This document shows, piece after piece, positions 1 to 64,000 of a DNA stretch of 64,000 bases. Positions within the stretch are counted from its first letter, which is position 1; each line of letters starts with the position of its first letter. The stretch spans positions 48,154,757 through 48,218,756 of the forward strand of contig CM059560.1 in assembly GCA_030386875.1 (NCBI GenBank), given 5' to 3'. The notes below the pieces were generated by a model, which was not told the DNA's origin, did no database searches, and was given only the letters and a program-made list of their open reading frames with translations. The stretch is from Morinoia aosen (taxonomy: Eukaryota; Arthropoda; Malacostraca; Amphipoda; Talitridae). Both the position numbers and the translations under genes were made by a program.

Positions 1-8
1 ATTCTCAA

Positions 9-223
9 CCTGTGGATGCACAGTGGGGTCAAAATGACCCCAACTGAATTTTAAACCCAAATAACTGTGCGTTTTATCCACATATTTGAACATGGCTTTG
101 TGATATTTCCTAAATAACTGAAACTGATTAACATTTATGTGCTTTGTTACTTCAATAAAAAGGTTGGGGTCAAATTGACACCACGGTGTAAGTTTGTTTA
201 AAATCATATTGTGCATCCACGGG
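9..223. mobile_element. TTAA-type MITE (family T1)
   Basis: A 215-bp element has near-perfect terminal inverted repeats: CCTGTGGATGCACA at the left and the complement of TGTGCATCCACGGG at the right. It is flanked by TCAA (5-8) and TTAA (224-227), which fits a TTAA target duplication with one later change. TTAA duplication and termini starting with CC fit non-autonomous piggyBac-type elements. There is no coding capacity. Internally, GGGGTCAAAATGACCCC forms a small palindrome. Confidence 0.7.
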
Positions 224-227
224 TTAA

Positions 228-1154
228 CTGAACACAGGCGCAGCAAAGGGGTTGAGGTGCACCGTGTGTTCCATCGTACACAGAATTAAAACTTGTGTTA
301 TGCAAGTCTCGAGAGGGTAACGCGTAGCTCCCCCCTGCCTCCTCGCGATGTTCTGCAGGAACTTTGCATGCCTAGCTTTTGGGACTTACTGACTTCCATT
401 CAATGGAGTGGCTTCCTTTGTGTCCTTTTGCCACTACAAATGCCTCCTGATTTCAGTGTCAACAATTTCATTTGATCAGTCAAGTACTTCTTAGTGACGT
501 ATTCTCTGTTGGTCTCGTATCAATATTTGATAGAAGGTTTCCGACTAACTTTTGTGAAGCATTGCTTCTTTTGGCGGAGTCCCAAAACGAGCTGCGTGTC
601 ATCCTTGTAACCCACTAGTGCATCCTTATTGACGCTGTGTACACTTGGCATGTGCGTAAGCAGATGTTGGGACCTGTGGTTTCTTGTTTGCGTTTTTGCC
701 ATGCTCAGAATATACTGTACTTGATTGGTGTGTGCTACAATATTGAAAGAAGTATTCTCAGAATAACGTGCTTTCCTATTTTATGAGACATTCTTCAACA
801 ATGATTAGCCTGTGTGACCTGTATTATCTCGCAAGTCAAAGTAGTACCGAAAAACTGCCGAGTTACTAATTGTGGGTGACGGTGTATTGACTTTCAAGCG
901 TCTGGTGCATTAACTGTCTGGCATGGTACTTCAGGTGATCATTTCTTCTGTGTAAGACATTTTGTTAAGGCGGAGCCTCTGTTTCTTTCAATCTTCAACC
1001 TGACCTTTACATATGTAACTATCAAGTTATGCTATTCGGTTTATTGGACTGATGAATGAATGATTCTTTTTAAACAAGGATTTTTCCTAATTTGAAAGCT
1101 ACCTTTAGTAGGCATGTGAAATCAAGGAGCCTGTATTTGGATATATCCCCTCAT
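228..1154. other. no gene seen
   Basis: AT-rich DNA. The 60-codon frames here (293-475 +, 520-702 -) show no domain and no convincing splice signals. It is presumably intron or flank of the RAI1-like gene. Confidence 0.5.
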
Positions 1155-1170
1155 TAATCTTTAATATATC

Positions 1171-1524
1171 CTCTCTGGGGGATGCAATTGTTGTGTATAT
1201 GGGAATTAGCACTCCCAAGGGGAGTATGTGAAGTCCCGAACTAACGGTTAGGTAGGCCTCCATTTTGTTAGGCAGAATAGGTTTTTTGTTTTGTTATGGA
1301 TCACCTTTTTTGGTTCACTACTGTCCTGTTTTTCAGCAATTACTGCTTTCTTTTTCAACTTTTATTTTGTTTTATAAAGCTCTTTCTCAGTTTACTGTTT
1401 CTATGCAGTCAGTGCTCAGATTCCGCGTTTCTTCAAGTCCAAATAAATGGTGCTTCCCTCCTTCTTCTTTGGAACGTTTATGTTGCTGTTAAGGAAGCTT
1501 AGACTACCTGATCTCATCTAGTCT
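1171..1524 (+). mobile_element. SINE-like retroposon family S1, copy A
   Basis: A diverged copy of the roughly 356-bp repeat best seen at 8433-8788 and 10494-10849. It starts CTCTCTGGGGGATGC, contains the GAATTAGCACTCCCA block and the CCGAACTAACGGTTAGGTAGG block, and ends in a TCTAATC tail. Similar sequences (AATCTTTAATATATC before, AATCTTTGATATC after) may be an aged target duplication. Confidence 0.75.
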
Positions 1525-2189
1525 AATCTTTGATATCTTTTGAACACTTCGTCATCTCTCAGCGATTTAGGTGTATGAGGTGTGTTTCATGTCGGTCATG
1601 GCTTAAAACACGCCAGATTCAGATAGAAATCATTTCCTCTGAAGGGTCGTAAGATAGGCATTAGATTTAGACAAGTTAGCTTTGTGTATCCTGTGCGGTA
1701 GGGACTGGCGCCTCCAGGGGAGATGCTGTTGAATTACCTCAGCTATAAATAGGCCTCAGGGCTTCTATCTTCCCTATCCACCTTGCTCCTTTTAGCTTTC
1801 TTATTTTCTTCGTTATCTTTTTTTCCTTTTCTCACTTTCCCTTCATAATTTGTTGCTTCTATGCCAGGACATCCTGTATGGAAACGCACCTTGAGCATAG
1901 ATTATATGCTTTTCTTAGTCCATTCTAACGAGCCCCTGGTTTTTTCTTTGCGTAACATCTTGGTTATGGATACGAAGCCTTGCACTACCTCCTTTTTACT
2001 ACTTCTAGTTAAACCTTTGTTATTATTGTCTAACTATTTACACTTGGATGCAATGCCAGATTTTAATTGACTAAGGAATGAGTATGGGCGCAGTGACAGT
2101 GTGACTAACCGTGACCAACACGTACGACATCACTATGACCAGCCTCGCTCGCGGACCGTAGATAGTGGATGACATAGCTTGAGAGAGTG

Positions 2190-2255
2190 GTGGTGTTGTT
2201 GTAAAATTAACCTCGAACGAGTGTGGTATTATTGTAAAACTAACCTCGTACGCGT
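2190..2255. repeat. 33-bp tandem duplication
   Basis: Two adjacent 33-bp units beginning GTGGTRTTRTTGTAAAA and continuing AACCTCG. It lies 45 bp upstream of the first RAI1-like exon. Confidence 0.65.
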
Positions 2256-2300
2256 GTGGTGAGTCGAGTGCAGCACATTGTATGTGTGCGCTTCATTCAG

Positions 2301-2381
2301 GACACCGCGCCTGAGACGGCGCCCGGTTCAGGTTCCCCGCCCTGGCGCTTCGTGCCTTCGGCCACTCCTGCCCGAATGCTC
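2301..2381 (+). CDS. RAI1/TCF20-like gene, upstream exon (candidate)
   Basis: An 81-bp GC-rich island has a good acceptor (TTCATTCAG just before 2301) and a consensus donor (CTC/GTGAGT at 2381/2382). Both borders are phase 0 and one frame is open across all 27 codons, giving a Pro/Ala/Ser-rich peptide that starts DTAPETAPGSG and ends ATPARML. It joins in frame to the exon at 4450. Low-complexity Pro/Ser-rich sequence before the ePHD finger is usual in RAI1 and TCF20. The exon is inferred from splice signals, composition and phase; no homology is recognisable in the peptide itself. The donor is the first of six tandem copies (see 2376-2549). Confidence 0.6.
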
Positions 2382-2549
2382 GTGAGTCTCACTCATGTTC
2401 TGTTATGCTCGTGAGTCTCACTCATGTTCTGTTATGCTCGTGAGTCTCACTCATGTTCTGTTATGCTCGTGAGTCTCACTCATGTTCTGTTATGCTCGTG
2501 AGTCTCACTCATGTTCTGTTATGCTCGTGAGTCTCACTCATGAACTGTT
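2376..2549. repeat. 29-bp minisatellite carrying a splice donor, 6 copies
   Basis: Six head-to-tail 29-bp units start at 2376, 2405, 2434, 2463, 2492 and 2521. Each begins ATGCTCGTGAGTCTCACTC. The first five are identical and the sixth diverges at its end. Each unit contains the donor-like CTC/GTGAGT of the exon ending at 2381, so the array begins inside the exon and duplicates the exon-intron border. Confidence 0.95.
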
Positions 2550-2809
2550 TCGTACATCTTTGCTCACACTCATCGTTTACATCTGCCTCTAGTTGGACAA
2601 GCCTTCTTATGCTGCACTGACTACCTACATTCTTTTTGTTGCCTGTACGTCGTGCAGTTCGGTGAGGATTTGAATACAAGTTTGATGTGAGGTAAATGTT
2701 GAGGCATTTCTTCATCCTGAATCTTGCTCCATGTAAGATATGTGAGGCATGTAACCCGCATGTTTGAAGATTATTTGCGTGTTGTTAATGAATAGGAGTT
2801 TTACCTGTA

Positions 2810-3119
2810 CAGGTTGTTTTTTAAATACGGGACCCGAAAAAATCTTGAATAACTTTTGATACAATGAACGGATTTTTAAAAACAAAACGGCAGTAAAATC
2901 CTAAGATTCATAGCTTTTATTGGGTACTCACGTATTCATGATAAAACAGTTAATATACGTATTAGGGGACACAGTAAAATTCATCCTGCTCTGAAACTGC
3001 CGCTAAGATGACGAACTGGACAAAAAAATAGCTTTCGTAAGCACTCCATATTTCTCTAATGGAAGGAGCATTGTCCCGTATTTAAAATTTCTTGATCCCG
3101 TATTTAAAAAAACACCCTG
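2810..3119. mobile_element. mariner-type MITE
   Basis: A 310-bp element is bounded by TA on both sides (2808-2809, 3120-3121). Its termini are inverted: CAGGTTGTTTTTTAAATACG on the left and CCCGTATTTAAAAAAACACC followed by CTG on the right. A second copy of CCCGTATTTAAA lies just inside the right end. A TA duplication with ends reading TACAGG fits Tc1/mariner-derived MITEs. It has no coding capacity and lies in the intron between the first two RAI1-like exons. Confidence 0.75.
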
Positions 3120-3121
3120 TA

Positions 3122-4449
3122 CTTGGTATTCCTGTTCTAGATATGATACCGCAAGATTTTTTTTGCTGAGACTTGGTCTACGTTACGTGCCTTTGTTTTT
3201 ATGTTTTCCTTCATATATCTCTGTGTGCTGAGTTTTGTCCTTTTTAGCTGTATTTCTTCGAATTGTACTTTCATTACATTTTGGCGAGAATAGTCCGTTC
3301 CGTTTCCTTCTTGTGGGACATCATTGAACGTGTTATCAGAATCCCTTGGTTTTCGTTTGCGTTAATTCACACTGTATGTGTTGAGGTATTCTTTTATCTT
3401 GGCCGATATTGTCTGTGTTTATGTTACTAAAGGCATACTTGAGTACTACGCTTGATGTTATGCATATTAAAAAGTATGCGCACTTCTTACACACTTAAGT
3501 AATACGCTCGACGTTGAACATATTGAAATCTATCGATTTTGGGGCTGGTTTTAACGATTAACTAATGCTTTTTATTTACATATTATAATAATTTTATATC
3601 AAATGTTTTTCTCCGCATTTTTATTAGTGTATGGTTTTATGTGAAAGATTTAGTGTTTTCCCTATATGTATATAGCATAGCAACGTATCGAAACAGCAGC
3701 CATAGCTGCAAGATGAGAATACTTCCACACCTTAAGCATGAATGCAGAGTTACGCTTTTATGTTAGCAAGCACGGTGTGCGCGTCACAGCAAAGCATCAA
3801 AGTCATTAAACTCGCGCTTCGTTGCATTTTTTCCACGTTTTACGGTAACTGTACAACTCATCCCACCATCTTCGTTGCACGCTCAATACGTAACCTGCTG
3901 CAATTCTTACGCGTATCTCGTGTGTATTATTTTCTCTATTTCAATATTTTTCTTCGTTTTGCTTGTTAATTTTTGTCATAGTCAACGGATTTGTTCTTAT
4001 TTCGTTGGTTGACGTACGTAGTGTAATAGGTAGACTGAATTTCATTTCTCATTTTCAGTTTCCAGTTCCCTTTCTGGGTGTAGCATTAGCTAGCTTAATT
4101 TTTTCGAGCATTCTAATCCAAATGTCTCGTATGTTAAAGATGCTTCATGCAGTTTGGCCTTTTTGAATGAAAAATTTACTATTGCAAGGTTTGCTTCGTG
4201 GCTTAGCATAACCTTCCTTGTGTAAATAACAAGTCAATGTGATCTTTAGTAATGCATGAAGTAAGGAAGATTACATAGTTATAAACTTCTGTCTAGAAGA
4301 GTTGAGTGAGCACGCATGTTATAGTTACTCTCCTCAAAAGGCACACTGGCCTGTTCAAAAGGCACAACAGGATGTGGCCTGTACATTTGACACAAGCGTG
4401 GGTAGGTTATTGACCCCTTGGGTGACGCGTGTTGCCATGTCGCACGCAG
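3122..4449. other. intron of RAI1-like gene, no other feature
   Basis: AT-rich sequence with short open frames that carry no recognisable domain. It ends at the acceptor TGTCGCACGCAG before 4450. Confidence 0.5.
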
Positions 4450-4704
4450 AGTCGCATGGGACGCTGCACTCCGGACCGCTCAGTGGACGGAAGCGGAGCG
4501 CCCACAATCCCAACAGAGGGCGTGGTTGTGGGGCCGGGACCTCAAGTCAACGTGCCCCCGAGCAGCGGCGGCTCAGGCCCCACGGACGTGCAGGGCACCG
4601 AGTGTTGGATTCACGAGGCGTGCCTCGTTTGGCTGCCCGGCGTGCGGGTGGTCAACAGCAGACTCTGTGGACTCGAGGAGGCCGTCACTGAGGCGCAGCA
4701 TTGG
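4450..4704 (+). CDS. RAI1/TCF20-like gene, exon with first half of ePHD finger
   Basis: An 85-codon GC-rich exon, phase 0 at both ends, with acceptor CGCACGCAG/AGTCGC and donor TTGG/GTTAGT. The first part is a Gly/Pro/Ser-rich linker. The last third reads TECWIHEACLVW and then LCGLEEAVTEAQHW. This is the signature start of an extended PHD domain, where Trp-x-His-Glu-x-Cys is followed by a conserved Gly-Leu-x-Glu-Ala helix. The closest families I recall are RAI1 and TCF20, which have WVHEAC and GLQEA at these places. Those proteins are nuclear chromatin-binding regulators, and the ePHD contacts nucleosomes. The exact 5' border is inferred from phase; a border nearer 4560 would keep the domain intact. 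Confidence 0.8.
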
Positions 4705-4807
4705 GTTAGTTCCTACATTGCTTTCTAATTCTCGTGTGTAAACGGAATTGCTCTTATCGCCTCGGGTGTAGCTGGTGTTGAGTTTGACCTCCCTCTTGCT
4801 TGCTGTG

Positions 4808-4940
4808 TAGATATTCGGTAGAGAACGATGCCATCAGGAGGAGTAGACTATCCTTGCTGAGTAGATGGATGTTGATGCGTTCGGTAGAGAAAGATGCCAT
4901 CAGGAGTAGACTATCCATGCCGAGTAGACAGATACTGATG
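4808..4940. repeat. imperfect tandem duplication, about 65 bp x 2
   Basis: The blocks TTCGGTAGAGAACGATGCC and TTCGGTAGAGAAAGATGCC each continue into CATCAGGAG and GTAGACTATCC. This makes two adjacent diverged units in the intron between the two ePHD exons. Confidence 0.8.
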
Positions 4941-5181
4941 GGTATCACGTCAGTGTTTAAATGACATCTAATTGTCAATAGTATAATTTAAGTATTAAGG
5001 TGATTAATTACTAGCATTTTCAATGGACTCAGTATCAACTTAGCAAGAGCTTGAAATATCAATTATGTTTAATATTTGTTTTAACAATTTCAGATTTCGT
5101 TGATAACTAGTCAGTGTCGATGTTGTCTGTAAGCATTACCGTTGCGTACAGGATGTTATCTGTTTAGATACACATGTGTTG

Positions 5182-5415
5182 CTCCCAGGGAGATCATGTG
5201 AGGTCCCGAGCTAAAAATTAGGTAGGCCTTCTTTTTGTTGTAATAGAATAGAACAAGTTTTTCTTACTATCTTCTTCAACTTTTATCTCGTTTCATGAAC
5301 TTCTTTCTCGGCTTACTGTTATGCACTAGCTCCAAACTAAATGATACCTTCAGTCTTCCTCTCTTTCAACATATTTGTTGTGGTAAGTTAGGCTAAAACT
5401 TTCTTATCGATCAAT
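5182..5415 (+). mobile_element. SINE-like family S1, copy B (5'-truncated)
   Basis: This copy lacks the first part of the family consensus and begins at CTCCCAGGG. It contains GGTCCCGAGCTA and the pyrimidine-rich middle, and ends AAGTTAGGCTAAAAC. It is flanked by a perfect 13-bp target duplication, TACACATGTGTTG, at 5169-5181 and 5416-5428. A 5' truncation with a direct duplication is the mark of LINE-driven retroposition. The insertion ends 36 bp before the RAI1-like exon at 5452, so its right duplication lies in the 3' splice-site region. Confidence 0.85.
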
Positions 5416-5451
5416 TACACATGTGTTGATTTGAGGTACATGTTGTTGCAG

Positions 5452-5808
5452 GAGTGCGCCGAGTGTGGGGAGTTGGGCGCGAGTGTTGGCTGTTTGAAGA
5501 ACGGCTGCCGCGCTATCGTTCATTACCCGTGCGCCCTGCGCTCCAAGTGGAGCATGGACAACCAAACCTTCCATTCTCATTGTCCCAAGCACAACCCCTG
5601 CGCCGTTCCCCCATCCGCTCCGCCAGGTGATGCGTCAGCTGCGCAGGAAAGCGTAGCCGTCTCTTCTAATCTCGCTAAAATTAAGTCGTCCGGCAAAGTA
5701 CCGTATGATGCGAAGAAAACGATCGTTTCTAAGAGTTTGGAAGCTCCCAAAGTTGCCACTAAAGGAGCTGCAAAATCTGCCGTTTCTTCTGCAGTTGGCT
5801 TGCGATGA
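5452..5808 (+). CDS. RAI1/TCF20-like gene, terminal exon: ePHD finger and C-terminal tail
   Basis: The acceptor TTGTTGCAG precedes GAG TGC, in phase 0 with the exon ending at 4704. The first 45 codons finish the ePHD zinc finger: ECAECGELGASVGC (C-x2-C and the conserved Gly-Ala-x-x-Gly-Cys), then the C of NGCRA, HYPC, and CPKH as the last C-x2-H pair. This spacing matches RAI1/TCF20/KMT2-type ePHD domains. After the finger come about 75 residues rich in Ser, Ala and Lys that end at TGA 5806-5808. RAI1 and TCF20 end within a few residues of the finger, so this tail is longer. It probably acts in the nucleus as a chromatin-reader module. An alternative donor CAG/GTGATG at 5625 could splice to the island at 6921 (see findings). 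Confidence 0.85.
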   Translation, partial: ECAECGELGASVGCLKNGCRAIVHYPCALRSKWSMDNQTFHSHCPKHNPCAVPPSAPPGDASAAQESVAVSSNLAKIKSSGKVPYDAKKTIVSKSLEAPKVATKGAAKSAVSSAVGLR

Positions 5809-8419
5809 TATGGATTTGTGCTTCACTGCCACTCTGACTCACAAGGAAAATCACCGCTAGATAGCGGATTACTCTAGTCGCTCTTGATTAACTACTGTCT
5901 CTTTTACGTTCTCTCAGCTGTTATTTTCCCATGAATCTCACTCTTGTCCTCATACGCTTCTTATGTTAAAGTTAAGGATATTCCTAATTGTATAGTAGTT
6001 AAACATGAGGTGATTCCCCACGTCTATTGATTCCCTAATGCTATTTGCTCTCTCTTTTTGCATCTATCCTATTTCGACTGCAGCTCATTCTTTTACCCAG
6101 TTGTGATGGCCTTTAGAGCGGTGATTTGACCAAACATGTCAATGTCTTACAAAGCTATATCTATGGTCATTTCTTAGTGGGTATTCTGATCATGATTTTA
6201 ACGTTAGTGTTGGTCTGGATTGACACTTTCAAGCACGGATGGTGCGAGCATACGCGTGTTCATATTCACCTATTACTTCCTCGCTCTATTGTTAGTTTAG
6301 GATTTACTATTTTTACTGACTTCCCAAATAACTTTTAGTACTCAGATGGCCAATATCCCTCCAGTTTGGGGGGAATGACCTGTCACAGAAATTATAGCCG
6401 TTATCTGTGCCATGTAAACTTGCTGCGGTACCCCCACTGCTTCTGCCGTAATGACAACGCACCCTTATCAGCTTTTGGGTGCTGACATCAATGCAGCTTT
6501 GAGTTGAGAGCTGAGTTGGTGACGTTGATGATATTGAATTCTGATTTAGGAGAGACATATTATTAGATTTCGGTCAATTTTTCTACCTAATTCTTCAGCA
6601 AGAAAGTGTGCCCGTGTTGACGACAAAATCCTAGTCTTGTATAAATATATTAATACCTCTGCAGTCGGCTGGACGAGCGACGGAAGAGTGTCTCTGCGAG
6701 GTATAACTAAACAGACCTGAAGAATGCCTGCCGCTATCATGGATTGCTTGATAACTGAACGATAAAGGCGGCTCTGTTGTATAGCTCTCACCATAGTACG
6801 TGCATACTCTCAGTAATTAGGTGTGTAAACAAGTAGTTGATGTATTTTTAACTTGATTCTACGTGAAGATATGGGACATAGATAGTTCCAGATCTTCGTC
6901 TGCTTAGTTTTAGCGCTGCAGGTGCAGCTCACGAGTGTCATGTGGACTTGCAGGGAGAGCAGAGCGTCTCGCGTCTCGGCCGAGTTCGTACAAGTCGCCG
7001 GCCGAGCCGCCTGCTTCCTTTCCTATCGTATCCTCCATAAAACCGAAAATTTACTTAATGACAATAGATATGTAAGTGTTACCGAATTAAGTGTACGTAT
7101 GTAACGTAGGTGGTTTTGGACGCGTGCCCTTCCTGTGCAGTTAATGTAGTTCCAATGTGCCGTATTTAGAGGTACCAAATTGTCGTTGTCAGTGTCGGAC
7201 ATGAAATTTTACGCTTCGTTTATGCATGAGAACCTTTTATCATTTTTATTCTTCACAGTCCATTGTGTCTGCGTCTCAAGGAATTTAATTAAGAAGTTTT
7301 TAATAAATTATTGGAGCATTGATGTGGAAGAACTTTTGGATATAGTTATGCATTAGACGTGGGTAAAACTTTCCTTATAATTTGGTGGAGGAAACTGTAC
7401 CTTCTGCACACGCAGCTGCTGTATCTGATTTTTAGTTGACGATCAAGCAGATCTATAAACTTACGCTGCTGTACTTGTTCTGGCGCTATGCTGTGCAACG
7501 TGAAAATGCGATGCTTTTGTGTGTCTTTTGTCTCTTTTATGTTTTGCTTGTTCAGTCTCACGTTTATTGTATTTTTATTCACTTTCCGTTCCTTTTTCGT
7601 TTCTATCCCCTTGAACACAAAATCATTTATTCTCTTGCGGAGATGGGAATGTTCTTGCTCGTATGTTGCAGACTGTGTGGTCTTCGGTGGCTATGTAGGT
7701 TGAGTGAGCTTCATTTTAGGTATGTTGATCGTGTTTGTTTTCGTTAGCATAGAAGGTTGAATTGGCTTTTGTCAGCAAGCTACGCGCCGCCAAATCAGCA
7801 AAATTTGTTGGAGAAATTATTGTTGGTTTAGTTTAATCCTGAGGCTGGCCTTATTTCTTCTTTCCTCTTTGAGAGGACGAGGTGACGTACTTTCGATGTC
7901 GTGCTCGAATATCTCTTATTTCTTATGTCTATTTCATACCTCTGTTTTTGGTGTCGTTGATAGTCCCTCTTCTCAAAAACCCAATGGGTGGATGCGGTGG
8001 CTAACCCCTTTTTATAATCTTATAAAAAATGAAGAGAAAAGTAGAACGCCACACCTCCAGTTGATTAGAATCGGTTATGTTGACTTCTTGTAGGAAGGTT
8101 GCATGAATCAAAAAGATGAGTCAGACTTAATATGACGTAGGTGTGAGAGCGTGGTGAATTCGTGTGCACTGACATTCTTGTGATAGGGACCACATCTCTA
8201 GTCGCAAATTCGTTTTAGCTTGCTCTTGTCGTGCTGCTGGGTTCACTCGAAATTGACCGCGGAATGTATTTAATACGTCTTTAAATTTACATTGAGGGTA
8301 AATTTGTCGATTGTTTTTTATTTGCTTGTTGTATACTGTTTTTACCGAATTCTGAGAACTGAATTCACTGATTTGCAACATATTTTAGAAGGTTGTAGGG
8401 TTTTCTAATGAATTGTTAT
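5809..8419. other. 3' flank / 3' UTR, with a small GC-rich island
   Basis: AT-rich DNA after the RAI1-like stop. AATAAA at 7302 is one possible poly(A) signal among several AT-rich candidates. The only exon-like stretch is about 6922-7050, which follows a GCGCTGCAG acceptor-like site. No domain is recognisable in the remaining frames. Confidence 0.4.
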
Positions 8420-8432
8420 TTTAGCCGGAGCT

Positions 8433-8788
8433 CCCCTCAGGGGGATACAATTATTGTATCTATGGGAACTAGCGCTCCCAGGGGGACAATGTGAGGGCCC
8501 GAGCTAAAGGTTAGGTAGGCTTTCTTTTGTTAAAATAGAATAGGTTTTTGTTGTGTTACGGACCATCTTTTTTCGGTTCACTGCTGTCCTGTTTTTCACC
8601 GCCTACTACTTTCTTCTTCAACTTTTTCTTGTTTCATGAACTTCTTTCTTAGCTTTCTGTTTCTGTGCCCTTTCTGCATAGATTCCACGTTCCCTTAACT
8701 CCATACTAAATGGTGCCTTCTTCCTTCCTCTCTTTACATCTCATTGTTGAGGATAGGGAGGCTTAAACTAACTAATAAACTAATAAAC
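8433..8788 (+). mobile_element. SINE-like family S1, copy C (full length)
   Basis: A 356-bp copy flanked by a perfect 13-bp target duplication, TTTAGCCGGAGCT (8420-8432 and 8789-8801). It starts CCCCTCAGGGGGATACAA. It contains TAGCGCTCCCAGG and GGGCCCGAGCT about 27 bp apart, weakly like pol III A and B boxes. A pyrimidine-rich middle follows, and it ends GGGAGGCTTAAACTAAC with a short TAATAAAC repeat tail. It is non-coding; the frames reading through it are repeat-derived. Confidence 0.9.
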
Positions 8789-9062
8789 TTTAGCCGGAGC
8801 TGGTAGATGTGAAGACTATGAGCTAAATGCGGTGTTGAAATGCAGGTATACAGTGTGAATATATAGGTACGGGCTTAGCTGTATTGCTTGTTTAGTAAGG
8901 CATAAAGTGGGAACCGATGCTAAAGAAAATTATTGAAATTTTGAAAGTGTTAAAGTTTCGATATAAATACAAAAGTCAAGGTCGTATGAAAGCATTATTG
9001 TTTTGCATCATATTCCAATGCGGATAGCTAGGAACTGAACGTTTCTGATCCGTACTATAAAA

Positions 9063-9422
9063 CCCCTCATGGGGATACAACTATTGCATCCATGGGAATT
9101 AGCGTTTCCAGGGGATTATGTGAGATCCCGAGCTAAAGGTTAGGCAAGTCTTTTTGTTGAAATAAAATAGGCTTTTTGTTTTGTTACGGACCATCTTTTT
9201 TCGGTTCACTGCTGTCCTGTTTTTCAGCACCTACTACTTTCTTCTTTTACTTCTATCTTGTTTCATAAACTTCTTTTTTAGCTTACTATTTTTATGCGCC
9301 TTGTGCGTCGAGTCCGCGTTCCCTTATCTCCACACTAAAAGGTGCTTTCCTCCTTCCTCTCTTTGGATTGCTCTTGCTGCGGATCAGGAGGCTTAAAATA
9401 TATAATCTAATTATTATCGAAG
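9063..9422 (+). mobile_element. SINE-like family S1, copy D
   Basis: A near full-length copy starting CCCCTCATGGGGATACAA and ending GGAGGCTTAAAATATATAAT plus CTAATT. TATAAAA on both sides (9056-9062, 9423-9429) may be the target duplication. The open frame at 9181-9396 is repeat sequence. Confidence 0.85.
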
Positions 9423-9810
9423 TATAAAATTGTTTAAATTTATAGACCTGGAAAGTGGTCAAGGACTGAGCCCAAAGCGGTTATCGAGGACAAGTTTGAA
9501 TGATAAGGTGATTGATGAAGTGTGAAACGTTATTCTTGAGTGGGTTAGTTGTAGTGAGGGAAAGAACGTGCTGCAGCTGAGAGAAGTGAGCAAATGAGAT
9601 GCGGGACACAGACTTAATATGGATGGTGGATTTATGGATGGGTTACAGACTATATACTATGTGAACGACATATCTAGTAAACAAAGCATTACCAAAGGCT
9701 AATAACTACCTCCCGCACTTCAGTCTTGTAAGGCTATGCCAGCCAGAGCGACTGGACTTGGAATCATAATTGTGCGGTCTTGTTCCTCATCAAAAGAGGA
9801 CTGAGGCGTA

Positions 9811-10077
9811 TAGGTCTGTTAAGACAATCATTGAGTGCGCGCGTGAGCCGTGAAGAGAGGCGCAAGCCCCGCCCACTTGCTCTCGCTTCAGGCTTATTTA
9901 CATGCTCAATGACAGTGCGTCTGTAATGACACTGGCAAGCTCTGGCCAGCGCCATTAAAATGAGCATAGTCCGCATTGTCATTCAGCAGTAAATGCGCCT
10001 GGAGCGAGAGAAAGTGGTCGGGGCTGGCGCCACTCTTCACTGCTCACGCGCGCACTCAATGATCGAGTAAACAGGCT
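9811..10077. mobile_element. foldback-like MITE with arms of about 105 bp
   Basis: Two long arms (about 9811-9915 and 9977-10077) are imperfect inverted copies around a spacer of about 60 bp. Both carry ATCATTGAGTGCGCGCGTGA (right arm as complement) and then a block containing CGCTC(C/T)AGG or its counterpart. It is non-coding and much more GC-rich than its surroundings. No clear target duplication was seen. It abuts the TTAA MITE starting at 10082. Confidence 0.7.
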
Positions 10078-10081
10078 TTAA

Positions 10082-10302
10082 CCCTTTAACGTCCGAATTT
10101 TTGTACTCATATTACCATTAACACAACCACCGTCACTATACTAGCGCTGGCATCAGGCAGTCACCGATATCAGGATGGGAAAGGAACTGCAACTCGGCAG
10201 AGAACTTCAACAAACACATTAGGGAACTAATTGAACAAGAAATACAATATATTGAGGGTATTTTTGAAAGAGGACACTGGTGTCCTCTGGAGCGGTAAAG
10301 GG
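10082..10302. mobile_element. TTAA-type MITE (family T2), copy 1
   Basis: A 221-bp element flanked by TTAA on both sides (10078-10081, 10303-10306), with ends CCCTTTAACG and CGGTAAAGGG. The interior contains GGACACTGGTGTCC, a small palindrome. The same body (AACTCGGCAG, GAACTTCA, ACACATTAGGGAA) recurs near 37000-37195 and at 59196-59409. TTAA with CCCTTT ends fits piggyBac-type MITEs. Confidence 0.85.
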
Positions 10303-10310
10303 TTAAGTCT

Positions 10311-10471
10311 CTATCTTAACCTGCTGTTTCCATGCACAGAGTCTGTGTGGCAACACACCTTGTGCAAATTTTCCCTATTCCCTAAACGCCATACTAAAAA
10401 AGGTGCCTCCCTTCCTCCTTCCTCTCTTTGAACATCTTTGTGGTTAAGGGGGCCGAAACAAACATATACTC
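10311..10471 (+). mobile_element. SINE-like family S1, partial copy
   Basis: The 3' half of S1 only: the CTGTTTCCATGCACAG region, CCATACTAAA, CTTCCTCTCTTTG and GGTTAAGGGGGCCG. It shares the extra ACACACCTTGTGCA block with the copy at 30572. Confidence 0.75.
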
Positions 10472-10493
10472 TTCCTCGCTTTGTATCACCTCT

Positions 10494-10849
10494 CCCCTCT
10501 GGGGGAGACAACTATTGTATCTATGGGAATTAGCGCTCCCAGAGGGACAATGTGAGGGCCCGAGCTTAAGGTTAGGTAGGCTTTCTTTTTGTTGAAATAG
10601 AATAGGTTTTTGCTGTGTTACGGACCATCTTTTTTCGGTTCACTGCTGTCCTGTTTTTCAGCACCTCCTACTTTCTTCTTCAACTTAGATTATGTTTCAT
10701 GAACTTCTTTCTCATCTTACTGTTTCTATGCCCCTTCTGCATAGATTCCCCATTCTCTTATCTCCATACTAAATTGTGCATTCCTCCTTCCTCTCTTCGA
10801 TAGGCTCTTATTTTGTAGCGGTTAGGGAGGCTTAAACTAACTTATAATC
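10494..10849 (+). mobile_element. SINE-like family S1, copy E (full length)
   Basis: 356 bp, the same length as copy C, flanked by a perfect 13-bp duplication TTGTATCACCTCT (10481-10493 and 10850-10862). It starts CCCCTCTGGGGGAGAC and ends GGGAGGCTTAAACTAAC plus TTATAATC. The internal open frame 10615-10803 is repeat-derived. Confidence 0.9.
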
Positions 10850-11054
10850 TTGTATCACCTCTGTTGTGGATAGTGAGGGTTAAATTAATGTATCTAATTT
10901 TATCGAATTTGACTAGAGCAAATCGAAAGTTATCTCAGAAAAATATTGTCTCTTTAATACTTTTACCTTTAAATATTGCATGTTCCCAGTTATCTTATTC
11001 TTGGCGATCGCGGTTTTTCATCATATTCTTACAAGTATGTATGATTTTTGGTTT

Positions 11055-11300
11055 GCCCCCGAGCTAAAGGTTAGCTAGGTCTTCCTTTTGTTAGAATAGA
11101 ATAGTTTTTTTTCGTTACCGAGCATCTTTTTTGGTTCACTGCTGTCCTGTTCAACACCTTCCACTTTCTTCTTCAACTTTTATCTTGTTTATGAATTACT
11201 TTCTCAACTGGCTGTTTCTATGCCCCCTGTGCATAGATTCCGGGTTCCCTTAACTCCATACCATACTAAATGGTGCTTTCCTCCTTCTTTTTGGAACGCC
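11055..11300 (+). mobile_element. SINE-like family S1, copy F (truncated at both ends)
   Basis: It begins at CCCGAGCTAAAGGTTAGCTA and runs through the pyrimidine-rich middle to CCATACTAAATGGTGCTTTC. The head is missing. It is followed at 11290-11420 by a degenerate tandem of TTTGGAACGCC(T)TT-like units, which appears to be an expansion of the S1 segment CTTTGGAACG. Confidence 0.8.
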
Positions 11301-11429
11301 TTTATGTTTCTATTATTGGAATGCTTTTGTGGTTTTAGTTGTTGAAACGCCTTTGTGTTTCTTTTCTTTGGAACGCCTTTACTATTTTCTTTGGTACGCC
11401 ATTGCTATTTTCTTTGGTAAGCGTTTTAT

Positions 11430-12465
11430 AAGGAAATAAACCCGATTCTAATGAAGTTTTGTACAGAAATAGCAATGTCCAATATTTGTTGTTTTAAATC
11501 AGTCGTAAATTCATTACCAAACAAAAACCAACAAGCGGGTTCTACCCACCAAAAAAATCAATTTGAGCAACTTTTGTTTTCGTTGAGGACCGCCTATTAT
11601 TTTAAATACCTCTTTCGGTTTGCTAATCTTACTCATTTCTATTTTTGTCAGTGTAGTGCGTTTTTTTTCCGCTTGCTTGGCAGCTGTCTGAAGCGACTTA
11701 TTTAGCGAAGTTCAAGAGTAGCTCGGAGCCAGTCAGTTATACGGTGAGACCTGTGCCTGATCCCGCGGTAAAATGTGTTGCAATTGGCTGGCGCGGTTTT
11801 AAATTCATAAGTTTTCCTGAGACCAGCGCTACTCACATGAAGCGTTCGCATTCGGTTTTGCATGCCTTTTACCCTCGCAAAGCGAACATCCAGTGGAGAG
11901 TTGGAGCCCTAGGACGATATGAAGCTGCCCTCTTTTGGGTGGCCGTCACAATTTGCAGCGTCTGGTTGACTTCATTCTGTGGCATTTTCTGTGGTCGATC
12001 TTGTTATCTATGTACACTCGGACTTTCTGTACCATAGTAAAAAACCTGTAATAAAGTAGTATGTATATACTGTTTATTAGTTTAAGAATAAAATCATAGC
12101 AAACATTACATTTCCATGCAGATCGTTTTAGTGTCGTCATATGCCTACATGAAATTAAAGTATATATATCTTTTCGTTGGTCATTATTCCTCTGTGTTCC
12201 ATTTTTCGTGCTGATTCGAGTATATAGATTTAACAAAATTCAATATAACGTTACTGGTGTAATACTTTTACCGCGTGAAACCAGTTTAAATGAACGTGTA
12301 GAACGAACATGAAAGTTGAAAGATACTTTTCCTTTATAACCTAAAAAAAAACAATTTAGAATGATTGGGTTGAACCAAGAGTTGAGTTCCTGTGTTACTT
12401 GTGAAAAATATAATAGAAAACTATAAGTTAAGGCGCTTGTGAATAATACGATGGGACAGATTATA
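11430..12465. other. no gene recognised
   Basis: The open frame at 11744-12037 has nearly balanced base composition, but I recognise no domain and the borders do not look spliced. The rest is AT-rich. Confidence 0.4.
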
Positions 12466-12467
12466 AG

Positions 12468-12505
12468 TTTTAGCCTCCCTAACCACAACAAAGGTGTTTC
12501 CCGGA
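12468..12505 (-). mobile_element. SINE-like family S1 fragment, reverse strand
   Basis: AGCCTCCCTAACCACAACAA is the reverse complement of the S1 3' end, which reads GGTTAGGGAGGCT. Only about 35 bp can be matched. Confidence 0.6.
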
Positions 12506-12789
12506 GAAAAATCAGGAACACAGTAATAGCTTATTCCTCGTAGCGGGCATAGGGGTAAAATACCTCAAATATTGAGCCCATGTGATTTGACAAACGTAAG
12601 GAATGTTTGCGCTGTTAGCGACGTCAGCCTTCTGAAGTTTCCCACTGGAAATTGGCCAATGATGTTGAAATGAAACATTTGTTCTTGAACGAAGCCCGTT
12701 AATTCAGATTGACCGCAATTAGTTACACTGAAGTTCAATATGCGACTCATATTTAAAATCATTTGTAGTGAAGAATTTTGAAAATAGTA

Positions 12790-14910
12790 AACATTATCTG
12801 CATTTTTGCCTGCGGCGACCCGCAGAATGCAGAAAGCCATCAACAGTGTAAACAACTGGGCTCTTGAGCATGGCTTTACGTTTTCTACTGAGAAGACTGT
12901 AGGCCTTCATTTCCAAGGCCGCGGCCGCTGTGATCCTCCTTGACTGGTGCTGGGGGAGAGACAGTTTTTGACCGCAGCGTAAAGTTTTTGGGGATGACTG
13001 TGGATGATAAGCTCAACTGGAAACCACACCTGGCTGCTCTCAAGGTTGAGTGTGCTCGGAGAATGAATCTCCTAAAGTGTATATCTGGAGTAACGTGGGG
13101 AGCAGATCGAGTGACGTTGTTGCGACTATATAGAACCTTCATCAGGAGCAAGATAGACTATGGCTGTATAGTATATCAATATGCCAACGAATCCTCACTT
13201 GCTAAGTTGAATCCAGTGCACCATGCAGCTATCAGGCCAAGCACTGGTGCTTTTCGATCCTCACCCTCTTACAGCCTGTGCGTGGAGAGCGGAAAGCCAC
13301 CCCTGTGGCTCCGACGTGTGCAACTAACCTTACAGTACCTAGCCAGGCTGGAGCAAGTCCCTTTGTCTCCTGCATGGGCCAGTGTGCACGCGCCCCTTGG
13401 TCGACACCTGCCTTTTCCACATTTCATACCCGCATCTGTGGATTACCCAGCGATTACAGCCACAATGCAATTGAGACCCATGCGTATACTCCCAGTACTC
13501 TTGGACAACTCTGCGACATGGCGCGTCCCTATAGAAAGTTTTTGCCCAGGATGCCGGATGCCCAAGAAGGAATCCATGCCCGATCACATCCTGAAGGGAA
13601 TTTTCATGGACCATGTACTTGAAAAGCACGCAAACTCCGTGAAGTTGTACACTGACGGATCCAAAACGGGAGACGCAGTGGGATGTGCCGCCGTGTCTGG
13701 GGAAAGGGTCAGTGCAATGAAACTACTCCCAGAGTCATCAATTTTCACAGCAGAATTGTACGGTGTGATGGAGGCACTGAAATTGATTGAGGACTACCCA
13801 TGTGGCTCTTTTACAATTTTTGTTGACTCGAAAAGCGTAATCGAAGCCACGCAAATGTATAATAGTACACACCCACTCATTGCTGAGATTCTCGTAATGT
13901 TAATAAACCTTGCGAGTAGACGTAAGAGTGTCACGTTATGCTGGGTGCCCGGACATGTGGGAGTATCGGGCAATGAGCGAGCTGCGGAGACAAATGGGGA
14001 AACGTTGAACTTGATGGTCCCATTCCGAGACTACTACCCTCGGATAAAGGCTGCAGTGAGAAGTTTGTGGCAACAGGAGTGGGATAGAACAATTAATAAT
14101 AAATTAAGAAGTATTAAACCCACCGTGCGTGAGTGGATATCTTCTAGTTGTCGCCCTCGTCGGATGGAGGTGATACTCTGCCGCCTCCGTATTGGCCATA
14201 CCCGTTTGACGCACGGGCACTTGATGGAGCGACAGCCACGATGTGAGCGGTGCCACGTTCCTCTGACTGTCAAACACTTTCTTGTTGAGTGCCCTCGATA
14301 TGCAGCTGCCAGGAATGTGTGTTTCCCGAGACTGCGAGGTCCTGATGAGGATGTAATGATCGGAATGCTCAGGGAAATTTTACGCTCAACTTTCGATGTA
14401 TCAGCGCTTAAAATGTTCCTAGAAAAGTGTAATCTGATGTCAGAAATTTAACCAGAGAAAGAACAGCGTAAGCAAGGAACTTCTTCACATCTGAGATGTG
14501 GAAGACTAAACTGCAATATGGCCGGGCGCGCTGCGTAGATGCCTCTGGGGGTTTCAGCGTGGGTAAGGCGCCCGGCCATAAATGGGTGGGCAGCTGAAAC
14601 CCCCTATGGGGCCTTTGGCTGCCCGTGCTAACAAAGTGTGCGTGGATCTGTGGATGATCTCTTCAAAGATCAACTGGGGCTCTTATAAGATGACAAAATG
14701 TGGGTGGAAGTTAAAACGGTTTTTGCGATGGATGTTGCTATGTCTCCATAATGGTAATTTGTGATGAACTTTGAATAGAGATTATATAATGTGCTTTTGC
14801 TGAAATGATGTGAATGTTGTATTTTTTGAACTGTGAGACCTACGGCGCGATATAGTACGAATTACTGAAGCGCTAGCAAATCGATGCTAATACTACTACT
14901 ACTATCTGGA
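12790..14910 (+). mobile_element. 5'-truncated jockey/I-superfamily LINE
   Basis: A non-LTR retrotransposon 3' end. It begins inside the reverse-transcriptase region at about 12790 (CCTGCGGCGACCCGC, encoding AATRRMQKAIN) and runs to a TAC-repeat tail at 14888-14907. The RT thumb motif KFLGMTVDDKLNW is followed by an RNase H domain and a C-terminal Cys/His knuckle. The first 48 codons are in another frame from the rest, with the shift near 12938, just before the long frame. The 5' truncation and the TAC tail are typical of target-primed insertion. It is a dead copy of recent to moderate age, since 500 codons remain open. An RNase H domain favours the I/LOA/R1 side of the superfamily over jockey proper. 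Confidence 0.92.
12940..14451 (+). pseudogene. LINE ORF2 C-terminal part: RT thumb, RNase H, CCHC knuckle
   Basis: 503 open codons. Residues about 10-30 carry the RT FLG motif (VKFLGMTVDDKLNW). RNase H spans about 225-355, with YTDGSK (first Asp), AELYG (Glu), FVDSKS (second Asp) and WVPGHVGVSGNERAA. In active enzymes the last motif reads NERAD, so the fourth catalytic Asp appears to be Ala here. Near residue 430 is CERCHVPLTVKHFLVEC, a C-x2-C-x8-H-x4-C knuckle usual at the C-terminus of these elements. The annotated start is an arbitrary codon inside the element. It is not a host gene. Confidence 0.9.
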
Positions 14911-15959
14911 TCATGCCTTTATATAGCTTTGATTTAGTATTTGCGAAAATTGTGTTTGTCTTGACGACTGGTCGATCAACAATATTATGAAAATAGCTTT
15001 CGTGGCCACCGTTGGCGCACGTTGCTGTCGAAGTATTTTTTAGCAGTCGTTTTGCTCTACGTCTTACGTTATCTTTGCTGTGTGAATAGAGAACTCTTTT
15101 TAATCCACCGAAAGATTTGGTATTGGTTCGGTGAATGGGCTCATTTTTGTGTAGCTTTGCAGGTTACTTATGGATTTACGCAGCTCGTGCTGTATAAGTT
15201 TTCTATTCGCGTCTTCACGAGCGCCCGCACCCCGATGCAGTATCTCATTTACTGCTGGCTTGCAGCCCCGGTGGGAAAATGACTATAAATAAAATATTCG
15301 AAGGATTTTTTTTATCTCATAACTTTGCACTCCGAGTGCTGCTGTTAAAAAATATTTGCTGACGTACATCTTACTTTGTAAGACGTAACATGTGACTTAA
15401 TAATTTAGCCAGTTTAGCTGTAAGGATTTATTTCTTTACCAATGGGCTTCGCTTCATTTTGGGGGCAGTGCCCATCAAACACGTGGGAATCTTCATTAGC
15501 ACTCAAATTTTTTTTTGTATTCGAAGATGGGAAGAACTAAACGAGAAGGTGGGATAACTTTTCCCCAAGTTTTGAACTTAATAGGCGCGCGAGGTTGGCT
15601 TTCGGTGGCGTTTTTTTTTTTTGAATTTGTGTGATGCAACAGATCTGCCTGACTTCATCATGGGCGAATACACCTAAAAATTTTTAGTTCTACACCTTAT
15701 CTTCTGGTCAAGCCGGTGTTGTATTCGGTGATATACCATTGCATTTTTGCAGTGTTCATTGCTCAGATATGCATGTTCTCAAGTAGACGAGGCAAGCACG
15801 TAATGAATGTTGGTAAATTTGAATGGTAAAAAAGTTACGAGAATAATAGAGATTGCATCAATTTTATCGTAATGACGAGTAAATCAATATTACAATCAAT
15901 CCTAAGCTGTTGCTTGAAATATCAGAATTTTCTTTACGCAGCTCAAAATAAAAAACAGT
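14911..15959. other. no gene seen
   Basis: AT-rich unique-looking DNA. The frame at 15022-15282 is not recognisable. Confidence 0.4.
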
Positions 15960-15961
15960 AA

Positions 15962-16185
15962 AATAATAATAATAAATAATGAAGGCATCTACGGATGCTT
16001 TATTTCCAATCAAGCCTGATACATATCACCTTGTACATTGGATTTTCAAATGCCTTATAACTAACGCAAGGACGCCATGACGCTTTCCCCCGGTCGAGAC
16101 CGGTACCCATTTCAGACACCTGGGTAGAGTGGGGTATTGTGCTTGGAATTTTTCTCCTATACCCAACAGAGAAAATCAAGGAAAA
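15962..16185 (-). mobile_element. tRNA-type SINE family S2, reverse 5'-truncated copy
   Basis: The reverse complement of the 3' two-thirds of the SINE at 23333: GCTTTATTTCCAATCAAGCC, CTTATAACTAAC, GACGCCATGACG, CCGGTACCCATTTC, ACACCTGGGT, GAGTGGGGTATTGTGCTT. The tRNA-like head is missing. The tail on this strand is (AATA)n at about 15962-15980. Confidence 0.85.
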
Positions 16186-16189
16186 TCAA

Positions 16190-17985
16190 AGGAAGATATG
16201 AAATCAAATGCCACAACTAGAAATAGCAAAAAAATTTAATATTTTTCCAGTTTTGTGATCACTGTTTGCGAAGTTAGAGGGTGGAAAACTATACACATCT
16301 TATTTTGAGACGGGATAACTGGACTCCTATTTAGAAACAGGAACATATTTTTTATATAAGTAACGGACTGCGCGCTTTCAAGTTAGAGGCAGAATTCTAC
16401 CAGGTATAAGTAAGATATTCCCAAACTGAGTACTGTATTCCACTGCAAAAGTCTATTTGAAGCAATATAGGAAAATTTATATAATTCAGGTTAAGTGTGA
16501 CTAAGACTACGTAACAGCGAATAACACAGTATTTCAAGCGGGAAATTAGCCTCAGCAATTCAGAAATACTTTTGAATGAAGCTCTAAATCCTGTTCCATT
16601 GCTCAATAAAATGAGTTCGTTTTTTCAATGACGTGTGTTCAAATTTTAGGCTCTATACTAACTAGGTATAATACATAGAAGATTCTTGAGAGTTAAAAAA
16701 GAATTACATAGCTTCGCTTTGATAATTGCAGCTGTTCACGTTAAGATACTCCGCAAATGCGTTACACATTGTCTGTGCTGACGTATAAATTATGGCTTAC
16801 TTTAGCTATACCTATTCGTATTTATTCATTCTCCTCATATCTGAAAGATTTCAATTTATACTTCAAGTTTTGTTTTTATTTCGATCTTGGAGTGAAAATT
16901 ACGCATCGAGCGAAGCGTGTGTTACGATAACCCAAACGTTTAAAGTAGAATTTTCTCAATTCAGTGTGGTAGCCAGCCGTTCAACCACAGAAGAAGTCCG
17001 ACACAGTCGTGGTGCTCTATAATACTGAGTTTCCAATCGAAGGAGTCAGTGAACCTATGGGGTTTATTCACGTTTTGAATCTGTCAATACCTATTTCATT
17101 GTTTTCAGAAACATTAAAGTTCATTTTATTTAGATCAGTCATTGATTTCATAATTCAGAACTGCATACGTTACAGGAGTGGTGAAGCAGGCAACGGCGAT
17201 GGGAGTATGCAATAGGCTGCTGTTTGACCAACAGCCCGCCAGTCCGTTGCTAAACAATGCCCTTTGCTTGATAGCAGCATTGGTCTTCACTTTAATCGCA
17301 CTCTCTCCCAATTCTGTCTTCTCTCACTCATTCTGTTAACATGGAATGCACTTTTCTTTTTTCGTTTAAATCTACCCCGGAAATACTCAAGACAAAATGG
17401 TTTTGCTCTAAAAATGTGACAAAAGGGTATAATTTTCAAGGCGAGGGACAGTGAATAGCTTTTGATCGTGAACTGAGTCAATTAAAAATCCCAATATGTA
17501 CTACACTTTTTTGTGGTTTTAAAATAGTTCAAAGATTTATTGATAATAATCATGCACATTGTTACAAGTTAGACATAAGAATATACCTGATATTTAACAA
17601 TCCGCAATATTTCCATTGCTCAAAACTGAGGGTAGCGAGTTTTATTTTAAGATTTTCTATCACACATCACATTTAAAATGTGATTCTCTTATATTTAAGT
17701 TTCCCCGAACATTTAACACATTTTATCATTCTAAAATAAGGCATAAAACAACACTTCAAACACTAAATTGGACGTTGCTGGTATACGCCATTCCATTCAA
17801 CCGTGGCCTTAAAATCTTGATGTTGCAGTTCACCTTGGAGGCGCGTAAGAGGTGACCCTAAGCGGTCAGACAAGGGTAAGACTTTTACGTTGCCTCCTCG
17901 AGGGAGATGACCTCTCTTTGTGTTCCTGCTGTCCTGGAAACCAGGAAGGAGATTTGAGAATTCGTTACAATGAATCAAGCATCCT
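16190..17985. other. no gene recognised
   Basis: AT-rich intergenic DNA. No splice-bounded open frame with a domain was seen. Confidence 0.4.
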
Positions 17986-17989
17986 GCGA

Positions 17990-18062
17990 GCTAGGAAAAT
18001 TCTTCGGAAGAGAGGCTACTGTGGTGACCCCGCTGCCTCGGGTACTCCGATTCAGGAACGAT
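17990..18062 (+). repeat. unclassified dispersed repeat R1, copy 1
   Basis: GAAAATTCTTCGGAAGAGAG, then a short variable part, then CTGCCTCGGGTACTCCGA. It matches the reverse strand of 20518-20600. Class unknown; too short to assign. Confidence 0.6.
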
Positions 18063-18069
18063 GCTGACT

Positions 18070-19811
18070 GCAGTTGACTTGAAATGTCTGTTTTTAACTC
18101 AATTAATTGTCACAAGTTAAGGGTGTAAGTCCTCAAATTTAATTCCTGAGAGTTTAGTCGTAGTTATGGATAAAGAAGGTAACATAACTAGTGAACATAG
18201 AACAAGGTAACAGAATTTTGTAACAGAACTAGGGAGCTACACATTTGTAGTTCACTCACTAGTTATTTTTCCAAAGGTATTACTAAACTTCACAAAGCAC
18301 TGCGATCACACTGATGTACTGTAGCTCAAATTTTGTGTCACATTTTCATGGACGACCATTACGCATGCAGTTCTTTCTTTTATAATGACTGAAGTTAAAA
18401 AATTGTTCCATTGTTCAGTAAATTATTACTTGAATATTAATTACAGGATTATCATATTCATGAAAAGTTTTCGCAATTTCCATTTATTGCTCAATTACAC
18501 TTAATTATAAAATTTATCATTCAAAATCTGATGCGACAATGAAATACGTTGTTCGGGACAATGAATTGTCTCAACGAGAAACAATGAGCAAGAGACCCAA
18601 GAGAATGAGAAACAATGTGATATCTCTGTTTTAAGATATAATGAAAAACGATCTATATTCTGCATAGTATATGCGGAAGATTTGAATGTGTTTTCAGTCC
18701 AAGTACCTGAGGACAGAACTACTGTTTCCGTTCCGTATCATACATCGTTCACTTTATTCATCAGAAACTGATGTTGCACGCGAAAATCAACCGTCATGCA
18801 TGCAGTAGGGGCCTGAATGTGTTTTCAACAAACCGATGTCTGTGATAGGTGCGCCACTCATTCTTAAAACTAGCATCGCATTTGTTTACATTGAATGCAG
18901 TTGTTTTTAATTTTTTATTCCAAACTATTTCTGACGCTTTCCAAACATCACAGAACTTATGAGGGTAAGCTGTTTATTTCTTTCGCGAATACGGAGTGGA
19001 ATTTCCGACTACATTTCTATGAACTGTTCTGAAGGTCACATCACCATGATTTAAATTGAAACATGTTTCCGGAGAACCTTACACCCATTCTTTTCATTGC
19101 ATGTCATATTAATAAAAAATAGAAGCTTTTGAAGGATCACGAATTTAAGAAATTAGCTGAATCCATAAACTAATTTGAAGTAGTAGGACGTAAAAGACGG
19201 AATTTCCGTTTCTTCCGGGAAACTAATACCGTCATTTATCAGATTAGATTTATGGAGTGACTTTGTGAAATCCCTCCTGAACACAACAGGCGTCAGCAAA
19301 TAGCTTTCTTGGAAGAGATCGTGTGGCTTTGCTCCAGTGATGACCTTGATTCAATCCGCTGTGTGTTCCATCCGTAGTGATGTTGACGGTAGTTGGATGA
19401 TTACGTACAATAGTTTCACGCTCACTAAAGTGAAATAACGGACACGCAATAACGACCCTCTTGCGGTAAAATTATGCCTAGCGTGTGAAAGTATTTCACC
19501 ACCCTAGAACTTCTAATCTTTATAATTTTGTTTGTGTTTTTGCGGAAGCAATAATACCAGCGTGAGCATCTTTCACGAATGTAACGGATTCACGACACAC
19601 AGTTAATCGAAAAGAAGGAGTTGAAGAAATGTTTTCGTAATAATTTATTTAATAATGAAGAGCTTTTCAAGTTCATTTTCATTCGATGTTTATAAATTTA
19701 ATTCAAGTAGATTAACCTGTCGAAGTGTCGATGCGCAAATGAATTGTTTCGGAACAACCCTATAAGTAGTAAGTTCTAAATGACATTACGATCAAACCTA
19801 GCGAAACTTGA
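18070..19811. other. no gene seen
   Basis: AT-rich intergenic DNA without a credible exon. Confidence 0.4.
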
Positions 19812-20036
19812 CACGTTGACTACAAAGGGTTAAACTGAAGTTCAGTGTTCAACTCAAACTTAAATTTAATTCGAAATTTTTTAGAAATTTTATACCCACC
19901 AAACATTAACTGGGTCCATTATATACGATTGATTTAAAAGATTGCTAAAATTTTCTCAAACGATCCATCGACGGGTCGTTTCGCAGCAGGAAAACTTAAG
20001 CACGATCCCCCAATCGGTCGCATCGCAGTTAAAGTG
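19812..20036 (-). mobile_element. TTAA-type MITE (family T3), copy 1
   Basis: A 225-bp element in reverse orientation relative to the copy at 20656. It starts CACGTTGACTAC after TTGA and ends CGCAGTTAAAGTG before TTAA (20037-20040). The body shares GGGTTAAACTGAAGTTCAGT and the GGGTCGTTTCGCAGCAGGAA segment with the other T3 copies (28661, 61009). Confidence 0.8.
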
Positions 20037-20059
20037 TTAATTTCTTCTCCTATACCTGC

Positions 20060-20200
20060 ACTGGCGCGATGTTTGCAGACTACGTGGGGGCGTGGCGAGT
20101 TGCGCGCGAGGGTGTTCACTACATCGCGCCAGCCTTCACTTGCACTTCTTCCGGGTGGACACTCGCATGCCGATCTCCGGCCGGTCATTTCGTGATGGTT
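20060..20200. other. GC-rich island with a short inverted repeat
   Basis: About 140 bp, clearly more GC-rich than its surroundings. TGGCGCGATGT and ACATCGCGCCA are exact inverted copies about 50 bp apart. It could be part of a promoter, an old element or a hairpin; nothing decides between them. Confidence 0.35.
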
Positions 20201-20517
20201 CGCAGTACTTCCAGTTCCGTTTTTGAATGCACTTGAATGCGCAGGAAATGAGATTAAAATCCTTAAAAGTACGTTGAGGAACAAGTCACTACTTCACGCA
20301 TTGGATGTAATGTACTATACATCGTTTTACTTGGTAAAGGTTTACTCTTCATACTATACAGCGTTGATTTTTCTATTGCCATGCAGCGAATCATGCTACA
20401 AATCGCTCACGCGCATTCATTCAAAACTAGCAAGAGTGGTATTATATTTCTGAAAAACGCGTTAACATGCTTTAAATTAAATAAATGCTTTCTTTTGTCT
20501 TACATTTATACTTGTAC

Positions 20518-20600
20518 GCCTATTCGGAGCACCCGAGGCTGCGCCGTCGACCCAGCAGCCTCTCTTCCGAAGAATTTTCATAACTTACAGGCTGTCCTGT
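20518..20600 (-). repeat. unclassified dispersed repeat R1, copy 2 (reverse)
   Basis: CGGAGCACCCGAGGCTGCG and CTCTCTTCCGAAGAATTTTC are the complement of the unit at 17990-18062. Confidence 0.6.
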
Positions 20601-20655
20601 AAACAAACCAGCGACGCAGTCGCAAGTATTGACAACAATCTTACTATTTCTTTAA

Positions 20656-20875
20656 CACGTCAAGTGCGGCGTGACCCACCGGTGGTCATTTAGGTGATTT
20701 TCATAATGCTGCTGGCCGACCAGCAGTCACTGACTCAATTTTTATAAATACTAAATGAAAGTTAAATGAAGGCATGATCCAGTCAATGTTTGCTATTTTC
20801 AAATTTTCTTACTACAATTGACTCTAAATTTGAGCCGGATATTGAACTTCAGTTTAACCCGCCGCACTTAACGTG
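20656..20875 (+). mobile_element. TTAA-type MITE (family T3), copy 2
   Basis: A 220-bp element with perfect TTAA on both sides (20652-20655, 20876-20879). Its 16-bp inverted ends differ at one base: CACGTCAAGTGCGGCG and the complement of CGCCGCACTTAACGTG. It is the best-preserved T3 copy. Inside, CCCACCGGTGG is a palindrome shared with copy 4 at 61009. piggyBac-type MITE by its TTAA duplication. Confidence 0.9.
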
Positions 20876-20879
20876 TTAA

Positions 20880-22905
20880 TACATAGTTTAATTGATATTA
20901 AAGCAGTAAAAGGGTTTTCCTTTTTTCCCTGAGCTCGTGAAGGCAAAACTCTGAAATTTTCAATAGTCAGTGAACCTGCAATTTGCGTTATCAGGTTTTC
21001 ATGAAACTTCAACAGCGAGGGATATTAAATTGTAAATAGAACATGCGCAATAATCTCAAATTCAAATTATTGATCAACAAAAATTAATCTTGGAAAAATC
21101 TTTATTTAGGTCATTACAAATCATGCGCACTTTATCTAACTTTGCGTACTCTGAAGCTTTAGCTTGAATATGATAGATCTCTGAATAGACCTGCGATCTT
21201 CCTGAAGCTTTAGCTTAAATATGATTACTTTTTATGACTTGTGCTCTGTTTAAATTTTCTTTCATATTTCTGAAAGTCCAGGATCTAAGTTCTTTTCTCA
21301 GAATTCAAAAACGTTCGTGCATTCTCATTGGAATTTACGACCATAATTATTTTCCCATCAGTCACAGTAAGCAAGGGAAAAGAAAATTTAATAGAAATAA
21401 AGAGTGAGCTCTTTGCATGAGGAACGGATTCCCCCTCTGAAGCCGGATGGAGCTTGAAATTCCACAGCATTATAATTTTTCAAACAAGTTTGAAAATATC
21501 CAACAGAGCTTCAAAATAATCACACCTTGCTTTGTTTCTAGATTTCCATTCCCTGAAAAAGCCTTCAAGCTTGTCTGCAGAACCTCCTCAGAGCTGTTTA
21601 AGGGTATAGTTTTTAATGGGACTTCTTAGGAAATTTGGGAATAAATTCTGAAGTGTATTTTCGGCATTCACTCGTTCACTCGCTTCCCAGTGAATTCGTT
21701 AAAAATTCAAATGAGATTAGGTTAAAAGGGTGGACTTGACGTTTGCTATTCAGCACTCATAAGTAGAAAGAAGTATTCATTTTCATAACCGAAACTTTTG
21801 TTCAATTCAGTGCAATTGAAAACTCTAATTGGTTCGATCACTAGAAAACCTCATGCGTTGGAAAAAAGCAGAAGCCACGTGAGAAATATTTTTTAATAGG
21901 AATCTTGTCAAAATTAGAGAGAATTGATTACGTGTTAGTAATTGATTTACAGCTCTGTTACCTGAAGAGTGAAATGAAGTTTGTTTTAACTGACCGAAAA
22001 ACGTCCCAAGCGAGATAAATCGAAGATGTTGGTTGAACCGTTCTTCACGAGCACCAGCATGCAGAGCAATTGGTCTTTTTCTTTGGTGTTTCAAAAGCGC
22101 AATACGAGTGCAAAAAATCTGTATGAAATTTCTGCCAATCGATTATCCTGAACGACTACATCATAATGATTTACCCGGAAAAAGCAAGAAGTCTATCCAT
22201 AGTGTTACTTTTCGCCTATGAAAAACCTGCTTCTTTATTCTAAGGAGCAAACCATCACACGTAGACAGGTGTAGCAATAATTTAGAATTTGGAACTTTGT
22301 ATGTGTTCCGTCTGCGGTGACGGAGTCCAGTGGAACAAAATTGCAGAGTGTTTTAGTTTACGTAAAAACTAAAAGTAAAATAATTCTCTGCACTATGTTA
22401 CACTATGTAATACAATTACACACCGCATGTGTCAGAAGAATTGAAGTGCGTGAGCTGGGAACCTCAGAATTTAGTTTGCTTTTGATTCTTATTTGCTTCA
22501 TGTTCAACGCGTTACAAATTTTCCCCTCCCAGCTGCGCTGGTAAATATATGTATAGATAATATGTTTATAACAGTTCGGTCTAAATGGTATAAATGTTTA
22601 ATGTTCATTGAAGCTCTGAAGTTACTTAAGATATGATCAAGTATTTTTGTACTAGGGTAATTCATCAAATATCGAACAGAAACCTCGTGTGTCTAGAAAC
22701 AACCTTCATAAATCGGTAACTTTTGCTCTGAATAACTGTTGCGGGCCTCAAGATTATTCTTGAACAGTTGCTTTCTTGTTCTGTGATGTCGCTTTAAAGA
22801 CAACGTAGATTGTTGGAATTGATTTATTGTTCTAAAAATCGAATTCTTTAATAACATAATTTCATCAATATCGAACATGAATCGAACAAGAATTTTGATT
22901 CGAAC
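20880..22905. other. no gene seen; one local duplication
   Basis: AT-rich DNA. GAAGCTTTAGCTTRAATATG occurs twice (about 21153 and 21203), a local duplication. No exon was recognised. Confidence 0.4.
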
Positions 22906-22950
22906 AGGATGGTTTGTCAATTAGTTCTCCTCGTATGGAACATTTGTTAG

Positions 22951-23036
22951 ACGAGGCGTACTAATAGACAAACTATACGTGGCGTGCTAATAGCTATTAG
23001 CACGCCACGTATAGTTTGTCTATTAGTACGCCTCGT
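22951..23036. repeat. 86-bp perfect palindrome
   Basis: The 43-bp arms 22951-22993 and 22994-23036 are exact reverse complements with no spacer. The arm starts ACGAGGCGTACTAATAGACA and the centre reads GCTAATAGCTATTAGC. The right arm is the first part of the 26-bp tandem array that continues to 23200, so the palindrome joins an inverted unit to the array head to head. Confidence 0.97.
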
Positions 23037-23200
23037 ATATTTTGTCCATTAATATGCCTCGTATGGTCTATCTATTTGTACACCTCTGATAGTTTTTCTA
23101 TTAGTACACCTCGTATAGTTTGTCAATTATTATGCCTCATACGGCTTTTCTATTTGTACACCTCTGATGGTTTGTCAATTAGTACTCCTCGCATGGAACT
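22995..23200. repeat. 26-bp minisatellite, about 8 units
   Basis: Units start at 22995, 23021, 23047, 23073, 23099, 23125, 23151 and 23177, with a pattern like TATTAGTACGCCTCGTATAG plus TTTGTC. They alternate between subtypes (GTACACCTCTGAT against ATGCCTCGTAT), suggesting higher-order duplication. The whole block is flanked by diverged direct repeats (TGGTTTGTCAATTAGT at about 22909 and again at about 23166). Confidence 0.9.
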
Positions 23201-23332
23201 TTTGTTTTAGGATGTCCTATATTAAGAAACTTTTTAAAACCCAATATGTTGACATGTATCTCATGTGGCCACTTGGAAAATAAACGTTTTTCTTTCATTT
23301 TTTTTTTCTTTGGTGCACTGGATTTTCTTGGA

Positions 23333-23640
23333 AATGCTCGCGGTGGCACAGCGGTTAAGGGATCGGACTTGTATGTTGGAGTCGCGGGTTCGTATCCCGG
23401 CGCTGGCGCTGCGATTTTCCCCGTTGGGTATAAGGTACCCACAATACCCCACAAGCACAATACCCCACTCGACCCAGGTGTCGGAAATGGGTACCGGCTT
23501 TACGGAGGAACCGTCATGGTGTCCTATATATAGTGTTAGTTATAAGACATTTGAAAAACCAATGCTTAAGATCATTTGTATCAGGCTTGATTGGAAATAA
23601 AGCATCCCAAAGATGCCGATGTTTGTTTTGTTTGTTTGTT
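23333..23640 (+). mobile_element. tRNA-derived SINE family S2, full copy
   Basis: The head carries a good pol III A box (GTGGCACAGCGGTTAAG) and B box (GGGTTCGTATCCCGG) at tRNA spacing. The body contains GGGTACCGGCTTTACGGAGG and GGCTTGATTGGAAATAAAGC. It ends in a (TTTG)n tail at about 23618-23642. The frames on both strands here are repeat-derived. The reverse fragment at 15962-16185 belongs to the same family. Confidence 0.92.
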
Positions 23641-23644
23641 TGAA

Positions 23645-24705
23645 ATAACTGTCTCATTACTTATTTTCAAGATGCATTTGAATGGAGAGTTATCAAAATT
23701 TGAATATGATGTCGATGTTTCATTTGCAGTGTTTGTTGAACCATCATTGTGATCATCAACCTGTGTGACCTTTTTTGGAGTAGAGTGTAAAGCACTCGTC
23801 AATGAATTATTATTGATGCTTGCATCAATTTTCTTGGCAAGGGATTGATCATCAGTAAATGTAGCCAGACGAATCATTGATGATCTTGAGGGCCTTGGAA
23901 CACCAGCAGCTGATTGGTAGCCCCTCACCAGAATTCCCATCTTCAACTATTCAATGTTATTATCAAGCGTTAATACAATATTTTAATGAAATAAAACAGG
24001 CGTTCAATAGATCGATTCAGTTATTTAAAAGAATTAAGAATCGAAAAGCCTTGTTCGAGGCATAAATTCATGATTTTTAAGGAATTTTGATTCGAACACC
24101 TTTGTTCAGTATTTAATACTGACATGAAAAAGGAACTGAATGTCGAACATGGAATAATTATCAAGTTTTTGGCGGAAAAGAAAAAAATACAGCAGCAGAA
24201 CATCATATGACAACACTACTCTCTAGTTATGACGGGAGGTTGACGGTGACCCAACAACAATTAAACCGTCGCAATTTTCCCGAGGTGCGTAAGATTTTTC
24301 GAGTGAAAAAATTCGACCAATTTGTAAGGGTCGTACAGAAAATGCGTTCGCAACCGCTGGTAGCAGTTTGCAGCTCTCAGAAATGAGTTTTTATCACTAA
24401 AATAGGAGTTTTAGATGTAAGATCACTGGCACTGAGCAAGTTTGGATGCTTACTAAATTTATTACGCGCATATTTCCAAAGTTGTTCGATAATCAGTTCA
24501 GTTCGATATTTGATGAATTACCCTAGTAAAATATATCTTCTTAATATCTGCATTAATTTTAAGATCTTAATTATTTCATGAGAAACGAAGATATCAGAAT
24601 GAGCTCATGCTCTTAATTTTGAACCTCATCTGTAGCTCAGTCAACTAAGATATTAATTGTAAATATGTTGCACGTCAAAATTTTATATTACTAGCCCTGT
24701 TATGA
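23645..24705. other. no gene recognised
   Basis: AT-rich DNA. The minus-strand frame at 23581-23946 starts in the SINE tail and shows no domain. Confidence 0.4.
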
Positions 24706-24711
24706 GGGCAG

Positions 24712-24822
24712 GTGCGACGTTGCAGGTGTCACGACCAGCCAGGGCTGCGGGGCAGCACCGCAGCACGGCAGCAGTAGCCCCACACCTGACTGCTCTGACG
24801 CTCAGTACCCAGTTGGACGCCG
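24712..24822 (+). other. candidate orphan exon (GC-rich, spliced borders)
   Basis: About 111 bp, far more GC-rich than the flanks, ending in a perfect donor GCCG/GTAAGTAAG. Acceptor-like GAGGGCAG/GTGCGA precedes it. Two frames are open: one gives CDVAGVTTSQGCGAAP and on to YPVGRR, the other a Ser/Thr/Ala-rich peptide. It could be a coding exon of an unseen gene, an upstream non-coding exon of GPR155, or a GC-rich relic. The complementary GGACGCC and GGGCGTCC around the donor could form a hairpin. I do not recognise the peptide. Confidence 0.3.
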
Positions 24823-24824
24823 GT

Positions 24825-27800
24825 AAGTAAGGGCGTCCGCGAAATCGCTTGTCCGCATAAGGCATGACTGGGCCTCGGTGTGCGTTTCAGAAAAGAAGAC
24901 CTCGCTTGTCTGTTTGTGTTCAAAATTTTATTACGTCTGTTCAGAGAAAGAAAACGTCATGGATAGATTTTGAATGAAGTTTCAGAGCCCTCACGAGGTT
25001 TCTATTTGAGAAGCCATGGGTGAGGGATTGTTAACAAAGTGAGGGAAAATTAATAAAAAGGATCGCGCGCGAGAACTACCCAAAACAGAAAAGTCCTTTT
25101 CTGTACGCCTACAGTTCGTGAGTTCTGAACATAATCTGGAAGTTGTGGTCGGTTTTAAGGCGTTCATGCTTTAACTTGCAGGGCATTTACCCCGCGGCTG
25201 TTAGAGACAGTATTTAATTCTAGATGGATTTTCTTTCCAATATTTCGATGTTTACTGGCGTATTTATTAAGTACATTTCAGAGAAGCAAATGACAGTGTG
25301 CTCAGGTGTGTGGTTAGCTGCCTCAAGTGCATTACATGAGTGGAATTAGCTAGCCTTGAAAACAAGTAAATGAAAACCTCATTATCACTTCTCAAAAATG
25401 GGTTGGTCTCTGTTTTGGTTGAAACAGAAGCCTAAGCTTTGAATTCGAATTTGGACAAAGAGATCACAGTGAACCCAAATAGTTCAGACTGGTTAGCATT
25501 GATGATGCAATGCTAAAGGTAGCAATACGATTTATGAGCTTCAAAATTCACCGGTCAACCACGCCATTTTTTTACAACAGGGTTTTTGCAGTGGATGCAG
25601 ACTTCTATTACATTATGGTTGTAAATAAATACTTGAGTACAAGCGGTGTCAATTAGCGAGCATATAAAATAATTTCTTTTGTTTTTGCGGGCTTTGGTTT
25701 CGTCTTGATTCATCGTCCGTGTACCGTGACAACTTTTCAGCTCCTATAGAACGTGGGCAATCGTCCTCTGTGACGTCTTCATTAATCCTTTAATATAAAC
25801 TGTGTGACGTAGCTGAAGTTCGCGTGAATTAGAGAGGTAGTAGTTAATAAATTATTTTTATAACGATTTCTGCACACTGAATGTTACCTAGTGAAGAAAG
25901 TTGATCTACTCGTATGCGTGGCATGAGGTATTTATTTTCGTAAAAAATCGATCTCAAGTGCCGCTCATCAATGTTTAATTTTCGTCCAGTTATGTTGTCA
26001 AGGTTCAAGGATGCTGGAAGAGTTTGAATGTATTACAATGGTATTAGCATTGCATTATTACTATTTTTATTATTGTCACTGTAAAATGACTAGGAGTTTG
26101 CCAACTTGGCGTGAATGAAAGATTGAACGCAAATACTTGAATTTATAAGATATTTTGCTCTAATGTCTTTGGTGTTTCAAGTCTTGTTTGATGATAAGTC
26201 TGTGCTTAGCTAAGAAAGTGCCGAGGAATTTCTGGGAACATTTATTGACGTTTTTGAAAAAGAAAGAGATAAAGAGAAAGAAAACTGTTTATTTACAGAA
26301 ATGTTGAGACATGATATACATAACTAACTGAATTTTAAATATTTATCAACAAAATTACCTTAAATTGGTAGACAAACCGAAAGAAGTAGGTAAAAGCCTT
26401 GTCCAGGGTTAAATATATACTTTGGGGAAAAAATTATTTTCTTCATCATTTGACTTGAAATGCGAAGACTGGGAACTTACAATACTGAAGAATCCATTAA
26501 AGGACAGCCTCCTTTTACGTCCACACAAGAGCTAAAGCTCCTTCAGCAGTTATTATTGTTGAAAGTGTAATGAGTGGAAGTAAATTATTAAGCATTTAAA
26601 ACTAGCAAATCGATTTGTCAGAAATTTAAAACTCGTTTTTCATGGATACATTTTAACAATCGCGTACTTACTAACCTGCTCGAGGATGTTGCTCTACCAC
26701 ATAATAATAATGTTTTCTAAATTTGCTATGCAAATTATCCGGGCGCCAGAGATTATTTATGGTCAGAAACGCGAAAGAGCTGACGCACAAGGTCAACAAA
26801 AACATCTTACCATAAAAAAAGGAGAACTAAAACGAATACTTCTGAAAAGAACACACGAAAAAAACTAACGTATTCGATTTTGAAAATTTCTTGTTATAAA
26901 GTGAATTTTCTCTTATTTGGGGGAATTGAAACGATAAGTACGCTTATGCTTATTGCAGTGTTTGTATCACGTGCGCGTCATGTAGTAAAATGTGCTTTCT
27001 AAGTTCGCTGTAAGCTAGGAAAGCAAGAAAAGACTCAAAACACTAGACTGAAAAGATTAAAATACTGTCATAAATGATTTCCAAATAATTAGAAAGGGTT
27101 AATCAGCATATTTGACGAAAAATATTGGACAACACGCACGACTAAAACCAATAAATATGTATGCTGATAAAAATGCTTGTTCTTAATACAATGTGTGAGA
27201 AATAGGTGAGGGGATTCGTTAATAAATCCTCAGGGCAACTTATACTTATTTTTATTTATTAATTTAACTTATTTATACTTTGGGATAAGAAAAGTCACGA
27301 CAGCAGATTTGAAAGAGAAATTTCCAACATTAAAATGCAATTAATGAAAATATTAAATTGTTTTATTAAAAAAGTTAAAAAATAATGTTAAGTACCTTTA
27401 GTGGTCAGCATAAATTTTAAAATGAGCGAATACCATAGAAATGATTTTTGTGTTTGACATCACAGTGAAGAGGATTTCGATTTATAAACTCAATTAGCCA
27501 TTTTACTCGCTAATTCTTTTGAATGCACTTTGGTCCATATGATCAAAATTTTTAACTGTGTATAAATTCATACTACTCAATATTTTTGAATGTGTATAAA
27601 TTCGGACTACTAAAAATCTGGCCTTTTTACGATGCCAATCTATTGATAATAATTTCTGCGGGAGGGCATTTGTTTCGGCGTTGAGTTATTGGTCCGTTCT
27701 AGCGTTTCCAGTAACAACAGTGATCAGTATTCTGCATTTTTTACCACAAGTAAAAGTACCTACATAGTCAGCAATTGTGACTTCTGTTTATAATTGTAAT

Positions 27801-28660
27801 TATATTGCATCAAACGAATAACATTTGTACTACGTGGGAATGAAAACATAAAGTTCAACAGAGATTCTCGTCAATGTTTTCCGAATAATATGATGTTCAT
27901 TGGGAAAATAAATTTTTCTATTAATTCAAGCCAAGAAATAGTTGAAAAATATTTTCATTCGTTATAATTTACCGTAAGCCTTTCCTAATACGCAAATAAT
28001 CTCTTACTGTCAATTATTTTCATCCACCCATCAGGGTGTTGTAAATTGAGGCACATTTGAGGCCATACTTCTTTCAGCAATTTTTACTTGTGGCCTTAAT
28101 TTTGTGGATTACTCCGCTGAATCTTTTTACTTTGACCTTCATAACATTGTCGCGGATTGGGTTCAGATCAGAACCTAGTGTAAGATAAGTTATCAAATAG
28201 ACCATTATTCTTAAAAAAATGTCATCTTCGTAGCGTTCTTTGCTTGAAGAGTTGCTTTTAAACTTAATTCAGCATTGATTTTCCTTTGCAAACTCTGGGC
28301 CCTGTTACAGGAACCCTATCAAATTCCAATACAGCGTCATTGCGGATCTGAGCCCTCCTCTATAAGATTCTAGGGACAACCTCTGGTCTGTCATGCGCTG
28401 AACATGCTTCTTTCTACTGGGTCCTTTACCTTTGATTTATCGTTGAAATGAACTTCATTTTTTTCTCAACAACAAGTTTCTGAGCAAAATTTATCTCTGT
28501 TCTTGTATTATTTTTAAGTTAGAGATTCCATTATTGAGAGGCAAGCTTTAAATTTCACTTTTTTTAATGGTAAAAAAAAGGATATTTAATGGATCTTCTT
28601 ATCTAAACTATTTCCTGAAGAGTCGAAAAATTGACGCAGCAGTGTAGAGTGGTGAGGTAG
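24825..28660. other. no gene or clear repeat seen
   Basis: A long AT-rich stretch with only short frames. A small tandem (TGTGTATAAATTC twice, 27558-27603) is the only local repeat noted. Confidence 0.4.
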
Positions 28661-28884
28661 CACATTGACTGCAATACGATCCAGCCGTGGGTAGTGCTTT
28701 TAAGTTTTTCCTGTTGCGAAACGACCCATCGATTGGTCATTTAAAACAGCTTTAACAATCTTATAAAATAATTGATATTTAATGGATCCAGGTAATGTTA
28801 AGTATTTATAACATTTCTACCAATTTTTGAATTTAAATTTCAGTTGAATACTGAACTTCATTTTAAGCCATCACAGTCAACGTG
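28661..28884 (+). mobile_element. TTAA-type MITE (family T3), copy 3
   Basis: 224 bp, with ends CACATTGACTGCAATACG and the complement of CACAGTCAACGTG followed by TTGA. It shares AACGACCCATCGATTGGTCA and GAATACTGAACTTCA with the other copies. The flanking TTAA is degenerate. Confidence 0.75.
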
Positions 28885-29324
28885 TTGAGATATTTTTAGT
28901 ATCACCCTGTCTTCCCGATGGACGTTTCGGAGGCCTGCTGGGAGTAGGTCTTACTGGGAGTAGGTGAACGCGATGCACGGCTCTTGTTAGCCCATGAGTG
29001 ATATCTGCAAACTTAGATATTAACTTAACGAGTACTCTGTGCACAAAGGTGGAAATTAATGCTTCGATGCTGCTATCTTGGTAATTAATAAGAAGCAGTT
29101 CTTGAATTTTGTTTACATTTTTTGGTTTATATCATTTAAGAATCATGAAATTTTGTGCTAAATTTTTAAGAGTGAAACGTAAATGAAGTTATATTCACAC
29201 TGCTCCCTAACTATCAAGTTGTGAATGATTTTTTCTCCTTTAAAACCGTAGCATTCAAAAAAACAGTTGAGCAACACCCCTAAAAGTTTTAGCGTAAAAA
29301 TACCTAGTTTTCATCTTAAGTTAG

Positions 29325-29873
29325 GGTCAATATTGAATTTAATGTTGCCAACGATTTAAATAATTTTGTTGCCATATATTGGTAATATGGTACAATTGAG
29401 GACGTTTTACACAAATGACATTGTATTCGCAAATGCTTGGTTTTCGAGATATTTAACTTTGAAGTTATAGGAACGTCGTTTATAAAATTGAACAAACGAA
29501 CACGTAAATAAGCAGAAATACGGTTTTGGCGAAACAATCGGTGAGGTTAAGTTAGGTAAAGTTCGGATAGTTAAATAAAGTAACCTAAATATACCTTGAA
29601 TAACTTAATTCAACTCAACCATACCGAGGCCGATGATTCCCACCAAAAAATTTGGCGTGGTCCGCGTCCGCGAAGCGCCGGAAGAGCCGTAGAAACTGCC
29701 GTTAATGCTATTCTTGCCTGAACGTTATTTATCCTATATCTCGAAAACTAAGCATTTGCGAGCCCAATGTTATTCGTGTAAAACGTCTTAAAATTGCTCC
29801 AATTACTTGAATTTCGTAATGAAATTATAAAAGTCGTTGACAACATTAAATTTAATATTGACTTAAGTTAGGG
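29325..29873 (-). mobile_element. long-TIR MITE family L1, copy 1
   Basis: A 549-bp element with a perfect 8-bp target duplication, TAAGTTAG (29317-29324 and 29874-29881). Its inverted repeats run at least 130 bp from GGTCAATATTG. The middle block GTGGTCCGCGTCCGCGAAGC is unusually GC-rich and lies in the opposite orientation from the copy at 48124, so the two elements are inserted in opposite directions. There is no transposase. An 8-bp duplication fits hAT, P or Merlin-type transposition. Confidence 0.9.
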
Positions 29874-29884
29874 TAAATTATATT

Positions 29885-30560
29885 CTGGTAGGTGTCAGTA
29901 ATTAACACCTGTGAACTGTTATTAATCTTCATTGTTACTCTCCCACGTACAGTGAAAGTATTTTAGCACTGAAAAATTGACGGTTTAGATTTGAGTTAAA
30001 AATAAAGCTTCACAACATAGTATGCTGAGAACGATCAAACTGCTCTTGTTTTGTGTCGCTACTGCGAAAATGATTTTCATCCATTATCAATGTACTTTTG
30101 AACGGAGGTCAGAAAATATTTTTCAGTATATCTTTGCTTTACGTCATCCTGTGAACCAGTTTCTCGCTATGATAGGTAGTTCGATGAAAGATGCGCTTGA
30201 AGATCAGTATCTTCTAAAGTTGTTAATAATTTCCCTCTATAAAATTTCTGGAAGTTTTTTCCTGAAGCTTTAAACTTCAAAGGACAATCGAAAAAAATTA
30301 ATTCGTTGAATGAAATTTAATCATTGGGTGTTTTCACACATATACGGAGAACTAGTATTAAAAACTAACATATCAAAACGAATGGCAAATATTTCCTAAC
30401 CTATGTTCAATTCAGAGGAAAATGTATGCACCTGTGTAACGTTGGATGTTCGTGAGCATTTGTCACAATTATTTCCAGGAGCCCCACTGTGTTTGGTTGT
30501 TTTTAATGCACCACTGCGACATTCTTCTCGGTGTTACGTGATCTGTGCTTTGACCGCTTG
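29885..30560. other. no gene recognised
   Basis: AT-rich; the frames at 30022-30273 and 30403-30636 show no domain, and the latter runs into SINE sequence. Confidence 0.4.
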
Positions 30561-30571
30561 GCCCCTCAGGG

Positions 30572-30942
30572 TGAGGCAACTATTGTATCTGTGGGAATTA
30601 CCACTGCCTGGGGGGAGATGTGTGGTTCTGAGCTGAGGGTTAGGTAGGCCTTCCTTTTTTCGAAATAGAATATGTTTTTGTTTAGCTACGCACCATCTTT
30701 GTTTTGATTCACTGCTGTCATGTTTTTCATCACCTACTACTTTTTTCTTCAACTTTTACTTGTTTCATAAACTTCTTTCTCGACTTACTGCTTCTACGTA
30801 CTCGTACAGGAGGTCTTGTGTGGGAACACACCTTGTGCATATATTCCACCTTCCTTTGATTTCATACGAAATGGGGCCTTCTCTTCGGAACGCTTTTGTT
30901 GCAGTTAGGGAGGCTTAAAACAACTTTTCTAACTTAGTCTTT
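30572..30942 (+). mobile_element. SINE-like family S1, copy H
   Basis: It starts CCCCTCAGGGTGAGGCAACT, contains GGTTCTGAGCTGAGGGTTAG, carries the ACACACCTTGTGCATA insertion seen at 10311, and ends GTTAGGGAGGCTTAAAACAA. A target duplication is not clear. Confidence 0.85.
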
Positions 30943-30944
30943 CA

Positions 30945-31980
30945 GATTTTTTTCCAGAGTGTGATTTCTCTAACTCAATGTCCCAAAGGTTTGATGGACA
31001 TCTTTGATGCACCCCAGCAAAATTTGATGCGACCATAAATATAGATGAAAATAATCTTAAAATATACAAGATCTAACTAGATGACGGTTGAGAAACTACA
31101 CTCTGTGTTCTAACGTTTAGTGGGAACTTCAGTAGAGTGCGTTAGGTGGAATTAATTTGACATCAAATAGGCAAGGAAAAAAATAAAGCATTCGCTGACG
31201 CCTACAGAGAGTGTGATGCTTGGAAAGCCATCAAAAGTACAAAGCTGCATATGTTGCTCTGTGAAGTTATTCTGTGTGAAATTGATTCATTGATGCTTCG
31301 TAAAACACTCCCTTTGTTTTTCTCGAACGATGTATCCCTACTGCGCAGTGATAGTGTAAATCTCCCTCACAAAAACGTCAAGAATAATTAACGCAACTTA
31401 TCACAAAAGACTACAATATTTATGAATTACTGTACCCGTCATATTCTCTAAATTTATATTAAGGAATAATGAAAACTTAACTTCTCTGCGTCAGCTGTTC
31501 TTGAGCTCAGTCGGTTTTATTTATGAAACGAAGTGGAACCTTATCCCTCAGCTCTTGAAATACACATTCTCGCTAATATTTAGCAGAATTACGATCACGC
31601 TAATTTGGGCTTCTCATTCTGAGTCTTGCTTTCCTATTTTGTGATTCTCTTCACTTCCATATAAAAAAATAATCTATAATTCGTGTTTCTCCAGAAAGGT
31701 CCACCCTCGTGTTTTCAACGTTAGGCGAAAAATTGCATGCCAGTCTCTAAGTCATCTTAAAGTGCGACCATTTTCCAGAAGTTTTAATTTTTCTGGAATA
31801 ATTATTTGTGTCTAGTCTGGTTTCCCTGATTTTTTAATTCTCCAGTCAATCTGGTAAGTCAATCTTATTAGTAGATTCATTTTTGTTTTTCACATTCCAA
31901 AAAAATTGACTGTAATAGAGTTTAAAAGGCAATTTTTAGGAAATCTAATACGTAAAATGAAAAGAAGAACCAACAAAAAA
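30945..31980. other. no gene seen
   Basis: AT-rich DNA without recognisable exons. Confidence 0.4.
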
Positions 31981-32004
31981 GGGAACATTCTTTTAATAGC
32001 AAAC

Positions 32005-32032
32005 GTTTCGGAATCTCTGATTCCATCATCAG
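32005..32032 (-). other. hammerhead-like motif, possible Penelope-like element remnant
   Basis: On the minus strand the sequence reads CTGATGA, one T, GGAATC, AGA, GATTCC, GAAAC. CUGAUGA plus a 6-bp stem II plus GAAAC is the hammerhead ribozyme core, here with one extra base before stem II. Closely related strings occur in Penelope-like retroelements. No stem III or cleavage partner was confirmed, and no element body was recognised around it. Probably a relic. Confidence 0.35.
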
Positions 32033-32039
32033 TGCTGTA

Positions 32040-35000
32040 AAACAGAGAATAAAAAACGATAATGAACAAATTTCGAAAAAGCTGTAAGAAAATTAGGTAG
32101 ACAAAAGGGTTGAAATCTCATGTAGTATTAATACCGCACTGAATCCTCCCGAGTGTGGCTATCTAAAGTCGTTCCATGATATCTTGACTTGTTTTTGATT
32201 GTGAAAACTTTTAAAGCATTATTCAGATGATTCAATCGTTATTCTATTTTATGGTCTTGACATTTTGTTCCTATCCACAGGTTACATTAATCAAAAACGA
32301 AGTAACGACTTCCTCCACCGCTTAGAAAGCGCACTGAACCCCTTGAACTTCTGTGGGTAGTGGCAATGCTGTCGAGGATACAGCCCATAAGCTATAGTAT
32401 TGTTTAAATGATCAGTGGAGCCATAAATATGTCCTGACGTAATGTAAGTTACCCTATATTCTCAGCCAACGAATGACTGGGGAAAACAAGATGTCATTCA
32501 TAAATAACATCGTTTATGGCGTCGACGTCTTCACACAGAGGGACTTTTTATGTGCGTCCTCCCACAAGTCACCTAAGGGAATTCGACGTGACCATCGTAC
32601 TTTTATCATCCCAATTGTTTTGAGTAATAAGTACATCATTTGGTAACAGAGTTCTTATGAATATTTTTAACTTGATGAGATATGTTGGACTAATTGAGTG
32701 GAAGCGTTCGATTAATACGTTAACTAAAAATAACTGAAGCAGTTTACTTGTGTACTGAATATTTTGATAAATTTATTGAAATGTTCGGTCAATTCACAAA
32801 TAGCTTACGAAGGATTCAGAAGCAAAAGTGCTTTCCAATAACTGAGCGCGTTGCGCTGATGCCGTACGGACGTCATGACTTCATTGACGACTCCATGGAT
32901 CATTTAAGTAATATTATAGCTTATTGACTATATCCTCGGCAGCGCTGCAGCTCAGCAACGTTGTTCGTGGGCTTAGAGTGCTTTTGAAGTAGCATAGGAA
33001 CTCGTCTATTGAGAACATCAGGGACTGTAATAATATGGGTTTGACATATTGTGAACACCTTGCTATTCTAGAGCGCTTTATCTGCATGAAATTTTCCACT
33101 GTATAACTGATCGTAGGCTAGTACGTATCGTCAATACATGAATATTTTAACTGTGGAATTTCCTGCCTGTACTGTATTATAATTAATTTTGTTTTCATTC
33201 ACAATCATCAAACAAAAATAAATAAGTACTCTATTACCCTTTCTGTGAGACTAAATCGTTTTGAGATCATCATAGACGTAAAAACTGAGTTGACGAGTGA
33301 CGTTGTCAAGGTTATGTATGGCACGATGCTTGGGTAGCGGTTACAATGATCTGTGATCTGACAGTTCTCATTACTGCGTATAGCAGTGCGAGAATGCGCA
33401 GTAGAGGGACCTGACAAAGCTTGATCAGATGACTAAAGGAAATTGTTTTAGTAGCTCTGGAGCTTACTTCTTCGAAGGAATGATTTTGGTAAACACGGTT
33501 ACCGCAGTTCTCTACCTGTCGGTGCCTGAAAATTTATCGGTCCACAAACTATTTAAGAATCAAGAAGAAGCAGAAAAGAAGCCCAGTGTGATTCTGGTAA
33601 CATGGCACAACTGTGCACTCTGAATGAATTGTTGCTTAGCTCAGTTATTATTCCGATTCAGTGAAATGTTATTTTGAAATTAGTTTTAAGTTTCCGTACT
33701 CCAATTCTCGAATGAAATGACGCTATATGGTAGGTACTCGTTAAGATGTATGTCTTATTTTCGTCGCTTCGCAGAATAACCGCAACCTTCTTCAGGCAAA
33801 AAATATTAAAATATACAAAGCAGGGTTGTCAGATAAATAAGTCAGCTTATGGCCACATTTTACGAGAAAAAATTGCCAAAATGGCTACTTCAAAATATAT
33901 ACAGACATGTGTTTATTTAAAAATCTCATAACTAATAATTTGATACTCATGATGACAATATCATGACGAGTGCACCTTCTCACCTTCTCCAGATATTGCA
34001 GGTCTTCTGTTTCTTGATTCGTGCGGTATTGGTAAAAATGGCCAAGTGAATTTTCTCATGGCTACGGCGTTTAAAAATATGGCCAACCTGGCAACCCTGA
34101 TTACCTAGCTGAAATCGGCAGAGAGCGCTCAATAGCACCGTCAATTACATGTGGTATCACAGTATAAATATCCAATGAGTACAAAGTTGGTTTTATACTA
34201 TGATTGTAAAAATGTTGATTATAATCATATTTACCTTAAAGTTAAATAATGAACTTGATGAAGACCGAGGTGCAATTTTAGTTAAGAATTGAGGTTTGAA
34301 AACTTTTATCTGAATCTAAAATTAAACTAAACTTCACAGAATCTAGAAAATTACCAGGTATTTTAGTAAAAATAGGCTGAATTACCTCTTCTAGAAGAAT
34401 GCATTACTAGGATTTTTCTAAGGAAACAAATTTGTGGTTGCATAATCGCTAAAGATAGTACCAATACTTGGTCCGTCCATTCCATTTAGTCCGAACAGTC
34501 CGATCGTTAGCATAGCTATAGGTCAGAGCATCAAAATGAATCCCCGATAGATTTAATGACACAACTGTAAAAATAGTGATCTCAGAACTCAATGATTACT
34601 TTAATAGCACCCGCGCAATGCAATTAAAACGCTATCGTACTAGTATTCTCAGAAAGGCTGCAGTTGTAAAATTGCGTCTACTCGATTCCAACATTCAACT
34701 GCGAAACGAACGGAGTGGGGATTGCACAATTTGCAACTCTCAAAACATGAGAATGTTGCAAGATTCACTGAACCAAAGTTTATAATTTCCATGAAAACTG
34801 TCAGGCTTGTCAAATCAAGTACACATGATCCCGTCCACATTCTGGCAAAGGGTAAACATGCCCGAGTGAGGATTTGAGCTGCTTGCTATCTCGCGGCATT
34901 CAGAACGACAATTTCTTGTTTTCACAGGCCGAGTTACTGCGAGTGAATTTGTTGGCGTCCTCGATGATAGTGAGAGTGATACTTTCCATTTCTGTTTCGG

Positions 35001-36995
35001 GTAACTTTTTATTTTTGTTTGTATAGTTGGTAGCTGAAATGTTATAATATTCTGTCGATAAGTGGACAGCGTTGAATACCACTTATTACCGAAAAAGACT
35101 TTTTTTTGTAGTTTGTTCTTTTTGTATTTAAATGTTTTTTTTTTCATAATCTAAAAAAATTGTATTGGAGTTTGAAGCAGAAATCAAGCTCAAACGCCTT
35201 TAAAATTCGAGGAAATAAATTCACAATTATGAACATCTAACCTGCACTTTTCAAGGTACGATGTGCATTGGCAGCGAAAAGTGCATTGACACTTGAAATG
35301 CGTCAACAGTTACGAGGGCTGCGACCATTGAAAAATTCTGCATCCAGTTCCGTGTTATGTACGGTGAATGATGATGATGAGCTCGATTGCGTAAGAAACA
35401 TTTCCGTCTTTTTTCTGCGCGTTGGCGCAAGAGTTACGGGCTGCGGCTACCTGGAAGTGAAGGAAAGTTGGGGGAACAAAGCGCCTTGAGTTCAAGCGAA
35501 GGTCCTCACTAAAGGCACCGCTAGGACAAGCGCTGCAGCCCGACTGTGATGTGCATGCAGCTGCATCCTGCCCTGCATGAACAGCCATGCAGTCTCACAT
35601 TTTACGCTTTATGCGATGTTACGTCATGAGAGAAGCAGAATGTTCTTCATTCAGCTAACGCGTACATTTCAGTTGTTAATATGTGTTAAGTTTAGTTCTT
35701 ATTAAAAAATGGTGAACATTTTAATCTACGTAAGTGTTAAAAACGCTTTTTATTTTTGCAGTGGGATACATTCTCGACCCACTAATAGAACGAATAAGAA
35801 ATGTGTATTACTTCATCAATTAGTGTCAAATGTTGAAACTTTTGCGATGATTTTTAATATTTTAGCGTCTATGTCCAGTGTGGTGTAACGCCCACTTTAA
35901 ATTTGGTTATTAAATTGTTTGAATAGTTTTTTAGTTCAAATACCACACACATACCGGAAATACCACGGAGAATGAAAATTTTCTTTTGAGAGCTCAACTC
36001 AATGTAAAAATGGAAAATGAAAGGTATGTCCTAGAATTTGATTCATAAAATACAAAATAATGCATTGGTTTTTAAAATGTTTCAGTACGTGTGTCTCAAT
36101 TTATATTTGGTAGAAGTGACATTTTAAGTATTTCATACCACCCATGTCAGTGGTTGGACAACCTTAAAGGTTTCGCAAATAGTTTTACTCGTACGAAATT
36201 TTGCAAATAATGCCAGTTTATCAGGGAAGCAGTGGTGTGGACTTTCCTGAAATTAAGTGTCGAAGCGTATGAGTCACTTGCCCAAATTAGACCAGCATAC
36301 ACGGTGATGCGAGTGATAAGGATTTGAATGTCTTAAAGAGACACGGAATTCCGCCACTCTCAGCTGCAATATTACCCTAGCTCTTCCCCACACAGTCTGC
36401 TACACATCTGACCCCACTCTGACCTTCTACTCTCTTCAAGATGACCTCTTAGCCTCCCTTCCTCTCACATGCTGGTTTCATCTACTCCTTCGCTTCTACG
36501 GAGCGATTTTCTCAGTTATAACTATACAAATCCCCTCGGCAATCAATCCGGTTATTCATTGCAGTTCTACTGAGCATTTATGGAAAATATCCTTCTCGTT
36601 CAAAGTTCCAACTAGTCGTGTGTTTAGATTTGACAAAGATTTTCTTCGCGCGCCGCGGGTTCAGAGTTAAAATAATAGGAAATTTTGATTGATGCCGGTC
36701 AGATTCAATGTCCCAGCGTGCAAAAAAATATGGATGGTTCTTAATGTCACCAGTGGAGTTTTCCGCATGATGTGCTAACTAAATTAACGTTCAGGATTGA
36801 AATTAGGTCGTGAGTAGATGTACGAAGTGATCACAGTGAGGTCCATTGCTGTAACGAGAGTCATATTTTGTGTTTATGAAATGCTCAATAATAACATACG
36901 CACAGTAAGTATTCCATCGCATAAGCGATACATTGAGCTCTCTGTAGAAAAGACTCAACAATAATTTTACCCGTTTATCGTCAGTATTTTTGTTT
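32040..36995. other. no gene recognised
   Basis: Intergenic or intronic AT-rich DNA. The frame at 35268-35489 (+) has a slightly higher GC content but no domain and no clear splice sites. Confidence 0.4.
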
Positions 36996-36999
36996 TCAT

Positions 37000-37195
37000 G
37001 TTGGCGTTATGACAACCACCGTAATTAGACTGGCGCTGGAATTAGGTTGTCACCGATATAAAAATATAGAAGAAACTGGAACTCGGCAGTGAACTTCAAG
37101 GAACACATTAGGGAATAAATTTATGAAGAAATACAATATATATTAAGGCCATTTAAAATAAAAGACCAAGTAGTCCTTTGGGGAGTTGAACGTTT
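37000..37195 (+). mobile_element. TTAA-type MITE (family T2), copy 2 (eroded)
   Basis: It shares ACAACCACCGTAATTAGACT, GTCACCGATAT, AACTCGGCAGTGAACTTCA, ACACATTAGGGAA and GTCCTTTGGGG with the copy at 10082. The CCCTTT ends and TTAA are no longer recognisable. Confidence 0.75.
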
Positions 37196-37589
37196 ATCCA
37201 TCGCCTCAGACGACAGTCTTTAAAATTGTAGTGTTAGCGGATGGCACAGCGCATTAATTTCTTGGATTTGTAAAATGTGAAAAGTGAATTACGGTACTTC
37301 AAAGTGAAGCTTTTAGAAAGTTGATAAAATGTTGGTCGTGAAATTAAAGCAGGGATAATTTTGAACTCCATCGATGAAAAGGTGGGACTTTTCATATTTT
37401 GGCACACACTGGCTTGATGGTAACGTCCATAAGTAAAATTAAAAGTTAAACTTTTCAAATAGCGCAAATATTGGTTAAATCCTATTACTACTGCGATCCG
37501 AGATTATAAATTTAATTTTTGAGGTCGTCGATGAATAAATTATCTGGGGATTAGTATAATATATACTTGCTTTACGAGTTTGGTGTAAT

Positions 37590-38000
37590 TAGGTGCGTGC
37601 ATGTGTATATGTATATATTTGCGTGTATATGTGCACACATGTGTGTACTAGACTGACAACTAGCATTTTACTAGAGATAATGGTCTTTTTTCTGTTCACT
37701 CTCAACTTGTAACATTACCTAACTCGTCATCTCTTTATTATTGTAAAGCATTCATGTAAAAACTATACATTTGTTTTGCGATCATCCACTTTTTGTTTAA
37801 ATAAAATGCTTATCAACTAATGACCGCTATGTTAAAATTGTGGGATTAGAAATACAAAACTTATTATCTTCTTGGTCCTCATGCTTATGTGTACGTGTAT
37901 ACATGTATATGTATGTGTGTATATGTACATGTATATATATGTATGAATATATATATATATGTGTATATGTATACGGATGTATATTTATATATATATATTT
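37590..38000. repeat. TG/TA microsatellite blocks
   Basis: Two runs of mixed TG/TA/CATG repeats (about 37598-37650 and 37889-38000). The open frames across 37840-38198, full of Tyr, Ile, Met and Val, are simple-sequence artefacts. Confidence 0.85.
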
Positions 38001-38009
38001 TTTTCATGC

Positions 38010-38730
38010 TTCCTCAAAATGACACTTTTGAACATTGGCCGAAACAAGCGATTCATGTATTATTTGCGTATTATTGTATTGTATTATTTACATGTACAAG
38101 AATTGCGAAGTTTTATGTCATGTACATGTAAACTGTCAAAAGTGTTTTCACCTCACAATGAAAATGCATCGTCCATGAAATTGTGTTGTCTCTTATAATT
38201 ATCATTACATGTATTATCAAATGTAGATTAAGCAAGATTAGGAGTACATTGCCCTCAATCATTTATTTTCGACTAGTGACACGAGTTTTACAATACTCGT
38301 GTGTGTGTATCATCTAAGTGTATTAATTTTAAGAGATTTTAAAAACCAATGATGGTACTTTTGTACCATCTATATTGGAAATATACTGTTTTCTCTCTTT
38401 TCTTTGCTATTTTTTTGCTAGATTTGGAGCTACTACAGTATATTTTCAAGCAATGGAGTCCCCGAGACATTCTGGCTGTGGGTATGCTCATTGAAGGTGG
38501 CGGGTTAAACAATGTAAACAAATGTCAAAGAAATAAAAAAATTAAAGTAGTCTTTAATTTACATTTTAATTATAAAAATGCTTATTATTGATTATTTCCA
38601 ATTGAGTAGCTGTTTTAAAAAATGGATTCTACCGACGACAAAAATATGGGATACGGTATTCATACATCCGTCCTGACCCACACTGATCTCCAACTAAAAA
38701 GAACACCACCTTTTGTCACCAAAAAGAAGG
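38010..38730. other. no gene seen
   Basis: AT-rich; the frame at 38349-38591 is not recognisable. Confidence 0.4.
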
Positions 38731-38736
38731 CCATCC

Positions 38737-38823
38737 TTTAGTCGACACCACTATGCTGTCACCACTTTAGTCGACACTACTATGCTGTCACCACTTTAGT
38801 CGACACCACTATGCTGTCACTAC
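38737..38823. repeat. 29-bp tandem repeat, 3 copies
   Basis: Units at 38737, 38766 and 38795 begin TTTAGTCGACACYACTATGC and continue TGTCACC. They are nearly identical. Confidence 0.9.
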
Positions 38824-38829
38824 AAATGC

Positions 38830-40726
38830 TCCTAAGTTGACGTCATCAATAATGCCACAATGACCGAAAATTGGGGTAATAATGTTGCCTCTGAGGGCTT
38901 TTTCGCCGAGGTCTTATTGAAAGCGTATCACGTTTACACGCTGCGCATGTATTTACTGTGTCTCAGGGGCAGAGATCACAAGTGGATCATAGTCGAAATC
39001 CCTGAACAAAGCGAAAATGCTTAAAAACAGCGGAGCACATTTTACTAAAAAGGTATTGTGACTTGAATACAAATTGAAAGGAATTAACTGAATGAAGAGC
39101 AACAGCTGATAGTGATAAAACCGACATTTTTCACCTACTGTAAGTCAAATTGCATTCTTTGATTCTTTTAGGCTTAAACTCGCTCACTAGTCTCTCACTA
39201 CTCTGAACTCATTTTCAATTGAACTTCCGCCCATTTTACTGATATTAACATTGGTTCAAGGTGCTTTCACTCCATTAGCTCGTAGACAATACGAGAATAG
39301 GAATGCCTGCGTATATTTGCGCGTTCACAGAACGTCCCCTACAAACAAGGCAGCACGCGTAACTCTGGCGCAGGTCCAAACGAGGCTCAACTTCGCACTA
39401 AATGTGGTGCAAAAACAGCCTGCTGTAGTTTGTGAATTATATTTACTGAAACGCACTGACCCCAGGTTATGATCGGTTGAAGCGGCGTTGAGTTTCTTTG
39501 CCTTTTTGATCCACGTTTCTTCAAGTAGGAGACACTCTCAACTTGGCTTTGTCAACAGAAACGGGGCATTCCGCTTGGTTACAGAGGTCGCGTGATTATT
39601 TTTGGCAACTGAGAAAACTATTTTTCTGGGCAGGGTCTATGAGTATGACCCAGCATGCGCAATATGTCTCATTAACAATAGTATTATTTACGATTATAAG
39701 GTATATTTCAGTGAAAGACGATGTGTTCAATTATGGAGACCATGTTTTCTTAAAATAAAGTGCTAGTTTTTATGCCACACCCGAAACCTCATGCAGCTTC
39801 AGACGCTGACAGCAATTATTAGCCATGACTTACGGAGCGCATTTCGCCGATATAATTCTGTTTTATTTTATTTAATCTAAATAATTCAATGAGAAATAAA
39901 TTAAAGTATATAATTGAATTGTGTGTTTTGCGCTTGGTTCTAAATTTTCTAAAGTCTAAGGAATAATTAAAACGTGGAGTATAAGTTGCTAGCTCAACCT
40001 GTGTTTTCTCGTATTGCCACACATATTCTAAATATCCAGAGAGGAGTCTTTCGGGTTAATCAACCGACTCCGGTAGTGTGTGTTCAGGATAAGGTTAGCA
40101 ACTGTTCAGATTAATATTACTGATTGAACTAACAAGTATCATGTACTACGTCATACCGTAATTTCTTCTTCCGCCCCTTTTGTCACGTAATCATTCACAA
40201 ATTTTTTAAATGGGTGGCATAGCTAATACAGTCAAATGAAAGGAAAGGAATTTTATCATTTCAGTTAAGGTTGTTTGAGAGAAATACCTTGTCAATTCGA
40301 GAGCTGCAGTGGAATTTGGACGTTCATTTCACGAGCCTTGTAATGCAAAATCGGAATTTCAAAACCACGAACTGGCGCACCCAGTTATTGCTGGAAACTG
40401 TGGATCAAATATTTCAACTCTGTGGTCGTTTCCGATTTTATTCACATTTTAAAGTAATATCCTTATTTTTACCAAGTGGAAATTTGCCCTCAAAATTCTT
40501 AAATGGTTATTCCTCACGATTTATTTGCAATCCACTTAAAACGTTACATAAATGTACTTTAATAGGAATGTTCTCTGTTATTATACAGAAGTAATTTATC
40601 TGACATGTTAACTTGAATTATTGTTTCATTCACAGGGAAAAAAATATCATAAAACTTCAAGAAAATCTTGGTGATTGTTACAGTGTTTAACATTCATTAG
40701 GGTTAAGTTTTACACTACATCGAGGT
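38830..40726. other. no coding exon recognised; upstream flank of candidate GPR155 first exon
   Basis: AT-rich DNA with several 60-100 codon frames of no recognisable domain. No clear core promoter could be singled out. Confidence 0.35.
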
Positions 40727-40873
40727 ATGTTACAACCGATGTCAAGATACCTGCCAACATGTATGATGGTCGTCGGCGTAAGCTTACTGAGCTTGTTCCT
40801 GTACGGAGAGTTCACGTCAGAACATGGCACGCGCCAACCTCTCACCGTCCTCAAAGTTGCTCTGTGCAAAGGG
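40727..40873 (+). CDS. candidate first coding exon of GPR155 (signal anchor)
   Basis: The ATG at 40727 is preceded in frame by TAA at 40688, so it can be the initiator. 49 codons with hydrophobic MMVVGVSLLSLFLYG at about 13-27 look like a signal peptide or signal anchor. The exon ends at a good donor, AAAGGG/GTGAGT, phase 0, and joins in frame to 42781. Mammalian GPR155 has no such segment, so either the arthropod protein has an extended luminal N-terminus or this exon belongs to another transcript. Confidence 0.5.
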
Positions 40874-43800
40874 GTGAGTACTTGTGTTAGGGCACGATAC
40901 CTCTGCTATAACAATGCATGTGTTTAACGTGAAATATTGGCTCTAGTATCCAGTCTAACTTTTTCACCGCCTAAGCAATTTAGGCGATTAAATCGCTTAG
41001 GCGGCGAAAAACATGCATGCAGGCGGCGAAAAAGTTAGACTGGGGAGTTTATGTTTGAACGCTCGTAGAAGATACTTTACGAGGGCTTATGTTGGGAATT
41101 TATAATTCAACAGACAGAATTTGTTTTCTTCATTCGTTTTTGAAACGTCTGTGTGTCAGAAATATTACTTTGTAAATCAAGGAAATTTTCGAGTCTTAAA
41201 GAGAACATGGCGCTTATAGCAGTGAAATTATCATCTCTTGGCTGCTCTAACTGGGATATCCTGACTGGGCAACTCGTAAATTTATGGGGATCAGCACAAC
41301 ACGTCGTTGTGGAACTTGTGGGGTTGACTGGACTGCAGTGCTGTATTATGAATTTATGTGCAAATGATTAATATGTAATATGTATCAGCTGATTTCTTCC
41401 TGGCGAGTTAATTAGAATAAGCAGGAAATGGTAATTAAAATGCATTTCTCAACTCAAATTACGGTGAGTCTAATTAAGAACTGAATACCATGAGAGTTGG
41501 TTGTAATTTATAAGTGGACAATTAGGGAAAAATAAAAGTTAGCGACTAATTTTACTACCAGAAGAACAGGGAAGAGAAGCATCTCTCTGGTGTCAAGATC
41601 AGTTATTTTTTTTAAACGTATCGATTTTTTGTCAATGCTCTAATGGCTCTCATTATAGCGTCTCTCTGTGACCAAATGTGGGGAATTACTGTAATGTGTA
41701 ATGAACTTATGCGCCGCTACCTCGCTGAAACTTTCTGATATATTCCGAACTCTACAATCTGAAATACCACCACTTCAAGCAGGCGGGGAAGATATCTGCG
41801 AAGTATTTCTGGAGTCACCAATCGCACAAGAGATGAAATAGAAGCCCAAAGCACCATTCTCGCGGTAATGGATGCCTTTGGCGTTATGAGACATTCCTCG
41901 CAAGTTTCACGCCCACACTCCTGCGTGTCTGGCAATGCCGAGCTGAATTTTAATCGAGGTTTGGTGCCGTTACCTCGTGCGAGCTTTGGGCATGAGCAGA
42001 AATGGAAGTGCTTTCTACGCTGTCTAAGTCTTACTTTCATTTGATTATTTTGACATTGTTTAGCTACAAAAATATCATGAAGAACGCAATACTCCAAAGT
42101 GTCGGAATCTCAAGCACAACAATTTTAAACCTAGACATAAAAAGCGTAAAAATCTATTTCTCATTTTAAATAATAAGTTTTATGTACATAAAGCGAAGAA
42201 GAAATCGTCGCAATGAGACCCAATGAAGAAGCTGGTGCGTTACCGTAGATGACGAAAGTTATATATCACATAAAACACAAGGCTGAGTTCCGTGTTTTGT
42301 TTGTCATAACTGCATTTACTCTTCCTAAGGTTGAATTATATATCTAAGCTTCTCGTGTGAAAATGAAAGTCCTAACATAGCACCTCAACGTGTTGGGCAA
42401 CTCGTGTATAGTCTTGCCTGTTCTGTACACACGCAAATGTTACGAAGAGCTCCATAGAAACCTACGTGGAAGAATTGAAAAAAAGAATGTTTAATCGATA
42501 CAGGGGTTGTAGTTTGAGAAATTACATTCATCAGTGGAAAAAAAAGGCAAAATCCAGTTTTTTATTCACTTAAAAAATATCAATTTCCACTTCGTGGCGT
42601 TTGATGATGTTCAGAATAGATTAATTACCGTATACTGTTGTTTGTTTATTATGTCTTTCTAATCAAGTAAGGTTCCTCTAACCGCCTACCAAATTTACAC
42701 ACATAAGTTCCAATGAGGTTTAGTTACCTATTCGTGAAATAAATTAGAATGTCTGCAATGTATCACATTTTGGCGTGCAGGTTTTCCACTACGGTTTCAT
42801 GAGCCTGCCGCTGCCGTGCCACGAGCTCCTGCTCCGGGAGACGGCCGCTGGCGAGTCCTTGTCTACACTTGCACCTGCTGAGGTGATGCATCGTCCTGCT
42901 TGATTTGTTCTTTTTCCTATTAAATTGCGACTCACGATTTAAACACTCCTTTAATACGTTTAATAGTGCTTTTTCGTATTAAATAGCAACTCATAATTTA
43001 AACACTCCTTTAACACAGTAAATAGTTATTTTTCGTATTAAATAGCGACTCACAATTTAAACTAGCATTCTTTACTCCTTTGAAACGTTAAATAGTTCTT
43101 TTTCGTATTAAATAATGACTCAAAATTTGAACACTCATTCAACGCAGTTAAATATTCCTTTAGCTTTGCATGTCTAGAGCTGTTAGTGCTGCTAAAAATG
43201 TATGATTGGTAATGATTATTGGTATGATTTTAAAATATGGTGGACAATAAGTGATCCTTACATTGGTGTTCCGCGTTGGGAGAATTTAAGATTTTATTGG
43301 AAAAGGAATTAAGCAGATTTATGACCCATGAATTGAAATTAATTTTACAATGTGCGATTAATACATTTCATTTGTATTAAAATAATTATCTGAAATTTTG
43401 ACGAATAGCGTCCATAAAAAATGCGATATTTGAGAGCAAACGCGTGTAATTTTGCTTTTGTTCGTTTATTTATATCTTTTACATAACTTCTGGCTTTTTT
43501 ATTAAATGATCGCATATGCTGCCAGTAACCAGTCTATATCGAGGTCCAAAACTGCATGACTGCAAGAGATTATTCTCAGAAGTTCCTTAAAAAAAGATAC
43601 TTCCCAAAACTCGATGTATAAATTTCAATCCAATGGTGAATCGGCAAATGTTCGTTCGAAATTGCCCGCTGAACTTCAAGAGCCAAAACTTAGCAGCTAT
43701 TTAAGAAGGATGTGACGAAATCGTGTTCAAAATATATTTGTATTGTATAAGGTGTGATGAACACGTGCGGTGTGAGATGTTGATGTATAGTGGGGAGAGT

Positions 43801-46800
43801 GTAAGGGTAGATTGTGTGAACGACTGCGTCACTGAGAAAGATGTTGCACGTGTGTTAATTCATATAGGGCGTTGAGGGATGTAAGGTTGCTCAGTGACGC
43901 ATCTTGACTGTCGGTCTTACATTACATAGCACCCCTCGGGGACAAAGACACCGGTATTTGTGACGCCTGCGAGATTGCATAAGACGAAGTTCTTGGTCAG
44001 CTTTGTAAGGCCACCAAGGAGACTTCTAGCGCTTTCTTGAATAATTTAATAATTGACCTTTACGAAAAACAGGATAGAAGCAAATGAATAATAAATTATG
44101 AGGCTTCAGATACATGAGTTTGCGAACAGATATGGGCAGATAATTGTTCTCAGAGAAGTAGCGAAATTCCAGTGCCGATGCTATACGTGTGGTAGATTTG
44201 TAGGTCGAAAGTATAACCTCTTAAAACGGTAGTTTTGTCAGTCAAGATAAATGAAAGTTATTTCACATTTTCAGATAAGAATTTATAGTGACATTTAAAA
44301 TTTTAAAAGGTTGTAGGTATCGAATTTTTGGAAAACTTGATTATATTCGAAAAATCTTTCCACAAACAGATTGATGAATTGTCATTTTTTCTGCTCCCTC
44401 ATTTTTTTCAAAAAGTGCATTTTGCATGGACTAAACAACTATCCATATTCTATAGATCATTTATCAGATTTTTGTGCATCATGAATTAAAAATTTAGAGC
44501 TTCATCTTTTTGCTCAGGCTTTGGTGCTGCACATGATTCCACTAAATTTGTTCAATACATGTTCAGATATATCAAGATTATAATAATTTTCTTCCAAATT
44601 CCAGAAGCAAACAGACCTTGAATTCAGAATGAAAAGATGTGCTCATCTGATCAAATTTTGTATGGACGAATACACGTAGTTTCAGCAATGCCTGCTTTCC
44701 TCAATTATCCTAGATCACATGATAGCTATCATTTCTTTTTTGACTGGGCTATCACTAGCACAATGTGCTAAAACTATTGGCGAGGAGAATTAATGCAGCA
44801 TAATACTTGTATAGTAATATTGATACTCTTTTTTATAATATATTTAGCTACTTGATATATAAAAATCTTATACTAACTTTCTCAGTTCTGTTTGGCTGGG
44901 GTGTTTTATAATATCCTTCGAAACTTTTCCCTTCCATCGGTTTGAATGACCTCAATACAAAACAACTTGAGCATCATTACTCGGTGACCAAGGTTGAGCA
45001 CATGTTTATTTTTGGAGCGCGATAGGTTATTCGTGACAATAGGTTTTCATATAAATCTTTTTCCGTGTGCGTAGTCTTGTTGTAAACTTAATTCTTTTAA
45101 CTTAAATATTTTAAACTTTAATATTCTTCCATATATTCTAATTAGGCGAATTTTATTATTTTTTATGCGATAATTAATTTTTATGAACCAAATTTTGCCT
45201 TAATGTAGTTTGATTCAAAATCGCTAATAAATGAAGCTTCCTCCCACAAATTTCAACCAAGATCTTTACAACAATGCACTTTTGGTGATATCTTTGAGAT
45301 ACATGAGCATAGCATTGCATTTTGCAGGAGGACTGAAGCTCAAATCTTGAAGCAGTACATTAGTTGGGGGCGAAGAAGCTCTTCCTGTGATTGCCGTAAA
45401 TGGAGAAACCGATTAGAAAAGTTGTATGTTCCATGATGGGGTGAAAAAGTTTCAGCCCTATTCACGGATCGAGATGCTAAGAATCACAGGAAAGAAAGAC
45501 CCTGGTTTGGTCCCAGCTCTGTTCTCGCGGTATTTTCACCAAAGTATGTGCAGTGTCAATGGGATAAGTGTCAATAGCGGAGAATGGAGGTAAAAGAGGC
45601 TTGATGCAAAAATGCTCGACGCATTGAACTTACAGACCACTTACTGACTCTCCGCTCTTAGGTTAAGGAGCTAAAAAGCACTTCTAAAAATTTATTGTAA
45701 TGACTATTAGAGCCACAATTAAATACATTTATACAGATAACTCTTCGACTCAATGAACTAGCAGCTATCATCCTTTCCATTCGGTTGAGCAGACCCAGAA
45801 CTATGGTAGTTATAAAAGCAATAGTAATAAATGATCAATCATCAATAAAATAGTGGGAAAATTACTCACACAATCTCTAAAAATAACATGGAGGATACTA
45901 AATCCACATTTTGACTCTTTGATTTACTAATCATCCCACAAGAGAACAATAAAACTCATTGACTAATTCTTCAAGCTAATTAAACTACTTGTAAAGAAGC
46001 AAATAAGCTCCAAAACTTTACCAGGGGAAAGAAAATATATTTTGAAGAAGGAAACATTTTTATTAATCGCTCCATCACTACAATCAGGTCGTAAAGATGG
46101 TTTCCAGTTTCTTGACCTAACGAGAGGGAGTGGGTGAGTGGAGAGCAAGTATAGTGAATTGATAAGTCCCCTTCTTCTTCTTCCGTCTTTTCCGTTTCAT
46201 ATTATCACCAGAGACCATGTAGTCTGGTGGACCGGTGAAATTATCGAGGGTGTCGAAGTTCAAAAGTCAAAGGCTGAAATTAAAAAAAAAAAATTTAAAA
46301 GAGGTAATATCTTGTGCCCGATTGATTTCGCTTAGGCTCGTTTCGATTTTTTAAATTGGTATGTCCACAATTGTTTGGTGATGTTTATTCGCTACTCATT
46401 CTGAAAATATGGATTTTTCTGTGGGATGGGATAAAAACTGAAAATTTAAAAATAATTGTTGGGGCGAAATTATCATATTAAAATAATTTCAGACTCCATC
46501 TGTTTGACACGTTCCCCGCGTAGTAGACCATCTGTGCACCAATACCGGCAGGCCGCTACTGAGACGGTAATACATTTTATTAATGCGTACTTGATAATAA
46601 ATTCATAGATAACGAGGATAAGAAATGACGCAGTGGTAAGTCAATTGTTTAATTGCGTGAGCAGATTAAATACGTAGGTCTACGCGCCCAAAGCTCAATT
46701 TGAAAACTATAAAATACCTATTTTGAAAAATGAAGTCCATTTATAAGCATTTCTTTTATTGTAGTTTGTTAATCAGTCCATTATTAAATTTCGCATTTAT

Positions 46801-49800
46801 CTTCATAAATTATTTAGGGTAAGTTTAAGGATCATAGACTCTTATCCTAGTCTGTATTTATTTACCTAGTTACCTGAGCAGTTGCATCAGCTGGGGGATC
46901 CGTGTAATGTTGCGAATGTTTCCCGATTTGTATATGAATGCTAATTTATTAGAAGCATTTAAATATGATTATATCCAAATAACCATATAATTATTGTTCA
47001 AAATGGTATTCTATGTGTACAGTGCCGTTGAATCTCGTACAAAGCGTTACCAGACTGTAGGTGGAAGCGTAAGATTCCTGATCCTGATCGAAAGGATGGA
47101 TTTCTAAGTTAGTAGCCAGGAGCGATAAAAATTTTTGGTAAATCTGAAGGATAAGCCTATGACAGTTATCGATTTTCCACTTTTCGGGGCCTTAAACTAA
47201 TGAATTTAATTAAAATAAACAAGTTTTTTTCACGCACTTTCCGTCTCAAATGAGTATTTTACGATTTATAGCGGTAGGTTTAGTTTCGTCTCTGATGATG
47301 AATGCGCTCGAATAAACAGCTACTCATCGATTTTCGAATTTTTGTTGCTTGAATCATGGTAATAACATCGAAATAAACAACTTTTCTTCTATACACTTTT
47401 TTTGTCAAATGAGTATTTAACGAGGTATAGCGGTAGGTTTGGTTTCGTCTTTGATGACGATCGCGCTGGAAGCGAGTCGCATTGCAGTGTTGCTGTCCGA
47501 CGTGCTCCTTGAATTACTTGCCGCTTCAAACACTGAAGTTGCGGTAAGTCATTTACCGCTATAACTAATAAAATACTCATTTCAGACGGAAAGTGCATAG
47601 GGCCTAACTTAGAAGAAAACTTGTTTATTTCGATCTAATGAACTATGCTCAGGCATCGAAATTTACAAAATCGATAACTGTCATATCTTTCAGGTTTACC
47701 AAAATTTTCACCATGATATTGTTTGCAGTAAATATTATCCATTTCAGTTGAACATTGTTAAAACTCACTTTTTAAATGTGCGTTAAGTTTTTTAATTAGA
47801 TCATAGTTATTTAACATTTTGGGGTAGTATGTAACACAATGCTTAAAAATAGTGGTGGTAGGTAAATATAATCTTTGAAATTTTGTGACTATACATAAAA
47901 TTGAAGGCCTGAAGTATCTGGGCTGTATGTGAATTGACAAAACTTTTAAGGTCTGGAGTTTGATACTGGACAGTTAATAACACAATGGATTAATGTTAAG
48001 GAGATGCAACTAATCGATTTGCAAAATTTTGTTCCCTGTATCATGGTAATTATATCAGAATAAACAACTTTCATCTATGCACTTTTTGGGGCAAATGAGT
48101 AACAAGTTATCGCGATAAATTACGGTCAATATTGAATATAATGTTGTCAACGAATTTCATAATTTCGTAGGTATAGATAGGTAATATTGTCGATTTTAAG
48201 ACGTTTTGCAAGAATGACAATGTGCCCGGAAATGCTTAGTTTAGGAGCTATAGGATAAATAACGCCAGGTAAGAATAGCATTAACGGCAGTTTCGATATA
48301 GCTCTTCCGGCGTTTTGCGGACGCGGACCACGCCAAGTTTTTTGGCGGGAGTCATCGGCCTCGGTATGGTTGAGTTAAATTGAGATATTTTAGGCTTACT
48401 TAGGTTAGGATACTTAACTAAATTAACTTTACCAAACCTAACCTTACCTATCGTTAAGTCAGAACTGGATTTCTGCTTATTTACCTCTCCGTTTGTTCAA
48501 TTTTATAAACGACGTTCCTATAACTTCAAAGTTAAATATCTCCAAAAATAAGCATTTCCGGGCACATTGTCATTCATGTAAAAAGTCTTAAAATTGACTA
48601 TATTGCCTATCTATACATACGAAATTATGAAATTCGTTGACAACATTATATTCAATATTGACCTAAATTACTAACCGCAGCTCTAGTGTTTGAAGCGGCG
48701 CGTAATTTGTTGAGCACGTCGTATGTCAACACTGCAATGGACGCTTCCTTCTGACGCGCTCGAATGGTCGCATGCATTACCGCCATCTAAGTCAAAAATG
48801 AACATACTGCTATATTTTGTTATTTTGGTAAATGTTGAGGATTTGACCATAATTGATTTTCGACTTTTGGATGCGTTAATATTGTTAATGAGACCAAAAT
48901 AAACAAGTTTTCTTCAATGCACTTTCCGGGGCAAATGAGAATTTTAGAAGTTATAGCGGGATAAATGAGTTAGGCCTACCGGAACTCCAGTGTTTGAGGT
49001 CGGAAAAAATAAATAAGGGAAGCAAACACCCTATTACAAACGTAAAGAGGTTGGGTCGTGAGGGGTAGGCACAGTTCTTCTAGTGAAAATTATGAATAAA
49101 GCTTCTAACCCACACATTAGGGTGACGACCGCAATCTTGTTTACATCGGTTCCAACAGTTCGTTCCAAGATGGCGGCGCCCATGGTATGGTCAAGTCTTC
49201 AACATTTACCGTTATTTTTTGGTGATAATTTCTATTGTATATTAACTAAGAGATCCTAGAAGTGGGTTCAGGCTCCACGGAGCTGGCAAATAATAAAGGT
49301 AAATCTGAAGGAGATGACAGTTGTCGATTTTCCACTTTTTGGTGCCTGAACCTAATTAATTGAATCAAAATAAACAAGTTTTCTTCTATTCTTTTTTCGT
49401 CTCAAATGAGTATTTTACGATTTATAGCGGTAAGTTTAGTTTCGTCATTGATGACGAATGCGCTCGAATAAACAGCTACTCATCGATTTTCGAATTTTTG
49501 TTCCTTGAAACATGGTAATAACATCGAAATAAACAACTTTTCTTCTATACACTTTTTTCGTCAAATGAGTATTTAACGAGGTATAGCGGTAGGTTTGGTT
49601 TCGTCTTTCAAGACAGAGCGCTGGAAGCGAGACGCCATTGCAGTATTGCCATACAGCTCGATCCAAGAATTTCTTTCCGCTTCAAAGACTGGAGTTGCGG
49701 TAAGTCATTTACCGCTATAACTAATAAAATACTCATTTGAGACAAAAAGTGCATAGAAGAAAACTTGTTTATTTCGATCTAATTAACTATGCTAAGGCAT

Positions 49801-52800
49801 CGAAATTTACAAAATCGACAACTGTCATCTCCTTCAGATTTACCATAATAAATTACAAAGTACCCAAACGTACTTTAACAGCTCAATCGCACAACAAATA
49901 AACCCTACCGCTCTAACTCCTTAAATACTCATTTGTTGCAAAAAGTGTATTGAAGAAAAGTAATTTATTTTGATGTTATTACCATGATTCAAGCAACAAA
50001 AATTTGACAATCGATTATTAGCTGTTCATTCGATCACATTCGTCATCAAAAACAAAAATTAACATACCGCTATAACTCGTAAAATGCTCATTTGCGACAG
50101 AAAGTGTAAAGAAGAAAACTTGTTTATTTTGATCTAACATTAATTAACTATGTTTAGGCACCAAAAAGTGAAAAATCGATTATTACCCAATGCTACATAT
50201 TTACCCTACATTTGTTAAGGCATCTGCAGGCTGCTAATGTAATGTCTCTAATTCTAAGTTCTGATTGATATTTTTTATACATGCATTGATGTATTAATTT
50301 TATGATCAGAAATTATCAAAAATTATTTATATGATTGAAGAATAATAAATCTAACAAGCAAGGTAACAGGGTAATGACTAAAAAAAGTATAATTTGCTGA
50401 TATGAAAATTAAACTAGCATCATTTCATGGTATAGTATTCTGCTGCAGTGTTAGACTGATTTGCTTGTTGCTGTTTGGTTGACTCTGGTCTCAATCTTAT
50501 TTCTTTTACATTTGTTTGATTTAGGCTTTTTTCGGTAAATCTGAAGGAGATGACAGTAATCGATTTTCCACTTTTTGGGGCCTAAACCTAATTAATTGAA
50601 TCAAAATAAACAAGTTTTCTTCTATGCACTTTCCGTCTGAAATGAGTATTTTACGAGTTATAGCGGTAGGTTTAGTTTCGTCCTTGATGACAAATGCGCT
50701 CGAATAAATAGCTACTCATTGATTTTTTAATTTTTGTTGCTTGAATCAAGGTAATAACATCGAACTAAACTACTTTTCTTCTATACACTTTTTTCGTCAA
50801 ATGAGTATTTAACGTGGTATAGCGGTAGGTTTGGTTTCGTCTTTGATGACGAGAGCGTGGGAAGCGAAACTCCATTGCAGTGTTGCCATTCCACGAGATT
50901 GATAAAATTCTTTCCGCTTCAAACACTGGAGTTGTGGTATGTAAGTTACCGCTATAACTAATAAAATACTGATTTCAGACAGAAAGTGAATAGAATAAAA
51001 CTTGTTCATTTTGATTAAATTAACTATGTTTAGGCATTGAAATTTACAAAATCCTTTACTGTCATATCCTTCAGATTTACCCTTTTTTCTAGTGCTGTTG
51101 TTAGATCTCTATTCAAAAACAGCTAACATTTTTATTAGCTTTGGAAGTGGATGGTATATGATACATTTATTGTAAACAAGAAATTTTTACAGACATTCAA
51201 GTTTTTAAACTCTTCAGGCTTTAGAGGCCTTGTAGAATGTCTCAAAGAAAAGCTAAAAATATTTTTTGTAATTCTACACTCAACCAAGAAAAAAATTTTT
51301 CTATGGGCTTGTATTATGTGTCCATTTCTTTAATTCAAGATTAGGTCTCCTGGCACATTTGACCGGTATTCTTTTCAGATATTAAATTTCTAACCTTTTG
51401 TTCTTATGTGTTTGTATTTGGATAATTCAGTAAAGTTTCCTCTTACAGGCTCATCTTTTCTCGCCTTTCTGCATAACTCAGGCTGTTTAGTCCACGGATT
51501 ATCTCAACTGCTGGTCTCAGTACTCCTACAACAAAATTTTTAGTCTTATCTAGATGTGATGCTCAGATCACTATTTTAAACTCTGAACTTTGACACATTA
51601 AAATTTTGAACAAAATTTCATGGATTTGGTGTCTAGGTACTTGAAAATTGTCTGATGAAACCAAATATCTTAGCCTTATTTATCCAAATCTTTCAAGCTG
51701 TGAAAATATCAGCTTCCTGTCCTTCCTTCCCAGATCTCTTTCTATGTCATTAGTTGGAAATGTTGCATTTTCACAAAGGCTATACTTTTTCAGATCTTAA
51801 ATAAGCTTTGGATGTTTGTGCTCTCATGTAGAACCCTATACATTCCAGTGTCAAAATGTTTTATGATGTCATTTTCTGTATAGTTTTGGCACTTGGTAAA
51901 TTGTTCAGTTAAAGTATTATCTTAGAATTGATGATTCCTGTTAGTGAATCTGTTAATTCAGTTTGTATTTATATATATATGAGATTAATAAGTCATGGTT
52001 ATTACTAAATAAATTTTCCACAGTAGCAAAAGTGTTTTGAAATTATGTTTTGTTTATTTCCTTGGGAAATTAAACAGATATGTTGGTACATCTAACCTCT
52101 CTGAAAAGTTATCAGTAATAAAATTTATAAATGTGAATTGTCTTCAGCAAATTTATGATCAATTAATTACAAAAATTTTGATCATTTCAGGATTATGGCA
52201 CAATAAAATATCTACACATCAATGTGACCTTCACTTCAAGTGGTGAGGAGCTTGTACAAAACAATTCTCAAAGTACTCTAGAAGTTGAAATCATGACTGA
52301 GGCTGCTATTCCTGCACAAACTCCTCAAGCAGCTCTCATGGATGTTTCTAATACATCTGTTGATTTTTCAAACTTGTATGTAGCTGTCATCCAGTGCTTT
52401 GCCATCATTCTTTGTGGGTAAGTAACAAAAAAAGGCAACTTATAGCTGTGTTGATTGTATTGTGTTGGTAATGCTTACACTTATGTTGGCTACAGTGTGT
52501 TTTGCTAGTCTCTACCCTGACTCGCTGAAAATTTTTGAAAAATATCTGACTGATTTAACTGTTACTGAATTTAGATTCATGCAAATCACTCAATTTAAAC
52601 TCATTGATTGACCATTTATTTATGTTTCATTTTCCATTCATTAAAGTTTGCATAAAATAATGAGTGTAATGTTTTCCTCCTAGGTTTTGTGTTTCATTTT
52701 TTTTGTGAACAAGCATTTTCATTGTTTCATATTGTGCAGGTGCATTGATATATGTTTGTTTTCCAGATACATAGCAGGTCGCAGCAACATCATTTCGCAA

Positions 52801-55800
52801 ACAGAAGCTAAAGGTCTCAACACCTTCGTGAGCTACTTCTCATTGCCTGCGCTTATATTTCTATCTCTTGCCAAGCTTGACTTCAGGTTAGTTTGTGAAT
52901 TCCTAGGTCTTTTTATTCCCAGTCTACAATGGAATTCTAAATTTAGTCTACTTATTTGTAATGAATGTTGAGTATGTATTTCATTACTTTCTTTGTTATA
53001 AACTTTTGTTATGGGTATTTGAACTGTAAAAAATACTGTGTCTAATTTTTATGCTCATGACAGAAATTGCTTAAATTATACAAGTAATGGAACTCATTTT
53101 GCACAGTTCATTTTACATTGCTTCTTTTAACTATCAGTTTACTTAAATAATTCTTATAGTAATTTTTGCTGCGCACTTACATTGAATCATAATCATCATT
53201 ATTAAAGTTTATTTCTGTCATGTTTTAATACAAAAATTAACCAAAAATCAGACATTATCAAAGCAAGTTTAGTTAGTCACTAGAACAAATATTACATTCT
53301 GCTTGGATAGGTTTTTGAATTTACGTTATGTATGTGCAGCTGTGTGAATTGGCTGTTCCTGTGTGCCATTTGCCTAGCAAAGACTGTTGTCTTTGCCCTG
53401 GTGACCGTCATCACGCTGCTTGTGCACCGCCCTACGGACTTCAGCAAGGCAGGGCTGTATGCCATCTTCTGCACCCAGAGCAATGATTTTGCCTTGGGTT
53501 ATCCAATTGGTAATGCTCTATTACAGAGAGAGAGGGAGATATTTGTATCATCTACAAGGTGTTCTTGGCTTTTGTTCATTGATGGAAATTTTTTGCCTAG
53601 TTTGTTTTTACAAAATCTGAAAGTGTAATTATATATTAATAATTAAGAATTTTGTTATCTCATGTACAAATATTTGCTTTTTTCTGTTTTCTAATTCTTA
53701 AAAGAGCAGTAGTGAAATGGTTTGGGATGGGCAATAATTTCAATTTTGTTTAATATTTCTAGTCATATTGAAGTTTGAAATGAGCCTTTTTTTTGTTAAT
53801 ATTGAGACGCTGTTGTTTTGAATTTTCCATCTCTTATTTATCTAGGTGCCACGTCTTGGTATCCATTTATTATATTTGTGGATGTATGCATGATAGGTCT
53901 TGAAGTAGCTGCTTCAATATTTATGATTAAGCAACTTTAGAATAGCTACTAATTTTCACTACACGCTAATTTTGAACAAACTTGCAAGAATCAGTGTACG
54001 GTTTACTCTGTGATTGAATACTTGTATACAAATGTGCATCCTTGTAAGTGATTGAACTAAAGCAGCATTTATGAGATTGTGAATTTGTAGTTCTAGTTTT
54101 AGATAGTGTGAATAATCATCCTTTCTTAATTTGCTGCGGTTGCCACAAAAGATAACAGTAAAATAAGGTAGGGATGACTTTAAAAGCTCTCTTGTGTTGC
54201 AGTGGAGGCCCTGTATGGAGTGTCTCATCCCAACTTCCCTTCGTACCTCTACTTGCTGGCTCCTATTTCGTTGGTCTTTCTCAATCCACTTGGATTTATA
54301 CTCATGGAAGTAAGTTTGGCATCACTGTAAGCTTTCATTTGACTCCATTTTTTCTGAACTTCGAATTTGAAAGGAAAGATTAGGCTTCTAAACCCTTCTT
54401 TGAGACAATTGTTTAGCCAAATTTTCTAAACCAAATTTGAGCCCTTTTCTGCTTAGCCAAATTGCCCTTTGTACCTGGTCTCCTGAGCCAACAATGTTGT
54501 TGCTGTGCTGCAAAATGTCAGTGTGGGACACAAATAAATGAATTAAAAGTAAAATAGTATTTGAAATAATAAAATTTATTTTCTAACGTCACAAACGCCA
54601 GTATTGCATTTAGTCATGTCAATCTTTGAAGCATGCTAACACTTGCCTGATATACAAATAGCTGTGAAAGTAACCGCACTAGAATGTGTTATTTCTCTTT
54701 TCCTATGGGATATCTTTCTTTACTACATGGGGGTTTTATTTGCTGTATTTATTGTGCTTTCTTGGCACACCCAACACACTCGCATCATTTCCAGTACTTT
54801 GGGTGATTTCTCAGGTTACAGTAGACCAACATCCTGCGTTCTAAATGGAAAGGGTGAATATTTTCTTTGTCTTCCGCAAAATACAAAGCAAACACGCAAA
54901 TCAAAAATTCATACATGGAGACTGCCATCCTTGCAAAGCCCTCCTCGCATTTACAGTTGACCTTAACCTTGAAAATCGTGTCAGTCTTAATAACTGTGTA
55001 CTAATTTAAAAAGTTCTGAGAAATAGGAGGATATCGGGTTTGAATAGTTTAGCATGCAACCCTGTATCTAATTTCTATCACTTCAAGGTACGTAATTTAG
55101 TTGTAATAATTTTTGCATTAACTTGTGTGCTAGGTGGGCAAGAACTTGAAGACAACTCGTAGCAATGCCCGGCCACAAGCGCGCCTGTCCTCCGGGTCTA
55201 CCGATAGCGAAGATGTGAACTGTGCCACAGACTCGACATCAACGACTCCTGCTGCATCTGATCGCCCTGACAGTTCTGTGTTCCCACCTGAGGGCAGAAA
55301 CAAGCAATCAGTGCTCGAAAAGTTTCAGTTTCTTACCAGAACACTCAAAGGCATCATCCTTAATCCCGTGGTTACCATGTCAATTTTGGGTATTTTGTTC
55401 AACACAGTCTTTGGAGGTCGGATGCCGCAGCTCTTTGAAAATACTCTCGAGGTAAGGGTCTCATCAAACTTTTGTTGTAGTGCCTGCTACTGATGTCATG
55501 TGCATGATGTTGATAATATAAGAGTCTTGTGCTTAGTTTTGGCCTTAAGCTGATTTCCCAGAGGATCATTTTCGTGTTTCATAATTTACTAATGATGCTG
55601 TGAATAATTTATTTCAGTTGATTGTAGACGTCCTTTATTTTTCAATAATTCCAGAGATCCTGTTTTGAGTCTTGTTAAAAACTTGGATCATCTTGACTCG
55701 CTCTTTACCATACACACTTCGAATGAATCCTAATTTTTCATAGAAAACATTTTTATCGTACATTCTACAGTGCAGCTAAACAGAACAGCGGTGATGCAAA

Positions 55801-58800
55801 CCCTATTTACATCAGTGCTATGATGTAAACCTTATTTACATCACTGCTGTGACGTAAACCCTATTTACATCACTGCTGTGATGTAAACCCTATTTATATC
55901 CCGGTTGTAAAGATATAGTTTGTATTGCTACCCATGGAGTTTGAGTACATATTGCATTGGACACAGGTGTTGGGCCAGGCGTTCAGTGCGAGTGCACTGT
56001 TCGCACTGGGCGTGCGCATGGTCGGCAAAGTGGCGTCCCTCAGAGGCTCTTCCCTCGTGGTGCCCGGCATCCTCATCACCGTCAAAACGTGAGTTGTGCT
56101 GCCTCACAAACTGCAATAGGAAAGCAATGTTAATTAATTTCTGTTGAGACTTTGACATAGGAAGTCATGATTGAGATCAAATGAAATTTTGAGTTATGCA
56201 GCCTCACAAACTGCAAAAGTAAAGAATGTTGCTTTATTTTTGCACAGACTTTGACAGAAATGCATGAATGAGATCAAATAAAATTGCGAGTTATGCCGCA
56301 TGTCAAACTGCAATAGGAAAGCAACGTTAATTAATTTCTGCAGAGACTTTGACATAGGAAGGCATGAATGAGATCATATCAAATTTCGAGTTATGCAGCA
56401 TGTCTAACTGCAATTGTAAAGCAACATTAATTAGTTTTTGCAGAGTCTTTTGCATAGGAAGGCATGAATGAAATACAATAAAATTTTGAATTACAGTTCA
56501 ATTTTTGATTTGTCCGAGTGCCGAAATTCACTTTACTGGTGAGTCCTATCCAGTTTTTCCGTGATTCATTTATTTTCTATTATTCATTCCATGGGTGAAT
56601 AAATTTTAAGTTTTTTTGCTTCAGTAAAATAAGATGTTTTATTAGGACGAAAGTCTAACCCTCTCTGATCACTTCTAGTTATGCGGCGAGTCATTGTCTA
56701 CACATGGTAACGCTTATACTACCCCCTATCTCTGGTGTTCCTTTGGTTTCTTATTCTTCTCAAGAAAATCACACTTTACCTACAATCAGCGTGCATTTCA
56801 ACAGTAACAGGTGTATTCCCATATATGCTGCTATTTGTGCATGAGATTCTCATACAGAGACCCCTCAGGGGGATACAACTATTGTGTCTATGGGAATTAG
56901 CGCTCCCAGGGGAAAAATGTGAGGGCCCGAGCTGAGAGTTAGGTAGGCCTTCTTTTTGTTGAAATAAAAGTTTTTTTGTTATGTTCAGGACCACCTTTTT
57001 TCGGTTCACTGCTGTCCAGTTTTTCAGCACCTCTCACTTTCTTCTTCAACTTTTATCTTATTTCCTGAACTTCTTTCTCATCTTACTGTTTCTATGCCCC
57101 TTCAGCATAGATTCCTCATTTTCTTATCTCCATACTAAATGGTGCCTTCCTCCTTCCTCTCTTCGATACGCTCTATTTTTGTAGCGGTTAGGGAGGCTTA
57201 AACTAACTTATAATCTATAATCTAATCTCATACAGAGTTGATAAAAAGTCCCAATACCCTTTTTCAATGTGAAATATAAAGTTTCTGATATTTGTCTTCA
57301 CCATACACTCAATGAATTGCTAATGTCTTGCTTTTAGGTCCCAGACAGAATTTCTAGTTAAAACTTTCTGAAGTATTCTAAAAATGAGTTAACGCCGAGC
57401 CGTTGCCGTTATAGGAGCGCAAGAGAAACTGAGTGTCTCTGTTTAAAGTTTCGGAGGAAGACATCAGAGGGCAATAGAAGCTAAAAGGGAGATTTTGAAA
57501 AGTGAAGTTATATTTGGTTTCATGGTAGTTGGTAAATTAATGTGAGGACGATTTTTTGTTTCATTACGCTATCCTACTGTAGATAATTTACCAATTAACT
57601 AAAATCTGGGAACTTTTTCCCACTCTGCATTTTCAATATCGGTTCAAAATCTCTTGACTTCCTTTGTCTACATTTTTTTTCATTAACGCACAACCTAGTT
57701 TTCGGCTTAAATATTTGGTCATTACGTTGTTAGAACTTGAACATTTATGAAACAGCTTCACTGGGCTGATAACAGTTACGTTTGTTCAGGTAATACTTAC
57801 TGTTTTGGCTTAAATATTTGGTCATTACGTTGTTAGAACTTGAACATTTATGAAACAGCTTCACTGGGCTGATAACAGTTACGTTTGTTCAGGTAATACT
57901 TACTGTTTTGGCTTAAATATTTGGTCATTACGTTGTTAGAACTTGAACATTTATGAAACAGCTTCACTGGGCTGATAACAGTTACGTTTGTTCAGGTCCA
58001 GCTGGTCCTGGGAAGTTAGTCCCTAAAAAGTATAAAACCATTGTTAATATGGGAATAAGTTTTCCCAAAGGGAAGACAAGAGATCCCAAGCTGGAGTTTT
58101 GGTAGGCCGCCAAATCTCTAAGCCTAATCTAAATTTTGTGAACTCCTCCCTAGACATTATGGACGAAGCGCGTTCATCTGTGGAGATAGAATAGTTTTTT
58201 TGTTTCTCACTCGTCATATTTTTTATTTTCTGCCGTTTTTTTGCACCTATTGCTACTTTTCTATTGTTTACCTAGTACATCAACTTTTTTCAATCATGGT
58301 GTTTCCACCCAAAAGAAATCCAGTTTAGGAACTCACTGGTGCAAAAATTCCCTGTTCTTTTAATTTCTTACATAATGGTACCTTCCTCTTTCTTCTCTTG
58401 GAACGCGATTTATAGGGTAAGGGAGGCTTGAACTATTGTAGAATCTCGTCTGATCTCTAATTTTATCTTTGGAGTTCTCTAGTCAACAGTTGAATGAAAT
58501 TAGGTATTTAAATGAATAGATATTTGATTTCTATCTCAAAGTGGCGTTTTATGCTAGTTCATTGCCAGAGTGACTGAAGATTCAATAAGCCATTGATGTG
58601 GTCTTTCTTAATGAATTTAAGGTGACTTTCATGCGTTGAGCTTCTATTGTTAAGTGAGCTATGAAGTGTTAGTGAAATCGGAATTTGGGTGGAAGGATTA
58701 CGAGATTGATTGGCAATTGGCGCTGGTGATGCTTCAAGTTGATGTAGCCGTGTATGAAGACTGGTGAAGGGATAGGAAGCATGTCATACAGTCGTTTTAT

Positions 58801-61800
58801 GGTACCTGGTGTGGTACTGAAGTTAAAAGTGCAAAAAAGGCGTAAAGACATGTTGAGATATCATAGGAATATAGTTTGAACGCTGAGTTATGTTGTGCAA
58901 ATGACTAGAATGTAGTCCAATTGAATGCGAATAGAATGGAAAATCTTAAATGCAACCTTAAAATGTTTTTGTACTCATATACTTCAAAATTATCGCGTGA
59001 GAAAAAAACTCGCATGAGCACCAAGACTTTACACTAGAGAGGGAGAACTGCTGCACTTGAAAACACAGTAGCTAGGGATGAAAACGTGGTGGTAAAAACC
59101 CAGTAGCTAGTGTGGAAAACATGCTGGTGGAAACCTAGCTTTCACGAGTGAAGAGAAACCTCAAGTCTGATGAAGCTACTACACCTTGCTATTAACCATT
59201 TCACTTCGGCATTTTGTAGTCATATCACCTTTATTACAACCACCATCATTAAACCACCATCTTGTAGTCGCCGACATCACAATGAGGAAGTGACTGCCAC
59301 TTGACAATGAATTTTAAAGAACACATTAGGGCACAAATTTCACAAGGAATAAAATGTATTACAGCTGTTTATAAACGTGGATTTTTAAATCCACTTTTAC
59401 GGTAAAGGGTTAACCCCATCTGACGGGTTCTAGCTGAAACAAACACTTATAAGGGGAAGAATGTCTATGAGTGATTTGACTCGTATTTGCTCACTCCTTG
59501 AAAGGGCGTAATCTGAAGACTTAACTCTCAGGTTGATGCTGCCGCTGGTGTGTCGCGAGTTCGTTAGCCTGCTGAAGCCCGGCGGTGACGCAGCCAACAC
59601 CACTAAGGACTACAGCAACTTTGGCTTCCTCTACGGCACGTTTCCCACAGCACCTTCCGTGTTCGTCTTCGCCTCCCACTACAACGTGCAGCCCGACCTC
59701 GTAAGACTGCACCTCTCTGTGTTCAGCTGAAATTAGTGGAAAATTTAATCTGGTCATTCCCTTTGCGCACACCCAAATTAGCCAAGACGTCGTCGTACGC
59801 GGGGATGTTTTTTCAGTCTATGTTCAATTTGATGGAAGCAGCATTACTGCTTGGAGCGGTTTTTAAATTTAGAGAGATTACTACCATTTTACTATTTCTT
59901 TTAAATATTATTGTGAATCGTAAATTTTCTGTTTCTAAACAAACCTATGCAAGGCTTAAGAAATTGAAGCATTAAATAATGTTTACTTGAAGCATGTATT
60001 TGATATCTATAGATGCGCGTATTTTTAATGAAATGCACTATGCTTGAAATACTAGACCAATTTCACTGTCAAAAACTTTTAAATTCAGGGATTGTATGAA
60101 GTTTATTTCAATTTTGTGCTTTACGATTCAAAAGTGGGGTTTCTGACTTTCTATTTCAAATTTATATTGCATTTGTTGAATGAGGTGATAAGTACCTAGA
60201 CATGCTTTAGTGTAAAGAGAGCTAGTCCCTCCAATTTTTAAAAGTAAAAACTCGAATAATTTTTTGACCAAGTTACTTGAGGAGAATAACGTGTCTATGA
60301 AATCACGGATTTGATGTAATTTTCCATGACTTTCCATGACTTTTAATGTGCCTTCAGATTGCGAGTAGCATGGTGGCAGTAACGTTCCTGTCAGCGCCGC
60401 TGATGCTGGTGTCTGCGAAGATGGTGGCGCTGGTGCACATCAACCCGCTCTATTATGTCGAGGAGCTTGAGAACTTCCTCTTCCAAGTCAGCATCGTCGG
60501 CCTCATTGCATCTGTGAGTGCCTACTCGGCTCGTGTCTTGTGGCAGGGTTCATGTCGTGTGGCAGGGTTCATGTTTTGTAAAACGTGTTCCAACACTTCA
60601 TGGTTTAGCTATTGCTTGAAAGTGTTCTAATCAACAATCTCGTCAGGAAGTTTTGATTTTTTTCTCGAAAAAACGTGTTGTAGCAACGTTGTAGTCTCAT
60701 AGCTTTGTGGTCAAAGTCAGTAGATTTTGTGAAAGAATTATTACTCAATCTTGGAGTTCACATTATTTTGTATAAACCTAAACTTCTGCTAATGAAATAA
60801 GTTCCAGTTCTTTGTAGTTAGAATCAAGCGTCGTATTTGTTGAATAATTGTGTTTCATTTTTATCTGTATAAGGTGAGGTTCGATGTAAAATGTTGATGT
60901 ATGACTTGAAGATCAACTGCGTCACTAACCTTGTACAATTTTAGTGAACTTCTCAATGTTTTTAAATCGATATCCGCGTATCATAATTTGTTTGGCTACC
61001 GTTCTTAAATCATTTATTGCGGTATTGCCCACCGGTGGGTTGTGCTTAAGCTTTTCTAGCTGCAAAACGACCCATCGGTGGACTAGAAAATTTGTTAACA
61101 ATCTTTTTAAATTGATGGGATTCATTTTACCCAGTCAATATTTGCTATTTATAAAATTTCAACAACTTTTGACTTTAAATTTGAGTTGGATATTGAGCTT
61201 CAGTTTAACCCATCGCAGTGAATGTGTTGAACGGTGAAATGTGGCATTGCCAACAGCTGTGGGTGCTGGTGGTGTTCCTGCTGAGCCGCAAGTGGCGCCA
61301 GGTGCCGCACTTCATCACGCTCTGCCTCGCCGCCTCGCAGTGCATCGCCGCGCTGGGTTAGTCTCGCCTCAGTACCAAATATCTCGACCATTGCATGACG
61401 AATTATGTTAGAGAGACACGTTTCCCTTTAATTTCCATGTTTCTCGATCAGGTCATGACGAATTATATTAGAGACACGTTTCATTTAAATTAACATGTTT
61501 ATTGACCAGGTCATGATAAATTATATGAGAGAATGAGTTTGAAAATTGGTAGCACGGTTCTGCAATTCGTCATTAAATATAAATGGTAAAGTTTCCTGAT
61601 AAAATTTCGTTTTCGTGCGAATACTGTTTGATTATTTTACTTCTGATATGAGATAGTGGACTGTAGTCGCCATTTTACTCGTTCGGAAACATTCTTAGGT
61701 CAGTGTAGCTTCCCCTTTTGCTTAATCATGCATCCCAGCTATAACAAAGTAAATTTCCTATTTTACTATGTGCTTGTCCATGGTCATTTTGAGGTCATCG

Positions 61801-64000
61801 TTTGTTATGAAAATATAAAGTGACTATTTAGTCCTCTTTCCATGCTAAAATTGCTCCTTAGCCGTTCCTCTACTGCATGGGCGTCATTGTTTTGTTGTGG
61901 TAAGTGTGCACTCACTATACCATTGTACATTTTTTCTTTTCATTGCAGGGGAAGATTAGTTTTTTGCACTTATCATTTGAAAACGCTACTGCTGTACTTT
62001 GCTTGCTTGGGAAAGACGTAATATAGTGTACGTATGTGTCTCAGTATGCTGTTGAGTCCTTTACACTCGTTTAAAATTTTCCGTTTAAACAAACAGACTT
62101 TGAAATCAGTTTCATATTGTTTTGCTTGTTTCTTAGCTTTCACTTTCCTGTGCAATGCATGTAAATTTATACCAAATTCACTCATCAGTTGCAAAGCATT
62201 TCTTGTCCAATGACTTGGTTTTGGCTTGTCTCTTTGCTTTCACTTCCCTGTGGGATGTGTGTAAATTGCAAAAAATTCACCGTTCACTAGCTGAGCATTT
62301 CTTGTCTGGCGGCTTGCGGTGACGTTGTGTGTGTGCAGGTGCGCTGCTGTGGTCGGTGCTGGACTGCGAGCACACATGGGAGCTGTACCTCCAGTTCACG
62401 CTGGTCACATTCGGCGTGTTCGCCTCCCGTTTCTTCACCGCACTGCTCGCCGCCACGCTGTTCCTGCTGCGCTGGCGCTCCCTCAGTGTTGTGCTCTCTC
62501 TCCGCCCCGTGATGGCTGCGATTGGATGGGGGTCAGTTTGCTGTTGAGGTTGAGTGCATTAGCGTAACACAGCACTCCACGTTCATGAAGTCGGCATTTT
62601 ACCAGATTGACGATGGCTATGCTCGGGGTGAAAGTTCGTGACTCCCTTCACATGCTCGGGGAGAAAGTTTGTCCTAACCTGCACTTTTTCTCATTATGTT
62701 TCATTTTTGCGATAACTAACCCACTCATGAATGAAAATTGGTGCTAAATTTCAACATTTGGGTGAATTTTTTAGAGTATAGATCTGGTTGTTCGAGCAGC
62801 TACTAATAAGTTGGATGAAACGCGTTCAATTTACCGTTTAGACGTGTGGTACAGGAAAGATAAGAATTCTAAGCTGAAGAACTTTGATAGTAAAACATTG
62901 AGCTGGAGAGTTTTATTTTATGTTTTTCTTTTCTCGTAAATATTTTCAATCTTCTAGGGTTTTTATGATTAAAATTACATTTGATTGATCTGCTTACAAT
63001 AGAAGTACTGAAACGGCTTATGATGCGGGCAGAATACCTGGCATTCTGGTGCTGGTGCTGATGATGGTGGTGCAGCGCGAGATGGACGTGGTGGACAGGC
63101 AGGACCTCAACTTCCAGTACGGCACCACCCAGGCCGTCATCGCGCTCCTGCTCCTCTGGTTTACGCTATTCAGTCAGTGCTGCTCCCTTGGTTGGAAGTT
63201 ATTTCCAAGCTTGTAGCCCACCCGAACACACTCATTGTGAATCCAGTTGAGGGAATTTATGCTGTGTTGTGATTCAGGAACGTTAGGTCATTTGTTTGAG
63301 TTTCAATATGTTTGGTTCCTTGCATGACTTTTTGATGGGCTGCCATTGTAAACGTTGGTGTTCTCAGTTCTGTCAATTGACCGCATTTACAAACTTACAG
63401 CGACGATCGTGTGCCTGATACTGCAGCAGCGCCAACATAAGAAGTATGAGCCATACTCGTCGCTATCTGATGCCCAGTCTCCTGACGACGTAGCTCCTCT
63501 CAACCTCGCTCGCAACGGTAAGCTGATCGGCACCTATTCGTTCTGGTCGCTGATTTGGCTGCGAGCTCTCATTACCTCAACAAATCTTACGACAGTAGTC
63601 TCTCTTTAACCCCAGAATGCTTGATTTTGACTCAAAAATGGACATTGCTTAGTTCTTGTAATGTACTTTGTTTTGCTTAATATGTTTTCATGCTTTAGTT
63701 TTTATGCTTGATTTAGTAAAATTTCTGCTTATTTCAAATGTAGATGGATTTTTGTTTCAAAATTAGTGGGTTGGAGAAAGTGTATGAATGCTCTTTACAT
63801 CTGCTTGAATTGTTATAGGAATCATTGTAATTTTTATAACACGGAGGCTTGAGGGCTCTGAGTAAGTATAATGAAATTTTTAGAGGAAATGTGATGAGAT
63901 GAAGTTATTGAGAAGTGACTTTGTTTGAGTTTGATTTTGGGCTGCTGCTGATCCTGGCAGTTCAGGTGCGGCCAGTGCTGCCTCTCTCGCCTCCTAGTGA
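40727..64000 (+). CDS. GPR155: GPR155/LYCHOS-like lysosomal cholesterol sensor, 15 exons, incomplete at 3' end
   Basis: GPR155 (LYCHOS) is a multi-pass lysosomal membrane protein that joins a PIN/auxin-carrier-like transporter fold, a GPCR-like region and a cytosolic DEP domain. In mammals it senses cholesterol and promotes mTORC1 signalling. Exons: 40727-40873, 42781-42882, 52191-52417, 52767-52886, 53340-53509, 54203-54309, 55134-55451, 55967-56088, 59532-59700, 60358-60513, 61257-61356, 62339-62531, 63033-63172, 63368-63517 and 63961-end. All junctions are GT/AG and all phases agree, giving about 753 codons. Diagnostic motifs are CGYIAGRSNII (about 158), TQSNDFALGYPI (about 244), NFGFLYGTFPTAP (about 466) and GWGIPG (about 642). 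Relative to human it has a longer Ser/Thr-rich cytosolic loop (about 291-350). The DEP domain is off the right edge. The first two exons are less certain; Met codons at 52293 (residue 118) or an exon near 49170 are alternative starts. Confidence 0.93.
40951..41042. repeat. small foldback element with 22-bp inverted ends
   Basis: CAGTCTAACTTTTTCACCGC plus CT (40951-40972) pairs with the complement at 41021-41042 with one mismatch. An inner inverted pair, CCGCCTAAGC and GCTTAGGCGG, shares the left arm, so two alternative hairpins are possible. 92 bp long, lying 78 bp after the candidate first exon of GPR155. Confidence 0.8.
41043..42780. other. intron, nothing firm
   Basis: A 126-codon frame lies on the minus strand at 41717-42097 (Cys-rich start, Leu/Val-rich end) without a recognisable domain. 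The rest is AT-rich. Confidence 0.35.
42781..42882 (+). CDS. candidate second exon of GPR155 (luminal segment)
   Basis: 102 bp, GC-rich, acceptor TTTTGGCGTGCAG and donor GCTGAG/GTGATG, phase 0 at both ends. The 34 residues start VFHYGFMSLPLPCHELLLRE and are open only in this frame context with the neighbours. Exon-like composition in an AT-rich surround supports it; no domain is recognised. It joins in frame to 52191. Confidence 0.55.
42905..43160. repeat. imperfect tandem array, about 60-70 bp x 4
   Basis: Four diverged units built on TTTTTCGTATTAAATAGC, GACTCACAATTTAAAC and ACTCCTTTAA. It begins just downstream of the donor at 42883. Confidence 0.85.
43161..47127. other. long GPR155 intron, no other gene
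   Basis: AT-rich. A 12-bp inverted pair, TGCGTCACTGAG and CTCAGTGACGCA, lies at about 43824-43906. The exon-like stretch at 46493-46566 is phase-incompatible. The (A)n tract at 46281 interrupts a chance open frame. Confidence 0.4.
47137..47700 (+). mobile_element. long-TIR MITE family L2, copy 1
   Basis: 564 bp, starts GGTAAATCTGAAGGA and ends in the complement (CAGGTTTACC). AAAATTTT occurs on both sides (47128-47135, 47701-47708), with one extra T on the left. The inverted arms of about 145 bp each contain a sub-block that reads AAACAAGTTTTYTTC and then AAATGAGTATTTTACGA. Non-coding; the minus-strand frame at 47389-47598 is element sequence. Confidence 0.85.
47990..48845. mobile_element. 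degraded L2 copy split by an L1 insertion
   Basis: L2-type blocks (GGAGATGCAACTAATCGATT, then GCACTTTTTGGGGCAAATGA) run to 48123 and resume at 48672 with CTCTAGTGTTTGAAGCGGCG, so the L1 element at 48124-48663 interrupts an older L2 copy. Further degraded L2 sequence continues to about 49010 (GCACTTTCCGGGGCAAATGA). Confidence 0.75.
48124..48663 (+). mobile_element. long-TIR MITE family L1, copy 2 (nested)
   Basis: 540 bp, bounded by a perfect 8-bp duplication TAAATTAC (48116-48123, 48664-48671). Inverted repeats of about 118 bp with roughly 10 differences begin GGTCAATATTGAATATAATG. The central GCGGACGCGGACCACGCC block is shared with the copy at 29325. No coding capacity. Confidence 0.92.
49165..49184 (+). 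promoter_or_regulatory. YY1-like element with ATG; possible alternative GPR155 start
   Basis: CCAAGATGGCGGC matches the YY1 core-promoter motif (AAGATGGCGGC), which in animals often overlaps the start of translation. Here ATG GCG GCG CCC ATG is followed directly by GTATGG, a possible phase-0 donor that would join in frame to the GPR155 exon at 52191, giving an N-terminus MAAPM. It is inferred from the motif alone. Confidence 0.35.
49298..49844 (+). mobile_element. long-TIR MITE family L2, copy 2
   Basis: 547 bp with a perfect 8-bp duplication ATAATAAA (49290-49297, 49845-49852). Ends GGTAAATCTGAAGGAGATGA and its complement are identical over more than 30 bp; imperfect arms extend to about 145 bp. 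The best-defined L2 copy. Confidence 0.93.
49853..50215 (-). mobile_element. degraded L2-related copy
   Basis: It shares ACCGCTATAACTC, TGCTCATTTGCGACAGAAAG, GAAGAAAACTTGTTTATTTT and GCACCAAAAAGTG with the L2 arms but lacks intact termini. Confidence 0.7.
50534..51081 (+). mobile_element. long-TIR MITE family L2, copy 3
   Basis: 548 bp with a perfect 8-bp duplication CTTTTTTC (50526-50533, 51082-51089). Starts GGTAAATCTGAAGGAGATGA and ends CTTCAGATTTACC. Very close in structure to copy 2. Confidence 0.93.
51090..52190. other. intron before the conserved GPR155 exons
   Basis: T-rich intron without repeats that I recognise; it ends at acceptor GATCATTTCAG. Confidence 0.5.
52191..52417 (+). 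CDS. GPR155: GPR155 exon: luminal N-region and first membrane helix
   Basis: Open from the acceptor at 52190 in phase 0; donor TGTGG/GTAAGT, phase 2. Starts DYGTIKYLHINVTF and ends with the start of the first conserved helix (AVIQCFAIILCG). Three N-glycosylation sequons are seen (NVT, NNS, NTS), which fits a luminal segment. The Met at 52293 would give an N-terminus of mammalian length. Confidence 0.85.
52767..52886 (+). CDS. GPR155: GPR155 exon: PIN-like fold, helices 1-2
   Basis: Begins at TTTTCCAG/A; encodes YIAGRSNIISQTEAKG, then SYFSLPALIFLSLAKLDF. Compare human GYIAGRANVI and FALPALLF. Donor TTCAG/GTTAGT, phase 2. Confidence 0.95.
53340..53509 (+). CDS. GPR155: GPR155 exon: TQSNDFALGYPI motif
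   Basis: Acceptor TATGTGCAG; encodes NWLFLCAICLAKTVVF, then TDFSKAGLYAIFC and the family signature TQSNDFALGYPI, the unwound-helix region of the transporter fold. Donor ATTG/GTAATG, phase 1. Confidence 0.97.
54203..54309 (+). CDS. GPR155: GPR155 exon
   Basis: Acceptor GTGTTGCAG; encodes VEALYGVSHPNFPSYL, then APISLVFLNPLGFILME. Human has VEALYQT and LNPIGFI here. Donor GAA/GTAAGT, phase 0. Confidence 0.95.
55134..55451 (+). CDS. GPR155: GPR155 exon: expanded cytosolic loop and next helix
   Basis: Acceptor GTGTGCTAG; 106 codons, phase 0 at both ends. The first 60 or so residues form a Ser/Thr/Asp-rich loop (SSGSTDSEDVNC and onwards), much longer than the short human loop and a likely phosphorylation region. 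The conserved part is GIILNPVVTMSILGILFN and FGGRMPQLFENTLE. Donor CTCGAG/GTAAGG. Confidence 0.93.
55783..55900. repeat. 29-bp tandem repeat, about 4 copies
   Basis: Units of the form CACTGCTGTGATGTAAACCC plus TATTTACAT in a GPR155 intron, ending about 65 bp before the exon at 55967. Confidence 0.88.
55967..56088 (+). CDS. GPR155: GPR155 exon: ALFALGVRMVGK
   Basis: Acceptor GGACACAG; encodes VLGQAFSASALFALG, VRMVGKVASLRG and VPGILITVK. Human has SGSALFYLGLTMVGKI. Donor AAAAC/GTGAGT, phase 2. A tandem array starts at this donor. Confidence 0.96.
56089..56495. repeat. about 100-bp tandem array, 4 units, starting at a splice donor
   Basis: Four diverged units containing GAGTTRTGCWGC, AACTGCAATAGGAAAGCAA, TTAATTAATTTCTG, AGACTTTGACATAGGAAG and CATGAATGAGATCA. 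The first unit begins in the donor GTGAGTTGTGC itself; later units have the aligned GAGTTATGC without a usable GT. Confidence 0.9.
56860..57225 (+). mobile_element. SINE-like family S1, copy I (full length)
   Basis: 366 bp with a perfect 12-bp duplication TCTCATACAGAG (56848-56859, 57226-57237). Starts ACCCCTCAGGGGGATACAA and ends GGGAGGCTTAAACTAAC plus TTATAATCTATAATCTAA, a short TAATC-type tail. Lies in a GPR155 intron in the sense direction. Confidence 0.92.
57704..57997. repeat. 103-bp perfect tandem repeat, 2.9 copies
   Basis: Units at 57704, 57807 and 57910 begin GGCTTAAATATTTGGTCATT and show no differences over the compared stretch; the third stops after about 88 bp. Identity implies a recent duplication or an assembly effect. 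Confidence 0.95.
58030..58450 (+). mobile_element. SINE-like family S1, diverged copy J
   Basis: It keeps TATGGGAATAAG, GAGATCCCAAGCTGGAG, GGTAGGCC, TACATAATGGTACCTTCC and GGTAAGGGAGGCTTGAACTA. Older or a different subfamily from copies C, E and I. Confidence 0.7.
59196..59409 (+). mobile_element. TTAA-type MITE (family T2), copy 3
   Basis: 214 bp flanked by TTAA (59192-59195, 59410-59413). Left end CCATTTCACTTC is diverged; right end GGTAAAGGG is intact. Shares ACACATTAGGG and the body with the copy at 10082. Lies about 120 bp before the GPR155 exon at 59532. Confidence 0.8.
59532..59700 (+). CDS. GPR155: GPR155 exon: FGFLYGTFPTAPS
   Basis: Acceptor AACTCTCAG; encodes LMLPLVCREFVSLLK, DYSNFGFLYGTFPTAPS and VFVFASHYNVQPDL. 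Human has LLCREMVELL and YAFLYGVFPVAPGV. Donor CTC/GTAAGA, phase 0. Confidence 0.97.
60358..60513 (+). CDS. GPR155: GPR155 exon: last helices of transporter fold
   Basis: Acceptor GTGCCTTCAG; encodes IASSMVAVTFLSAPLMLVSA, then MVALVHINPLYYVEEL and VSIVGLIAS. Human has ISTFVSAPIMYVSA here. Phase 0 at both ends. Confidence 0.96.
61009..61226 (+). mobile_element. TTAA-type MITE (family T3), copy 4
   Basis: 218 bp, TTAA before (61005-61008) and TTGA after. Contains CCCACCGGTGGG, AACGACCCATCGGTGG and TTGAGCTTCAGTTTAACCC as in the other T3 copies. It ends only 30 bp before the GPR155 exon at 61257, so most of that exon's polypyrimidine and branch-point region is element-derived or squeezed into 30 bp. 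Confidence 0.8.
61257..61356 (+). CDS. GPR155: GPR155 exon: start of GPCR-like region
   Basis: Acceptor GCCAACAG; encodes LWVLVVFLLSRKWRQVPHF, then CLAASQCIAALG. Human has LLLSKKYKQLPHM and NLLIAQSIVCAG. Donor CTGG/GTTAGT, phase 1. Confidence 0.95.
61386..61520. repeat. about 60-bp tandem repeat, 2.3 copies
   Basis: GGTCATGACGAATTATRTTA and GAGACACGTTTC recur three times with decay, 30 bp after the donor at 61357. Confidence 0.85.
62119..62318. repeat. 100-bp tandem duplication before a splice acceptor
   Basis: Two diverged units (TTTGCTTTCACTTCCCTGTG and its partner; GAGCATTTCTTGTC and its partner). They end about 20 bp before the exon at 62339. Confidence 0.85.
62339..62531 (+). CDS. GPR155: GPR155 exon: GPCR-like helices
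   Basis: Acceptor GTGTGCAG; GC-rich. Encodes ALLWSVLDCEHTWELYL, FTLVTFGVFASRFF, ALLAATLFLLRW and MAAIGWG. The GWG runs into the next exon as GWGIPG, as in human GWGIPALL. Donor TGGGG/GTCAGT, phase 2. Confidence 0.94.
63033..63172 (+). CDS. GPR155: GPR155 exon: GWGIPG helix and following
   Basis: Acceptor GATGCGGGCAG; encodes IPGILVLVLMMVVQREMD, then YGTTQAVIALLLLWFTLF. Donor TTCA/GTCAGT, phase 1. Confidence 0.93.
63368..63517 (+). CDS. GPR155: GPR155 exon: cytosolic segment
   Basis: Acceptor GTGTTCTCAG; encodes ILSIDRIYKLTATIVCLI, then QQRQHKKYEPYSSL and a polar stretch ending NLARN. Donor AACG/GTAAGC, phase 1. Confidence 0.9.
63961..64000 (+). CDS. GPR155: GPR155 exon, cut by window end
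   Basis: Acceptor GATCCTGGCAG; in phase the 13 residues visible are VQVRPVLPLSPPS. A second AG five bases on would run into a stop, so 63961 is preferred. Confidence 0.7.

Follow-up and report, generated by a model that had tools for sequence, protein, structure and literature searches.

In this study, we analyzed a window of 64,000 nt of the genome of the amphipod Morinoia aosen (C5:48154757-48218756), together with the DNA just upstream of it, for which negative coordinates are used (0 is the base just before the window). All parts of the gene described here lie on the + strand. A giant exon upstream of the window has an open frame of 2405 codons (-7536 to -322), carries CALCKQ...LGDLFGPVY in its end part and is left in phase 0 at a donor AAG/GTAAGC at -340. 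Within the window, a small cassette exon of 81 nt is predicted at 2301-2381, open and in phase 0 at both ends, which would encode DTAPETAPGSGSPPWRFVPSATPARML. It is followed by an exon at 4450-4704 (phase 0-0, donor TGG/GTTAGT), which contains the first half of the PHD part of an ePHD (WIHEACLVW), and by an exon at 5452-5808 with the second half of the ePHD, which starts in phase 0, codes from 5452 to 5805 and is read through to the stop codon. The latter is probably the last coding exon, because its frame remains coding-like as far as its stop codon (5629-5805 scores 0.330 per codon) and a single AATAAA or ATTAAA, at 7302, was seen between 5800 and 8000. A tandem array of six 29-bp units, each with a splice donor, begins within the last 6 nt of the predicted cassette exon. 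In the giant exon, a long Ser-Pro-His-Met-Gln-rich repeat was observed at about -6042 to -5431, where other frames on both strands are also open. Just upstream of this exon, at about -8221 to -7949, the sequence is open, GC-rich and has runs of Ala and Gln (...MAGGNPTLWGELNRAMHYNNYQQQQ...); it may represent an N-terminal exon of this gene.

Judged by its predicted protein, the gene is RAI1/TCF20 (SPBP)-like, as a previous sequence-only reading of this DNA had labelled it, and the label is borne out by a domain match and a tryptophan arrangement. A candidate for the CxxC block (zinc ligands 1 and 2) that precedes the PHD in this family, CALC, lies in the giant exon. The exons at 4450 and 5452, when joined, matched Pfam zf-HC5HC2H (E 5.1e-11, 43.1 bits, cut-off 29.1), and a PDB search matched five sequences, with Jade-1 as the best (E 5.2e-8) and none named RAI1 or TCF20. 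The exon at 4450-4704 reads C-W-I-H-E-A-C-L-V-W, with one Trp placed two residues ahead of zinc ligand 3 and another three residues past ligand 4, which is the arrangement given for the RAI1/SPBP family in PMC3799622. A search of the genome with a TCF20 peptide gave the CALCKQ...LGDLFGPVY segment of the giant exon as the sole match listed at E up to 10, a weak one (E 0.22, 43% identity). The CALC block is located at about -570, and the next zinc ligand lies more than 100 residues further, in the exon at 4450-4704. PMC3799622 also states that insects have one gene of the SPBP/TCF20-RAI1 family, and it attributes a possible regulatory role to the long loop between zinc ligands 2 and 3; its main text nowhere uses the words exon, intron or splice. 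In the present gene, this loop holds the small predicted exon with its minisatellite donor. Just one other ePHD match was found in the genome (a 1.99-Gb assembly of 29 contigs), on C17, with 36% identity and a short loop between ligands 2 and 3. We take the C17 gene to be KMT2-like, and the RAI1/TCF20-like chromatin-reader gene is apparently single-copy.

TRF placed the array at 2376-2549 (+ strand; period 29, 6.0 copies, 98% matches). The first five copies are identical, the sixth deviates by two bases (TT to AA after CATG), and CTC/GTGAGT is present in every copy, which results in six identical donors at 2382-2387, 2411-2416, 2440-2445, 2469-2474, 2498-2503 and 2527-2532. TRF and the sequence listing agree with the sequence-only reading, which had reported six 29-bp repeats with CTC/GTGAGT in each and six equivalent 5' splice sites at just these positions. 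A 20-base core (up to three mismatches) matched six times in the window, compared with a mean of 0.00 in 100 shuffles, and a 19-base core matched exactly six times in the whole genome, always within the array. With two mismatches allowed, this shorter core had 9 scattered matches elsewhere in the genome, versus 13 for the reversed control pattern. Since the exact core is confined to the array, an origin of the unit from a dispersed repeat was not supported. When the array was used as query in a DNA search of its own genome, at least nine matches were found (the search skips very common words, which makes this a lower bound); eight were outside the window, all in unrelated arrays, namely a 27-bp array on C5 (seven) and a 24-bp array on C14 (one). 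The C14 array fills the 5 kb taken, and some of its units contain GCTCGTGAGTCTC. Diverged unit copies in the flanks of the array were not significant, as values as high occurred in 308 of 1000 upstream and 77 of 1000 downstream shuffles.

We also analyzed the occurrence of the donor word GTRAGT. Three of 49 non-overlapping tandem arrays (10-120-bp units, 184 kb) contained it on either strand, and on the + strand it was present in this array only. Between -339 and 4449 the + strand has nine GTRAGT sites, at -104, 188 and 2259 and six in the array, and those between the predicted acceptor and 4449 are the six array sites alone. Most likely, the array is a minisatellite of recent origin in which a genuine donor was copied; the identity of five copies suggests youth rather than long conservation.

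The exon at 2301-2381 is quite likely to be real, and the case for it rests on its predicted splice sites, its phase and a rise in GC content, not on its codon pattern. The intron between the giant exon and 4450 contains 157 candidates, defined as open phase-0 AG...GT segments of 30-300 nt. The exon ending at 2381, which had been predicted in the earlier reading, proved to be the best of them by summed score (20.1) and the second best by coding score per codon, with a coding model for which the giant exon of this gene had served as training set. By summed score, ranks two to six (12.0 down to 3.3) are taken by segments that overlap it, and 2.2 was the highest score of an unrelated candidate. 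Using approximate splice-site matrices, its acceptor scored 3.1 (1.4 and 1.0 for the exons at 4450 and 5452, respectively) and its donor 2.6 (0.5 for the exon at 4450 and 7.0 for the giant exon); the exonic side of this donor (CTC) is poor, and the giant exon has the stronger donor. Control pseudo-exons (12617) were drawn from 341 kb x strand of nearby sequence. On the summed score alone, 116 of them reached 20.1, and of the best 40 of these 116, 27 fall in a single GC-rich tandem array, 8 in a single long open frame and 4 in a single proline-rich repeat, while the remaining one lies directly upstream of the giant exon. Because this control alone was not decisive, a three-score control was added: sites about as good were found in 6 of the 12617, and the coding score was matched as well in none, with thresholds (acceptor 3.0, donor 2.5, coding 14.0) that were set just below the candidate's values after seeing them.

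Codon usage of the predicted exon did not go beyond its own composition, since 2632 of 20000 composition-preserving shuffles scored as high. Such shuffles were open in frame in 14205 of 20000 cases, and one antisense frame slightly outscored the frame of the exon (-6.035 versus -6.105 per codon). The codon pattern as proof of the exon was rejected on the shuffle test. GC content was 0.72 in the exon, compared with 0.40 and 0.37 in the adjoining stretches of intron, and it jumped at the acceptor from 0.44 (2276-2300) to 0.80 (2301-2325). Upstream of the exon, a 33-bp repeat of 2.3 copies (2185-2260, + strand) duplicates a putative, branch-point-like TTAAC/CTAAC, with its adenines at distances of 91 and 58 nt from the acceptor; the adenine that is 58 nt away counts against the exon. 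Being in phase 0 at both ends, the exon could be either included or skipped without damage to the frame.

Frame analysis revealed that donor 1 is the only in-frame productive donor, with the complete ePHD in its product. With donor 2 (+29 nt), the reading frame changes and runs into a stop at 5495 in the exon at 5452. Donors 3 to 6 (+58, +87, +116 and +145 nt) run into an in-frame TGA at 2412-2414 (+ strand), which is formed by donor 2 (TCG TGA GT); the 87 nt added by donor 4 are a multiple of three, yet they include this TGA. The sequence-only reading had claimed that donors 2 to 6 all break the frame or meet a TGA in the read-through. Its TGA does start at 2412, overlapping donor 2, and donors 3 to 6 do meet it; however, it is not met when donor 2 is used, and the frameshift to 5495 takes its place. 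The TGA precedes the junctions of donors 3, 4, 5 and 6 by 25, 54, 83 and 112 nt, respectively, and the 4704/5452 junction is further downstream. Transcripts from donors 3 to 6 would be expected decay targets, because the TGA precedes both their own junction and the 4704/5452 junction. The exon-junction rule marks such transcripts for decay, and insects may rely on it less. The product of donor 2 might escape decay if the exon at 5452 is the last one. No repeat number should make an extra donor productive, because added units sit behind the TGA at 2412.

The six donors are identical in sequence from -6 to +16. Thus, U1 pairing cannot distinguish them, and position and bound proteins must decide. 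According to PMC5585400, SRSF1 favours intron-proximal and hnRNP A1 intron-distal donors; the productive donor 1 is the most intron-distal of the six. The mean probability of being unpaired, predicted in 80-nt windows, was 0.44, 0.42, 0.40, 0.40, 0.40 and 0.34 for donors 1 to 6, and donor accessibility in a fold of the whole region was 0.25-0.42. At 32 other GTRAGT sites the median was 0.35, near the values of the array donors. Local structure prediction singled out no donor among the six. The predicted fold of the region 2301-2580 lies below that of shuffles (z -3.62), and in each unit the donor can be part of a 7-bp hairpin (-6.6 kcal/mol); among shuffled-unit controls, folding was as good in 100 of 2000 single units and in 19 of 200 arrays of six copies. 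Special RNA sequestration of the donors was rejected, because permuted units fold equally at this frequency and accessibility is near the median of other sites.

The explanation that we prefer, and to which we give about an even chance, is that a minisatellite over the donor of a frame-neutral exon has produced competing, mostly non-productive splice sites. A 29-bp minisatellite would have expanded across the 5' splice site of the small predicted exon, and U1 snRNP would be able to pair equally with all six resulting donors. Use of donor 1, or skipping of the exon, would lead to the full-length protein, and use of donors 2 to 6 would lead to a frameshifted or prematurely stopped mRNA without the PHD part of the ePHD. 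Part of the transcripts would probably be diverted by the array into non-productive splicing, and more of them at higher copy number. The origin of the array would most likely have been a neutral expansion, not an evolved switch. The array, its donors, their reading frames and the family of the gene are established by the sequence; use of the exon, competition among the donors and any change in protein dose are inferred. As only the first donor keeps the protein readable, the repeat may affect protein amount.

The human IFI6 minisatellite is the closest known case and offers a direct precedent for donors in a repeat: two of its downstream repeat units serve as splice donors, and three mRNA species result (PMC4526556). 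The two loci are alike in having minisatellite repeat units as alternative splice donors, which at the RAI1-like locus are predicted from sequence alone. As expected of an array of the IFI6 type, tandem units here each carry a sense-strand 5' splice site consensus; the first unit, which in that type would overlap a real exon end, overlaps here a predicted exon, the best of the 157 candidates. However, donor use in RNA has been reported for IFI6, whereas the donors here are known from DNA only. The IFI6 unit is said to be 12 bp long, with alternative donors that keep the frame; in contrast, with the 29-bp unit every donor after the first leads to a frameshift or to a stop, and the lineage is a different one. 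In the portions of the literature drawn on here, no tandem-donor minisatellite other than IFI6 was recognised. Competing donors with a full-length versus a frameshifted outcome are also described for DOK7 intron 4 (PMC5585400). There, two non-identical sites are 11 nt apart and form no tandem array, unlike the six identical donors here, and the productive site is the intron-proximal one, whereas in the RAI1-like array it is the most distal.

Other explanations should be considered as well. The exon might be real and donor 1 used almost exclusively, the other five copies being inert intron sequence; such a preference could arise, for example, from an enhancer in the GC-rich exon or from first-come recognition during transcription, and selection would favour it, as donor 1 is the only productive donor. 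We regard this as possible, but clearly less probable than competition among the donors: the six sites share the same sequence from -6 to +16, the predicted pairing (0.44-0.34) does not set donor 1 apart, and SRSF1 can favour intron-proximal donors (PMC5585400), which are non-productive here. It appears rather unlikely that the exon at 2301-2381 does not exist and that the array is no more than an ordinary minisatellite of the intron in which a donor-like word occurs by chance. Such a view is consistent with the frame being kept on skipping, with codon usage that does not exceed composition, and with the three of 49 arrays holding GTRAGT on either strand, which makes arrays with a donor-like word not especially rare. 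On the other hand, the first rank was reached by a wide margin, no control equalled the candidate on all three scores, and the GC jump coincides with the acceptor.

A further explanation, that the array is a selected regulatory device which sets the productive RAI1-like dose via unproductive splicing or RNA structure, seems highly improbable. All five extra donors are non-productive and the region 2301-2580 folds below its shuffles, both in keeping with such a device; however, donor accessibility (0.34-0.44) is ordinary against the median at other GTRAGT sites, the shuffled-unit controls are weak in view of the single units and six-copy arrays that fold equally, and the five identical copies suggest youth.

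Six identical and equally spaced donors behind one predicted exon represent a natural competition experiment. Because the flanking sequence hardly differs, junction counts would show the effect of position alone on 5' splice site choice. Since none of the extra donors is productive, the amount of protein would depend on copy number. We consider it doubtful that the array is a natural dosage knob, in which the number of frame-breaking donors sets the fraction of productive RAI1-like transcripts; if this were true, individuals of the population that differ in repeat number would also differ in the level of a chromatin reader. Its human relative RAI1 is described as dosage-sensitive in PMC12296005.

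Several other features were observed in the window. At 57698-57997 a 103-bp unit is repeated 2.9 times with 99% likeness between copies, and each copy contains a branch-point-like and an acceptor-like stretch (CTGATAAC...TTTGTTCAG). The sequence after the last copy was read for an exon, and no clear one was found; by eye, it resembles a dispersed repeat near 1200 and 5180. An open frame at 55134-55493, which had no Pfam match at 0.01, presumably resembles a piece of a GPR155-like transporter. Finally, the open frame at 12934-14451 contains an RNase H domain (Pfam E 6.9e-11), and we assume that it is part of a non-LTR retroelement.
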